Positions 1 through 52,518 of a DNA stretch of 52,518 nucleotides are shown here, piece by piece (the first letter of the stretch is position 1; each line of letters starts with the position of its first letter). This DNA is from Rheinheimera sp. (GTDB lineage Bacteria > Pseudomonadota > Gammaproteobacteria > Enterobacterales > Alteromonadaceae). The stretch is taken from positions 1 through 52,518 of the forward strand of contig SSFI01000017.1 of assembly GCA_008015325.1 (NCBI GenBank), read 5' to 3'. The notes beneath the pieces are model-generated. The model was not told where the DNA came from. It saw only the letters and a program-made list of their open reading frames with translations, and made no database searches. The position numbers and the translations under genes are program-made.

Positions 1-21
1 CGCATTGGGCTCAGTTCTCTT

Positions 22-150
22 TTAACCTAGGTGTTCATTTTCAGTCAACTCTGATGTGACTTTTCGCATCGATTCTCCCTTTAATTTTAGTCTGTGAGCG
101 TTGTGCATTAGCCTGTCTAAGATGGCATCTGCCAGCGTGTTATCGCCAAT
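22..150 (-). pseudogene. istB: C-terminal fragment of IS21-family istB (helper ATPase)
   Basis: Reading the minus strand from about 150 to the TAA at 22-24 gives a peptide with [20 protein letters not shown], then [10 protein letters not shown]. This is the characteristic C-terminal end of IstB, the AAA+ helper of IS21 transposases. The frame meets a stop (TAG at 160-162) just upstream and the similarity ends near 150, so the N-terminal part, with the Walker motifs, is missing. Only about 42 codons remain. It is a dead remnant. The rest of an IS21 copy would lie left of the window or has been deleted. Confidence 0.75.
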
Positions 151-289
151 TGCCTGCATCTACGAGCATATTGCCCGTAGTCTTTTTCCCTATTTTATGG
201 ATTTAATTAATCACGGTTAAAAGCCAAAAGCAACAATTAGAATTATGAGCAGAAAAGGCGAGTTTGAATCTAGCGGTAGTCTTTACAAC

Positions 290-333
290 CTTGCCCTAAC
301 CTTGCCCTGATCTTGCCCTAGTCTTGACCTAAA
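290..333. repeat. Four tandem 11-bp repeats
   Basis: Four contiguous 11-mers, CTTGCCCTAAC, CTTGCCCTGAT, CTTGCCCTAGT and CTTGACCTAAA, begin at 290, 301, 312 and 323. The CTTG(C/A)CCT core is kept and the last three bases vary. One repeat per helical turn suits a protein-binding array, such as replication iterons or integrase/accessory-protein arm sites. They lie just past the 3' end of the YagK-like gene. The rest of 151-440 shows no gene. Confidence 0.65.
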
Positions 334-380
334 ATCCTTGGTGTAACCTTGTTGTAATTCAAGGGCTAGAAATTGATAAG

Positions 381-394
381 GCCCGATACCGGGC
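381..394 (-). terminator. Possible weak terminator after the YagK-like gene
   Basis: GCCCG and CGGGC at 381-385 and 390-394 form a five-pair hairpin about 47 bases past the stop of the leftward gene. There is no proper U-run on the minus strand after it, so termination here is only a possibility. Confidence 0.25.
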
Positions 395-440
395 GCTTAA
401 GACAAGGTGTCATGCTGTGAAATAGAATTTGATAATGACT

Positions 441-1037
441 TTACGGTAATGGCTTTAAACGGCTCATGCCATAGTCTTTGGTCTGCGTTTCTTTCATGCC
501 CTTACCTTTGGCTTTGCATAGGTACGAAAGCCAGCGCAACGCATTAAGCCGCGTTTCATCATCATAGACAAAGTGATACCTACATCTACGAGCTTTGCTC
601 ACTCCACCGATATTCTCCCAGCTTGTTTCGATAATCGGCGTTAAGCTGTTCGATGCCCGGTACTTGTCACCATCAACCCAGATAGTTAGGTGATAGTGTT
701 CTGCCTCTCCTTTGCCTTGCTCCCTGCACCATAAATAACCAAACTCAGTTAACCCAATCGCACCAAACTGATAACGCACTCGTTTAAGCAGTCTGGTCAT
801 TACTTCATTTGTTTCGCTTGATGCGCCAGGTTCGAGGTCAAAACGAATAAATAATTGCCGCTTCCAACGGTCCAACCCCAGATCGAATTGCTCAAAGCAT
901 TTTTTAGCCATGTAGGTGTAAACGCCAGAATAGCCCGGCTCGTTTATTATCGGCACTTTTTCGCGACGGTGAATAACATAATTTTTTTTAGTGATATGTT
1001 TTCGACCTGAAATATTTTTACTGCTTCTAGTTTTCAT
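441..1037 (-). CDS. YagK/YfjJ (inovirus Gp2-like) family protein, putative replication protein
   Basis: This 198-residue protein resembles the YagK/YfjJ C-terminal family found in the E. coli cryptic prophages CP4-6 and CP4-57, related to protein Gp2 of filamentous phages. Typical features are the FDLGLDRWKRQLFIRFDLEP-like N-terminal strand and the central EAEHYHLTIWVDGDKYR block, followed by a C-terminal RWLSYLCKAKGKG segment. The His-Tyr-His inside a predicted strand resembles the HUH motif of rolling-circle initiators, and several tyrosines follow it. No activity has been shown for YagK/YfjJ as far as I know, so a Rep role is inference. It is also suggested by the repeat arrays on both sides. 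An AAGG sequence lies about 12 bases before the ATG. Confidence 0.7.
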   Translation of the reverse strand: MKTRSSKNISGRKHITKKNYVIHRREKVPIINEPGYSGVYTYMAKKCFEQFDLGLDRWKRQLFIRFDLEPGASSETNEVMTRLLKRVRYQFGAIGLTEFGYLWCREQGKGEAEHYHLTIWVDGDKYRASNSLTPIIETSWENIGGVSKARRCRYHFVYDDETRLNALRWLSYLCKAKGKGMKETQTKDYGMSRLKPLP

Positions 1038-1146
1038 AAAAGCAGTACCTTTTAATTAGGGATAATATAAAAAACCGCTCGTTTTGCCATAAACCGGAAA
1101 CGGCCAAAGCCATGCAGTAGAATAGCCTTAGCAAGTTTTCATCTGT

Positions 1147-1198
1147 CAAAACCGCCAAGAGAAAACCGCCAAATTTTTTATTAGACAAAACCGCCAAA
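1147..1198. repeat. Three copies of AAAACCGCCAA upstream of the YagK-like gene
   Basis: AAAACCGCCAA occurs at 1148-1158, 1162-1172 and 1187-1197, the same way round; a partial AAAACCGC is at about 1071. Start-to-start spacings are 14 and 25 bases. They sit 110-160 bases upstream of the leftward YagK-like gene in an AT-rich stretch, a layout expected for initiator- or repressor-binding iterons. The gene-free stretch 1038-1330 also holds a hairpin at 1322-1343. Confidence 0.55.
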
Positions 1199-1321
1199 TA
1201 ATCAGCAGTTAAAAATGGTGCGTGTTCAGCGATAAAACTGGATAGTTTGCACATAATTGGTTAGCCTTTGCTGGCTGGTGACTAAGCCGTCAAACTTTAA
1301 GCCACCAGCAAATAGACACTG

Positions 1322-1352
1322 CGCCCGGCCTTATTGCTGGGCGTTTTCTTTT
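1322..1352 (+). terminator. Terminator-like hairpin facing the HTH operon
   Basis: CGCCCGGC (1322-1329) pairs with GCTGGGCG (1336-1343) with one G-T mismatch, and TTTTCTTTT follows on the plus strand. It overlaps the stop codon of the leftward HTH gene, so it would stop transcripts entering antisense from the left. Confidence 0.4.
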
Positions 1353-1594
1353 GCGGCAACGCACAAAACGTACAAACCCTGCCTGTGCTTCCTGCCCGTA
1401 GAATCGGCGTCTAATACCCTTTCGGTTATGATTGAATAACCAGCCTCTCTAAGCTCTTTTATTCTGGGTGCCGGTGACATTACGCCTAACACCTGCCGAG
1501 CTTGCAGAGTTGTGATAGAGCCGTATTTTTTGAGGTGTTCCAGAAGTGCAACGCGCTGTGACGCTGTTGAATTGTTTAAGCGATTCTTAGCCAT
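1331..1594 (-). CDS. Small helix-turn-helix protein of the element
   Basis: An 87-residue protein starting MAKNRLNNSTASQRVALLEH. Its core (TASQRVALLEHLKKYGSI, then TTLQARQVLGVM and PRIKELREAGYSI) reads as a winged helix-turn-helix of the HTH_39 kind common in phages and islands. The longer frame to 1645 is possible, but the ATG at 1594 has an AAGGGGG ribosome site at the right distance and lies two bases after the stop of the upstream AlpA-like gene, so the two are translationally linked. The role is probably control of the replication gene or of excision. That is inference from the position. Confidence 0.7.
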   Translation of the reverse strand: MAKNRLNNSTASQRVALLEHLKKYGSITTLQARQVLGVMSPAPRIKELREAGYSIITERVLDADSTGRKHRQGLYVLCVAAKENAQQ

Positions 1595-1596
1595 GA

Positions 1597-1794
1597 TTAA
1601 GCCCCCTTGCCAGTCAAGAAAGCTTGAACAGCGCCAGCAGGCCATAGAAGCCGACCAGAAGGAAGTTTTACGGGTTTAATGCCGTAGAAGCTGCCAGTGG
1701 TGCAAAGGCGGCGTCTGATCGTGCTAGGCGAGCCATGAAGAAGCTCTGCGAATTGTTCTGTGGTCAGGTGGTGCTGTGTTGTAATGGTGTACAT
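1597..1794 (-). CDS. AlpA/excisionase-like DNA-binding protein
   Basis: A 65-residue protein with an N-terminal helix-turn-helix (LTTEQFAELLHGSPSTIRRR), a short wing that includes KLPSGRLLWP, and a final helix AGAVQAFL. This is the layout of AlpA/MerR-like excisionase and regulator proteins. In P4-like islands AlpA-type proteins activate the integrase or direct excision. An AGGG site precedes the ATG by 8 bases. The upstream 110 bases hold several palindromes that look like operators. It is first in a two-gene unit with the HTH gene. Confidence 0.65.
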   Translation of the reverse strand: MYTITTQHHLTTEQFAELLHGSPSTIRRRLCTTGSFYGIKPVKLPSGRLLWPAGAVQAFLTGKGA

Positions 1795-1807
1795 ATTAGT
1801 GCCCTGT

Positions 1808-1889
1808 ATTGATTAACATTCATCAATAGTTTGGGCCTAGCAGGTATGGGAGCTTCAACTGGGGGGGTATGGGAATTTATCCCATACCC
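1808..1889. promoter_or_regulatory. Operator-like palindromes upstream of the AlpA-like gene
   Basis: GGGTATGGGA (1865-1874) and TCCCATACCC (1880-1889) form a perfect 10-bp inverted repeat with a 5-base gap. A third copy, GGTATGGGA, lies at 1843-1851. ATTGAT/ATCAAT (1808-1813, 1822-1827) is a second small dyad nearer the gene. No U-run follows, so binding sites for the element's own regulator are more likely than a terminator. I could not place the promoter with confidence. Confidence 0.45.
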
Positions 1890-1902
1890 GACACCAGACT
1901 CT

Positions 1903-2721
1903 TTATGGTTTACGGTCGATTATACGCTTCTGGCTTTTGAGTTTTTTCCATGCGCTATCAAAAGCGCCCTTAGACATAAACAGTTTGCTATGGTTCGCTA
2001 AATGATACTTCTTGCAATCGCTCTTAACTCCGGCCTTGCCCAACGGGTTTATAGGCAACGCCAGCGGATCGTGAGCGTTCAACTTTAGCCAGTTAATAAT
2101 CGCGTCCTCTTGCATTAACCCCTTTTGTTTTGGATTTTCCTGCGGTACTTCGCTCTTGCTGGGAAATCTGTACTCAGCGCCCCAACTTCTCAGCCAGTCA
2201 TTAATTCTTTCAGGGGTTGAATATTCGTCATCAAAGGCAAACGCCCCCATTGGGTGATTGAATGTTTCCGGATCTACTGGCGAACCATCACGAAAGAAAA
2301 CCAAGCGGCCATCCTCAAACGCTTTTAATTGCTGATTGCGGATGTAATCAACATTGCCACCACTTTCTTCCGCGAGAATTGTGGCAATCTCATTAAACGT
2401 AAAACGTTCATTTTGCTGCCTGTCGATAATCTGCTTAATTTCCCACAAAGCCGAAGACGCGCGAGTAATGTAATCAAAATCACCTCGCCTAAGGATAATG
2501 TCAGCATCGTCACTAAGCATTGCAAGTGCTGGCGGCTCTGTTTGGTAACCTTCCGCAATCTCCAATCGCCCAACTAACAATGCTTTTTTTAGTCGTTCAG
2601 TAAAGTCATCAGTTTTATCAACCAAATCGAACGGGCAAATCCTGAGGTCATATTCAGTTATTAAGCTATATAACTCAGGTTCAACAGTTGGAATCGATAT
2701 TCTGGCTTCTTGATCGGTCAT
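1903..2721 (-). CDS. Unknown 272-residue protein overlapping the integrase gene
   Basis: I do not recognise this protein. It is soluble: there is no signal peptide or membrane segment. The N-terminal half is acidic and helical. The middle carries a DDEYSTPERINDWLRSWG segment. The C-terminal 70 residues are basic, with LMQEDAIINWLKLNAHDPLA and a KKYHLANHSKLFMSKGAFDS stretch that could be a helical DNA-binding end. Its ATG overlaps the integrase stop (ATGA), so both are made from one transcript. Proteins of this kind often follow integrases in Alteromonadales islands. Possible roles include an integrase accessory factor or cargo. Function is unknown. Confidence 0.6.
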   Translation of the reverse strand: MTDQEARISIPTVEPELYSLITEYDLRICPFDLVDKTDDFTERLKKALLVGRLEIAEGYQTEPPALAMLSDDADIILRRGDFDYITRASSALWEIKQIIDRQQNERFTFNEIATILAEESGGNVDYIRNQQLKAFEDGRLVFFRDGSPVDPETFNHPMGAFAFDDEYSTPERINDWLRSWGAEYRFPSKSEVPQENPKQKGLMQEDAIINWLKLNAHDPLALPINPLGKAGVKSDCKKYHLANHSKLFMSKGAFDSAWKKLKSQKRIIDRKP

Positions 2722-4076
2722 ACTATCCCCTTAACCACTGTTAAACGCTTCTCTGCGGTCACTGGTGCGATTATTCCGGCTTGCTCTAAAAACCACACTT
2801 CTATTCGTTCATGCCATACCCTGAGCAAGTCCAGCGGCCTTTGCTTGTAATGCTTTTCAGCGGTGGCACTGGGTTTATGCCCCATAATTTGAGCCACTAC
2901 CCCGGCGGGTACTTCTACCCATTCAGATAGGGTGGCAAAGCTGCGACGTAAGCCGTGTAAAGTTAAGCCTTCAATGCCAGCTGCGATAACTGCCGGGTCA
3001 AAGCTCTTGCGGGGATCTACCAGCCTACCATCTTTACCAGACGGGCTTGAGAACACCCACTGATTGCGGCGGGGTAGTTGATTCAGCAAGCTGGCAACAT
3101 ACGGCGTTAACGGTATAACACGTACACCCGCTACACTGCCTTTACTAGTAGCTTTATCGCGTATGGTCATGCTTTGCCATTTAAAATCAACATCAGACCA
3201 TTGCAGGCCCATCAGCTCATTGCGCCGAGCTCCTGTTAGCAGCAGGGTTTGCACATAAGCGGCAATAACGGGGTTTGATATTTTCAGCAGTTCAGCAAAA
3301 AAGGTGGGTAACTGTTCGCGCTGTAATACATCATCGCGGGGCTTTAACTTGGTAACGGTCTTTTTAACGGCTTTGCTTTTCAGCGCCACAACATCAATCA
3401 GCCCGGCATAGTCTGGCTGCTCATTGCACCAGCTTAAACAGGCAAACAGCAATCGGTAGCTTTGTGCTGCCACGCCCGGACGGGTTTTGTTTTCATTGTC
3501 GAGCCAGCGTTTAATAACTGCGGCGGTTAACTCTCCCAGCTTTACGCCAACCAATGGATATAAGCAGCCAGCTTTAGTTACACGGCGGCCACGGTCACAA
3601 GTTAAACCCGGCTCTTGCACAAAATTAAGGTGATCGCGGTAATGCTTTTGCCCCCAGTCGCTTTTGTTGGCTTCCACATATTCAGCCCATACCGTGCCGA
3701 ATGTAACTAAGCCCCGCTTTACTTCCTTTTCTTCTGCTAGTTCAGCGGCGGCCTTTTCTCGTTTTACTTTGGCCGGGCTTATGTTCTGGCTGGCAAGTGC
3801 TCCTAGCTTAGATGCTTCGGCTCTGGCCTCATCTATATCAAAATTTTCAACGGGGCCAATTACAGCCCGTTGTGTTCTGCCGTTCACCCATACTTGGTAA
3901 ATATAAGTTTTCTTGCCTGAAGCAAAAGCCCTGAGCCCTAACCCCGGCTGTTTTTCATCCCATAAAAAAGAGTCTTTTTTCCCTTCTGTGCATTTGAAGG
4001 CGGTAACACGGCCAGCGGTAAAATTCACTTTGTTGCTGGCGGTTTTGGGAATGGTGGTAGAATCTGATTTAGCCAT
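2718..4076 (-). CDS. Tyrosine-recombinase integrase (P4-like)
   Basis: This 452-residue site-specific recombinase should drive insertion and excision of the element at tRNA-Ile. Residues about 18-100 match the arm-type DNA-binding domain (DUF4102-like; GLGLRAFASGKKTYIYQ and IGPVENFDIDEAR). Residues 125-230 are the core-binding domain. The catalytic domain has R284 (TGARRNE), K312 (SKG), H374 and R377 (LHGLRRSF), H400 (MGHK) and Y410 (KHYKQRP), so it appears intact. The gene starts about 220 bases from the tRNA fragment and reads away from it. Three CTGCGGATCG repeats lie between the two. Confidence 0.93.
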   Translation of the reverse strand: MAKSDSTTIPKTASNKVNFTAGRVTAFKCTEGKKDSFLWDEKQPGLGLRAFASGKKTYIYQVWVNGRTQRAVIGPVENFDIDEARAEASKLGALASQNISPAKVKREKAAAELAEEKEVKRGLVTFGTVWAEYVEANKSDWGQKHYRDHLNFVQEPGLTCDRGRRVTKAGCLYPLVGVKLGELTAAVIKRWLDNENKTRPGVAAQSYRLLFACLSWCNEQPDYAGLIDVVALKSKAVKKTVTKLKPRDDVLQREQLPTFFAELLKISNPVIAAYVQTLLLTGARRNELMGLQWSDVDFKWQSMTIRDKATSKGSVAGVRVIPLTPYVASLLNQLPRRNQWVFSSPSGKDGRLVDPRKSFDPAVIAAGIEGLTLHGLRRSFATLSEWVEVPAGVVAQIMGHKPSATAEKHYKQRPLDLLRVWHERIEVWFLEQAGIIAPVTAEKRLTVVKGIV

Positions 4077-4150
4077 TTGAACCCCCTTTGGTTCTCTTGG
4101 TTGGCCCTGTTAGGTGTTGGCGCACCTGCGGGGCTTTTTGCTATTTAAGG

Positions 4151-4183
4151 CTGCGGATCGTTCTGCGGATCGGCTGCGGATCG
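4151..4183. repeat. Three CTGCGGATCG repeats next to the att site
   Basis: Identical 10-mers start at 4151, 4163 and 4174, spaced 12 and 11 bases. They lie between the integrase start and the tRNA-derived core. This is the expected place for integrase arm-type or directionality-factor sites. The remainder of 4077-4299 shows no gene. Confidence 0.55.
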
Positions 4184-4299
4184 GAATTGTATCAATATAC
4201 ATCAATTCAGAACAACCCGCCAGCAAAGGGGTTTTAAGCTAAGCGCATGTTTTTAATTGGTTTTGATATGCAAAGCAATACAGGAAAATGCAATATACC

Positions 4300-4349
4300 G
4301 TCGACTCATAATCGATTGGTCCCTGGTTCAAGTCCAGGTGGGGCCACCA
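4300..4349 (+). other. Attachment site: 3' half of tRNA-Ile2 (CAT anticodon)
   Basis: An anticodon stem (GTCGA/TCGAT) closes the loop CTCATAA with anticodon CAT at 4307-4309. It is followed by the T arm CCTGG-TTCAAGT-CCAGG (4322-4338), the acceptor strand TGGGGCC and the end ACCA (4346-4349). The sequence closely follows the E. coli tRNA-Ile2 whose CAT anticodon is lysidine-modified. No D arm and no complementary GGCCCCA strand lie upstream; the sequence there is element DNA. This is therefore one att site (the tRNA 3' end duplicated by integration), not a working tRNA gene. Confidence 0.85.
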
Positions 4350-4466
4350 TTTTATCAAGCTTCACTTTATTCGTGGTAACCCACAGCGGACTATTCCGGC
4401 CTTCACAGCTATCGCTGTTTGGCGCTCCATCCGCCGCAAAGCTATGCTTTGCCTACAGCGATTTCC

Positions 4467-4495
4467 GCCCAGCTGGGGCCACCACTTCATCAAGT
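4467..4495 (+). repeat. Second, decayed copy of the tRNA-Ile 3' end
   Basis: GCCCAGCTGGGGCCACCA at 4467-4484 matches GTCCAGGTGGGGCCACCA at 4332-4349 at 16 of 18 positions, and the bases after it (CTTCATCAAG against TTTTATCAAG) also match. The T loop and anticodon arm are gone. Between the copies (4350-4466) there is no gene, only small hairpins such as ACAGC-GCTGT and GCAAAG-CTTTGC. It is probably the scar of an earlier insertion at the same tRNA. Confidence 0.6.
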
Positions 4496-4501
4496 CTTAT
4501 T

Positions 4502-4681
4502 TCAGCAACACCTTTTCACGCCATTCCATTTACGCTCCTGCTCGCGCTGGAAAAAACTTTTGCGATCCAGCGGCTCCTCGCCCGGATGCGCCCGCGCCTG
4601 ATGACGTAAATAACGCTCGTAGGCATCATCGCCAGACAACTGCCGCAGCAGTGCCCAGCATTTTTTGATAAATGGTTTCAT
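4502..4681 (-). CDS. yjiX: YbdD/YjiX family small protein
   Basis: This 59-residue protein belongs to the DUF466 family that accompanies CstA-type transporters (ybdD with cstA, yjiX with btsT in E. coli). The start is MKPFIKKCWALLRQL, preceded by an AGGAAT site. The family's C-terminal Arg-Cys-Cys is present as the last three residues, and the middle has the usual HPGEEPLDRKSFF pattern. It begins four bases after the cstA stop and is surely cotranscribed with it. The molecular role is not established. A longer frame reaching 4759 runs into cstA and is not needed. Confidence 0.85.
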   Translation of the reverse strand: MKPFIKKCWALLRQLSGDDAYERYLRHQARAHPGEEPLDRKSFFQREQERKWNGVKRCC

Positions 4682-4685
4682 AGAC

Positions 4686-6770
4686 TCATTCCTGCCTGAC
4701 CTGAAGGTGCTGACGAGCCACGTATGGCGTTTCCGATGAAGACAAAATGGGAAGCCCACGCTGGCGCCGCCAGGCCATTCTGAGCATATCGCCCACCACC
4801 AGATACAACAGCACTACAAACAACATCGCAAGCCAGGCATCCAGCTGCTGATTAAAAATCAGCTGGGGTGCCACTGCAGCCTTTTCTGGCGCTAACAACC
4901 CGGCGTCGAGCTTGTGTTGCAAATCATTGGCGGCAGCAAAGAAGCCGATACGCGGGTCGGCGCTGCTGATTTTTTCATACACTGCTGTGGTCGTCAGAAT
5001 CAGCAACCAACACAGCGGCAACGCGGTCACCCACAGAGACTTCACCCGACCAGTTTTAATCAGGATAGAGGTCGCAACTGTCAGCGCAATCGCGGCCAGC
5101 AGCTGATTGGAAATGCCAAATAACGGCCAGAGAATATTCACGCCGCCGTTCGGGTCTATCACACCGATATAAAGGAAATACCCCCAGCCGGCGACGACCA
5201 GCGAGGATGTCAGCACCACAGACGGATACCAGCTGGTTTGGCCGAGCCTGGGCGAGAAATTCCCCAACATATCCTGCAGCATAAAACGGCCAACGCGGGT
5301 GCCGGCGTCCAGCGTCGTCAGGATAAAGACCGCCTCAAACATAATGGCGAAGTGGTACCACATGGCGAGTAAATGCTCACCAAAAGCTGAAGCGAAGATA
5401 CTGGCCATCCCGACCGCCAGCGAAGGGGCGCCGCCGGTGCGGGCAAATAAAGTGGCTTCGCCCATAGTTGCAGCCAGCTGATTCATTTGCTCTACAGTCA
5501 CCGGGAACCCCCAGCTGCTGATGGTCGCAACTGCCGCTTCCGGCGTCGCGCCAACAATGCCAGCCGGGCTGTTAATTGCAAAATAAACGCCGGGCTCCAG
5601 TACACAAGCAGCAATCAACGCCATGATTGCGACAAAGGATTCCAGCGCCATACCACCGTAACCTACCATGCGGATATCCCGTTCATTTTCCAGCAGTTTT
5701 GGCGTGGTACCGCTGGAAATCAGCGAGTGGAAGCCAGAAATCGCGCCGCAGGCGATGGTGATAAATACAAAAGGAAACAGGCTGCCGGCAAAGATAGGAC
5801 CGGTGCCATCAATAAACTGCGTCAGCGCTGGCATTTTAATTTCCGGCTGCAGAATCACAATGGCCACCGCCAGCAAAATCACAGTGCCAAGCTTCATAAA
5901 AGTCGACAGATAATCGCGTGGCGCCAGCAATAGCCAGACCGGTAAAATTGCCGCTAACAAACCATAACCAATGACCGCAAACGCCAGCGGTAAACCCGGA
6001 TGATTAAACCATTCCCGCAAGCCGGGCTGTTGGTCAACCCAACCGCCAGCACCAACTGATAACAGCAATAACACTACCCCCAGTAACGAGCCTTCCAGTA
6101 CCCGCCCTGGTCGCAAATAACGCATATAAAGGCCGATAAACACCGCGATCGGAATAGTGGCCGCTACGGTAGAAGTTGCCCAGGGCGAATGCTTCATGGC
6201 ATTCACAACCACCAGACCCAGCACCGCAATCAGGATGATCATAATCAGGAAGGTAGCCAGCAAGGCAGCAAAACCACCAACCGGGCCTAATTCGTCACGC
6301 GCCATCTGGCCAAGACTGCGGCCATCGCGGCGCATCGAACAAAACAGGATCACCATATCCTGCACACAGCCCGCGAGCACGCTACCAACCAAAATCCACA
6401 GCGTACCCGGCAAATAACCAAACTGCGCCGCCAAAGTAGGCCCAATCAAAGGGCCGGGGCCGGCAATAGCCGCAAAATGGTGACCAAACACCACCCAGCG
6501 GTTGGTCGGCACATAATCGCGGCCATCGGCAAGACGCTCGGCCGGCGTGGCGCGGGTTTCATCCAGCATCAGCACCCTGGCGGCTACCCAGGCACTGTAA
6601 AAGCGGTAACCAATCAGATATGTACAAACAGCCGCGACGATGAACCAAATCGCATTAATAGATTCGCCGCGGTTCAGCGCAATACCACCGGCGGCGGCAG
6701 CCCCGGTGATGGCAATACCGAGCCACAGTAAGCGCTGTGGCCAGCCTTGTGGCGCAATTGGTGTTGTCAT
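4686..6770 (-). CDS. cstA: CstA/BtsT family carbon-starvation transporter
   Basis: This inner-membrane transporter of about 694 residues belongs to the family that includes E. coli CstA (peptides, pyruvate) and BtsT (pyruvate). It has many membrane segments. Family signatures include [20 protein letters not shown] and the [18 protein letters not shown] loop, with [18 protein letters not shown] later. The start is taken as [10 protein letters not shown] at 6770, with GGGGA seven bases upstream; 15 extra codons up to 6815 lack a ribosome site. It leads a two-gene unit with yjiX. The sequence alone does not say whether the substrate is pyruvate or peptides. Confidence 0.93.
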
Positions 6771-6995
6771 CTGTATCCCCGTCTGAAGTTTTTGTTTTTG
6801 TTTGATTTTTATCACTCTGTTCTATCGGGTTCGCCGGCTGATGTCAACGCAGGTGCCAGAGGTCAGCGCAGCCTTTCTGACCATACCAAGGCCTGCACGC
6901 AGCAAGCGCTTCTGGCTGCTTTGATTCAGCTTTGGTACAGTCTGCAGCTGGCAGCCTGCAGCTTGACGCCACCCATTGGCCTGATTGAGGATGAT

Positions 6996-8480
6996 ATGCG
7001 TGTACTCCCCCTGTTCCTGAGTTTTGTGGCATTCGCCGGCAGTGCATTGGCGCAGCCGGTGTTTAAAGCCGATTTTGAAGGTAACAGCAGCTGGAATATC
7101 TTAAATGGCTGTCAGTTGCAGCATGAACTGGCCCGCAGCGGGCAACAGGCGCTGTTTTGCAGCCGCGGCAGCGCCAGTCTGGTGACACCTGCACTGGTGG
7201 CTGAACCTGGCATGCTGGAATTTTGGGTCAAACCAGAAAATGCTTATACCAGTTATCGCATCAATATCTTAAGCTCCGCCTCGTTAAAAGCCGACGCGCC
7301 CTGGCAACAGATTGGTCTGATAGAAATGTCGGCCAGCAGCGCAGACTATCTGGCGCACCGCATTTCGATTGACGACCCGGGGCGTAAGTTTATCCGCTTA
7401 GACATTGAAAGCAGCAATGGCGGTATCGCGCTGGATGATGTCAGCATTGAACGAATTGGGCTCGATGTGGCGCTGCAGAAAAACGAACAGCGGATTGTGA
7501 GTGGCATTCTCGACCGGCTGAAGCAAAATAAAAACCCGGAATTGCAGGCAGAACAGTTTAAAAGCTTAGGGCAGAATTACGCCGCACAGCTCGAGACGCA
7601 GCGCCAGTATCTGGAATACGCCAATGCAATTTACGCCAGTATCACGCTGGTGCTGGCCAGCTCTGAACGCAACAAGATGTCCAATCCGATGGCGTACGCC
7701 TCGTTTCGCAACATTATCAGTGACACCAAACGCGTGTCGTCACCGTTGCAGCAGGCACGGCTGACTTCGATGGTGAAACCCTTTGGCGACCTCGCAACCG
7801 CGACCCTGAGTGTGGTGACCGGTGGTGCTTATGCCGCATTTGCCGAACCCTTTAAATCTTTTCTGGCGGCAGCTTTTGACAAGTCCAACTATGAAAACGC
7901 TGATTTAAGCCGTAAAGACCGCAAATTCGCCGAACAAAACGGCCTGAAAATTTACGAAAACGCCGAGCGCTTCCTCAACGAACTGGAAAAAGAACTCCAG
8001 CAGGTTAATGCGTTGGATAATGAGCTTGGCGCTATGCAAAAGCTGGTAGAAAGCTACCGCAAGGATTTGGACAAACAGCTGCGTGGATATATTCAGCATG
8101 CTGGCCTAGCCCGTACTCAGGAAAATTTTGGCCGGGTGATGAGTAAAGAAGATAGCATTCGTGCGGCCATCGGCAGCGAAATTGCAGGGAATGTCGCCAA
8201 TCATGCGCAGCAACTGCACGACCGCGAGCAAAATACTGAACTGGTGCAGTATCTGCTGAAAACTTCAGAACAGCTGGAAAGTGTACAGGAATACAAAGAG
8301 CGCTTTAATCAGGTCACGGCCGCAGCCCTGACCTTTTACGATCGCTTTGACCGCTCTATTGCGCCGGAACAAAACCCGTTCAGTGACAGCGCCGACAAAG
8401 CCGCCTGGGAGAATCACGCGAAAAAAGCCCGGGCTTATATCAAAGAATCTAAAGAAGCTTTTAGCAAAGCCTATTTGTAA
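6996..8480 (+). CDS. Unknown secreted protein with N-terminal beta domain and long helical region
   Basis: I do not recognise this 494-residue protein. The ATG at 6996 follows a GAGG site and opens a clear signal peptide (MRVLPLFLSFVAFAGSALA, then QPVF); the frame extends upstream to 6747 without support. Residues about 20-150 look like a beta-sandwich carbohydrate-binding or laminin-G-like fold (FKADFEGNSSWNILNGCQLQ, GGIALDDVSIERI), with two Cys that could pair. From about 155 to the end it is almost all helix with coiled-coil character, apart from a Gly/Ala-rich segment (TATLSVVTGGAYAAFAEPF) that could insert in a membrane. It is monocistronic and ends in a shared terminator. A periplasmic or surface role is inferred. 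Confidence 0.75.
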   Translation: MRVLPLFLSFVAFAGSALAQPVFKADFEGNSSWNILNGCQLQHELARSGQQALFCSRGSASLVTPALVAEPGMLEFWVKPENAYTSYRINILSSASLKADAPWQQIGLIEMSASSADYLAHRISIDDPGRKFIRLDIESSNGGIALDDVSIERIGLDVALQKNEQRIVSGILDRLKQNKNPELQAEQFKSLGQNYAAQLETQRQYLEYANAIYASITLVLASSERNKMSNPMAYASFRNIISDTKRVSSPLQQARLTSMVKPFGDLATATLSVVTGGAYAAFAEPFKSFLAAAFDKSNYENADLSRKDRKFAEQNGLKIYENAERFLNELEKELQQVNALDNELGAMQKLVESYRKDLDKQLRGYIQHAGLARTQENFGRVMSKEDSIRAAIGSEIAGNVANHAQQLHDREQNTELVQYLLKTSEQLESVQEYKERFNQVTAAALTFYDRFDRSIAPEQNPFSDSADKAAWENHAKKARAYIKESKEAFSKAYL

Positions 8481-8503
8481 GCAACCTGACTTAGTACAGA
8501 AAT

Positions 8504-8531
8504 ACAAAAGCCCCGCGAGCGGGGCTTTTGT
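8504..8531. terminator. Bidirectional intrinsic terminator
   Basis: ACAAAAGCCCC and GGGGCTTTTGT pair around GCGAGC. A T-rich run follows on the plus strand and an A-rich flank gives U on the other. It serves both the secreted-protein gene and the converging trpS. Confidence 0.85.
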
Positions 8532-8548
8532 GTTTTTCATCTTAGCGA

Positions 8549-9562
8549 TTAAGGCAGCACAAAACCGACGGCTTCATTGACCTTCGACAGCGTCGCAGCA
8601 GCACGACGCCGCGCCTCAGCCGCACCAGCCTGCATCACTTGCGTTAAAGTGGCCTGGTCGTTGCGCAGTTCGTGGAAACGCTGCTGCACCGGTTCCAGCA
8701 ATGCAATGACCGCATCCGCTACATCGCCTTTGAGGTGGCCATACATTTTGCCTTCGTATTCATTGACCAGCGCTTCAACCGGTTTATTAGTGACACCGGA
8801 TAAAATACTCAGCAGGTTGGCAACGCCAGGTTTGTTGTCGATATCAAAATACACCCGTGGCGGGTCTTCCGAATCAGTCATCGCCTTCTTGAACTTTTTG
8901 CTGATCATCTTTGGATCTTCCAGTAAACCGACGAAGTTCCACGGATTTTCATCCGATTTTGACATCTTCTTGGTCGGTTCCTGCAGGCTCATCACGCGCG
9001 CAGCGACCGGCGGAATATAAGGTTCTGGTACAGTAAAAATGTCGCCATGCAGAGCGTTAAAGCGCATCCCCACATCACGCGCCAGTTCCAGATGTTGCTT
9101 CTGGTCATGGCCGACTGGCACTTGGTTAGCCTGATACAGCAGAATGTCGGCGGCCATCAGCACCGGATAGGTAAAGAGACCCGCGTTGACATTGTTGTTA
9201 TGGCGTTCTGATTTGTCTTTAAATTGCGTCATCCGGCTCAGTTCACCAAACTGGGTGTAACAATTCAGTACCCAGGCCAACTGGCTATGCTCCGGCACAT
9301 GCGATTGCATAAACACCGCTGAACGTTTCGGATCTATGCCACAGGCCAGATATAAAGCTAAGGAGTCCAGCGATGCACTGCGCAGTGCAGCGGGCTCCTG
9401 CCGGACCGTGATTGCATGTAAATCAACGATGCAATACAGACAATCATAGTCGTCCTGCATCCGGTCCCATTGGCGCAAAGCGCCAAGATAATTGCCGATA
9501 GTCAGCTGACCGGACGGCTGAGCGCCGGATAAAACAATAGGTTTGGCCGAAGTCTTCTGCAT
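8549..9562 (-). CDS. trpS: Tryptophanyl-tRNA synthetase
   Basis: A class I aminoacyl-tRNA synthetase of 337 residues, the usual bacterial length, that charges tRNA-Trp in the cytoplasm. The HIGH-type motif appears as TIGN (residues 21-24, in [14 protein letters not shown]) and the KMSKS loop is intact at 199-203. Other family signatures are DLHAIT and [13 protein letters not shown]. It lies about 100 bases downstream of rpe in the same direction. In E. coli gph lies between these two genes; here it is absent. Confidence 0.97.
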
Positions 9563-9662
9563 GAAATCTGAGATCCTGTGTGTGGACTGCCCGGCAGTCT
9601 GAACAAAAAATTGCGCCGATTATAACCGCTTCAACCGGCTTTGCCACGCCTTGCGAGCGGTC

Positions 9663-10343
9663 TCATGACTGCGGCCGCACTGTGGCCAGTTCAGCGCGCA
9701 TTGTAGCAATGACTTGCTGATAATCTGGCTGGCTGAAAATCGCCGAACCAGCAACAAACATATCAGCGCCAGCCGCCGCAATAGCGGCAATATTGTCAGC
9801 TTTGACACCACCATCCACTTCCAGCCGGATTTGGCGGCCGCTCTGATCGATGATCTGTCGCGCCTGGCGCAGCTTGTCTAACGTCGCCGGAATAAAACTT
9901 TGACCGCCAAAACCGGGGTTGACCGACATCAGCAGTACGACATCGACTTTATCCAGCACATAATCGAGATAGCTCAATGGCGTCGCCGGATTAAAAACTA
10001 AGCCGGCCTGACAGCCTTCGTCTTTGATCAGTTGCAAAGTCCGGTCGACATGGCGGGAAGCTTCCGGATGGAAGGTAATGATGGACGCGCCGGCTTTGGC
10101 AAATTGCGGTACCAGACTGTCGACCGGCTCCACCATCAGATGCACGTCAATCGGGGCTGTGATGCCATAATTGCGCAACGCCTGACATAACATCGGGCCA
10201 AACGTCAGATTCGGCACATAGTGGTTATCCATCACATCAAAGTGCACGACATCGGCGCCGGCAGCCAGCACCCGGGCCACATCATCACCAAGACGGGCTA
10301 AGTCTGCCGATAAAATCGAAGGTGCAATCCAAAACGGTAACAT
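9663..10343 (-). CDS. rpe: Ribulose-phosphate 3-epimerase
   Basis: This enzyme interconverts ribulose 5-phosphate and xylulose 5-phosphate in the pentose phosphate pathway. The 226-residue TIM barrel shows the expected [11 protein letters not shown] start, [12 protein letters not shown] and DVHLMVEP metal and active-site segments, [10 protein letters not shown] and the EVDGGVK phosphate-binding loop. The ATG at 10343 has AGGAGA seven bases upstream. A GTG six codons earlier has no better site. In many gammaproteobacteria rpe follows dam; here three rightward genes separate them. Confidence 0.96.
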
Positions 10344-10613
10344 TTGTCTCTCCTCTGCCACAACGCTCCTGGCAAAGCCACTGGGCCTGCCACAAAACCG
10401 TCACTGTAGCCGATTTCACTTTACAGCGCAGCCGCTTTACCGCTACAGCGGCAGCCCAAGCGCCCAAAAAACAAGCAAGGCTGCACCATTATTGCTCACC
10501 GACTGCTGGCAGAATGCAGCAAAAAAGCCTATCCTGTTGAAATGTAATGATTTTTACTGATGGCACAAAAATGGAATTATATTTTGCGACCATCAAAGAT
10601 AAGGGCAAAGCAA

Positions 10614-11369
10614 ATGAAAACAATGGCAATTAAAACAACAAGTTCGTTGATGCAGGGAAAAAAACTGGGCGCTATCGCATTATTAGTCGCCAGCTGTTTT
10701 GCAGGTTCGGCGCAAGCGGTCGCTCTGACCGGTAACGTCGGTTATGTGTCCGATTATTTGTTCCGTGGCATCTCTCAGACCAACGAAGGAATGGCGTTAC
10801 AGGGTGGTTTCACCGTCACTGCCGACTCTGGTTTTTATCTGTCGACCTGGGGCTCCAACATCAAATTTGGTAATGGTTCGATGGAACTGGACATTCTGGC
10901 TGGCTGGTCCGGTAAGCTGAACGATGACTGGACTATCGACATCGGCGCCATGCAGTACCGCTATCCAAACGGCGACAACGAAACTGACCAGTTTAACTTC
11001 AATGAATTCTACACAAAGCTGATTTATAAAGATTTAGTCCTCGGCTTTGCTTATTCTGACGACTATTTCGGTAGCGGCGTAAACGAATACTATTACTTAT
11101 CCGCCGATTACACTTATGTGCTGCACGAAAGCCTGAGCCTGTTACTACATTTGGGTCAGAACCAGTTTGCCGATAACGCGCAGTACAATACTTTTGTTGC
11201 AGCAGGCCCACTACGGGGTGACGCTTATCTCGACTGGAGTGTCGGGTTAGGCACGACCGTTTTAGGTTCAGCGGTTCAGCTGAAATTTGCGTCAACCAAT
11301 ATCGAAGGCAGTGCGGGCTGCAATCTGTGTGATGGCCGTTTAGTACTGAGTTTGAGCAAGACTTTCTGA
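10614..11369 (+). CDS. TorF family putative porin
   Basis: A 251-residue outer-membrane beta-barrel protein. The start MKTMAIKTTSS follows AAGGGC, and a signal peptide ends at SAQA before VALTGNVGYVSDYLFRGISQ, the signature N-terminus of the TorF/Gcw_chp family. Alternating aromatic strands follow to the C-terminal LVLSLSKTF, whose last residue is Phe as in outer-membrane barrels. Substrate is unknown. It sits with two small genes inside what is usually the contiguous dam-rpe region, reading the opposite way. Upstream (10344-10613) I see an AT-rich promoter-like segment but no gene. Confidence 0.88.
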   Translation: MKTMAIKTTSSLMQGKKLGAIALLVASCFAGSAQAVALTGNVGYVSDYLFRGISQTNEGMALQGGFTVTADSGFYLSTWGSNIKFGNGSMELDILAGWSGKLNDDWTIDIGAMQYRYPNGDNETDQFNFNEFYTKLIYKDLVLGFAYSDDYFGSGVNEYYYLSADYTYVLHESLSLLLHLGQNQFADNAQYNTFVAAGPLRGDAYLDWSVGLGTTVLGSAVQLKFASTNIEGSAGCNLCDGRLVLSLSKTF

Positions 11370-11418
11370 TCGCAGAAAGATAAAACATCATAATAAAAAA
11401 CAGCCTTTGTCCACGCCC

Positions 11419-11449
11419 AAACCGGCAGCCTTTTGACTGCCGGTTTTTT
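11419..11449 (+). terminator. Intrinsic terminator after the porin gene
   Basis: AACCGGCAG (11420-11428) pairs with CTGCCGGTT (11437-11445) and is followed by TTTTC on the plus strand. Confidence 0.85.
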
Positions 11450-11496
11450 CTTGCGACAAAATGTGCACTGGCGTAAAATTGACCGGATAACCTAGC

Positions 11497-11790
11497 ATGG
11501 ATGAAGTGATGAAACAAAAAACGCTCGTGAAATCTGCATTATTGCTGTTGCCATTGGCAATCGCTTTTGCCGCTTCGCAGTGGACCGGAACTGATACCGT
11601 GGTGGCCAGCTGTCAGCAGCAGCGTATCGTGACTGATTCAGGCATCGAAAGTTTACAACTGCAATGTACCCATACCCCGAAACAAAGCTGGTTAGGCTGG
11701 GCGCAGGGCCAAAGCCGCTCAACACAGTTCCATTTCATTGATTTACTGGAATTGCTGAACCGGCTGCACAGCCAGCAAGAAAATAAATAG
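11497..11790 (+). CDS. Small exported or membrane-anchored protein of unknown function
   Basis: A 97-residue protein (93 if it starts at the ATG at 11509, MKQKTLVK, which looks more natural for a signal sequence). A hydrophobic segment SALLLLPLAIAFAASQW at the N-terminus should export or anchor it. The rest is polar, with two Cys (VASCQQQ and LQCTH) that could form a disulfide in the periplasm, and a Trp-rich SWLGWAQGQ stretch. No family recognised. It is followed at 15 bases by a DUF2970 gene, so the two probably share a transcript. Confidence 0.55.
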   Translation: MDEVMKQKTLVKSALLLLPLAIAFAASQWTGTDTVVASCQQQRIVTDSGIESLQLQCTHTPKQSWLGWAQGQSRSTQFHFIDLLELLNRLHSQQENK

Positions 11791-11805
11791 CAGGGCTCCA
11801 GACTG

Positions 11806-12000
11806 ATGACAGGCCAGAAGCCCGGACTCAGACAAATCCTCAAAGCGGTATTCGGCGCCTTTGTCGGCGTGCAATCCGAACAACAACGCCAACAAGACTT
11901 CCAAACCCAAAGCCCCCTGCCCTACATAATTGCGGGCGTGGTGGTGACATTTCTTTTTGTGCTGGGTCTGGTGCTGATAGTGCGGATCGTGTTGGCGTAA
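11806..12000 (+). CDS. DUF2970 small membrane protein
   Basis: A 64-residue protein of the DUF2970 family. The conserved N-terminal block (LRQILKAVFGAFVGVQSEQQ, then RQQDF) precedes a single C-terminal membrane span (PYIIAGVVVTFLFVLGLVLIV). Function is unknown for the family. It lies between the small exported protein and the converging dam gene, four bases from the dam stop. Confidence 0.85.
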   Translation: MTGQKPGLRQILKAVFGAFVGVQSEQQRQQDFQTQSPLPYIIAGVVVTFLFVLGLVLIVRIVLA

Positions 12001-12004
12001 GCTG

Positions 12005-12841
12005 TCACTTCTGCCGATAGATGGCAAACAATTCTGCGACTTTACCGCGACTACTGCCCTTCTGGCTGATTGAACGGCCAACCTGAATTGAATCAAGCTC
12101 AGCGCCGGCATAGATTTTTCTGGTCAGCGGCGTGTCATGATTACTAATCACCACAGTATGGCCTGCAGCCTGCGCAGCTTCAGCCAGATTCGCCAGTTCA
12201 GCCTGATCATCAAAGGTGAAGCTGTTTTTGGCATAAGACGTAAAACTGGCCGTTTTAGATAACGGCACATAAGGCGGGTCGCAATAAATCACCGTCGGCG
12301 GCTTTGGCAGACGCGCAAACAGCTCAGGATAACTCAGGCAGGTAAATTCAGCTTTTTGCGCCTTTTCGGCAAAACGCCATAGTTCTGCTTCGGGAAAATA
12401 CGGCTTTTTGTATTTACCAAAAGGCACGTTAAACAAACCGGACTGATTGTAGCGGCAAAGGCCATTAAAACAATGCCGGTTCAGGTACAAAAACAGCAGT
12501 GAACGCTCCAGCGGATCGCTACTTTGATTAAACTGCTGACGCAACTGCAGATAACGTTCTTTGTCGTTATTTTGAGCGCTGAAAAACTGCTGGGCAGCCC
12601 GGATCAGCATATCTGGCTTGGTTTGCAACAACCGGTATAAACCAATCAGATCGGCGTTGATATCATTGAGTAAATAAGCCGGATAGTCGGTATTAAGAAA
12701 TACAGAACCAGCACCAACAAACGGCTCGACCAGCAAGTCACCTTCCGGCAAATGCTGACGGATAGCTTCCGCCAGATTGTATTTGCCGCCAGCCCATTTC
12801 AGGAAAGCGCGTTGTTTGACGATTTTTACAGCTTTAGTCAA
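12005..12841 (-). CDS. dam: Dam DNA adenine methyltransferase
   Basis: It methylates adenine in GATC sites and thereby marks strands for mismatch repair and times replication. The 278-residue protein has the AdoMet motif EPFVGAGSVF (residues 39-48) and the catalytic DPPY at 188-191, in the alpha-class order, and begins RAFLKWAGGKY like the E. coli enzyme. The only plausible start is a TTG at 12841 with a poor ribosome site, which would keep Dam levels low. It follows damX by 12 bases, as in E. coli. Confidence 0.95.
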   Translation of the reverse strand: MTKAVKIVKQRAFLKWAGGKYNLAEAIRQHLPEGDLLVEPFVGAGSVFLNTDYPAYLLNDINADLIGLYRLLQTKPDMLIRAAQQFFSAQNNDKERYLQLRQQFNQSSDPLERSLLFLYLNRHCFNGLCRYNQSGLFNVPFGKYKKPYFPEAELWRFAEKAQKAEFTCLSYPELFARLPKPPTVIYCDPPYVPLSKTASFTSYAKNSFTFDDQAELANLAEAAQAAGHTVVISNHDTPLTRKIYAGAELDSIQVGRSISQKGSSRGKVAELFAIYRQK

Positions 12842-12853
12842 CGCAGCTACCCA

Positions 12854-14464
12854 CTAGTTAGTACTGATTTCACTATGGATATCACTGAGCGGCTTGGCAA
12901 AGCCTTGCTGCAACGGTGCCGGCAACTGCGTCGCTTGCTTCTTGGCAGCTGCTGCGTCTGTAAATGGCGCCATCACCACTACTAACTGACGTTTGCCATC
13001 TTTGTTGCGTTCATAAGTATAAGTTTGCAGGTTGCCATAGGTCTGACGGAAACTCTGTAACGCCGAGTCATTGGAAAACACCACCAGCTGCAGCGCAAAC
13101 TGCGCACCTGACAACGACAACAACTCAGACTCGGAATAACGATAACCACCGGTTGGTTTGCTGGTGGTTGGCGTGACGCCTCGCAGTTCTTGTGATGCTT
13201 CCGCAGCTAAATCTTCCACCGGCTCACTGACGGCCGGCTTTGGTGCTGCAGCAACGACTGTCTCTGCGGCCATTTCCGCTTCGACATTCGCTTCTGCCGG
13301 CAACACAGTAGCTGGTGTTGTACTGTCGGCACTGATTTCGGCGGCCAGGTCTTCTGACTCCGTTTGGCTTTGCGCTGGTGTGGCGCCGGGCACAGCGTCT
13401 GTCGTATTTGTTGGCTCTGCAGCAGAGGAGGTCTGCGCAGGTTCGGCCTCAGTCTCAACGCCCGAATTCACCGGTGTTTCAGCCTGAACCGCGGGTTCGG
13501 CAACTGTCGGCGTGGTCGGCTCGGTAACAGCTGCAGTACTGACATTCTGTTCGGTGAAATCAACGGGTTTTTCCAGTCCTTTCACTTCCGCAGTACCACG
13601 TTCAGCTTTTTCCAGTTGATTAACTAACTGTTCGACCACGGCTTTTTCGGCCGGGGGCGGTGGAGGCGCTTCTTTAACATTCGCAACCACAGTGGCAACT
13701 TCCTGCTCTTCCGGCAGATAGGTCAGAGTGCCAATTTCCGGGCCTTGTTGCAGCTGGCGTTCGGTCCAGAACCAAAACACTACGACGCCAACGATAATCG
13801 CCATACCGATGGTAAACACCCACAAAGGGCCAGCGACTGAAGCGGTTTGCACTGTGGTCTGACTTGGACGTGCGGCTTTGGCTGCGAGCTGTGGATTGAG
13901 CAGCACATGCAGGTTGCCTTGTGCCTGTGCCAGCCGTTCAGCGATGGTCAGCGTGCTGAAAGCACTGTCGGCCAACAGCAGCTCTGCATCTTCCATCGTC
14001 ACAGGTGCCAGCGGCAGATTCAGTTCGGCATGGGCGTCGGCCTGTTCAGAGGCCGCAATCACCAGACAAGGTACGTCTGCGAGTTCTGCCCACAATTCTT
14101 GCGGTAAATAGTCAGCCTGGTCGAGGATCAAGGCCAGCGGTTGGCGGCTTTCGCGGTCGCCAATCAGGCTCAGTAAAGGTTTATCTGTGACTATGCCATG
14201 GCCAAACCATTGTTCCAGCAAATGCTGACGGATTTTGCCGGCACTGAGCTCAGGTTCAACCGTTAACAACGCCAGATTAAATTCATCGGACAATAAATCC
14301 GCGATCGCCAGCGTCAGGGTCGATTTGCCCGAACCAGGTCCGCCAACCAGATAAATTAACTGATAAGGATTAAATTCAAGCTGGAATACCAGCCGTTCCA
14401 GCCATTGGCGCTGCGAGGGCAACAAGCCCTGCAACGTCGCCAGTTTTTGATGTAAATCAGCCAT
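12854..14464 (-). CDS. damX: DamX-like SPOR-domain protein with AAA ATPase domain
   Basis: A 536-residue inner-membrane protein. The N-terminal cytoplasmic part is an ATPase with an intact P-loop (VGGPGSGKST, about residues 40-49) and a Walker-B-like LALILDQAD. One membrane span follows (near 215-236, WVFTIGMAIIVGVVVFWFW). Then comes a 200-residue Ala/Glu/Pro/Thr linker and a C-terminal SPOR domain (FALQLVVFSNDSALQSFRQ), which binds denuded septal peptidoglycan. A division-site role is known for E. coli DamX. The ATG at 14464 overlaps the aroB stop by 8 bases; a TTG at 14476 is an alternative. Confidence 0.88.
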   Translation of the reverse strand: MADLHQKLATLQGLLPSQRQWLERLVFQLEFNPYQLIYLVGGPGSGKSTLTLAIADLLSDEFNLALLTVEPELSAGKIRQHLLEQWFGHGIVTDKPLLSLIGDRESRQPLALILDQADYLPQELWAELADVPCLVIAASEQADAHAELNLPLAPVTMEDAELLLADSAFSTLTIAERLAQAQGNLHVLLNPQLAAKAARPSQTTVQTASVAGPLWVFTIGMAIIVGVVVFWFWTERQLQQGPEIGTLTYLPEEQEVATVVANVKEAPPPPPAEKAVVEQLVNQLEKAERGTAEVKGLEKPVDFTEQNVSTAAVTEPTTPTVAEPAVQAETPVNSGVETEAEPAQTSSAAEPTNTTDAVPGATPAQSQTESEDLAAEISADSTTPATVLPAEANVEAEMAAETVVAAAPKPAVSEPVEDLAAEASQELRGVTPTTSKPTGGYRYSESELLSLSGAQFALQLVVFSNDSALQSFRQTYGNLQTYTYERNKDGKRQLVVVMAPFTDAAAAKKQATQLPAPLQQGFAKPLSDIHSEISTN

Positions 14465-15545
14465 GTAAGGTGCCAAATACCTGAATTAATTCTTGTTCTG
14501 TCACGTCATCGACGATGATGGCACGTCCGGGCTGCTGCAACAAGATAAAGCGCATCTGGCCGGCTTTGACTTTTTTATCAGTTTTCATATAAGGCAGGAA
14601 ATCGGCAATGGTCATGCCCGTTGGCGGGCTGACCGGCAACTGGGCTGCCACTAACAAGTTTTGGATCCGGTCTACATCACCAGCTGAGATCCAGCCCCGT
14701 GCCGCCGATAGTTTTGCTGCCATCAGCATACCAACCGCAACAGCCTCGCCATGCAACCAGTTACCATAGCCGAGCCAGGCTTCAATGGCATGGCCAAAAG
14801 TGTGGCCCAGATTGAGCAATGCGCGCTCGCCCTGTTCAGTTTCATCCCGACTGACAATATCAGCTTTCATCTGACAACAATGACGGATCATCTGACTGAG
14901 CGCCGGTTCCTGTTTAGCCTGAATTTGGCCCTGATGCCGGTCCAGCCAAGCTAAAAAGTCAGCATCACCAAGCAAACCGTATTTGATGACCTCAGCCATG
15001 CCGGCAGCGAACTCACGCGGCGGTAGAGTCTGTAACATGTCGGTATCAATCAGCACGGCCTGCGGCTGATTAAAAGCGCCAATCATATTCTTGCCAAGCG
15101 GGTGATTGACGGCGGTTTTACCGCCGACGGAAGAGTCAACCTGGGATAATAAAGTGGTCGGGATCTGCAAAAAAGCAGTGCCACGCTGATAACAGGCTGC
15201 AACGAAGCCGGTCAGGTCACCAATAACGCCGCCACCTAAAGCGACCAGCAAACCATCACGCGGAAACTTTTGTTGCAGTAAAAATGAACAGGTCTGCTCA
15301 AAAGATGCCAGCGTTTTATAGGCTTCGCCATCGGGTAACAGTAATTCGGTGACTTCGGCATGACCAAACAAAGCGCGAACTTTGTCCAGATACAAACCAG
15401 CGACCAGTGGATTGGAAATCACCGCCACTTTTTTGTATTGCCACAATGTGGAGAATTCGGGCTGCTCAGCGGCGCTTTGACATAGCGCCGGAGCAATCAG
15501 GATGGGATAACTGCGCAGACCAAGTTGAACCGCAACTTTTTCCAT
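14457..15545 (-). CDS. aroB: 3-Dehydroquinate synthase
   Basis: The second step of the shikimate pathway, converting DAHP to 3-dehydroquinate using NAD and a metal. The 362-residue protein has the NAD-binding LLPDGEAYKT and GGGVIGDLTGFVAA motifs and the metal-binding NLGHTFGHAIE and WLHGEAVAVG histidines. A good AAGGGAG site precedes the ATG at 15545. It lies 20 bases after aroK, in the conserved aroK-aroB-damX-dam order. Confidence 0.97.
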   Translation of the reverse strand: MEKVAVQLGLRSYPILIAPALCQSAAEQPEFSTLWQYKKVAVISNPLVAGLYLDKVRALFGHAEVTELLLPDGEAYKTLASFEQTCSFLLQQKFPRDGLLVALGGGVIGDLTGFVAACYQRGTAFLQIPTTLLSQVDSSVGGKTAVNHPLGKNMIGAFNQPQAVLIDTDMLQTLPPREFAAGMAEVIKYGLLGDADFLAWLDRHQGQIQAKQEPALSQMIRHCCQMKADIVSRDETEQGERALLNLGHTFGHAIEAWLGYGNWLHGEAVAVGMLMAAKLSAARGWISAGDVDRIQNLLVAAQLPVSPPTGMTIADFLPYMKTDKKVKAGQMRFILLQQPGRAIIVDDVTEQELIQVFGTLHG

Positions 15546-15565
15546 CGCCAGCTCCCTTTCTGTAA

Positions 15566-16084
15566 TTAAAAACCCAGTTGTTCGACGATTTGGTTTGCGA
15601 CCGCTCGGGCGCTTTGCTCGTCAGTACGGATAGTGAAATCAGCGATTTCTTCGTACAGTGGATTGCGTTCTGCTGCCAGACGCTCCAGTACATGTTTTGG
15701 TGCTTCTTCGGTTTGCAGCAACGGCCGGCGTTTGTCACGCTGGGTCCGGGCTACCTGTTTCTCGATTGGTGTTTCCAGATACACCACGATACCGCGGGCG
15801 GACAGACGGTTACGGGTTTCGCGGCTCAGTACAGAACCACCACCGGTTGCCAATACAATGCCCTGCATACCTGTTAAGTCTTCAATGACGTTTTCTTCAC
15901 GCACCCGGAAGCCAGCCTCACCTTCGAGATCAAAAACCCAGGCTATATCGGCGCCGGTACGACGTTCGATTTCCTGATCCGAATCATAGAATTCAAGGTG
16001 CAGCATTTCTGCTAAGTGACGGCCAATGGTACTTTTTCCTGCGCCCATTGGGCCAACGAGGAAGATATTGCGTTTCTCTGCCAT
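15566..16084 (-). CDS. aroK: Shikimate kinase I
   Basis: It phosphorylates shikimate at the 3-hydroxyl with ATP. The 172-residue P-loop kinase shows Walker [10 protein letters not shown] (residues 11-19), the shikimate-binding [18 protein letters not shown] and the lid arginines near [10 protein letters not shown]. It heads the aroK-aroB-damX-dam unit, and a terminator hairpin separates it from pilQ upstream. Confidence 0.97.
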
Positions 16085-16205
16085 ATGTCGTAATGCTAAT
16101 TCAGCTAACTCAAGAGGGTTGATGTCAGGACCAAAAAGCTCCCGTGAAAATTTTAAGCGCTGAATTATGGCAGTATTGGCGCGCCCTTCGCAAGCTAAAA
16201 TTCAA

Positions 16206-16231
16206 AAGGGACAGGCTTTTGCCTGTCCCTT
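16206..16231 (-). terminator. Terminator hairpin between pilQ and aroK
   Basis: AAGGGACAGGC (16206-16216) and GCCTGTCCCTT (16221-16231) form a perfect 11-bp stem with a 4-base loop. On the minus strand it is followed by TTTGAATTTT, so it should end or reduce transcription from the pil operon before aroK. Confidence 0.8.
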
Positions 16232-16258
16232 ATGCTGTCTTGCCGGCTCTTCAGGCTA

Positions 16259-18304
16259 TTAACGGTTTTCGTTAATGATTTTTGGCGTGACGAAAATCAG
16301 CAGTTCTTTTTTCTCAGTTTTGTCCAGTGAGCGACGGAACAACACTCCGGCGTATGGAATATCGCCCAGCACCGGAATTTTCGACACTGTATTGATGGTT
16401 TGTTGCTGATAAATACCGCCAAGAACGATAGTTTCACCATTGTCGACCAGCACTTGCGTAGTGATGCGCTGGGTATCAATCGCCACCGCATTACCGGTTG
16501 GCGTTTGCACCACCTTGCCTTCAGTGTCCTGTGTTACGGTCAGATCGAGGATAATTTTGTTATCCGGTGTGACCTGAGGCGTGACTTCCAGGCTTAACAC
16601 CGCTTTTTTGAATTCAACTGTGGTGGCCCCGCTGGAGGCGGCCTGTACATAAGGAATTTCCACACCTTGCTCGATGCGGGCTTTTTTCTGGTTGGCGGTG
16701 GAAATGCGCGGCGACGCCACGATTTCGGCTTTATTTTCGACCTCAAGGGCAGACAATTCCAGATCGATCAATGTGCCATCACCAAGCTTGGAAATGTGGA
16801 AACCGATTTTACCGGCGCCCTCGGTACTGACCGGCAAATTAACGTTATAACGATTATCCAGCGCCGGAATATTACCTTTGGTCAGAGATTCTGCTGCTGC
16901 AGCCGTACCTGAAACGGCTTTGTTTAACTGCTGATCGCTGAAGCCCCAGCGGATGCCCAGTTCTTCCGCCACACTGTCTTTGACCGTGACCATCCGGGAT
17001 TCAATCAATACCTGTTTCACCGGTACATCAAGCCGCTCCACCAGCCGACGCACGTTTTCGATTGCTTTGGCGGTATCTTTTAACAGGATGGTATTGGTAC
17101 GTTCATCCACTGATACATTGCCACGCGGGGATAACAACGAAGTATCTTTGCCATCCAACAGCTTGGCCAAATCTGCCGCTTTGGCATAATTGACCGCGAT
17201 AAATTCAGAATACAACGCTTCTAATTCTTCGACTTTCTGCCGGGCCTGCAGCTCTTTGGCTTCGCGTTCCGCCAGTTCGTCAGTTGGCGCCACCATCAAA
17301 ATGTTGCCGTCCATGCGTTTATCTAAGCCCCGCACTTTCAATACGATGTCCAGCGCCTGATCCCAGGGGGTGCCGTCCAGTCGCAGCGTGACATTGCCAC
17401 TGACGGAATCGCTGGTCACCAGGTTAAAGCCGTTATAGTCGGCGATGATTTGCAGCACAGTGCGGACCGGGATGTCCTGGAAATTCAGTGAAATGGCTTT
17501 GCCTTTGTAATCTTTGCCGCCCTGCATAAAGCTGCCAGCGCTGGCGTCTTTTTCCACGCTCAGACTAAAGATGTTATCAACTTGCTGATGTGCAAAGGTA
17601 AATGCAGCCGTAGGTTCAATAACCAGCCGGGTGATCACACCGTCTTTAAAGGTTTCGATGCCTTTGACCACAGTGCCAAAGTCCAGCACGTCCAGCTGAT
17701 ACAGCAGGTCATCGCCGATGTCGGTGTTGTGAAATTCGACGACAATTTTGCCGAGATTTTCCCGCACATCGACAGCAACTGAGTTGTCTTTCAGGAACAC
17801 CAGCACCTTGCCCTCACCTTTTTCACCGCGGCGAAAATCGATGGCCTGGACTTTGTTGATATAAGTATTGGCGTCCGGCTTTGCTGCGCTCACCGAACTG
17901 TCACTGACCTGCAGATAGAATGTGTTGCCTTCCAGCCGGGTCTTATACAGCTTCAAATGTTCCAGAAACACCGAGGTCTTAATGCCTTTTTGCCAGAACT
18001 CAGTGCGGGCGTTTTTCACGCCGGCTTTATCGATAGTGACGTCCGTCAGTTTTTCTTCAAACTCGGCTTCCGGAAAAACGAGTTCGATGCGTGACGGTTC
18101 GTTATAAATTTGCACTTCCGGCGCACTGCCAAGCGCTTCGTCAAACACAAATTCTATTTCAGTCTCACCGGTACTAAGCGGCGAATACCTGACGTCATAC
18201 AGAAGTGGAGCTGCCGTTGCCGAGCCCAGACTCAGCAACCAGCATCCCAGCGCTATCCGGCACCAGGCTGATCGTTGTTTTTTCATGTTTTTTAGTTGAT
18301 CCAT
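16259..18304 (-). CDS. pilQ: Type IV pilus secretin PilQ
   Basis: The outer-membrane channel through which type IV pili pass. The 681-residue protein has a signal peptide ending near ATAAP, N-terminal AMIN-type domains (LLYDVRYSPLSTGETEIEF; about 30-250), an STN/N0 domain (ISLNFQDIPVRTVLQIIADY), an N1 domain with the ERLDVPVKQVLIESRMV boundary, and the C-terminal secretin domain (VLGGIYQQQTINTVSKIPVL, then GDIPYAGVLFR). The ATG at 18304 has AAGGTG about 10 bases upstream. Last gene of pilMNOPQ. Confidence 0.97.
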   Translation of the reverse strand: MDQLKNMKKQRSAWCRIALGCWLLSLGSATAAPLLYDVRYSPLSTGETEIEFVFDEALGSAPEVQIYNEPSRIELVFPEAEFEEKLTDVTIDKAGVKNARTEFWQKGIKTSVFLEHLKLYKTRLEGNTFYLQVSDSSVSAAKPDANTYINKVQAIDFRRGEKGEGKVLVFLKDNSVAVDVRENLGKIVVEFHNTDIGDDLLYQLDVLDFGTVVKGIETFKDGVITRLVIEPTAAFTFAHQQVDNIFSLSVEKDASAGSFMQGGKDYKGKAISLNFQDIPVRTVLQIIADYNGFNLVTSDSVSGNVTLRLDGTPWDQALDIVLKVRGLDKRMDGNILMVAPTDELAEREAKELQARQKVEELEALYSEFIAVNYAKAADLAKLLDGKDTSLLSPRGNVSVDERTNTILLKDTAKAIENVRRLVERLDVPVKQVLIESRMVTVKDSVAEELGIRWGFSDQQLNKAVSGTAAAAESLTKGNIPALDNRYNVNLPVSTEGAGKIGFHISKLGDGTLIDLELSALEVENKAEIVASPRISTANQKKARIEQGVEIPYVQAASSGATTVEFKKAVLSLEVTPQVTPDNKIILDLTVTQDTEGKVVQTPTGNAVAIDTQRITTQVLVDNGETIVLGGIYQQQTINTVSKIPVLGDIPYAGVLFRRSLDKTEKKELLIFVTPKIINENR

Positions 18305-18318
18305 ATGATGCTCACACC

Positions 18319-18867
18319 TTATTTACGCGCTGCGGCATTGGGGTCGGCCATTTGCATGGTGGTCGTCCGCTCTTTCCAGCAGCCGGCGCCGTCCGGGATT
18401 AATTCAATTAATTCAATCTGGTTAGGATCGACCTGAATGATCCGTCCGTGAAATAAACCAATGTAGTTATTTTTGCTGACTCTATGCAAGGTTTTATCAG
18501 CCGCTTCAATCAGCGCCCAGACGTCATGACCATCGCCAAGCGTACCGCGCATTGCCAAATTATCCAGTGCAAATTTTTCCAGCGGTTCTTTGCGCCGCGC
18601 CGGATCAGGGCTCAGACAGTCCTGCGACTGAGAGAACTGCTCCTGCACCGCCTCTGGTCGCGGTGCGCTGAAAGGGCTGCGCGCATTGGCTGACTGGTAG
18701 CTGATATGCACAAAAGGTTTGGCCTTGGGCAACGGCGGAATGCCGGCTGGCGTATTGGCTTTCACCGATTCCATAAACTGTTGAATGTCAGTGAGCGAAT
18801 CATTACAGCCCTGCAAAAGCGCCAATGCTGCTGTCAGTGCCAGAATCCGACCGGTTTGACGACTCAT
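18319..18867 (-). CDS. pilP: Type IV pilus inner-membrane lipoprotein PilP
   Basis: A 182-residue lipoprotein with lipobox LQGC (Cys21). It links the PilN-PilO platform to the PilQ secretin. The unstructured PPLPKAKPF segment, which in known PilP binds PilNO, is followed by the HISYQSANARSPFSAPR motif and a small beta-sandwich (LDNLAMRGTL to VDPNQIELIE). Its ATG overlaps the pilO stop (ATGA). Confidence 0.95.
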   Translation of the reverse strand: MSRQTGRILALTAALALLQGCNDSLTDIQQFMESVKANTPAGIPPLPKAKPFVHISYQSANARSPFSAPRPEAVQEQFSQSQDCLSPDPARRKEPLEKFALDNLAMRGTLGDGHDVWALIEAADKTLHRVSKNNYIGLFHGRIIQVDPNQIELIELIPDGAGCWKERTTTMQMADPNAAARK

Positions 18868-19454
18868 GGCGCCTCCTTATACCGGTAAGTTTTGGCGACG
18901 ACGTTAAAGACCAGTCGTTCATCTTTATCTGTGGTCACTGAAAAGTCATGCAATGACACAATACGCGGCAATTTGGCCACTTCGCTGACGAAGTTACCGA
19001 ACTGATGGTAATCACCGACCACATCAATCTGGATGGGCAGTTCAGTGTAAAAATCTTTCTCTATTTCCGGCATCCAGTTGATGCGGACAAACGTCAGACC
19101 TGTGGAAGTTCCGGCATAAGTAATGTCATCCAACAAACCAGGCGTTTCATGAGTTGCAGGCAATTGTTTTAACAGATAGGAGAAGGTTTCTTCCATCTCA
19201 ACCATCTGTTGTCTGTACAATTCTAAATTGACCGCTGCAGCATATTTGGCGCGGTAAGTCTGGCGCAGCTCCTGTTCGCGGGTTTCAGCCGCTTGCAGTG
19301 TGGTAATTTTTTCGTCGACCAGCATGAAATAACTGAGCACCGCAACCAAAATGCTAAACACTACAATCAGCATCGATTTGGCGACAGGCGGCCAGGAACC
19401 GACATTAGCTAAATCCAGATTGTTCAGCTCTTCCAGATTAATATTCAGGCTCAT
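18864..19454 (-). CDS. pilO: Type IV pilus assembly protein PilO
   Basis: A 196-residue bitopic inner-membrane protein of the pilus alignment complex. It has a short cytoplasmic tail, one membrane span (SMLIVVFSILVAVLSYFMLV, residues about 28-47), a coiled coil and a ferredoxin-like periplasmic domain (LPIQIDVVGDYHQFGNFVSE). It overlaps pilN by four bases and pilP by four bases. Confidence 0.95.
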   Translation of the reverse strand: MSLNINLEELNNLDLANVGSWPPVAKSMLIVVFSILVAVLSYFMLVDEKITTLQAAETREQELRQTYRAKYAAAVNLELYRQQMVEMEETFSYLLKQLPATHETPGLLDDITYAGTSTGLTFVRINWMPEIEKDFYTELPIQIDVVGDYHQFGNFVSEVAKLPRIVSLHDFSVTTDKDERLVFNVVAKTYRYKEAP

Positions 19455-20050
19455 TTGGTGCCCCCCTTCGCGGCCGGCTTCGGCTGATTGGACGCGCCCT
19501 GCACTGCCTCAAAACCTTTCACCATCAGATGCATTTTAAAATCACTGAGCAGCTGGGTATCATCTTTACCGGCTTCGATAAACTCCAGCAATGGCGTTGT
19601 CAGTAACTCTGATGATTCAACTGACCTTATCATGTTGGATAACCGGTTGTTTGATTCGCTTTTGCCCACCAATAATAACGATGGGCCTTTTTTCTCCAGA
19701 TTGGTCAGATAGACACCGGCCGGCGTTACTTTGGCGATTTCATCCATAATTTGTGTGCCGAGATTGCGGCTGCTTTGCAGCTGGGCGATCAGCTCAATCC
19801 GCTTTTGCAGATTCTTTTTCTTCTCGTCCAGTTGTTTAATTTCGGCAATGCGCTGGTCGAGAATGGTAATTTCACCCTGCAGGTAGTTGTTGCGGCCATC
19901 CTGACCTTCAATCATCGAGCCATAGACCGCACTGATAGTAAAGACCAGCAAGAAACTGCCAACACAGGCGGCAGTGATGGTTGTCATAAAGCGGGCTTGT
20001 TGTTGTTTTTTCTGGGCTTCGCGCCAAGGCAGCAGGTTCAGATATGCCAT
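19451..20050 (-). CDS. pilN: Type IV pilus assembly protein PilN
   Basis: A 199-residue partner of PilO. The cytoplasmic N-terminus carries the conserved PilM-binding motif INLLPWR as LNLLPWREAQ (residues 4-13). One membrane span follows (TAACVGSFLLVFTISAVYG), then a coiled coil and a ferredoxin-like periplasmic domain (YLTNLEKKGPSLLLVGKSES). It overlaps the pilM 3' end by 13 bases. Confidence 0.95.
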   Translation of the reverse strand: MAYLNLLPWREAQKKQQQARFMTTITAACVGSFLLVFTISAVYGSMIEGQDGRNNYLQGEITILDQRIAEIKQLDEKKKNLQKRIELIAQLQSSRNLGTQIMDEIAKVTPAGVYLTNLEKKGPSLLLVGKSESNNRLSNMIRSVESSELLTTPLLEFIEAGKDDTQLLSDFKMHLMVKGFEAVQGASNQPKPAAKGGTK

Positions 20051-21117
20051 GATGAGAAACTCCGCATCGCAAGCCCGCAGGCGATCATTAATTGCGGCGC
20101 CAGTTGCATCAGTTGCTGCCGGTCGACCGCAGACCCAACCTCCATCTGCAGGAAGGGATTTGCCACGACAGTATGGATGCCTAACTCTTCGGTCAACAGC
20201 TTATCAATGCCTTCAATCAAGGCGGTACCGCCGGAAATAATCAGATAATCGATACTTTCACGGCCTGAAGTAGTCAGATACATTTGGATACCACGTCGTA
20301 CCTGCTGCAAAATCATGGTCTGGAACGGCGCCAGCACTTCGAAGGTATAAGTCGGCGGTAAATCGTTGGTGACTTTCGCCTGCTCAGCTTCTTCGTAAGT
20401 TTTACCGTAATAAGAAATAATGCTGCGGGTATATTGCTCGCCACCAAACATCTGGTCGCGGGTGTAATGGGTTTTGCCGCCTTCCAGTATACTCATCAGC
20501 GTCATAGTCGCGCCGATGTCGACGACTGCAATTAGCTTTTCATGCGCATCCGGCGGTAACTGGTGGAAACACAGTTCAGCAGCCCGGCTCAGACAATAAG
20601 ATTCAACATCCACAACTTTAGTCGCGAAGTTGCCGGCATCGAGCGCCGACACACGGCTTTGCACACTTTCGGTTCTGGCGGCACTGAGCAGCACATTCAC
20701 TTTGGAGGGATCGTTAACGTTTAAATCCAGCTTCTCGAAGTCCATGCTGACTTCGCTGAGCGGATATGGGATCAGACTGTCAGCTTCTACTTCAATCTGA
20801 CTGGCCAATTCGTCATCCGACAAACTGGCGTCCATAAAGATCACTTTGGTGATCACGGTCGAGCCAGACACTGCGGTGGCAGCACATTTGATGTTTTTCG
20901 GGACTTTTTTGCGGATTTTGGCAATAACGGTACCAACGGCCTCGATGTCCTGGATCTCACGGTCCGTCATCGAACCTTTAATCATAGGTTCTATTGCCAA
21001 GGCTTCTACTTTATAATGCTCGCCATGTTGGCTCAGCAATATAGCCTTGACGGAATGAGCGCCAATGTCGACGCCCAGGATTAATTGATTTTTCGTACGA
21101 AACAACCGGTTTATCAT
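20038..21117 (-). CDS. pilM: Type IV pilus assembly ATPase-fold protein PilM
   Basis: An actin-like cytoplasmic protein of 359 residues that caps PilN. Phosphate-binding motifs LGVDIGAHSVKA and AVVDIGATMTLM and the adenosine motif IISGGTALIEGIDK are visible. The ATG at 21117 has a CAGGACG site; seven codons further upstream are unnecessary. First gene of pilMNOPQ, divergent from mrcA, the classic gammaproteobacterial arrangement. Confidence 0.96.
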   Translation of the reverse strand: MINRLFRTKNQLILGVDIGAHSVKAILLSQHGEHYKVEALAIEPMIKGSMTDREIQDIEAVGTVIAKIRKKVPKNIKCAATAVSGSTVITKVIFMDASLSDDELASQIEVEADSLIPYPLSEVSMDFEKLDLNVNDPSKVNVLLSAARTESVQSRVSALDAGNFATKVVDVESYCLSRAAELCFHQLPPDAHEKLIAVVDIGATMTLMSILEGGKTHYTRDQMFGGEQYTRSIISYYGKTYEEAEQAKVTNDLPPTYTFEVLAPFQTMILQQVRRGIQMYLTTSGRESIDYLIISGGTALIEGIDKLLTEELGIHTVVANPFLQMEVGSAVDRQQLMQLAPQLMIACGLAMRSFSSWHI

Positions 21118-21219
21118 AGCGTCCTGCAGCCGTCTCAAACTTATGATTATTATGTTTTCGCCGTGGCGTGCGTTGTTTTTGCACCAGAAACAATGTGCTT
21201 CAACAACTACTAATGAATT

Positions 21220-21225
21220 TATACT
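21220..21225 (+). promoter_or_regulatory. Likely -10 of the mrcA promoter
   Basis: TATACT lies about 45 bases before the chosen mrcA start. No strong -35 is seen 16-18 bases upstream (TTCAAC or GCTTCA are the nearest), so the promoter is weakly supported. Confidence 0.4.
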
Positions 21226-21269
21226 AGCAGCCTATTTTGGTAAAGGGCAGCAAAAATTGGGGCTATTCA

Positions 21270-23804
21270 GTGTCTTGGCTTAAAAAACTTGTCATTATCC
21301 TGTTGTTGTGTCTGACCTTGGGCGTTCTGAGTGTCGGCATTACTTATCTTTATCTCAAAAATGACCTGCCAAGTGTTGAAACTCTGAAGGACGTGCGACT
21401 GCAAACACCGATGCGGGTTTTCAGTCAGGACGGCGAGTTAATTTCCCAATTCGGTGAAAAACGCCGCATCCCGCTGAAACTCAACGAAATGCCGCCGATG
21501 CTGATCAAAGCGGTGCTGGCCACCGAAGACTCGCGCTTTTACGAACATCCGGGCATTGACCTGATTGGTGTGATGCGGGCCGCTTCTGTGGTTGCCACCA
21601 CCGGTGACTATAGCCAGGGCGCCTCGACTATCACACAACAATTGGCTCGATTGTTCTTTCTGAGCCGCGAAAAGAAAATTATCCGCAAAATCAAAGAAGC
21701 GTTTCTTGCCATTCACATTGAAGAACTGCTGAGCAAAGATGAAATCCTCGAGCTGTACTTAAACCGGATTGAACTCGGTCAGCGCGCTTTTGGTGTCGGC
21801 GCTGCCGCGCAAGTCTATTTCGGTAAAAACATTCAGGACCTGACGCTGTCTGAAATCGCCATCATCGCCGGTTTACCGCAAGCCCCATCAGTGTTAAACC
21901 CGGTGCGTTCACCCAGTCGCGCCCGCGCCCGCCGTAATATAGTGCTGGGCCGCATGCTGGCAGAAAAATACATCACTCAGCAGGAATATGACGACGCCAT
22001 TCAGGCGCCTATTGTGTCGAAATTACATGGCGCGCAGGTCACAGCCTCAGCCCCTTATCTGGCGGAAATGGTGCGGCAGGAAGTGGTTGCCCGCTACGGC
22101 GAAGAAGAAGCTTATTCCAAAGGTTTTCAGGTATTTACTACAGTCGATGCCCGTCAGCAGACCCGTGCTGTCAATGCGCTGCAGGCCAATTTACACGCCT
22201 ATGATGAGCGGCATGGTTTCCGCGGTCCGATCAAAATCGTCTGGCCGGCCGAGAAAGTGACTAATACCGACGGCAGCATCGGTTTTAAAGAAGATAAACG
22301 TTTATCTGACGAAGCCATTCTGGCCTATCTGGACGAGCAGGACAGCATTGAGAAGCTGCAGCCTGCGGTGGTGACGCAAGTGATGGCGCAAAGCGCCGAA
22401 GTGATGATCTCCGGCGGCCGTAAAATTGAACTGCCGTGGGATGGCTTAAAATGGGCCCGCGCTTATATCAGCAACGAACGGCAGGGCAATGCGCCAAGCG
22501 CGGCCGGTCAGATTTTGGCACCGGGCATGCTGATTTATGTGCGGGAGCAGGAAGGTCAATGGCGATTGAGCCAACTGCCGCAAGCCAGTAGCGCTTTAGT
22601 GGCAATGAACCCGAAAGACGGTGCAATTCGCGCGTTGGTCGGTGGTTACAGCTTTAGTCAGACTCAATTTAACCGGGTGACTCAGGCCAATCGTCAGGTC
22701 GGTTCGAATATCAAACCATTTATTTACTCAGCGGCGTTAGAAAAAGGCTACACACTGGCGTCGGTGATTAATGACGCGCCTATTCATGAATGGGACGAAG
22801 GCTCAGGTCAGGCCTGGCGGCCGAAAAATTCGCCGGAAGAATATGATGGCCCGATCCGCTTACGCGAAGCGTTGGCAAAATCGAAAAACGTCGTATCGGT
22901 GCGCTTGATCGGCGGCGTTGGTATTGAACCGACTATTAATCATCTGGCCAAGTTTGGCTTCCACGCCAAAGACTTACCACGTAACCAGACCCTGGCGCTG
23001 GGCTCGGCCTCGCTGACACCGCTGGAACTGGTCACCGGCTACGCGGTATTTGCCAACGGCGGTTATCTGGTGAAGCCTTATGTCATCACCAAAATTCTGG
23101 ATGACCAGAATAATCTGATTTATGAACATCAGGCGGTCAGCGTTTGTGATCAGTGCGAACAGCTTGCGGCGCAGACAACAGCGTCCGACGAGACAGCGCC
23201 TGATGCAGCGCCTGATGCAGCAGACACTGCAGCAGACTCAGCAATAACAGCTCCGATCAAACCGACTGAACAATATGCGCCACGGGTCATCTCAGCACAA
23301 AATGCATTTTTGATTTCTGAAGCGATGAAAAGTGCGATTTGGGGTGGCCCGGGCTGGAATGGCACGGCACACAAGTTAAAAGCGTTAAAACGGCGCGATA
23401 TTTCCGGTAAAACCGGTACCACCAACGATGTCAAAGATGCCTGGTTCAGCGGTTTCACGCCTGATTTAGTCATCACCAGCTGGGTTGGTTTTGATGATTC
23501 GGAAAGCGTGCTGGGCCGTTCTGTGACTTTAGGCGGTGAATCTGGCGCAACCACAGCACTGCCAAGCTGGCAGAGTTTTGCTGAACTGGCGCTGGAAAAT
23601 GTACCTGAACAATTCCCACCCACACCAACGGGTATTGTGTCAGTGCGTATCGACCGCAAAACCGGTTTGCTGACGCAAGCCAGCGACGACAGCAGCGAAT
23701 TTGAATATTTCATGCAAGGCACTGAGCCGACGCAATATGCCGACCCGGTTAACCCGCTGCAACCGGACCAGCAAAAACCGGCAGAGATTGATATTTTCCG
23801 TTAA
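21270..23804 (+). CDS. mrcA: Penicillin-binding protein 1A (bifunctional transglycosylase/transpeptidase)
   Basis: This class A PBP polymerises and cross-links peptidoglycan. The GTG at 21270 (MSWLKKLVIILLLCL) has GGGG at the right distance, unlike the TTG at 21237. There is one N-terminal membrane anchor. The glycosyltransferase domain contains EDSRFYEHPGID and QGASTITQQLARLFFLSREK. The transpeptidase domain has SXXK as SNIKPF, SKN (AKSKNVVS) and KTGTT (SGKTGTT). About 844 residues. Between the last two motifs lies an acidic, repetitive insert (ETAPDAAPDAADTAADSA) after a CDQC pair. It is divergent from pilM. Confidence 0.97.
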   Translation: MSWLKKLVIILLLCLTLGVLSVGITYLYLKNDLPSVETLKDVRLQTPMRVFSQDGELISQFGEKRRIPLKLNEMPPMLIKAVLATEDSRFYEHPGIDLIGVMRAASVVATTGDYSQGASTITQQLARLFFLSREKKIIRKIKEAFLAIHIEELLSKDEILELYLNRIELGQRAFGVGAAAQVYFGKNIQDLTLSEIAIIAGLPQAPSVLNPVRSPSRARARRNIVLGRMLAEKYITQQEYDDAIQAPIVSKLHGAQVTASAPYLAEMVRQEVVARYGEEEAYSKGFQVFTTVDARQQTRAVNALQANLHAYDERHGFRGPIKIVWPAEKVTNTDGSIGFKEDKRLSDEAILAYLDEQDSIEKLQPAVVTQVMAQSAEVMISGGRKIELPWDGLKWARAYISNERQGNAPSAAGQILAPGMLIYVREQEGQWRLSQLPQASSALVAMNPKDGAIRALVGGYSFSQTQFNRVTQANRQVGSNIKPFIYSAALEKGYTLASVINDAPIHEWDEGSGQAWRPKNSPEEYDGPIRLREALAKSKNVVSVRLIGGVGIEPTINHLAKFGFHAKDLPRNQTLALGSASLTPLELVTGYAVFANGGYLVKPYVITKILDDQNNLIYEHQAVSVCDQCEQLAAQTTASDETAPDAAPDAADTAADSAITAPIKPTEQYAPRVISAQNAFLISEAMKSAIWGGPGWNGTAHKLKALKRRDISGKTGTTNDVKDAWFSGFTPDLVITSWVGFDDSESVLGRSVTLGGESGATTALPSWQSFAELALENVPEQFPPTPTGIVSVRIDRKTGLLTQASDDSSEFEYFMQGTEPTQYADPVNPLQPDQQKPAEIDIFR

Positions 23805-23820
23805 GCCGAACCAACTGAAA

Positions 23821-23850
23821 CAACAAAGCCGCACAAGTGCGGCTTTGTTG
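23821..23850. terminator. Bidirectional terminator between mrcA and argH
   Basis: CAACAAAGCCGCAC and GTGCGGCTTTGTTG form a perfect 14-bp stem with a 2-base loop. A/T-rich flanks suit termination of both converging genes. Confidence 0.85.
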
Positions 23851-23872
23851 TTTCAATATGCAAATCTGACGA

Positions 23873-25258
23873 TTACGCCGTAAGGGTCTCAAACCAAGCT
23901 TCAGCCGCAGCAAGCGCCTGCCCCACCTGCACCGGGCAAGTGCCGCCCAGTGCTGAACGTTTCGCCATGCCCGCTTCGATGGTTAATGCCGGATAGACAT
24001 CCTCGCCAATCAGCGGGCTGACTTCCTGCAGTTCAGCCAGGCTCAGCTGTTCCAGCGCCACTTGTTTGGCGGCCGCTTTTAGCACCAGCTCACCGGACAG
24101 CTCATGCGCATCGCGAAAGGCGATGCCTTTACTGACCAGATAATCGGCCAGGTCCGTAGCATTGCTGTAACCAAGTTCTGCGGCTTTACGGCAACGTTCG
24201 ACGTTGACTGACAAATGCGGCAGGCAAGTCGCCAGCACCAGCAAACATTGTTGCCAGGTGTTCATTAAATCAAAGAAGCCCTGTTTGTCTTCCTGCATGT
24301 CTTTGTTGTAAGCCAAAGGCAGGCCTTTGAGTATATGCAGAATGGCCACCAGATGGCCAAGTACCCGGCCGGTTTTACCGCGTAGCAATTCAAACACATC
24401 CGGGTTTTTCTTCTGTGGCATCAATGATGAGCCACTGGAAATGGCATCACCCAGTTTGAAAAAGCCGGCTTCGCCGGAGCAGAAGAAAATCACATCTTCA
24501 GATAAACGCGATAAATGCGTCAGGCAGATACTGGCGCAAGCAGATAATTCAACGACATAATCACGGTCCGACACTGCATCCAGGCTGTTCCGTGCCGCCT
24601 GGCTAAAGCCTAAACGCTGCGCTAACGCCTGCCGGTCCATCGCCACGCCGGTACCGGCCAAAGCACCTGAACCGAGCGGGCAACTGTCGAGTCGCTTTAA
24701 CGCATCCTCAATCCGGCTTAAATCGCGGCGGAACATTTCGACATAAGCCAGCGCCCAGTGACTGACCAACACCGGTTGTGCGCGTTGTAAATGGGTAAAA
24801 CCCGGCATCACAGCGCCGTGATGCAAGCGGGCAAAATTGAGTAATGCACCAATAGCGCCGGTCAGCGCCTGCTGCACCAGCTGTGCATTTAACCGGCTCC
24901 ACAAGCGTAAATCGGTGGCGACCAAATCGTTGCGCGACCGGCCGGTATGCAGTTTTTTCGCGATGACGCCGATTTTTGCACCGAGTTTCAGCTCGACCCA
25001 GCTGTGAATATCTTCTTCCGCGGTCTGCAGCGGCAGCTGTGGATTGGCGCTGACTTCATCCGCCAGCTCGGCCAGCGCCAGGTCCAGCGCTTTGGCTTCA
25101 TCCGCCGTGATAATTCCGCCTTCCAGCAGACCACCGGCCCAGGCACGCGAACAGGCGATATCCTGCTGTGCCAGCAGATAATCAAAACTCAATGAATCAT
25201 TAAATGCCCGGAATTCTTCCAGACTCGCTTCCTGAAAGCGGCCGCCCCACATCGCCAT
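23873..25258 (-). CDS. argH: Argininosuccinate lyase
   Basis: The last step of arginine synthesis, cleaving argininosuccinate to arginine and fumarate. The 461-residue protein starts MAMWGGRFQEA at 25258, with GAGG upstream. The fumarase-superfamily signature GSSLMPQKKNPD holds the catalytic Ser loop, and TAEEDIHSWVE and HTGRSRNDLVATD are in place. Not fused to argA, unlike in some Vibrio and Alteromonas. Last gene of argCBFGH. Confidence 0.97.
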   Translation of the reverse strand: MAMWGGRFQEASLEEFRAFNDSLSFDYLLAQQDIACSRAWAGGLLEGGIITADEAKALDLALAELADEVSANPQLPLQTAEEDIHSWVELKLGAKIGVIAKKLHTGRSRNDLVATDLRLWSRLNAQLVQQALTGAIGALLNFARLHHGAVMPGFTHLQRAQPVLVSHWALAYVEMFRRDLSRIEDALKRLDSCPLGSGALAGTGVAMDRQALAQRLGFSQAARNSLDAVSDRDYVVELSACASICLTHLSRLSEDVIFFCSGEAGFFKLGDAISSGSSLMPQKKNPDVFELLRGKTGRVLGHLVAILHILKGLPLAYNKDMQEDKQGFFDLMNTWQQCLLVLATCLPHLSVNVERCRKAAELGYSNATDLADYLVSKGIAFRDAHELSGELVLKAAAKQVALEQLSLAELQEVSPLIGEDVYPALTIEAGMAKRSALGGTCPVQVGQALAAAEAWFETLTA

Positions 25259-25288
25259 AACCAACCTCAACAAATCTGATGAACAAAA

Positions 25289-25304
25289 GCCGGGCAAGCC
25301 CGGC
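25289..25304. terminator. Hairpin between argG and argH
   Basis: GCCGGGC and GCCCGGC with a 2-base loop are followed by GTTTTTT on the plus strand and by TTTTG on the minus strand. It could partly reduce argH expression or protect the argG 3' end. Confidence 0.5.
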
Positions 25305-25325
25305 GTTTTTTAACTTTTTCCGGCG

Positions 25326-26546
25326 TTATTCTTTCACGCTGTGTAAAGCACGGATGCGGCTTGCCAGGCTGTACAGACGGATAAAACCGGCGGCATCTTT
25401 CTGGTTATACACTTCGTCACCGTCGAAAGTCGCGAAGGCTTCGGAGTACAGGCTGTTCGGTGAACGGCGTTTTGCCACAGTGACCTGACCTTTATACAGT
25501 TTCACCACGATGTCGCCGGTCAGTTGCTCTGCCAGTGAGTTCGACGCGGCAAACAATGCATCTTTTAATGGCGTGAACCAACGGCCGTCATACACCAGTT
25601 GCGCCACTTCCAGACCGACTTCTTCACGGTATTTCAGTGAGGTGCGGTCATACACCAGCGATTCCAGTGCCCGCAGTGCTGCCACGATAATAGTGCCGCC
25701 CGGTGTTTCATAACAGCCGCGTGATTTCATGCCAACTAAACGGTTTTCAACGATATCAATCCGGCCGACGCCATGGATAGAACCGGCTTTGTTCAGTTGT
25801 TCAATGGCTTCAACGCCTGACACCGCTTTACCGTCGATAGCCGTCAGTTCGCCTTTTTCAAAGCTCAGCTGAATATATTCGGCTTTATCCGGCGCTTGTT
25901 CCGGTGAGTTAGTCCACATCCAGACTTGTTCAGACGGCTCATTCCATGGATTTTCCAGCTCGCCGCCTTCATGTGAAATGTGGAATAAGTTAGCGTCGCG
26001 GCTGTAAATTTTGGTCGCAGTCGCTGTGGTTGGCACTTTTTTCTCGGCCAGATAATTCAGCAGTGACTGACGGGAATTAAATTCCCACTCCCGCCACGGC
26101 GCAATCACTTTTAACTGTGGCGCTAAGGCAGCAAAAGCGCCTTCAAACCGTACCTGATCATTACCTTTACCGGTGCAACCGTGGCACAGCGCGTCTGCGC
26201 CCAGTTTCAGTGCCAGTTCGACCTGAGCACGGGCGATAATGGGCCGCGCCATCGAAGTCCCGAGCAGATACTGGCCTTCATACACAGCACCGGCTTTAAT
26301 GGTCGGGTAAATCACTTCTTTGACAAACTGTTCTTTTAAGTCAACAACGTAGCAGCTGCTGGCGCCGGAGTTCAGCGCTTTTTGCTCTACGCCTTCTAAG
26401 TCTTCCGCGCCCTGGCCGACGTCGGCGACAAAGGCGATGACCTCGCAGTCATAATTGTCTTTCAGCCATGGCACAATGGCCGAGGTGTCCAGACCACCGG
26501 AATAAGCTAAAACGACTTTTTTCACACCTTTTTTTAATTCGCTCAT
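25326..26546 (-). CDS. argG: Argininosuccinate synthase
   Basis: It joins citrulline and aspartate using ATP. The 406-residue protein starts [18 protein letters not shown]; the PP-loop AYSGGLDTS is at about residues 14-22, and [11 protein letters not shown] and [10 protein letters not shown] follow. The GAGG site fits the ATG at 26546, and 13 extra upstream codons overlap argF. It follows argF by 10 bases. Confidence 0.97.
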
Positions 26547-26556
26547 CACGCAAACC

Positions 26557-27471
26557 TCAACTGAATAAACTGACCAAAACGGCATTTTGCGCGTGCATGC
26601 GGTTTTCCGCCTGCCGCAATACCAAAGAGTAATCGCTGTCCAGCACTTCGCTGGTCACTTCCTGCCCGCGATGCGCCGGCAAGCAATGCATAAAATGTTT
26701 AGCACCAAGGCGTTGCATCACGGCGGTATTGATTTGATAAGGCGCAAAAGCCTGTTCAATCACCGCCGGATCGGCTTTGTTGCCCATCGACAACCAGGTG
26801 TCGGTGTAGATCGCATCGGCGCCGGCTGCGGCTGACACGTGCTGACTCAGCGTCAGTTTAGCGCCACTTTGCACTGCTAACGCCTGCGCTTTTAACAGCA
26901 CATGCGCATCCGGGCCAAAACCCGGTGGCGTCACCACAGTTAAGCTCATGCCAAGAATAGCTGCACCTAACATCAGTGAATGGCAAACGTTATTGCCATC
27001 ACCGACAAAAGCTAAATGCACCTGTGACAAGTCGCCGAGCATTTCCTGCAACGACAATAAATCAGCCAAGGCCTGACAGGGATGGTACAGGTCACTCAGC
27101 GCATTAATCACCGGTTTTTTGCTGCTCGACGCCAGCTTTAACAATGTCTGCTGTGAATAAACCCGTGCGACAATGGCGTCACACCAGCAGGCCAGGTTAG
27201 AGCCGAAATCTTCCACCGATTCGCGTACACCTAAGGCACCGTTTTGCTGGTCCAGATACACGCTGTGACCACCGAGTTTATAAATACCGACATCAAAGCT
27301 GACGCGGGTGCGCAGCGAAGGTTTTTCAAATAGCAAGGCAATGCTTTTGCCTTTTAACGCCTGACTGTAATTGTCAGGCTGTTGTTTAATCTGACCTGCC
27401 AGCGTCAGTAAATCCGACAACTGGCTTTTGCTTAAATCCGCTAAACACAGTAACTGCGATAATTGACTCAT
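26557..27471 (-). CDS. argF: Ornithine carbamoyltransferase
   Basis: It makes citrulline from ornithine and carbamoyl phosphate. The 304-residue enzyme has the carbamoyl-phosphate loop SLRTR, the HPCQ motif ([10 protein letters not shown]), the ornithine-side DTWLSMG and the catalytic HCLPA. The 112 bases between argB and argF (27472-27583) hold G/C-rich hairpins (GGCCG-CGGCC and GCCCG-CGGGC) that may tune expression inside the operon. Confidence 0.97.
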
Positions 27472-27583
27472 GTTTCACACTACAAGGCCGCGTACGGCCA
27501 CCTTTTTTTGAGGAAATCTGCCCGGCAAACGGGCCTTGTTCCTTCAAAGGGGCCCGCGCTTTAGTGAACAGATCTCAGTGGGG

Positions 27584-28354
27584 TTACCAACTGATACAAG
27601 TGCCAACTTCCTGCTGTTGCATCAGCTTTAATAAATCTTCCGGCTGTTGCCAGCCCGCAACTATGATAGGTCGTCGCAGTGCTGCGGCCGTTTCCAGCGC
27701 CGCATCGAGTTTGACTTTCATGCCGCCTTTAATCACACCGCTATCCACCAGCGCTTGCGCCTGCTCGCTGTTCAGCGACTTAATCAGCTGACCATTGCCG
27801 TCCAGAATGCCTGGTACATCGGTCAGCAACACCAAAGTGCCTTGCACTAGCTGGCAGATGGCTGCCGCGGCAATATCGGCGTTCACATTCAGTAACTGAC
27901 CGTCGTCACTTAAACCGATGGAACTGAACACCGGCACAAAACCGTTTTGCACCAGCGTGTTAACCAGAGTGCCATCGTTAGCTTTGGCGATACCGACAGC
28001 ACCGAGTTTGGTGTTGACGTCAAATTTCAGACTCTGTCCGGCCGCAAGTGTCAGGCCTACCGCGTTTAAGCCGGCCAGCTGCGCCCGCGCCACCATCAGG
28101 CCATTCACAGCACCAGCCAAAGCGCCGGTGATCACCGGCATTTGCTCGGCAGGTGATACGCGCTGACCTTCAATTTTTTGCGTGTCGAAACCAAAAGTGG
28201 CCAGCCAGCTGTCAACCTGAGCGCCACCGCCGTGCACCAGCACCAGCGGATATTCAGCGGCAAGGCCTTTAATCACTGTCAGTAAATTGTCCAGCGCCTG
28301 CATGTCTTCTAACAGCCGGCCACCCATCTTCAGCACTAATGGTGACTTATTCAT
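27584..28354 (-). CDS. argB: Acetylglutamate kinase
   Basis: The second step of arginine synthesis, phosphorylating N-acetylglutamate. The 256-residue protein starts MNKSPLVLKMGGRLLED at 28354, overlapping the argC stop by 8 bases. Amino-acid-kinase signatures LVHGGGAQVD, FSSIGLSDDGQLLNVNAD and VLLTDVPGILD are clear. The frame continues upstream to 28528, but that part is a shadow of argC. It lacks the long N-terminal helix of arginine-inhibited hexameric forms and resembles the E. coli type in length. Confidence 0.96.
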   Translation of the reverse strand: MNKSPLVLKMGGRLLEDMQALDNLLTVIKGLAAEYPLVLVHGGGAQVDSWLATFGFDTQKIEGQRVSPAEQMPVITGALAGAVNGLMVARAQLAGLNAVGLTLAAGQSLKFDVNTKLGAVGIAKANDGTLVNTLVQNGFVPVFSSIGLSDDGQLLNVNADIAAAAICQLVQGTLVLLTDVPGILDGNGQLIKSLNSEQAQALVDSGVIKGGMKVKLDAALETAAALRRPIIVAGWQQPEDLLKLMQQQEVGTCISW

Positions 28355-29390
28355 GACAAACACCACCGCCGAGTAAACCGGCCGTTTCCGGCTTGCCGAA
28401 TTTGACGTTCGCGGCCTGCATCGCTTGCGCAGCAGCGCCTTTGAGTAAGTTATCCAGCGCCGACACCACGACCATCTGCTCGCCGTCGATTTGCCAGAAA
28501 ATATCGCAATACGGCGTACCAGCGACATCCGCCACGTTTGGCGACGTGCTTAATAACCGTACCAGCGGTTTGCCGGTATAGGCCTGTTCAAATGCCGCTT
28601 TGACCTGCTCTGCAGTGACACCGCTTTTTAACGTCACTACGCTGGTCGCCAGAATGCCGCGTTTGAAGTTGCCAAGATGCGGTGTGAATACCACTTTGCG
28701 GCCTAAATTCTGTTCGATTTCTGGTCTGTGTCTGTGTTTAAAAAAGCCATAAGCATTCAGGCCAACTTCGCAGAACGAGGTGCTTAACGCCGCTTTGCGG
28801 CCCGCGCCTGATACACCGCTGGTGGCGCTGATCACCGGGATATTGTCGTCGGCCAGTAAACCGGCTTTGACCAACGGCAACAGCGCCAAAGATGCGGCTG
28901 TGACATAACAGCCCGGCACAGAGATCAGCTGTGGCAGCGGCTGGTCCAGCCATTCCATCAGCGAATACACGGCTTCGTTAATCAGTTCAGGATGCTGATG
29001 GGCATAACCGTAATATTTTGGATATAAATCACGGTCTTTCAGCCGGAACGCACCGGATAAATCCACCACAACAATACCGGCCGCCATCAGTTTTGGCGCC
29101 ACTTCTTCACTGGCTTCGTGCGGCAGCGCCAAAAAAGCGACATCGACTTTGCCTTTGATATTCTCGATCTCGGCATCAGTCCAGGGTTCAACCAGCAGGT
29201 CAACCTGGCTTTTGTACCGTGGATACAAGGAAGAAAAAGACTCTGCCTGCCGCCCGGCAGAGGCATAGGCATGGCAGAGTGCAAAGTGAGGGTTACGCGC
29301 TAATAACACGCAGAGTTCGGCACCGCTATAACCGGCGGCCCCTAACACTGCGCTGCGAATGATTGAACTGGTGGCAGATTGTGATGACAT
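28347..29390 (-). CDS. argC: N-acetyl-gamma-glutamyl-phosphate reductase
   Basis: The NADPH-dependent third step of arginine synthesis. About 347 residues from MSSQSATSS. The NADP-binding GAAGYSGAEL lies near residues 18-27, the catalytic Cys is in SVPGCYVTAA, and the SGVSGAGRKA and FTPHLGNFKRGI motifs are present. It is the first gene of argCBFGH. The ATG at 29390 has GGAG somewhat far upstream (12 bases); a TTG six codons earlier is possible. Confidence 0.96.
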   Translation of the reverse strand: MSSQSATSSIIRSAVLGAAGYSGAELCVLLARNPHFALCHAYASAGRQAESFSSLYPRYKSQVDLLVEPWTDAEIENIKGKVDVAFLALPHEASEEVAPKLMAAGIVVVDLSGAFRLKDRDLYPKYYGYAHQHPELINEAVYSLMEWLDQPLPQLISVPGCYVTAASLALLPLVKAGLLADDNIPVISATSGVSGAGRKAALSTSFCEVGLNAYGFFKHRHRPEIEQNLGRKVVFTPHLGNFKRGILATSVVTLKSGVTAEQVKAAFEQAYTGKPLVRLLSTSPNVADVAGTPYCDIFWQIDGEQMVVVSALDNLLKGAAAQAMQAANVKFGKPETAGLLGGGVCHE

Positions 29391-29446
29391 CTTGTGGTCA
29401 GTCTCCAAATGCTAAATAAAAAATGGCCACACCAAAAACTGCGACC

Positions 29447-29475
29447 AGTGTACCGGGGCTTTCATGCACTTTCAA
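29447..29475 (-). promoter_or_regulatory. Sigma70-type promoter of argCBFGH
   Basis: On the minus strand TTGAAA (29470-29475) and TACACT (29447-29452) are exactly 17 bases apart. Transcription should start near 29440, about 50 bases before argC. Confidence 0.75.
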
Positions 29476-29511
29476 GAATTATTATGCTGTTTTTATGAAT
29501 TTTTATATTAT
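29473..29511. promoter_or_regulatory. Tandem ARG boxes (ArgR operator)
   Basis: Two 18-bp sequences fit the ArgR consensus (TGAAT-4-ATTCA): CAAGAATTATTATGCTGT at 29473-29490 and TATGAATTTTTATATTAT at 29494-29511. They are separated by exactly 3 bp, the spacing known for E. coli tandem boxes. The first overlaps the -35, so arginine-bound ArgR should block the operon promoter. 29512-29693 contains no gene. Confidence 0.75.
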
Positions 29512-29693
29512 TCAGATTCACTTTCAACTGCTGCATAAAGATGTATTGCGTGCCAACGCATGCCGGGCAAGGCCTGGCGCGATCTAGCCACTATTGTCGC
29601 AGACTGTGTTATGCATGAATATGAAAATTTAGCAGCCGCAGCGCGAAGCGCCAGTGCGCCCGCGCTGTGACCGGGAGTGTGATAACTACAAAG

Positions 29694-31463
29694 TTATAAA
29701 CCAGGGTTATCCAAAGCCGTCAGCCCGGCAAACTCATCTGGCTGGCGTTTGGGTAATAACTTCAGCGCATCCGGCAGCGTCGGATAAAACGACAATAAAC
29801 CGTCAATAGGCCGTACTTTAGCTTTGGCCAGAGTTTTCAGCACCTGAAATTGCAGGTCAACCAACATCACATGACAATCGGTTTTTGCACTCGCGGTGAG
29901 GAATTTATCAAAAGCGGCCAGACCACCGGCGTCTAATAATGTCACGCCGTCCATCAGGATCACCACTTGTTGCTGCTCTTTGCATAACAGCGCAAGCTCG
30001 GCAAAAACCCGGTCCGCTGCAGCAAAAAACAACGGCCCGCTGATGCGAAACACCTTATGGCCCGGTGCCAGTTTTTCGCTGACCAGCTTCGGATTTTCTG
30101 TGACATCGGCGACTTTGGTCATCTCGGCCACTTCGCGCACAAACAGCAGCGCCGCGATGATAATGCCGCAGCTGATGGCAATTACCATGTCAAACAACAC
30201 GGTAAAAGAGAAACACACGGCAAACACCAGCACGTCGCTGCGCGGCGCAGTGTTAATCAGATGCAGTGCTTTGGGCGCTTCGCTCATATTCCAGGCCACC
30301 ACCAGCAATAAGGCCGCCATACCGGCTAATGGTAGGTAACTGAGCACAGGCGCCAGGGCAAACAAGGCCAGCAACACCACAGCAGCATGTACCATGGCTG
30401 CAACCGGCGACACAGCGCCAGCCCGTACGTTGGCTGCTGAGCGCGCCAGTGCCGCCGTCGCGGTAATACCGCCAAAAAAGGGCGCCACTATGTTGCCGAT
30501 GCCCTGCCCCAGCAGCTCACTGTTGGCACTGTGACGCCGGCCTGTCATACCATCCAGCACCATGGCACAGAGCAAAGACTCAATAGCGCCGAGCATCGCC
30601 ATGGCAAAAGCGGCTGTCAGTAAATCTTTGACCAGCTCAGAGCTCCACTGCAGCGGTTGGCCGTCGGCGCCGGGTAAATCCCAGGGCCACTGCAGGCTGG
30701 GTAGCATATCCGGAATACCGGCGGCAACACTGCCATCAGCCGCTGTGTACTGAAAACGGCTGCCGATCGTTTCCACCGGATAACCAAAATGATTCAGTGC
30801 CAGGGCCAGCAAAGTGGCCGCAATCACTGCCGGTAAATGCGGTGGGATACGGCTACCCAGTTTAGGCCAGACCAGCATCAGCCACAGAGTCACGCCGGCT
30901 ACGACCATCGCCGGCCAATGTGCTGTGTCCGCCGCTTGTAACAGCACCTGCAGCTTTTCCAGATAATGTTCGGGCATGCTGGCAACACTGAGGCCAAATA
31001 AATCGCGCAGCTGTAATGTGGCAATCACTACGGCAATACCGGCAGTGAAGCCCAGGGTGACGGCTTCGGGGATATATTGAATAAAACGCCCCAGCCGTAA
31101 CATCGCCATTGCGACCAAAATGGCACCGGACAGCACTGTCGCCAGCAACAAACCACTTAAGCCATATTTCTGTACGACCGGATATAAAATAACGATAAAA
31201 GCAGCCGTCGGGCCTGAGACGCTGTAGCGGGAACCGCCACAAAGTGGAATCAAAAAGCCGGCGATAATAGCGGTATACAAACCATATTGTGGCGGAACAC
31301 CAGAAGCAATGGCCAGCGCCATCGCCAGCGGGATGGCAATAATGCCAACACTGATCCCAGCCAGAATGTCTTTGCTGAGCGCCGGAAAACCATAACCTTC
31401 AGCGGCAGCTTCGCGCAGCGCATGAAAAATCCGTAACGAGAACAAATGAGCACGGTGCGACAT
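29694..31463 (-). CDS. dauA: DauA-type SulP/SLC26 transporter (C4-dicarboxylates)
   Basis: A 589-residue inner-membrane anion transporter with a C-terminal STAS domain. It follows E. coli DauA (YchM) closely along its length: IAIPLAMALAI, GGSRYSVSGPTAAF, SMAMLGAIESLLC-type and MVLDGMTGRRHSANSELLGQ, and GGITATAALARSAANVRAGA. The STAS domain (about 440-560) has ILMDGVTLLDAGGLAAFDKF. E. coli DauA takes up succinate and other C4-dicarboxylates at acid pH. The same substrate is inferred here. GAGG precedes the ATG. Confidence 0.9.
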   Translation of the reverse strand: MSHRAHLFSLRIFHALREAAAEGYGFPALSKDILAGISVGIIAIPLAMALAIASGVPPQYGLYTAIIAGFLIPLCGGSRYSVSGPTAAFIVILYPVVQKYGLSGLLLATVLSGAILVAMAMLRLGRFIQYIPEAVTLGFTAGIAVVIATLQLRDLFGLSVASMPEHYLEKLQVLLQAADTAHWPAMVVAGVTLWLMLVWPKLGSRIPPHLPAVIAATLLALALNHFGYPVETIGSRFQYTAADGSVAAGIPDMLPSLQWPWDLPGADGQPLQWSSELVKDLLTAAFAMAMLGAIESLLCAMVLDGMTGRRHSANSELLGQGIGNIVAPFFGGITATAALARSAANVRAGAVSPVAAMVHAAVVLLALFALAPVLSYLPLAGMAALLLVVAWNMSEAPKALHLINTAPRSDVLVFAVCFSFTVLFDMVIAISCGIIIAALLFVREVAEMTKVADVTENPKLVSEKLAPGHKVFRISGPLFFAAADRVFAELALLCKEQQQVVILMDGVTLLDAGGLAAFDKFLTASAKTDCHVMLVDLQFQVLKTLAKAKVRPIDGLLSFYPTLPDALKLLPKRQPDEFAGLTALDNPGL

Positions 31464-31505
31464 CAGACGACCTCACCACAGTAAAACTCTATTGTAGGGA
31501 TAAAA

Positions 31506-32114
31506 TCAGGGCGCGAGGAACTTGTTTTGGATTTTCTGCAAGATTTTCCAGCGGTTAGGGTCGAGGAGTAGAGAGCATATGCATAAGTCAAACATAAACT
31601 TAAGAACCTGCTTAATTTCTCCCTGGTGACTTGAAATCAATGGTGGGCTCTTGTCATAAAAATCTTGGTCGAACACGAACATTAAATATTCAATCGACTG
31701 AAGGCAGGACACAAAAGACGATACAGCTAGCATCAGAGCCATTAAGTAAACTTGTGGTACATGCTCTGGATTTTCAACTCGAAACCATTTAAACATTCGA
31801 CTGTCGTTATGATATATGACAAGACAAAACGCCATTAATAGGTCAATAAACGCTGATGCAAGATAATACATAATGGTGTCAAGTTGGGGGAGGACGTACG
31901 CTATTGGCAGTGCAATTAGCTTAACAGCTACGATCAACAAAAGAATGGGGAGATTGTGCCGTCTATTCAATGAAAACAACGCTACAAGCAACACAATCGT
32001 AAATGATGTAGCAATTACAGCAAATGAATTCTCTCTCCAGTGAATGCTTGCCGCCAGAGTAAGTAGACATAAGATTCCGGCGGCAAAATCAACAAAGCTA
32101 TTTGACTGTTTCAA
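31506..32114 (-). CDS. Unknown multi-span membrane protein beside the double-glycine peptide
   Basis: I do not recognise this 202-residue protein. About six membrane segments are visible: residues near 9-27, 31-49, 55-75, 82-100, 122-148 and 172-185. It starts with TTG at 32114, with AAGGAG 13 bases upstream and an AGTTC-GAACT hairpin between. It begins 28 bases after the stop of the double-glycine peptide and should share its transcript. Bacteriocin immunity proteins are often small multi-span proteins encoded just after the precursor, so immunity is the leading inference; a role in export or processing is possible. Base composition is AT-rich compared with neighbours, suggesting transfer. 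Confidence 0.6.
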   Translation of the reverse strand: MKQSNSFVDFAAGILCLLTLAASIHWRENSFAVIATSFTIVLLVALFSLNRRHNLPILLLIVAVKLIALPIAYVLPQLDTIMYYLASAFIDLLMAFCLVIYHNDSRMFKWFRVENPEHVPQVYLMALMLAVSSFVSCLQSIEYLMFVFDQDFYDKSPPLISSHQGEIKQVLKFMFDLCICSLLLDPNRWKILQKIQNKFLAP

Positions 32115-32142
32115 AAGTTCTGTCGAACTCCTTCAGTGTTTA

Positions 32143-32349
32143 TTATTTTTTTACCCACCAGTCTTTAGCAGGTTCACCGTTATCGTGGATTGAAAAAGTG
32201 CCTACAGCCACATCGTCCACATTCAGAGAAAAGCCACCACTGACCTGGGTCAGTTCAGCTGTGTTCAGTTCAACCAGCTCAGCAGTTTGCTCTTGTTTAG
32301 ATACTGGAAACAGCACTGCGAACACTTTTGATTTTGCATTGAATTTCAT
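32143..32349 (-). CDS. Double-glycine leader peptide (bacteriocin/secreted-peptide precursor)
   Basis: A 68-residue peptide. Residues 1-39 look like a double-glycine leader: MKFNAKSKVFAVLFPVSKQE, then TAELVELNTAELTQVSGG with conserved Glu/Leu spacing before Gly-Gly. Cleavage after Gly-Gly by a C39 peptidase-containing ABC transporter would release a core of about 29-30 residues ending in DWWVKK. The core has no Cys, so no disulfide or lanthionine, and is acidic-to-neutral with aromatic residues at the end. AAGGGA stands 10 bases before the ATG and a strong promoter lies upstream. No transporter gene is nearby, so export would need one elsewhere. Antibacterial or signalling action is inferred only. 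Confidence 0.75.
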   Translation of the reverse strand: MKFNAKSKVFAVLFPVSKQEQTAELVELNTAELTQVSGGFSLNVDDVAVGTFSIHDNGEPAKDWWVKK

Positions 32350-32406
32350 AATGAGTAAATCCCTTAACTGTAAAGATTATTTTAGTTTGGATGTTGGATT
32401 CCCCTG

Positions 32407-32427
32407 GCCTGATCCAGCAGATCAGGC
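32407..32427 (-). promoter_or_regulatory. Hairpin at the 5' end of the peptide mRNA
   Basis: GCCTGATC (32407-32414) and GATCAGGC (32420-32427) form a perfect 8-bp stem with a 5-base loop. It coincides with the predicted transcription start near 32425, so it is either a 5'-end mRNA-stabilising stem or an operator. Confidence 0.55.
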
Positions 32428-32431
32428 GGGA

Positions 32432-32460
32432 ACAATATGAATTTGCAAACGCAATGCCAA
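32432..32460 (-). promoter_or_regulatory. Promoter of the double-glycine peptide gene
   Basis: On the minus strand TTGGCA (32455-32460) and TATTGT (32432-32437) are 17 bases apart. The predicted leader is about 75 bases long. Confidence 0.65.
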
Positions 32461-32638
32461 ATGCGAAGCTGCAGATAAATATTATTTTTATTGTTAAAAT
32501 ACAATAATTTAAGAACGCACCTCAGATCTATCCGGTTTAAAATACTGATCCGCAACAGCAGATCCGACCTGATGCGGCGAGAAATTTCCGCCGGCACAGA
32601 GCGGGTTTGCCACCGTTTGCCGCTCCGTAGGCGTCAAG

Positions 32639-32675
32639 ATTTTGTCGTTTTATGATGCTGCGACAAAATGTCGCA
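32639..32675. promoter_or_regulatory. RegA/PrrA-type palindromes upstream of regB
   Basis: TGCGACA-AAA-TGTCGCA at 32659-32675 is a perfect 7-bp dyad and fits the GCGNC-N5-GNCGC pattern described for RegA/PrrA family sites. A second dyad, ATTTTGTCG (32639-32647) with CGACAAAAT (32661-32669), overlaps it. The first is centred about 44 bases before the start predicted from TATAGT at 32699-32704, a usual activator position. Autoregulation by RegA is inferred. Confidence 0.5.
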
Positions 32676-32785
32676 TGCCATTAAAGTCTTACCGTCGTTA
32701 TAGTGATGTCCGACTCAGCACATCAATGCAGGCCCGTGACTTTGGTGCAGCAACTGCGTAGTCTGTTGGTGTCAGTTTTTTGCAA

Positions 32786-32810
32786 CGGGCGCACTGCGCC
32801 CGCTTTTTTT
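32786..32810 (+). terminator. Intrinsic terminator inside the regB leader
   Basis: CGGGCGC (32786-32792) and GCGCCCG (32796-32802) with a 3-base loop are followed by C and seven T. It ends only 10 bases before the regB start. It must either be an attenuator or end a separate short RNA of about 100 bases begun near 32711. Otherwise 32350-32820 has no gene. Confidence 0.75.
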
Positions 32811-32820
32811 GAGATCCGCT

Positions 32821-34158
32821 ATGCTGCCAAACCGATCCACCTTCAGCGCCGACTCAGATCCATTCCAACAAATCAAACAATTACAGCAATTTCGCTGGGG
32901 CTTAATCGGAACCAGCTATCTGGCGGCACTGGCTGCCTGGTGGGTGCAATATCCGGTCAGCAGCTGGCCTTTAATGCTACTACTGCTGGCTTTATATGGC
33001 TGCACCAACTTGTCGCTGCCCTGGTTGCCAGGGGCCCGGCTGAAACCGCAGCGCGTCTTTGCATTGGCCGTTTTGTACGATCTGACGTTGTTGACCCTGA
33101 TGCTGGCGTTGGCAGGCGGTGCTGGTAATGGATTGATTGCATTGCTGTTATTGCCGGTTGCTGTCAGCGCGGTGTTGCTGCCTGGCCGTATCGCTCTGCT
33201 GAGCGCAGCGCTGGCAGTCAGTTGTTACCTGCTGCTGGCACTGCTGTTACCGCTCAATCCGGTTGACCCGCAAACCGGCCAATTGATTTATGACCCGCAT
33301 GCGGTACATGGCAGCCATCAGGTGTTTATTGATGCTGCCACGCCCGCTGAGCTGCTGCCCGCACAGTTCAGCTCTCATTTATGGCAAATGGCCTGGGCTT
33401 TCGCGCTGTCAGCATTTTTCATTGCCGCTTTTGTCAGTGCACAAGCAAGGCTAGTACGGCAGAAATCCCGCGAACTGCAACAGTTACAACAACAACAGTG
33501 GCAACAGGAACAAATGCTGACGGTCGCCACTTATGCGGCCAACGCCGCCCATGAATTGGCCACGCCGCTGCAAAATCTGACGTTATTAACCGATGAGCTG
33601 AATGATGGCCCGCCAGACCAGGCGTTGCTGCGAGACCTGCAGCAGGAAGTACAGCGCTGTCAGCTGATAGTGCAGCAACTGCGGCAGAATGCGCAGCAAT
33701 TGCGCCAGCCACAGCGGCAGACTCCGCTGCATCAGGTCGCCCGACAGGCGCTGCAACTCTGGTTAGTCAGTCGGCCGGAGGTGAGCCTGGATTTAAGCGA
33801 ACAGCTTGATGACAGCCAATGTCTGGTTGCCGATACGCTGGCCTGGTCCGCCGCCCTGTTTAATATTCTGGATAATGCCGCAGACGCCGGTAGTGCGGTG
33901 CAACAGCCCCGCCTGACAGTCAGGCTCAGTCAGCAGCGTCAGCTGTTTATCTTGCAAATCGAAGATTTCGGCAGCGGTGTGCCGGCAACACAATTGCGCG
34001 AATTGGGCAAAGTGCCGCAGCCCAGCCCGGAGGGTTTAGGCCTCGGGCAATTCCTCGCCAATAGCAGTATTGAACGGCTGGGTGGAACGGTGACACGAAG
34101 TCCAAGCCCATCTGGCGGCCTGATCAGCCAAATCCGCTTTCCGGCAGGAGGCCACTGA
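32821..34158 (+). CDS. regB: Redox-sensing histidine kinase, RegB/PrrB family
   Basis: A 445-residue membrane kinase. Six hydrophobic segments fill residues about 25-210, with GGAGN (99-103) in the place of the quinone-site GGxxN motif of RegB. The H box is AAHELATPLQN (His244), and the ATPase part has NILDNAADAG and GLGLGQFLA. The redox-active Cys of RegB has a likely counterpart at C280 (VQRCQLIV), 36 residues after the His. It probably senses the respiratory quinone pool or oxygen and passes phosphate to the next gene. The ATG at 32821 is preferred over the TTG at 32809. Its stop overlaps the regA start. Confidence 0.88.
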   Translation: MLPNRSTFSADSDPFQQIKQLQQFRWGLIGTSYLAALAAWWVQYPVSSWPLMLLLLALYGCTNLSLPWLPGARLKPQRVFALAVLYDLTLLTLMLALAGGAGNGLIALLLLPVAVSAVLLPGRIALLSAALAVSCYLLLALLLPLNPVDPQTGQLIYDPHAVHGSHQVFIDAATPAELLPAQFSSHLWQMAWAFALSAFFIAAFVSAQARLVRQKSRELQQLQQQQWQQEQMLTVATYAANAAHELATPLQNLTLLTDELNDGPPDQALLRDLQQEVQRCQLIVQQLRQNAQQLRQPQRQTPLHQVARQALQLWLVSRPEVSLDLSEQLDDSQCLVADTLAWSAALFNILDNAADAGSAVQQPRLTVRLSQQRQLFILQIEDFGSGVPATQLRELGKVPQPSPEGLGLGQFLANSSIERLGGTVTRSPSPSGGLISQIRFPAGGH

Positions 34159-34691
34159 TGAAACTGACGATTTTAGATGACGATGCGATTTTACTCCGCA
34201 CCTTGCAGCGTCGTCTGACTGCGGTCGGTCATCAGGTTCAAATTTTTGCCACGCCGCCGGCGCTGGCAGATCTGTTGGCAGAGCCGGCAGACGTCTGGCT
34301 GCTTGATTTGCGGTATGGTGACGTGTCGGGGCTGAACTATGTAGCACCACTGCGCCAGGCGTTGCCTGCTTGCCGCATTCTGGTACTGACCGGCTTTGCC
34401 AGCATCGCTACGGCGGTACAGGCAGTCAAACTGGGCGCCGACGACTATCTGACAAAACCGGTGGACTTCGCGGTGTTATTGCAGGCAATACAAGGCGATA
34501 ACGCCGCCGCGCTGGCAAATGAGCTAAATAGCAACGACAGCGAAGCTTTGTTATCGACAGACCAAATCGAATGGGAACATATCCAGCGCGTGCTGGCACA
34601 ACAGGATGGCAATATCAGTCAGACCGCACGGTTACTGGGGATGCACCGACGCACCTTACAGCGCAAGCTGCTGAAACACAGACCCGGCTGA
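34158..34691 (+). CDS. regA: Response regulator, RegA/PrrA/ActR family
   Basis: A 177-residue regulator. The receiver domain has the acidic LDDDA start, phospho-acceptor D50 (WLLDLRYGD), LTGFASIATAVQA and YLTKP. A short linker leads to a Fis-type helix-turn-helix (ISQTARLLGMHRRTLQRKL), nearly the same as in RegA/PrrA. Members activate photosynthesis, respiration, carbon and nitrogen genes under low oxygen; the targets here are unknown. Overlapping start and stop with regB (ATGA) shows coupling. Confidence 0.92.
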   Translation: MKLTILDDDAILLRTLQRRLTAVGHQVQIFATPPALADLLAEPADVWLLDLRYGDVSGLNYVAPLRQALPACRILVLTGFASIATAVQAVKLGADDYLTKPVDFAVLLQAIQGDNAAALANELNSNDSEALLSTDQIEWEHIQRVLAQQDGNISQTARLLGMHRRTLQRKLLKHRPG

Positions 34692-34722
34692 GTGGCCGGG
34701 CCTTGGTGACTCAAACACAACA

Positions 34723-37155
34723 CTAAGCGCGTGGATTGGCCCAGGCCGCCGCTTGTGCCTGACTATGCCGGGCAGCTTTGGCCGCAGCGATTTGCTGGCG
34801 CGCCAGAATAGCTAAATCGGCATGAATACCACCGGCTGTGACCTGACGACCTGCGCCCGGCCCTTTTAACACCAGCGGATTAGCCTGATACCAGTCACTT
34901 TCGATGACAAACACATTGTCACAAGCCTGAATAGCCGCGAGCGGATGCTCAGGCGCCACTGTCAATAATTCGACTCTGGCTTGCGGGCCTTGCGCTGTCA
35001 CCGTAAGGGTTGCGACATAACGCAGCACCTTGCCTGCCGCTTGAGCTTTGGCATAAGTTGCGGCCAGCGCCTCGTCCAGTTCATGCCGGCGTGCCCAAAA
35101 CTCATCCCAGCTCAGTGCATCCAGACCAGCCGGCAATAATGGTGTCAGGGCGATGTCGTTGATATCCAGGCTTAAGCCCAGCTCCCGCGCCAGCACCAGC
35201 AACTTGCGCTGGACGTCTTTGCCAGACAGATCATCCCGTGGGTCCGGCTCAGTCAGACCTTCGGCCTGCGCTTGCAGCACAAACTGGGAAAATGCCGCGC
35301 TGCCGTCGTATTTACACAATAACCAGGACAAAGTACCGGAGAAAATCCCGCTGATCTGGTGAATATGATCACCGGAACTTTGTAATTCCTGTAACAGCCG
35401 CTGCACCGGCAAACCGGCGCCACACGTGGTATTGGCCTGCCAGCTGACCTGCTGCTCAGCCACTGCGGCAATAATTTGCTGATACTGCGCAAATGGCAAA
35501 GTCACACCTTGTTTATTGGCACTGATGAGATGACAGCCAGTACGCACAATCTCAGCATAATCTTCAGCAAAACTGCGGCTTGGTGTGATATCGACCAGCA
35601 CTTTCGGATCCGGCAACCCGGTCAGGTAATCGAGCAGATCCTGCTTTTGATACGGCGCCGCACCTGCTAATGCTTGCTGCCATTCTGCGACATTGATCTG
35701 GTCACTGAATACGGCCTGACGCGAGTTAAACAAACCCGCCAGACGCAATTCAATCTGGCCGGCATAACTCTGTTGCTGTTTCGCCAGCAGGCTCAGGAAC
35801 TCAGAACCCACGTTGCCGGTCCCTGCCACCACTATATTCAGCCGTACTGTGCTTGGCAGCAGCAGCTGGTGTAGTTCGGTCAGCTCGTTGGCGGTCAATG
35901 CTGGGCTGAATAACCACAGCGCCAGTTCGTCATCCTGAAAACTATGTGCCGGTTGCTGGCGTTCCAGCCAGTGCGCGGCCTGCAGTGGCAACTGACGTTG
36001 CTGACGTGCGGCTGGCTTTAACCAGGCAACGGCATAAAATTGTTCTGAGCTGACGCGCGGATAAATCTGTTGTTGTCCGAGAAATTGCAGCAAAGCATCC
36101 AGATTCTTCTGCGCTACCAGCCATTGTTTGCCCTGCGTTGCCGGCGCGGCGAATACCGGGAACTGCAGCGCTGCGGCGGCTTGTTGCGGGCTGACTTTGC
36201 AATGCGCCGGTAAGGTCAGCAGCACAGCATCCGCTAAATCGGTGACAAACTGCACTTCAATGGCACTTTGACGACTGACCCGACAGCCCGGTTGCTGTGG
36301 CTCATAACTGCTGCGAACGATCAACTCTGCCGCATGTTGCGCCAGCGGATTTAAGGTTTTCGCATGCAGCACCGGATTGCCCAGTTCGGCCAGGCGAATC
36401 GCCAAAGGCCACGGCACCTGCCGATACGCCCGCGCCGACGGCACTTTACGCGGGTCTGCGCTATAAATCGCATCCACATCAGTCCAGATATGTACGGCAT
36501 CAGCTTTGATTAAAGCGCCGACGATAGTGGCGGAATAATCACTGCCGTTGCGTCCGAGCGTGATGCTGTTTTGTGCCGTATCGCGGGCGATAAAACCGGT
36601 GACGACATTAAAACCGGCTTGTTGCAACGGGGCTAATAAATCGGCCGATTGTTGCCAGAGCACCTGCGCATCGCCCAATCGCTGAAGCTCAAGCCGCAAA
36701 AAATCACGCGCATCAATGGCTTGTGCTTCTTTGCCGCGCTCGGTCAGCACTGCACTTAACAATAATGCGGAAAGCTTCTCGCCGGTGGCCAGCACTTCGT
36801 TATGCTGACCGGCATGCACCAGTGCCGGTAATTGCGCTAACCAATGATTCAGTGTATTCAGCGCCTGCGGTGCGGTTTGCGCGCTTAAAGTACGATTGAC
36901 CAATAAGCGCAGCTGCGCCGACAACTGCAGCCATTGGCTGTCAAAGGTGGTGGCATCGGCGGCGGCCGCGATTAAATCAAGCAGATGATCGGTGGTATCG
37001 CCCGGTGCAGACACCACCACCCAGGCGCTCTGCTGTGGTTGTTGCAGTAGAATATCTGCCACTGCATGAAAACGTTCGGCGGTGGCGAGGCTGCTGCCAC
37101 CGAATTTATGCACGACGACCTTGTCGGCCTCTGAAGAAAGTTGTTGTACTGCCAT
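34723..37155 (-). CDS. metL: Bifunctional aspartokinase/homoserine dehydrogenase II
   Basis: It catalyses the first and third steps of the aspartate pathway toward methionine and threonine. About 810 residues from MAVQQLSSEADKVVVHKFGG. The kinase domain (about 1-290) has VHKFGGSSLATAERF, TLGRNGSDYSAT and IWTDVDAIYSADPR. The dehydrogenase part begins near 450 with NIVVAGTGNVGSEFL and includes SANKQGVTLP, ANTTCGAGLPV and GGIHADLA. Pairing with metB and met boxes makes it MetL rather than ThrA. It follows metB by 5 bases. Confidence 0.95.
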   Translation of the reverse strand: MAVQQLSSEADKVVVHKFGGSSLATAERFHAVADILLQQPQQSAWVVVSAPGDTTDHLLDLIAAAADATTFDSQWLQLSAQLRLLVNRTLSAQTAPQALNTLNHWLAQLPALVHAGQHNEVLATGEKLSALLLSAVLTERGKEAQAIDARDFLRLELQRLGDAQVLWQQSADLLAPLQQAGFNVVTGFIARDTAQNSITLGRNGSDYSATIVGALIKADAVHIWTDVDAIYSADPRKVPSARAYRQVPWPLAIRLAELGNPVLHAKTLNPLAQHAAELIVRSSYEPQQPGCRVSRQSAIEVQFVTDLADAVLLTLPAHCKVSPQQAAAALQFPVFAAPATQGKQWLVAQKNLDALLQFLGQQQIYPRVSSEQFYAVAWLKPAARQQRQLPLQAAHWLERQQPAHSFQDDELALWLFSPALTANELTELHQLLLPSTVRLNIVVAGTGNVGSEFLSLLAKQQQSYAGQIELRLAGLFNSRQAVFSDQINVAEWQQALAGAAPYQKQDLLDYLTGLPDPKVLVDITPSRSFAEDYAEIVRTGCHLISANKQGVTLPFAQYQQIIAAVAEQQVSWQANTTCGAGLPVQRLLQELQSSGDHIHQISGIFSGTLSWLLCKYDGSAAFSQFVLQAQAEGLTEPDPRDDLSGKDVQRKLLVLARELGLSLDINDIALTPLLPAGLDALSWDEFWARRHELDEALAATYAKAQAAGKVLRYVATLTVTAQGPQARVELLTVAPEHPLAAIQACDNVFVIESDWYQANPLVLKGPGAGRQVTAGGIHADLAILARQQIAAAKAARHSQAQAAAWANPRA

Positions 37156-37160
37156 GATCT

Positions 37161-38441
37161 TTACCAAAATGCGGCCAGGGCTGGATTCAGCCGGAAATGT
37201 TGTTCAGTTTGTGATTCGGGCTTGACGGCCACCGACGCCTGCTCATTGCGGGTTTGCGCCTCTCCGCCATCTGCGTCAAGCGCTGCAGCCACCGCGGCAA
37301 AAGCGTGCTCCAAATCGGCCAGCAAATCGCGAGGGTCTTCAATACCGACCGACAGCCGGATTAATGTCGGACCAATGCCGGCAGTTTTTTGCGCCGCCGC
37401 GTCCATCGACGCGTGGGTCATAGTGCCGGGATGGCAAATCAGGCTCTCGATACCACCTAAAGATTGCGCTAGCGTAAAGCACTCTAATGCTTCGAAAAAT
37501 ACGCCCAGGTACTTCGCATCAGCCGCCAAATCAAAGCTGATCATCGCGCCAAAACCATGTTGTTGCGCTTTAGCAATGGCATGGCCCGGATGGTCTTTTA
37601 AGCCCGGATAATAAATCTTACCGGCCAGCGGTTGCTGTTGCAGGTACTCCACCACCAAAGCGGCATTTTCCTGATGTGCTTTGATGCGTGGTAACAAAGT
37701 GCGGATGCCACGTAAGGTCAGGTGCGAGTCAAAAGCACCAGCGGTGACGCCGAGGCAATTTGCCCACCATTTCAGTTCATCACCCAGCGCCGCATCTTTG
37801 ACAACCAAAGCGCCGCCGACAATGTCGCTGTGGCCGTTTAAATACTTGGTAGTGGAATGCAGCACTAAATCTGCACCCAGCGCGATCGGGTTTTGCAGTG
37901 CCGGCGATAAAAAAGTGTTGTCGACCAGCACCAGCGCCTGCAGCGTTTTTGCCAGCGCACAGACTGCACGTACATCGGTGATTTGCAGCAGCGGGTTACT
38001 TGGCGTTTCCAGCCAAATCAGCTTGGGTTTGGCGGCTTGGACCAGCTCCGGCCAGTTGTCCTGCTGAAAATTCACAATGACCAGCTTAAAAGCGCGTTTT
38101 TTATTGGCGAGGTTGGTGAATAAGCGGTAGCTGCCACCGTAACAATCGTGTGGGATAACGAGGGTATCGTCCGGCGTCAGCACCTGCAGCGCCAGCACAC
38201 AGGCCGACATGCCGGTGTTGGTGACTAAGGCTTTAGCACCGCCTTCGAGCTGACACAAAGCGTCGCCGAGCAGGTCGCGGGTCGGATTGTTCGAGCGCGA
38301 ATAATCGTATTTACCCGGTTGTTTAAAGGCCGGCAATTCATAAGTGGAGGTCAGATACATCGGCGGCGTCACCGCACCGTAAGCGGGGTCCTGCGCAATA
38401 CCGGCGCGGGCTGCAACTGTGGCGGAGCGACGTGTGAACAT
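37161..38441 (-). CDS. metB: Cystathionine gamma-synthase
   Basis: This PLP enzyme joins an activated homoserine ester with cysteine in methionine synthesis. The 426-residue protein has YSRSNNPTRDLLGDALCQLE, the PLP Lys199 in HSTTKYLNGHSD, SLGGIESLICHPGTMTHAS and a clear C-terminal fold end near 385. About 40 further residues (Gln/Glu-rich, ending NPALAAFW) extend beyond the usual 386-residue length; their meaning is unknown. First gene of metBL, under met boxes. Confidence 0.95.
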   Translation of the reverse strand: MFTRRSATVAARAGIAQDPAYGAVTPPMYLTSTYELPAFKQPGKYDYSRSNNPTRDLLGDALCQLEGGAKALVTNTGMSACVLALQVLTPDDTLVIPHDCYGGSYRLFTNLANKKRAFKLVIVNFQQDNWPELVQAAKPKLIWLETPSNPLLQITDVRAVCALAKTLQALVLVDNTFLSPALQNPIALGADLVLHSTTKYLNGHSDIVGGALVVKDAALGDELKWWANCLGVTAGAFDSHLTLRGIRTLLPRIKAHQENAALVVEYLQQQPLAGKIYYPGLKDHPGHAIAKAQQHGFGAMISFDLAADAKYLGVFFEALECFTLAQSLGGIESLICHPGTMTHASMDAAAQKTAGIGPTLIRLSVGIEDPRDLLADLEHAFAAVAAALDADGGEAQTRNEQASVAVKPESQTEQHFRLNPALAAFW

Positions 38442-38458
38442 ATCAACCTCATACCTTT

Positions 38459-38528
38459 AGATGTTTAGACGGCTAAAAGTATACAACGCCATAAAAGGAT
38501 GTCAAAACATTTAGACGTCTATCATGAT
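38459..38528. promoter_or_regulatory. Met boxes (MetJ operator) between metB and metJ
   Basis: 8-bp units resembling AGACGTCT occur in two groups. AGATGTTT, AGACGGCT and AAAAGTAT run contiguously at 38459-38482; a perfect AGACGTCT at 38513-38520 has flanking units GGATGTCA, AAACATTT and ATCATGAT (38497-38528). MetJ with S-adenosylmethionine binds such tandem units. They cover both the -10 and the -35 of metB. Confidence 0.8.
38478..38505 (-). promoter_or_regulatory. metBL promoter
   Basis: TTGACA (38500-38505) and TATACT (38478-38483) on the minus strand, 16 bases apart, form a strong sigma70 promoter buried in the met boxes. Confidence 0.8.
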
Positions 38529-38534
38529 TATTTC

Positions 38535-38563
38535 TTGCGCACTGTTTGTTTATACGCGTATAA
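38535..38563 (+). promoter_or_regulatory. Likely metJ promoter
   Basis: TTGCGC (38535-38540) and GTATAA (38558-38563) are 17 bases apart on the plus strand, just beyond the perfect met box. Confidence 0.5.
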
Positions 38564-38618
38564 AGAGATAAAATTTCGGGCCAAAACGCACAACAAATAA
38601 ATAAATCAAGGTACAACT

Positions 38619-38954
38619 ATGGCAAAGTGGAATGGTGAATACGTTCACCCTTATGCAGAACACGGCAAGAAATCAGAACAGGTGAAGAAAATCACCGTCT
38701 CCATCCCCCTGAATGTATTAAAAGTTTTAACTGACGAGCGCACCCGCCGTCAGGTCAACAACTTACGCCACGCCACTAACAGCGAATTATTATGCGAAGC
38801 TTTTTTGCATGCATTTACCGGTCAGCCACTGCCAGCCGATGAAGATTTACGCAAAGACAACCCGCACCAAATCCCAATCGAAGTCCGCAATATCCTGACC
38901 AGCATGGGTAAACCCATTCCGGATATTCAGGAAGCCGAATCAGACGAAGAATAA
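38619..38954 (+). CDS. metJ: Methionine repressor MetJ
   Basis: A ribbon-helix-helix repressor that uses S-adenosylmethionine as corepressor. The 111-residue protein (E. coli 105) keeps [20 protein letters not shown], the DNA-contacting strand [20 protein letters not shown], and [20 protein letters not shown]. It is divergent from metBL and should repress it and itself. It ends in an acidic tail. Confidence 0.97.
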
Positions 38955-39032
38955 AGACCGACGCAACCGAAAAATCAACAACGACAGGTTGCAGCAAGAG
39001 TCGACAATAAATTCAAATAACAGGCAAAAAAC

Positions 39033-39056
39033 AAAACCGCGGCAAGCCGCGGTTTT
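39033..39056. terminator. Bidirectional terminator between metJ and the malic enzyme gene
   Basis: AAAACCGCGGC and GCCGCGGTTTT form an 11-bp stem with a 2-base loop, with T-rich flank on the plus strand and A-rich upstream flank. Confidence 0.85.
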
Positions 39057-39089
39057 TCTTTTATCGCTCCGGGAAAATCAGCTTTCCGG

Positions 39090-40334
39090 TTAGCTTTCCA
39101 TATAGTGTTTTGGCATTGGAATGCGCGCCACACCGGAAGCGACCGCAGCATCCGCCACCGCTTTCGCTACGCGTGGTAACAGCCGTGGGTCCATTGGTTT
39201 TGGAATAATGTATTCAGGGCCAAACTCAAGCGTTGCCACCTGCGCTGCCTGTAACACTTCAGCCGGCACCGGCTCTTTCGCGATGGCGCGAATTGCATGC
39301 ACAGCAGCAATCTTCATCTCGTCGTTAATCACGCTGGCACGCACGTCTAAAGCACCGCGGAAGATAAATGGGAAACACAGCACATTGTTGACCTGGTTCG
39401 GATAATCCGAGCGGCCGGTCGCCATAATGATGTCTTTGCGCTCAGCATGCGCCAGCTCAGGTTTAATTTCCGGGTCCGGGTTCGAGCAGGCAAAAATCAC
39501 CGGCTTGTCGGCCATCAGCTTCAGCGCTTGTGGTGGTAATGCGTCTGGGCCTGACACACCAATAAACACATCAGCGCCATCCAGCGCATCTTCCAATGTG
39601 CGTTTGTCGGTGTTATTGGCGAACAGCGTTTTGTATTTGTTTAAATCTTCACGCCGCGTATGAATGACACCTTTGGTGTCCAGCATGTAGATATATTCGC
39701 GTTTGGCGCCGCATTTAATCAGCAGCTCCATACAGGCGATAGCCGCAGCGCCGGCGCCCATACAGACGATGGTGACTTTGCGGATATCTTTGCCCTGAAT
39801 TTCCAGCGCATTGAGCAGGCCTGCCGCAGTGACGATGGCAGTACCGTGCTGGTCGTCATGGAATACCGGAATATTGCAGCGCTTGATCAGCTCTTTTTCA
39901 ATCTCAAAGCATTCTGGTGATTTGATATCTTCAAGGTTAATACCGCCAAACGTGTCGGCGATATTGGCGACGGTATTGATGAAGTCCTCGGTGGTGCGGT
40001 GAGTGACTTCGATATCAATCGAATCCAGATTGGCAAAACGCTTGAACAATAAGGCTTTACCTTCCATCACCGGTTTGGAGGCCATAGGCCCTAAATTGCC
40101 AAGGCCCAGAATGGCCGTACCATTGGTGATCACGGCGACTAAATTGCCTTTACCGGTGTATTTATAAACATTATCAATGTCTTCGGCGATTTCACGCACC
40201 GGCTCGGCCACACCCGGGCTGTAGGCCAGCGCTAAGTCTTTGACCGTTTCGGCTGGTTTGGTGATTTCGATGCCGATTTTGCCGGGAGTCGGTTTGGCAT
40301 GATAATCGAGCGCTGCTTTCCTGAAGTCTGACAT
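39090..40334 (-). CDS. Malic enzyme, single-domain (NADP type)
   Basis: Oxidative decarboxylation of malate to pyruvate. The 415-residue protein starts [20 protein letters not shown]; the frame to 40481 has no support. The malic N-domain has [16 protein letters not shown] and [16 protein letters not shown]; the metal site is in [13 protein letters not shown], and the NAD(P) fold is [14 protein letters not shown]. It aligns with the N-terminal half of MaeB but lacks the phosphotransacetylase domain that follows in the 760-residue MaeB. Cofactor preference cannot be told from the sequence. Confidence 0.92.
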
Positions 40335-40569
40335 GGTAAGAGTCCTGAGGCTTAGCCCTGTGGGCTTTATGTTATTTGCCAATACTTTTGCGAGGGTAAG
40401 CGCAAAAGGCGGCCCATTGTAAAGAGCCTGACGCGGCATGCCTATTGACTTCGTGCTGGTTGTACCTCTGTCCAGAGTCACCAGTTGAGCCCAATAGTTG
40501 CCTTTTTTACGTGGAGGAGCGGCGGAAAATGTCTGTGCATTTTTTGGCCAGCAGCGTTGTTATAACAAG

Positions 40570-40596
40570 TTTTGTCACAGCTGCCAAGTGACAAAA
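40570..40596. promoter_or_regulatory. Perfect inverted repeat TTTTGTCAC/GTGACAAAA
   Basis: Nine-base arms at 40570-40578 and 40588-40596 with a 9-base gap, in the 527-base gene-free region between the malic enzyme and rpmE (40335-40861). It lies about 240 bases upstream of the malic enzyme start. Operator or transcript hairpin; no regulator assigned. A TACAAT -10 for the malic enzyme is possible at 40416-40421 on the minus strand. Confidence 0.4.
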
Positions 40597-40820
40597 GCTT
40601 AAGAGGTAAGACCAGTGGACGCAATTTGCTTAAAGATGCAAAAAGCTGTCATGAACCGGCAGATAGTTGTGCAGGCCGGCTGAATTTGCATGCAACCCAG
40701 CAACAAATAGCGAGCTTAGACAATTGATTTAAAATGAATTAAACAAGAAAAAAGTCAAGAATGAGCAAATAATCAGCAAACAGCTTATGCAACAGCACAC
40801 AGGTAAATTGCAGGCACAAA

Positions 40821-40842
40821 AAAAGCACCCGAAGGTGCTTTT
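40821..40842 (-). terminator. rpmE terminator
   Basis: AAAAGCACC and GGTGCTTTT flank a CGAA loop; on the minus strand a U-rich run (TTTTTTTG) follows the stem. Confidence 0.85.
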
Positions 40843-40861
40843 TGTCGTAACGCGACTGGGA

Positions 40862-41074
40862 TTATTTTGCGCCCAGAACTGCGAAACGTTTCTTGAAGCG
40901 GTCAACGCGACCACCAACGTCCAGAACTTTTTGCTTACCAGTGTAGAACGGGTGGCAAGCTGAGCAAACGTCCAAGTGGATGTCTTTGCACAGTGCTGAA
41001 CGGGTTTTGAATGAGTTACCGCAAGTACAGGTTGCAGTGATTTCTTTGTATTCCGGGTGGATACCTGGTTTCAT
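40862..41074 (-). CDS. rpmE: Ribosomal protein L31, zinc-binding form
   Basis: A 70-residue large-subunit protein. Zinc-coordinating cysteines are present (CTC at 16-18, CSAC at 37-40), marking the C+ form rather than the zinc-free YkgM form. The [19 protein letters not shown] signature closes it. GAGG lies upstream of the ATG. It is divergent from priA, as in E. coli. Confidence 0.97.
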
Positions 41075-41156
41075 GGCTTACCTCGTTAGGGCCGTATCGC
41101 TATCTGATCAGCTTACTGTCAGACACCATACGCATTTCAGTTAAATTAGGGCGCGT

Positions 41157-41185
41157 AGCTTAATAGATCTGCCTTGCCGGTTCAA
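41157..41185 (-). promoter_or_regulatory. Likely rpmE promoter
   Basis: TTGAAC (41180-41185) and TAAGCT (41157-41162) on the minus strand are 17 bases apart, about 80 bases before rpmE. Confidence 0.45.
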
Positions 41186-41254
41186 CTTTTTATTCCGTTT
41201 TCGCAGAAAAAAGCAGCGGTTTAGTATCAACAGCAGCAACCAGCAAAAAAAGCA

Positions 41255-41284
41255 TTGTGAGGGCAAAGTCAGTCTGGCTACACT
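41255..41284 (+). promoter_or_regulatory. Likely priA promoter
   Basis: TTGTGA (41255-41260) and TACACT (41279-41284) with an 18-base spacer. If used, transcription begins near 41291, after the GTG at 41257, which supports the later TTG start of priA. Confidence 0.4.
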
Positions 41285-41316
41285 TTGCCGCATTCAGCAT
41301 CAGGACTATCTGCCTT

Positions 41317-43485
41317 TTGAGCCAAATCCGCGTCGCCTTACCTGTGCCTTTATATCAACATTTCGACTACCTGTTGCCAGAGGGTATGCAGGTTCAGGTT
41401 GGTGTGCGGGTGCTGGTGCCTTTTGGTAAACGCGAACTGGTTGGTATTGTCTGGCAGTTAAATCCACCGGATGCCTTTACCGAGAAACTCAAACCGATTA
41501 AAGCGGTACTGGATCAGCAACCATTGTTTGGTGAAGCCATCCGCCAGCTGCTCAGTTTTGCCGCCGATTATTATCATCACCCGCTCGGTGAAGTGCTGGT
41601 CAGCGCCCTGCCCGCGCTGCTGCGTGAAGGTAAAGCAGTTCTTGAAGGCCATGGCAGGGTTTTACAACTGACTGACGAAGGCCGGGCCATTGAATCAGCG
41701 CAGCTCGCCAGGGCGCCACGCCAGCTGGCTTTATGGCAACGGCTGCAACAAACAGCAATCCGCGACGATGAATTAAGTGGTGAAAGCACCACCATCAAAG
41801 CCATGCTCGACAAAGGCCTGGTCAGCTGGCAGACCGTGCCTTTTACTGCTTTTGTGCCACTGCCTGACCGGCAACAGCCGCTGCAGCTCAATCCGGCGCA
41901 GGCGCTGGCGGTCAGTGCCATCAATCAGGCTAGCGGTAGTTTCAGCCGGTTTTTACTGGAAGGTGTGACCGGCTCCGGCAAAACGGAAGTCTATCTGCAG
42001 GCTATCAGCCCGGTATTGCAGCGCGGTGAACAAGTGTTGGTGCTGGTGCCGGAAATTGGTCTGACACCGCAAACGCTGGCACGCTTTGCCAAAAGGTTTG
42101 CCGTGCCGCTGCAAATCTGGCATTCCAATATGACCGATCAGGAACGCTTAATGGCCTGGCAACGCAGCCAGAGCGGCGACGCCGCGATTACCATCGGCAC
42201 CCGCTCGGCCTTATTTCTGCCGTTTGCGAAACTCGGTTTACTGATCATCGACGAAGAACATGACGCCTCACTGAAACAGCAAGATGGTTTTCGTTATCAC
42301 GCCCGCGATTTAGCAGTGAAACGCGCCGCGCTGGCGCGTTGCCCGATAGTACTCGGCTCAGCCACGCCAAGCCTCGAGTCTTTGTACAACGTGCAACAAG
42401 GGAAATTCGCTCATCTGCCATTACCGGAGCGCGCCACCAGCCAGCAAGTGCCGAAAATCGAATTGTTGGATTTAAAACAACAGGTGCTGAAGCATGGCCT
42501 GGCTGATGGCACGCTGGCGCAAATCAAACAACGGCTGCAACGTGGCGAACAGGTGATGTTGTTCTTAAACCGCCGCGGTTTTGCGCCTGCGCTGATTTGT
42601 CATGAATGCGGCTGGCTAACCGAATGTCAGCGCTGTGCGGCCTTCACAACTTTCCACAAACAAAGCCGCCAGCTGGTGTGTCATCATTGTGGCGCCAGCC
42701 GGCCTGTGCCACATCAGTGCGGCCATTGTGGCAGTACCCAGCTCGCGCCGGTCGGACAAGGCACGGAACAACTGGAGGAACAGCTGCAGCAACTTATTCC
42801 GGATTTTCCGGTGATCCGCTTAGACCGCGACAGCACGCGGCGTAAAGGCAGCCTCGAAGCTTTATTAGCTGACATTCAGCGCGGCGAGCCGGCGATTATT
42901 GTCGGCACCCAGATGCTGGCAAAAGGCCATCATTTCCCTAGTGTCAGTCTGGTGGTGATTGTCGATGTCGACAGCGCTTTGTATTCCAGCGATTTTCGCG
43001 CCTCCGAACAGCTGGCGCAGTTACTGACCCAGGTGGCTGGCCGTGCCGGTCGCGGCGATATTGCCGGCACTGTTTTACTGCAAACGCATTATCCGGGCCA
43101 TCCGCTGTTGCAGGACGTGATCCAAAACGGCTACAGCTCCTTTGCCCGCAGCGCTTTACTGGAACGTCAGCAAACCCGGTTGCCACCTTATCAGCATCTG
43201 GCGTTATTCCGGACTGAGTCTTTTGACAGTCAGGACGGTCTGGCATTTTTAACTATTATTCAGCAGCTGATTGCCACACACTGCCCGCAAGTGCAGTACC
43301 TCGGGCCATTAAAACCGCCGCTGGAGCGTAAAGCCGGCAAATTCCGCTGGCAGCTACAGCTGTTTAACCAGGATCGGCGCTTGCTACATCAGGCGCTGGA
43401 CCTGGCGTTAGAACAAAGCCGCAATCTGCCGCTGGCACGCAAAATCAAATGGCAGCTTGATGTCGATGCGCTGGACCTGAGCTAA
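41317..43485 (+). CDS. priA: Primosomal replication helicase PriA
   Basis: A 3'-5' helicase that reloads the replisome at stalled forks. The chosen TTG at 41317 gives MSQIRVALPVPLYQHFDYLL, the family's normal N-terminus (722 residues); a GTG at 41257 would add 20 unusual residues. Walker A is GVTGSGKTEVYL, the helicase box DEEH is in IIDEEHD, and zinc-binding Cys pairs lie in CHECGWLTECQRC and CHHCGASRPVPHQCGHCGS. Motif GTQMLAKGHHFPSVSLV is intact. Confidence 0.96.
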   Translation: MSQIRVALPVPLYQHFDYLLPEGMQVQVGVRVLVPFGKRELVGIVWQLNPPDAFTEKLKPIKAVLDQQPLFGEAIRQLLSFAADYYHHPLGEVLVSALPALLREGKAVLEGHGRVLQLTDEGRAIESAQLARAPRQLALWQRLQQTAIRDDELSGESTTIKAMLDKGLVSWQTVPFTAFVPLPDRQQPLQLNPAQALAVSAINQASGSFSRFLLEGVTGSGKTEVYLQAISPVLQRGEQVLVLVPEIGLTPQTLARFAKRFAVPLQIWHSNMTDQERLMAWQRSQSGDAAITIGTRSALFLPFAKLGLLIIDEEHDASLKQQDGFRYHARDLAVKRAALARCPIVLGSATPSLESLYNVQQGKFAHLPLPERATSQQVPKIELLDLKQQVLKHGLADGTLAQIKQRLQRGEQVMLFLNRRGFAPALICHECGWLTECQRCAAFTTFHKQSRQLVCHHCGASRPVPHQCGHCGSTQLAPVGQGTEQLEEQLQQLIPDFPVIRLDRDSTRRKGSLEALLADIQRGEPAIIVGTQMLAKGHHFPSVSLVVIVDVDSALYSSDFRASEQLAQLLTQVAGRAGRGDIAGTVLLQTHYPGHPLLQDVIQNGYSSFARSALLERQQTRLPPYQHLALFRTESFDSQDGLAFLTIIQQLIATHCPQVQYLGPLKPPLERKAGKFRWQLQLFNQDRRLLHQALDLALEQSRNLPLARKIKWQLDVDALDLS

Positions 43486-43572
43486 ACCAAATCAAGCTGC
43501 TATATTCGGCCTTACTTTTTTAGCACTAAATCCAGTACAATCAGGCCATATCAGTCGCCGCAAGAAATTGGC

Positions 43573-44109
43573 ATGCCTCATCAAGATTATGTAAAAACGG
43601 CTCGGCCAGCACCGCGCCCAAAGAAAAAATCAAATGAAAAGAAGCCGTTACCTGTTCTGCTGATCAGTGTGGTCGGTGTTTTAATTTTGGCTTTCGGCGC
43701 CTTTTTATGGCACATCTCACACAGGCCCGGCGCAGAAGCTGCCGCAGCTGAAGCTAAAGCCGCAGTCGCAGTCGCAGTCGCAGAAACCGTGGGGAAAGAC
43801 GAATTGCCGCCAAAACCGGCGAAAGAGCCTTACACCTACATCAAAGAGCTGCAAACCAAAGAAATTCAGGTCGAGGCCGAACAACTGGCCGCCAAAGCGC
43901 CGGCCAATATGTATTGTGGTGCTTTTAAAGCGATGGAAGGCGCCCAGCAGCTGAAGGCTAAGATGGCTTTTGCCGGTGTCAGCGCGGAGATCAAACAATC
44001 TTCCGGCAAATACCGGGTGGTTTCCGGGCCTTATGCCAGTAAGCGCCAGGCGCAAAACGATAAAAACAAACTGCTGCAACAAAAAATCGCCAACTGCTGG
44101 ATCCCCTGA
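43573..44109 (+). CDS. ftsN: Cell division protein FtsN (short form)
   Basis: A bitopic divisome activator. It is 178 residues long: a basic cytoplasmic tail, one membrane span (PVLLISVVGVLILAFGAFLW, about 28-47), an Ala/Glu/Val-rich linker and a C-terminal SPOR domain. The domain keeps the two cysteines (MYCGAF and NCWIP) that form a disulfide in E. coli FtsN. Place between priA and hslV matches E. coli ftsN. It is much shorter than the 319-residue E. coli protein because the periplasmic linker is reduced. Confidence 0.85.
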   Translation: MPHQDYVKTARPAPRPKKKSNEKKPLPVLLISVVGVLILAFGAFLWHISHRPGAEAAAAEAKAAVAVAVAETVGKDELPPKPAKEPYTYIKELQTKEIQVEAEQLAAKAPANMYCGAFKAMEGAQQLKAKMAFAGVSAEIKQSSGKYRVVSGPYASKRQAQNDKNKLLQQKIANCWIP

Positions 44110-44121
44110 TGGTTCCGTGCC

Positions 44122-44156
44122 GGCAGCGCTTGAAATGCGCTGCCGCGCCCACATAT
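44122..44156 (+). promoter_or_regulatory. Heat-shock (sigma32-like) promoter and hairpin of hslVU
   Basis: CTTGAAA (44129-44135) followed 12 bases later by CCCACATAT (44148-44156) resembles the sigma32 elements CTTGAAA and CCCCATNT. The same bases form a perfect 8-bp stem, GGCAGCGC (44122-44129) with GCGCTGCC (44137-44144). hslVU is a known heat-shock operon. Confidence 0.5.
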
Positions 44157-44187
44157 CCGTTTTATCTTCCTAACTAGAACATGCTTC

Positions 44188-44709
44188 ATGACTACTATTG
44201 TTTCTGTGCGCCGAAATGGCGAAGTGGCACTGGGCGGTGACGGCCAGGTCACGCTCGGTAATACCGTGATGAAAGGCAACGCGAAAAAAGTCCGCCGCCT
44301 GTACCACGGAAAAGTACTGGCCGGTTTTGCTGGCGGTACTGCTGATGCTTTTACTTTATTTGAACGCTTTGAAGCCAAACTGGAGCTGCATCAGGGCCAT
44401 CTGATGCGCGCAGCAGTAGAGCTGGCGAAAGACTGGCGCACCGACCGCATGCTGCGCAAGCTCGAAGCATTACTGGCTGTGGCCGACGCCAATTGCTCCT
44501 TGATCATTACCGGCAACGGCGATGTGATCCAACCGGAGCAAGACCTAATCGCCATTGGCTCCGGCGGGCCATTTGCTCAGGCGGCAGCCACGGCGCTGCT
44601 GAATAACACCGAATTACCCGCCTGCGCTATTGTGGAAAAAGCCCTGACGATTGCCGGCGATATCTGCATCTACACCAATCATCATCATACGATCGAAGAA
44701 TTAAAATAA
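44188..44709 (+). CDS. hslV: ATP-dependent protease subunit HslV (ClpQ)
   Basis: The threonine peptidase core of the HslVU protease. The 173-residue protein reads [20 protein letters not shown], so Thr2 becomes the N-terminal nucleophile, and [15 protein letters not shown] and [13 protein letters not shown] follow. It is nine bases before hslU in the conserved operon. Confidence 0.98.
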
Positions 44710-44718
44710 GGCCTTGTT

Positions 44719-46050
44719 ATGTCGGAAATGACTCCCCGCGAAATTGTCCACGAGCTGGACCGTCATATCATTGGCCAGCAAGGCGCCAAACGCGCTGTCG
44801 CTATCGCACTGCGTAACCGTTGGCGCCGGATGCAACTCGACCCGGCGTTGCGGCAGGAAGTGACGCCAAAAAATATCCTGATGATTGGCCCGACTGGTGT
44901 GGGTAAAACCGAAATCGCCCGTCGGCTGGCAAAATTAGCCAATGCGCCTTTTATCAAAGTCGAAGCGACCAAGTTCACCGAAGTCGGCTATGTCGGCAAA
45001 GAAGTCGACAGCATCATTCGCGACCTGACCGACAGCGCGGTGAAAATGATTCGCGAGCAGGAAGTGGCGCGTAACCGCTTCCGCGCTGAAGAAGCCGCAG
45101 AAGAGCGCATTCTGGACGTGTTGCTCCCGCGCGCCCGCAATAACTGGGGCGAAGTGGAAAACAGCGACAGTGACTCTAACACCCGGCAGGTTTTCCGCAA
45201 AAAACTGCGCGAAGGCCAGCTTGATGACAAAGAAATTGAATTGGATTTATCCGCTGGTCCGCTTGGTGTGGAAATTATGGCACCACCGGGCATGGAAGAA
45301 ATGACGCAGCAGCTGCAGTCGATGTTCCAGAATCTGGGTCAGGAAAAAACCAAAAAGCGCAAACTGAAAATCAAAGACGCGTTTAAACAGCTGGTCGATG
45401 AAGAAGCCGCCAAGCTGGTCAATCCGGAAGAGCTCAAAGCCAAAGCTTTAGAAGCGGTCGAGCAAAACGGCATCGTCTTCATCGACGAAATCGACAAAAT
45501 CTGCAAACGCGGCGAAAGCAGCGGGCCTGACGTGTCGCGCGAAGGCGTACAACGCGATTTGTTGCCGTTAATTGAAGGCTGCAGCGTCAACACCAAACAC
45601 GGTATGGTCAAAACTGACCATATTTTGTTTATCGCCTCCGGCGCCTTCCAGCTGGCCAAACCGTCAGATTTAGTGCCGGAATTACAAGGTCGGTTGCCGA
45701 TCCGGGTAGAACTGCAACCGCTGACAGCGGCTGACTTTGAACGCATTCTGACCGAACCCAAAGCATCTCTGACCGAACAGACTGTGGCGATGCTGGCGAC
45801 TGAAGGTGTGCAGTTAAAGTTTACCGAAGACGGCATCAAACGCATTGCCAACGCCGCCTGGCAGGTCAATGAACGCACCGAAAATATCGGCGCGCGCCGG
45901 CTGTATACGGTGATGGAACGGTTACTGGAAGAAGTGTCGTTTGACGCCGCCGACCATCAGGGCCAGCAAGTGTTGGTGGACGCCGCTTATGTCGACGGCC
46001 ATCTCGATGCGCTGGTGCAGGACGAAGACTTAAGCCGGTTTATTCTGTAA
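44719..46050 (+). CDS. hslU: HslU (ClpY) AAA+ unfoldase
   Basis: It unfolds substrates and feeds them to HslV. The 443 residues contain Walker [12 protein letters not shown], the pore motif [19 protein letters not shown], the I-domain (about 110-240), Walker [12 protein letters not shown] and sensor 2 ENIGARRL. The C-terminal EDLSRFIL tail, which docks into HslV, is intact. Confidence 0.98.
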
Positions 46051-46074
46051 TTAAGCCCTTGATAAGGACTCGTT

Positions 46075-46452
46075 ATGCATCAGGTCAGCAAACTGCATTA
46101 TCACCGTCAGCAAAAACTGCTTGATGTGCTGTTTGCTGACGCCGTGTTGTCGCAGTTCAGTGCCGAGTTTTTACGTGTCATGTCGCCATCGGCAGAAGTG
46201 CGCGGGCATGGCACGCCTGTGCTGGTGGCGAACAAACGCGATGTGGCGATCAGCCAGATTTTGCCGGTCGGCCAGTACGCCGTAAAACTGGTGTTTGACG
46301 ATGGGCACAACACTGGTTTGTACAGCTGGAGCTATTTGCGCCAGCTGCATGAACAAAAAGACACGCTGTGGCAGGATTATCTGCAGCGGTTAAAAGCGGC
46401 CAACGCGGTACGGGATGCCAAACTGGACATCCGCTTTCACAGCGGCGTCTGA
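46075..46452 (+). CDS. DUF971 (gamma-butyrobetaine hydroxylase N-terminal-like) protein
   Basis: A 125-residue protein with the small beta domain of DUF971: KLHYHRQQKLLDVLFADAVL, FLRVMSPSAEVRGHG and FDDGHNTGLYSWSYL. The family resembles the N-terminal domain of gamma-butyrobetaine hydroxylase and has been linked to iron-sulfur/ApbC-type proteins in some bacteria; no role is proven here. It is frequently found right after hslU and is probably cotranscribed (24-base gap). Confidence 0.9.
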   Translation: MHQVSKLHYHRQQKLLDVLFADAVLSQFSAEFLRVMSPSAEVRGHGTPVLVANKRDVAISQILPVGQYAVKLVFDDGHNTGLYSWSYLRQLHEQKDTLWQDYLQRLKAANAVRDAKLDIRFHSGV

Positions 46453-46462
46453 CGCCGCTGTG
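46438..46462. terminator. Hairpin at the convergent DUF971/chemoreceptor ends
   Basis: CACAGCGGCG and CGCCGCTGTG form a perfect 10-bp stem; the loop TCTGA contains the stop codon. No good T-run follows, so it may block RNA decay as much as terminate. Confidence 0.45.
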
Positions 46463-46473
46463 TCGCTTTGTGC

Positions 46474-48342
46474 TTACGCTTTAAACCTGTCTACCGTCTG
46501 ATGTAACCTCGCCGCCTGCGCTGCAACCTCTTCACTGATTTGGGCATTATGTTCGGCGATTTTCAGCGATTGCTCAGAAATATCGCGAATACGGATGACG
46601 TTTTTATTCACCTCTGCCGCGACATGACTTTGCTCCTCAACTGCAGTCGCTATCTGCGTGGTCATTTCCATAATATGCGTCACGTCGCCTGTGATAGCAC
46701 TGAGCAGGCGGCTGGCTATCCCGGCCTGTTCGGCGCCTGTTTGCCCGCGTTCACGGCACTGCTGCATCGAGCCGACAATAGCGCGGGTGCGGCCCTGTAA
46801 ACTGGAAATGATTTGTTCAATTTGCCGGGTCGATTCAGCAGTACGCTGGGCGAGGCTACGCACTTCATCGGCCACCACGGCAAAACCACGGCCCTGTTCA
46901 CCAGCCCGAGCGGCTTCGATGGCCGCATTGAGCGCCAGTAGATTGGTTTGCTCGGCGATGCCGCGAATAACGTCAATCACCGAGCCTATAGTGGTACTGT
47001 CCTGTTCCAGCTCAGCAACCACTGAGGCCGCCTGCTGCAATTCGTCGGACAAAGCACGGATGCGGCTGACGGTTTGTTCTACCTCTTTCATGCCTGCCGC
47101 CGCATTCTGATTGGTCGCATCGGCTTTATTGGCAGTGTTTTCGGTGTTGCCGGCAATTTCTTCAATGGTGGCGCCCATTTCAGTCACCGCTGTTGCCACC
47201 ATGTCGCTTTCCATCTGCTGCTGCGCCATGCCACGGCTGGTTTCTGCCGTCGACTGTGCCAACTCAGATGTCGCAGTATCCAGCATTTCCAGCGCCTGAT
47301 TGACGTTGCGCACCAGATCCTGAAAGTCAGACAACATCGCGTTGAAGTCCTGCGCCAGCAGCGTCATTTCATCGCGGCCTTCGACGGTGACACGCTGGCG
47401 GAAATCATTATCTTTGCGGATCACACCAATAGTGCGGCAGACATTCTGAATGGGTTGCAGGATACTGCGTGAGGTCAGCAGCACCAGCACTACGACTATG
47501 GCCAGTACGATAAAAAACAGCGTGAACGCCAGATATTTGGCTGCAGCGGAGGCTTGCTCCAGCGCCGCATTGGCTTTCTCCGTCATCGCCTGCAAGCTGG
47601 TTTCGGTTTCATGCACCGCTTTGCGCATTTCGCCCATAATGCCCTGGTCATGTTTCAGGCCCATGGACTGACTGCCAGCCACCAGATTGCGGTAGGCTTC
47701 AGCGTAGTTATCGGCGGCGCTTTGTAATCCGGGACTGGCATTCTGCCCGTCTAATAACGATTTAAAGCGACTGAATTCAGCATTAAAACTGTCGAGGTAC
47801 TTCAGGTCCGCGCGCAGCATAAAATCTTTTTCGGCACGGCGCAGTTGCAACAAACTGACCAGCAGCGTGTCGTTATTGACTTGCTTGAACTCGGCTTCGA
47901 GTTGATGCGCCGCGGCGCGCAGCGCGCCATACAGACCGGATTGTGGATCTAACCCGACTTGCCCGGCTGTTTTCACCAAAGACTCAAATTTTTGCTGATA
48001 CAAAGCGGTTTGCTGGCGGAAAATTTTTAACGAACTGGTGTCAATGTCATGGGCAGCTAAATCCTGCTCCAACAGTTTCACCCCATGCTCTAATTCCTGC
48101 ATGGTTTTGTTGAATTTGTCCTGGTAGGAGATATCTTTGCGCATCAGAAAATCTTTTTCGTGCCGGCGCAGTACCAGTACATCGCGCTCTAACGCGGCAA
48201 TTTCAACATTGATCGCAGCCAGTGCGGTAAATTGCATATTTTGAAAAACTAACAATAACAACATCACCAGCATGGCCGCTCCGACTACCATGCTATTGAC
48301 CATTAACCGGTTCTTAATCGACAGATTACGTAACATTCCCAC
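46474..48342 (-). CDS. Methyl-accepting chemotaxis protein with HBM sensor domain
   Basis: A 622-residue chemoreceptor. A membrane span near residues 12-32 is followed by a periplasmic helical bimodular (HBM) domain. Two related helices mark it: [20 protein letters not shown] (about 60) and [20 protein letters not shown] (about 167). A second span (about 270-292), a HAMP domain and the signalling hairpin tip [20 protein letters not shown] come next. Known HBM receptors (McpS type) sense TCA intermediates or short organic acids; the ligand here is not known. No C-terminal pentapeptide for CheR is seen. Confidence 0.93.
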
Positions 48343-48480
48343 CCTCCTGCTGGTGTGCTGGCCAGCTTAAGCATAGGTAAGAAAATCTGTGTTGCAGAGA
48401 AATAGTGATATTTTCTAATTTGTTAACTGAAATTCAGCATGGCGAAACTGAGCAGCCGAGATGTCAGCGATATGATAGCG

Positions 48481-50637
48481 TCAGAACGATAACTTCTGCT
48501 GCAACAGGGCCAGCGCATCGGCCTCCGGCAAAGGTTTGGCAATCAGATACCCTTGGACAGCATCACAGGCCATGTGGCGCAGCAGCAACAGCTGATTGGC
48601 GTCTTCAACGCCCTCGGCAAGGATCCGTTTGCCAAGGCCATGCGCCAGCGTGATCATGGTTTTGACAATCATCATGTCGGAGTCGCTGCCCGCCATATCG
48701 ATGATAAAACTGCGATCGATTTTAATTTTATCGATCGGCATGCGGCGTAAATAACCCAGTGACGAATAACCAGTACCAAAATCGTCGATCGACACCCGGA
48801 TGCCCATTTGCTGCAGCTCGGTAACAAAGTTACGGCCTTGTTCCATATCCCCCATCGCGGTATTTTCGGTGATTTCCAGTTCCAGCATGGTTGGCGGCAC
48901 ATCATATTGTTGCAGAAATTGCTGGATCCGCTGTTTCAGACCGGCCTGCTCAAAGTGAATGGGCGACATATTGACGGCGACCGACAACAACACCTGCTGT
49001 TTGCGCCAACGTCCCAGCGTTTCCACTGCCTGTTCCAGCAACTGCATATCCAGCTCGCGCATCAGGCCTATCTGCTCCATTTGCGGCAAAAACTGGCCCG
49101 GCATCACGATGCCACGTTCCGGATGGTGCCAGCGCACTAAAGCCTCAAAACCGTCAATCCGTTGCTCGCGGATATTCCACTGCGGCTGGTAATACAGCAC
49201 AAATTGCTTTTGTTCTAACGCCAGTAGCAGCTCTTTTTCCAGCAACAATAACCGGGCGGTCTCTTCTTCCATCCCCTGGCTATATTGGATCCAGCGTTGT
49301 TGCTGCCGCTTGGCCTGGTGAAAGGCGATGTTGGCTTTTTGCAGCAAGGATTCGGCACTGGCGGCGTGATCCGGAAATTGCGCCACGCCGATAGTGGCGG
49401 TCAGCTTCAATAAACCGGAGTCAAAATTAAAAGGTTTTTCAATCAATTGTTCTATATGGTGCAAACAGAACTGCCGTTGTTTGTCGGTCAGAATATCCTG
49501 CAACACCAACGCAAAAATATCGCCGCCGGTACGCGCAACCAGACAAGGTTTCAGAATACTGGTTTCAAAGCGGCGGGTGACTTCACGCAAAATCCGGTCG
49601 CCCTGTTTCAGGCCGACGGTTTCATTGACCGTTTTAAAGCGGTCCAGCCCTAACATCACAAGCAGCAAAGGTTGTTGCGCCGGTTGTTGAATCAAACCCG
49701 ACAACTGCTGCAGCAAGGCGTCCCGGTTCAATGCGCCGGTTAACTGATCATGCGAATCCAGATAACGGGTTTTTGCCGTCAGCTGCTGGTTGGTGCTGCG
49801 CTCATCATCCTGTAGCCAGACCACCAGCCCCAAGCCCAGCATGGTTTGGAAAAACAACTCCAGATGCTTGCCCACCAGTAAGACCCGCAGGAACAATTGC
49901 CCTTCGCCGAGCCAGCCTGACAACAATGCCAGCACAATCAGCAAGATGCCCCACAACAAAATCGAGATTGCGACCAGTTTGCCAATAAAAATCCGATGCG
50001 GCAGCGCAAACAGCCAGACACCGGACACCGCCAGCGCTGCACCGATAAATAACAAACGCAGATTGAGCTGGACCACGGTTTTCCACAGTGAAGGCCCGTC
50101 CTGAAACAAAAACAACGCCACCGAAACCGCAGCCAATGCCGCCACCAACAACACCAGCTGATTGACCAGCCGGCTGGAGATCCGCTCTGAACTGATCGCT
50201 TCGCGCACGCCCACCAGCACATAAATGGCAAAGGCATAACTGGCAAACAGATAACCGAATTCCAGACTGACAAATACGGCATAGAGCTGCCCGTTTGCCG
50301 GATTTAAGGCCACATGACAGGCAAGTAACAGTACATAAGCGGCAAAACAGCCAAAAGCCACAGACCATGATTTCAGATAATGCCTCTGATAAATCCGGAA
50401 GAAATACCAGAGGATAAAGCTCAGCGCGCAGGACAAACCAGCCTGGATCAGGAACAACGAAATACGGGCCAGCGTCAGTTCAAGGCTCAAAGGGACAAAC
50501 CAGAGACGAGATATGTAAGCAAAAACTAACACAGCTGAAATGGTTTTGCACTGCTGTTGCCGGCATAATTCCGCACGGCCAACAAGCTTGAGCTTGAAGA
50601 CAATAGGGTTATACTGTCCCCTAACCAATTGATCCAA
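48481..50637 (-). CDS. Membrane GGDEF/EAL protein, probable c-di-GMP phosphodiesterase
   Basis: An N-terminal membrane part with about seven spans (residues 35-275) precedes a GGDEF domain (about 295-455) and an EAL domain (about 465-715). The GGDEF active site reads TGGDIF, lacking the acidic pair, so cyclase activity is probably lost. The EAL domain is complete: [32 protein letters not shown] and AEGVE. It should hydrolyse c-di-GMP in response to a membrane signal. The start is uncertain: the TTG at 50637 has no ribosome site and overlaps promoter-like sequence (TATAAC near 50610); GTG 35 codons later is an alternative. Confidence 0.88.
50588..50615 (+). promoter_or_regulatory. Likely rraA promoter
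   Basis: TTGAGC (50588-50593) and TATACT (50610-50615), 16 bases apart, about 35 bases before rraA. It overlaps the start region of the divergent GGDEF/EAL gene. Confidence 0.6.
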
Positions 50638-50651
50638 AGGCGGGAATTACC

Positions 50652-51137
50652 ATGCAATACAATACTTCTGAATTATGTGATCTGTATGCCGACATGATTG
50701 ATGTGGTTGAACCTATTTTCGCCAATTATGGCGGCCGTCGCTCTTTTGGTGGCGTGATCCATACCATTAAATGTTTTGAAGACAACGGGCTGGTCCGCCA
50801 GATGCTGGCTGAACCCGGCGTGGGTAAAGTGCTGTTGATCGACGGCGGCGGCTCGGCGCGCCGTGCGCTGATTGATGCCGAGCTCGCGGCATTGGCGTCA
50901 GAAAATGGCTGGGAAGGCATTATTTGTTACGGCAGCGTACGCGATGTCGACACGCTGGAAGACTTTGATTTGGGTATTCAGGCGGTTAACGCCATCCCGG
51001 TGCGCGCCGACGATCAGGGTTTTGGCGAAACCGACGTGCCAGTCAATTTTGCTGGTGTCACTTTCCTGCCGGAAGACCATATCTACGCCGACAGCACCGG
51101 CATTATCCTGTCAGCGGAGCCACTGGACATTGAATAA
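50652..51137 (+). CDS. rraA: Regulator of ribonuclease E activity A
   Basis: A 161-residue trimeric protein that binds RNase E and lowers its activity in E. coli. The sequence has the family's [39 protein letters not shown] and [26 protein letters not shown] precedes the ATG. Its stop codon is overlapped by the next gene. Confidence 0.96.
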
Positions 51138-52191
51138 CTGGCTACAACGGCTGCAGAGCGCCGATTTGGCCATCTGGCAGCAATATCGCTCCGGTGAAGT
51201 GCGGCTGGGTGCCGCACTTCACCATCTGAACCCACTGTTACCGCTGGAAGATGCGCTAGAGGGAGCTGTGCAGCAAGGTTGCCGGTTTGCCCTGCTTGGC
51301 ATCCCGGAAGACATAGGTCCACGCGCCAATCTCGGCAACGGTGGCGCCGATTTAGGTTTTAACGCGTTTTTAAGCCGATTTATCAATCTGCAGGATAATC
51401 TGTATGCTGCAGCCGGCAAAATACTGTTAGCCGGCAATATCCACTGTGATGACCTGCAGCAACGTGCAGCCCTGTTGGATAGTGCAGATCCGGACCAGCT
51501 GACGCAACTGCGTCAGCTCTGCAGCGAGCTGGATCTGCGGGTGTATAGCGTAGTGCGGGCCATCTTTGACGCTGGCCTGATCCCCATAGTGATTGGTGGT
51601 GGTCATAACAATGCGCTGCCGATTTTACAGGCGCTTGCCAGTCACGCTGGCCAGGCGGCCGATGCCATCAATCTCGACCCGCACTGCGATTTCCGCCTGC
51701 TGGAAGGCCGGCACAGCGGCAATGGCTTCAGCTATGCTGCTAAAGCAGGCTGGTTGCGGAAGTATTTTGTGCTGGGGTTACATGAACTGAAAAACTCCGC
51801 CACGGCCTTGCAACAATTAGCAGCGGCCGGCGCCGGCTACTGCAGTTATCAGCGTATCTGGCAACGCCGCCAATTGACGCTGGCGCAAGCTATCACTCAA
51901 GCCATTGATTTTGTTGGAGCCGGTGAAAGCATCCCGCTGGGGATTGAACTGGATACCGACAGTATCAGCGGTATGCCGGTCAGTGCTTATACCAATTGCG
52001 GTGTTTCAGTGGCGGATGCTGAGTTTTATGTCTGGCAGCTGGCGCAATTACCACGGGTGCGTTACCTGCATCTGGCGGAAGCTGCCCCGGCGCAGCATCC
52101 GGCCGGGCTGAAAGCCGGCATGAATGAAGCAGGTCAGGTACTGGCCGCACTGGTGCTGGCTTTTATTCAGGCCCGGGCGGCTCATCACTAG
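51130..52191 (+). CDS. Ureohydrolase (arginase/agmatinase/formimidoylglutamase) family protein
   Basis: About 353 residues from a TTG at 51130 ([16 protein letters not shown]), overlapping the rraA stop by 8 bases. Metal-binding motifs of the dimanganese ureohydrolases are present: [19 protein letters not shown] (canonical DAHxD with Pro for Ala) and [12 protein letters not shown]. The N-terminal [20 protein letters not shown] resembles formimidoylglutamase-like members in marine gammaproteobacteria. No histidine-use genes are nearby, so the substrate is uncertain. Its TAG stop is directly followed by a MITE-like element, so the present C-terminus may have been set by that insertion. Confidence 0.8.
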
Positions 52192-52479
52192 GGGCTGTTG
52201 ATGTTTGGTGGTTAAGTTTTGTTCGTTTCGGCCACCGCGTGGTGGCGGCATTTTGGGCACGAAACGAGGCGCGTGGCATAGTAATTCTATGTAAGCAACG
52301 AGTGACAAAGCCCAAATCGCCGCCAAACGAACCCTTCGGGCAGCGTTTGGCAGCTCTTTCTGCGGCGTTAGTGCTCGTTTGTGTAGAATAACACACTGGG
52401 TACCACGTACGGCTCTCGCACTGCCTTGCATAAAAAGCTGCAAACTGATGCAAAAACAAACACCAAAGATCAACAGCCC
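52192..52479. mobile_element. MITE-like non-autonomous element
   Basis: GGGCTGTTGATGTTTGGTG at 52192-52210 and CACCAAAGATCAACAGCCC at 52461-52479 are inverted ends matching at 18 of 19 positions. The 288-base body has no convincing gene but several internal dyads (GCCACC-GGTGGC, CATAG-CTATG, AAACGAAC against GTTCGTTT). This fits a small element mobilised by another transposase. TAG immediately before it and ATAG just after could be target-site traces. 52480-52518 shows nothing else. Confidence 0.65.
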
Positions 52480-52518
52480 ATAGGACCCGCATTCCAGTTT
52501 TGCTTCAAACCCGGCATA

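What the first reader, a model, noticed from the sequence alone, without database searches (positions are those of the whole stretch)
31506..32349. Orphan double-glycine peptide with adjacent unknown membrane protein: candidate bacteriocin/immunity or signalling cassette
Directly seen: a 68-residue ORF with a textbook double-glycine leader (ELNTAELTQVSGG), a cysteine-free core of about 29 residues ending DWWVKK, a strong ribosome site and promoter, then a six-span membrane protein 28 bases later. Known: such leaders are cut by C39-peptidase ABC exporters, and immunity genes often follow the precursor. Inference: this is a minimal class II microcin-like or peptide-signal unit using an exporter encoded elsewhere. 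AT-rich composition against a GC-richer core genome suggests acquisition.
Basis: partly seen in the sequence, partly recalled or inferred. Interest (0 to 1): 0.8.

Follow-up and report, generated by a model that had tools for sequence, protein, structure and literature searches.

The report
Peptide and membrane-protein gene pair
This is a real two-gene unit in a Rheinheimera-type bacterium: a small export-type peptide and an unclassified six-helix membrane protein that occur together, probably a secreted competition or recognition peptide with its own immunity or receptor protein.

Summary
Window 32143-32349(-) encodes a 68-aa double-glycine precursor; 28 bases on, 31506-32114(-) encodes a 202-aa protein modelled with six membrane helices. 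Relatives show the pair is real: 14 of 14 accepted loci of the membrane protein have a small ORF directly upstream (one cut by a contig end), 12 of 14 with GG. It is found in 10 of 22 genus genomes (one subclade, 9 shown at the same site before a SulP gene) and three times in one genome of another genus, once inside a Mu-like prophage. The genome has one C39 exporter with a HlyD partner, on another contig.

New here: the 10 main-site cassettes all carry a sigma-54-type -24/-12 signature 95-109 bases before the start codon; a 16-base element at the start codon is cassette-specific (9 of 10). Against simple export: three cassette genomes have no detected C39 domain; in two the peptide stays conserved with GG, in the third GG became GK.

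Best reading: a sigma-54-controlled short secreted peptide with its cognate membrane protein, immunity slightly more likely than receptor. It does not meet the full class II microcin profile. New variant of a known kind.

The parts
32143..32349 (-). precursor peptide gene, 68 aa; leader codons 1-39 (32233-32349), core codons 40-68 (32146-32232)
   Evidence: purifying selection on the coding sequence
31506..32114 (-). 202-aa six-helix membrane protein, TTG start, 28 bases downstream of the peptide stop
   Evidence: model; no family over its cut-off in Pfam, NCBIfam or PADLOC
32444..32460 (-). sigma-54-type -24/-12 promoter signature TTGGC-N7-TTGCA, its GC 96 bases before the peptide ATG; the same kind of site in 10 of 10 main-site cassettes
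   Evidence: only match of YTGGCN7TTGCW in the window, 1.7 expected by chance; the looser TGGCN7TTGC has 6 in the window
32351..32366 (-). cassette-specific 5' element TAAGGGATTTACTCAT directly before the start codon, contains the probable ribosome site
   Evidence: one copy each in 9 of 22 genus genomes (7 exact, 2 with one mismatch), all cassette carriers; reversed control pattern 0 matches in 22
32639..32675 (.). overlapping inverted repeats (TGCGACA-TTT-TGTCGCA; ATTTTGTCG-N13-CGACAAAAT), possible enhancer site; suggestive only
29694..31463 (-). flanking SulP permease (sulfate permease plus STAS domains), not part of the unit; used as synteny anchor
32809..34158 (+). flanking divergent histidine kinase (response regulator at 34158-34691), not shown to belong

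Best explanation
A sigma-54-controlled two-gene operon. It makes a short precursor whose leader is cut after Gly-Gly and whose 29-residue core is exported by the genome's single detected C39 ABC exporter with its HlyD partner, encoded on another contig. The six-helix inner-membrane protein is the cognate partner, most likely the immunity protein against the cell's own peptide, so the unit works as a kin-competition (narrow bacteriocin) cassette. Shown: the linked pair, conserved leader and variable core, purifying selection, the promoter signature, presence of the exporter pair. Inferred: export by that exporter, cleavage, promoter use, antibacterial action, immunity.
For: Leader fits C39 substrates (hydrophobic -4, -7, -12, Glu -8; rule recalled). 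The homologue in a prophage passes two curated NCBIfam cut-offs for GG-type peptides (NF033456 24.6 bits, cut-off 24; TIGR01847 17.3, cut-off 15.7). Own genome has one C39 match, in an ABC protein with the Cys box beside a HlyD protein; a crude scan found no GG peptide beside it, though its contig ends about 60 bases past the HlyD gene. 6 of 6 cassette genomes with type A/B peptides carry such an exporter (own; 94-96%; 61-62% identical). The pair is together in 14 of 14 accepted loci. Leader against core identity: 95 and 86% between G000 and G003, 87 and 35% between G000 and G018. First 158 SulP codons 95% identical in DNA but membrane gene 63% between G000 and R. texasensis. One copy carried as an extra gene set in a Mu-like prophage. 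Promoter.
Against: G007, G017 and G019 have the cassette but no C39 match, yet the G017 and G019 peptides are identical and differ little from G011 (dN/dS 0.04), so the peptide is selected without this route. The cassette is kept in every sampled member of its subclade, unlike scattered bacteriocin genes. The core is short (14-29 aa in the Rheinheimera main-site cassettes by my reading of the cleavage sites). The own peptide is below every NCBIfam cut-off. The six related exporters do not form a supported clade, and a 55% identical exporter occurs in G012, which has no cassette.
Confidence: 0.42

Rival explanations
1. Peptide signal and receptor: the exported core is a recognition or density signal and the six-helix protein is its sensor, acting on the cell envelope or on a partner not encoded here.
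For: Kept throughout one sampled subclade; sigma-54-type signature in 10 of 10 main-site cassettes; short cores, 9 of 14 with a Trp/Leu-Pro-Pro/Lys motif seen by eye (not in the window's own core); fast-diverging partner as in lock-and-key pairs.
Against: The membrane protein has no kinase, output or other known domain and no significant structural match (best E 0.49). I saw no response gene shared by all loci in the flanks read.
Confidence: 0.3
2. The peptide acts inside the cell on its membrane partner (regulator, or toxin and antidote), and the GG site is used only in some lineages.
For: Peptide under purifying selection in G017 and G019 without a detected C39 exporter; GG replaced by GK in G007, which also lacks one.
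Against: GG kept in 12 of 14 loci, including G017 and G019; GG-type leader in two genera; exporter present in 6 of 6 type A/B genomes.
Confidence: 0.15
3. The membrane protein itself processes or exports the peptide (an AgrB-like arrangement), so C39 is not needed.
For: It is paired with the peptide in every accepted locus and present where C39 was not found.
Against: Over 13 aligned members only Met1 and Gln121 are invariant and Asp91, Val122, Leu177 and Ser181 nearly so; no conserved Cys or His pair; no sequence or fold match.
Confidence: 0.08

Closest known systems
Class II microcins (GG precursor, immunity protein, C39 ABC exporter, membrane fusion protein, TolC)
   Same: GG-type leader, variable core, linked membrane partner inside the reported immunity size range (51-216 aa, PMC9746304, passages seen), C39 exporter and HlyD in the genome
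   Different: Precursor 68 aa (57-78 in the 10 main-site cassettes) against 75-120 aa for verified ones; long leader with a conserved N-terminal NA(K/Q)S block; core about 14-29 aa; exporter unlinked; sigma-54-type signature; some carriers lack a C39 match
GG peptide pheromones of Gram-positive bacteria (recalled; papers seen as search listing only)
   Same: short core behind a GG leader, C39-type exporter
   Different: no linked histidine-kinase receptor that goes with all loci; partner is a domain-less six-helix protein
NHLP/RiPP export systems (TIGR03796 is the best-scoring NCBIfam family for the exporter, below its cut-off)
   Same: related exporter type
   Different: I noticed no modification enzyme among the ORFs read beside the peptides (flanks mostly 1-1.5 kb); exporter 535 bits against a cut-off of 853

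Membership tests
class II microcin | precursor with GG or GA leader | tested here: met
   homologue L130 over NCBIfam cut-offs; own peptide itself below cut-off
class II microcin | C39 ABC exporter and membrane fusion protein in the genome | tested here: met
   for this genome; C39 not found in 3 of 10 cassette genomes
class II microcin | precursor size of verified members, 75-120 aa (PMC9746304) | tested here: not met
   68 aa; range from passages
class II microcin | cognate immunity protein next to the precursor | tested here: inconclusive
   membrane protein adjacent in 14 of 14 accepted loci, function untested
class II microcin | outer membrane TolC | not tested
   no search made
class II microcin | antibacterial activity | not testable with these tools
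   needs an assay
GG-peptide pheromone with histidine-kinase receptor | linked receptor kinase | tested here: not met
   membrane partner has no domain; a kinase-like gene is the upstream neighbour in some loci, an aspartokinase-type gene in others (by eye)
AgrB-like peptide-processing membrane protease | conserved catalytic Cys and His | tested here: not met
   alignment; the AgrB residues are recalled

The most novel reading that the evidence does not exclude
A sigma-54-switched peptide recognition system of Gram-negative bacteria: a short core peptide (with a Trp/Leu-Pro motif in most types, though not in the window's own) and a previously undescribed six-helix membrane receptor family, kept throughout a Rheinheimera subclade, diversified by allele swapping, carried by a Mu-like prophage elsewhere, and able to function in species that have lost the C39 exporter.
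Probability: 0.25. Interest if true: 0.75.

Novelty: new variant of a known kind. Interest (0 to 1): 0.5.

Why it matters
Double-glycine peptides of Gram-negative bacteria outside the Enterobacterales are little studied (my impression; not surveyed). This gives a family defined by its membrane partner, not by the peptide motif, so its members can be found even where the peptide is too variable to align. Conserved leader, variable core and partner, a sigma-54-type signature, and natural lineages with and without the exporter make export, immunity and recognition directly testable in environmental strains. I found nothing in print on it in the held paper library, by listing only.

Tried and rejected
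Sigma-70 promoter: rejected, site counts at chance. RNA structure in the 5' region: three type A leaders folded, z -1.29, 0.00 and -0.38, no support. Enhancer motif GCGGCAA: present in 10 of 10 upstream stretches of 420 bases, but found by scanning all 7-mers and not checked against coding sequence, so left as suggestive. Plasmid or phage carriage of the sequences tried: no tblastn match in plasmids or phages; in viral contigs 29 and 4 stretches matched a pattern, none was confirmed. Wider spread: class scan, 2 of 369 genomes, the own genome and one weak match. Dropped before counting loci: G513 (E 0.0075) and G043 (E 0.008, 44 residues, stops inside), both taken for chance. Family and class scans scored at most 8 candidates a genome, so their counts are lower bounds; one G065 copy was missed that way and found later. 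Known families of the membrane protein: none over a cut-off; weak stray matches in single members only. Fold: 0 PDB matches at E <= 0.001, best 0.49 to GPCRs at TM 0.28, taken as meaningless; no PDB sequence match. Other NA(K/Q)S leaders in the genus: the pattern hit 18 places in 10 of 22 genomes, 7 of them cassette peptides; the reversed control gave 20 hits in 9 genomes, so the other 11 are at chance level; type B starts are not covered by that pattern. GG ORFs beside C39 exporters: crude scan, one doubtful ORF in R. texasensis (L075:4025-4168, overlapping another gene) and none in the own stretch. Recent acquisition from base composition: rejected.

Full report
WHAT IS THERE. The window is contig C132 of a 3.86-Mb, 139-contig genome. 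The peptide gene (32143-32349, minus) and the membrane gene (31506-32114, minus, TTG start) lie 28 bases apart. They sit between a SulP permease gene and a divergent histidine kinase/response regulator pair.

IS IT REAL. The GG motif alone is not proof: a loose motif scan of the window returns four small ORFs, this one among them. But the peptide has dN/dS 0.04 against R. texasensis over 68 codons. The membrane protein was found in 10 of 22 genus genomes, with 11 loci since G005 has two. In the family scan 11 of 395 genomes matched: those 10 and G065 of another genus, which has three copies. These scans scored at most 8 candidates a genome, so they are lower bounds. I dropped two weak matches, in G043 and G513. 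Each of the 14 accepted loci has a small ORF directly upstream; for the second G005 copy only its end is on the contig. Twelve of 14 have GG at the expected place; L108 has Gly-Ser, G007 has Gly-Lys. Direct peptide homology is narrow: in 60 genomes only the own, G003 and G018 gave good matches; three more genomes, and a second place in the own genome, gave weak ones (E 0.18-0.73).

THE PEPTIDES. Rheinheimera main-site leaders begin MK(F/LF)NA(K/Q)S or MQINAQS and most end in a C39-type site; the cores differ strongly. Type A (G000, G003, G018) ends in DWWVKK or IWIKN. Type B is G005, G020, G013; type C is G011, G017, G019, with G007 as a diverged relative. A Trp/Leu-Pro-Pro/Lys motif occurs in 9 of 14 cores (types B and C, the second G005 copy, two of three G065 peptides); it is absent from type A, G007 and L108. 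That motif is my reading by eye, without a control.

THE MEMBRANE PROTEIN. AlphaFold2 on 3 sequences gives six long helices, mean pLDDT 78.6, pTM 0.72. No family or fold match was found. Across 13 members only Met1 and Gln121 are invariant; Asp91, Val122, Leu177 and Ser181 nearly so.

THE EXPORTER. The own genome has one C39 match, in a 701-aa ABC protein with the Cys box (His/Asp region by eye), next to a HlyD-type adaptor, on contig C91. In R. texasensis the pair lies between a purL-like and an ompW-like gene (names by eye); a crude scan of 19 kb gave one doubtful GG ORF that overlaps another gene. Over the genus 19 of 22 genomes have C39. The six genomes with type A or B peptides have the own exporter or one 94-96% or 61-62% identical to it. 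G011 has only one about 40% identical, of a kind also in three cassette-less genomes. G007, G017 and G019 have none; their listed matches to the exporter begin at residue 141 or later, beyond the C39 domain. The tree does not resolve the six as one clade, and a 55% identical exporter sits in cassette-less G012. So the link of exporter and peptide is suggestive, not proved.

SELECTION AND ALLELES. In type C genomes the peptide is conserved: G017 and G019 identical with pS 0.19; G011 against G017 dN/dS 0.04. Type B peptides diverge more freely (dN/dS 0.65 and 0.53; G011 against G007 0.46). Between G000 and R. texasensis the first 158 SulP codons are 95% identical in DNA with pS 0.19; the peptide has pS 0.54 and the membrane gene is 63% identical with pS 0.79. 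By 60-base steps, the ten windows 31561-32160 are 47-72% identical, while the 16 windows 30601-31560 are 88-100%. On the other side the contrast is weaker: peptide and start region 80-88%, the intergenic stretch 32401-32760 55-77%, the kinase gene 73-95%. I read this as replacement of a local allele; it is an inference. G005 and G013 show the same contrast; G017 and G019 much less. The 9 cassette genomes with a SulP locus form one side of a branch with 100/100 support in a 21-genome SulP tree; G020 gave no SulP match. The 12 others have other genes before SulP.

REGULATION. All 10 main-site cassettes have TGGC-N7-TTGC on the coding strand, its GC 95-109 bases before the peptide ATG. Base-shuffled 450-base upstream stretches give such a site with probability 0.003-0.008 each in the four of ten tested. 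In the window the stricter YTGGC-N7-TTGCW occurs once, here, with 1.7 expected, and the looser form six times, so counts alone mean nothing; position and conservation across diverged backgrounds do. The lineages are related, so the ten are not independent. The -24/-12 rule is recalled knowledge, and I did not look for the sigma-54 gene. Right before the ATG lies TWAGGGATTTACTCAT: one copy in each of 9 of 22 genomes at up to one mismatch, all at cassettes, while the reversed control gave none. G007 has a more diverged form. The three G065 cassettes lack the sigma-54 signature in up to 700 bases and instead follow a helix-turn-helix regulator gene.

MOBILITY. The third G065 copy lies reversed between the Mu F-like and Mu I-like genes of a Mu-like prophage with Mu-type portal and gpT. 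This supports carriage by phage in that genus; the Rheinheimera copy appears stable in place.

READING. I put export plus cognate membrane partner at about 0.7 in all, immunity somewhat above receptor. The main fact against it is the conserved peptide in genomes without a C39 match. Membership in class II microcins is not claimed: size is outside the verified range and activity is untested (PMC9746304, passages seen). Other papers were seen only as search listings.

Noticed in passing
L133:7496-8553 (G065:C24): A helix-turn-helix regulator, GG peptide and membrane protein set sits reversed between Mu F-like and Mu I-like genes of a Mu-like prophage.
   Followed up: yes
L133:4252-4893: A second reversed gene in the same prophage, a 213-aa membrane-like ORF without a NCBIfam match, between terminase and portal genes.
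   Followed up: partly
L021/L109 (G005:C20 end): A second, about 25% identical copy of the membrane protein at a contig end beside transposase-like ORFs (IS66-like by eye, untested); the upstream ORF end reads SGGGTTLPPWPPQDKV.
   Followed up: partly
L053:570-770, L046:2574-2699, L077:1386-1544, L120:314-565: Other GG-type small ORFs near C39 exporter genes in relatives, not part of this cassette; L053 looks by eye like a classical microcin-type precursor.
   Followed up: no
window 31506-32114 and its nine main-site orthologues: With the starts I chose, all 10 membrane genes begin with GTG or TTG, 6-29 bases after the peptide stop; in G018 an upstream ATG in frame is also possible. This suggests coupled, lower translation.
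   Followed up: partly
window 32809-34691: Divergent histidine kinase with a PilS-like membrane domain match and a Fis-type response regulator; whether it controls the cassette is open, since some loci have another neighbour.
   Followed up: no
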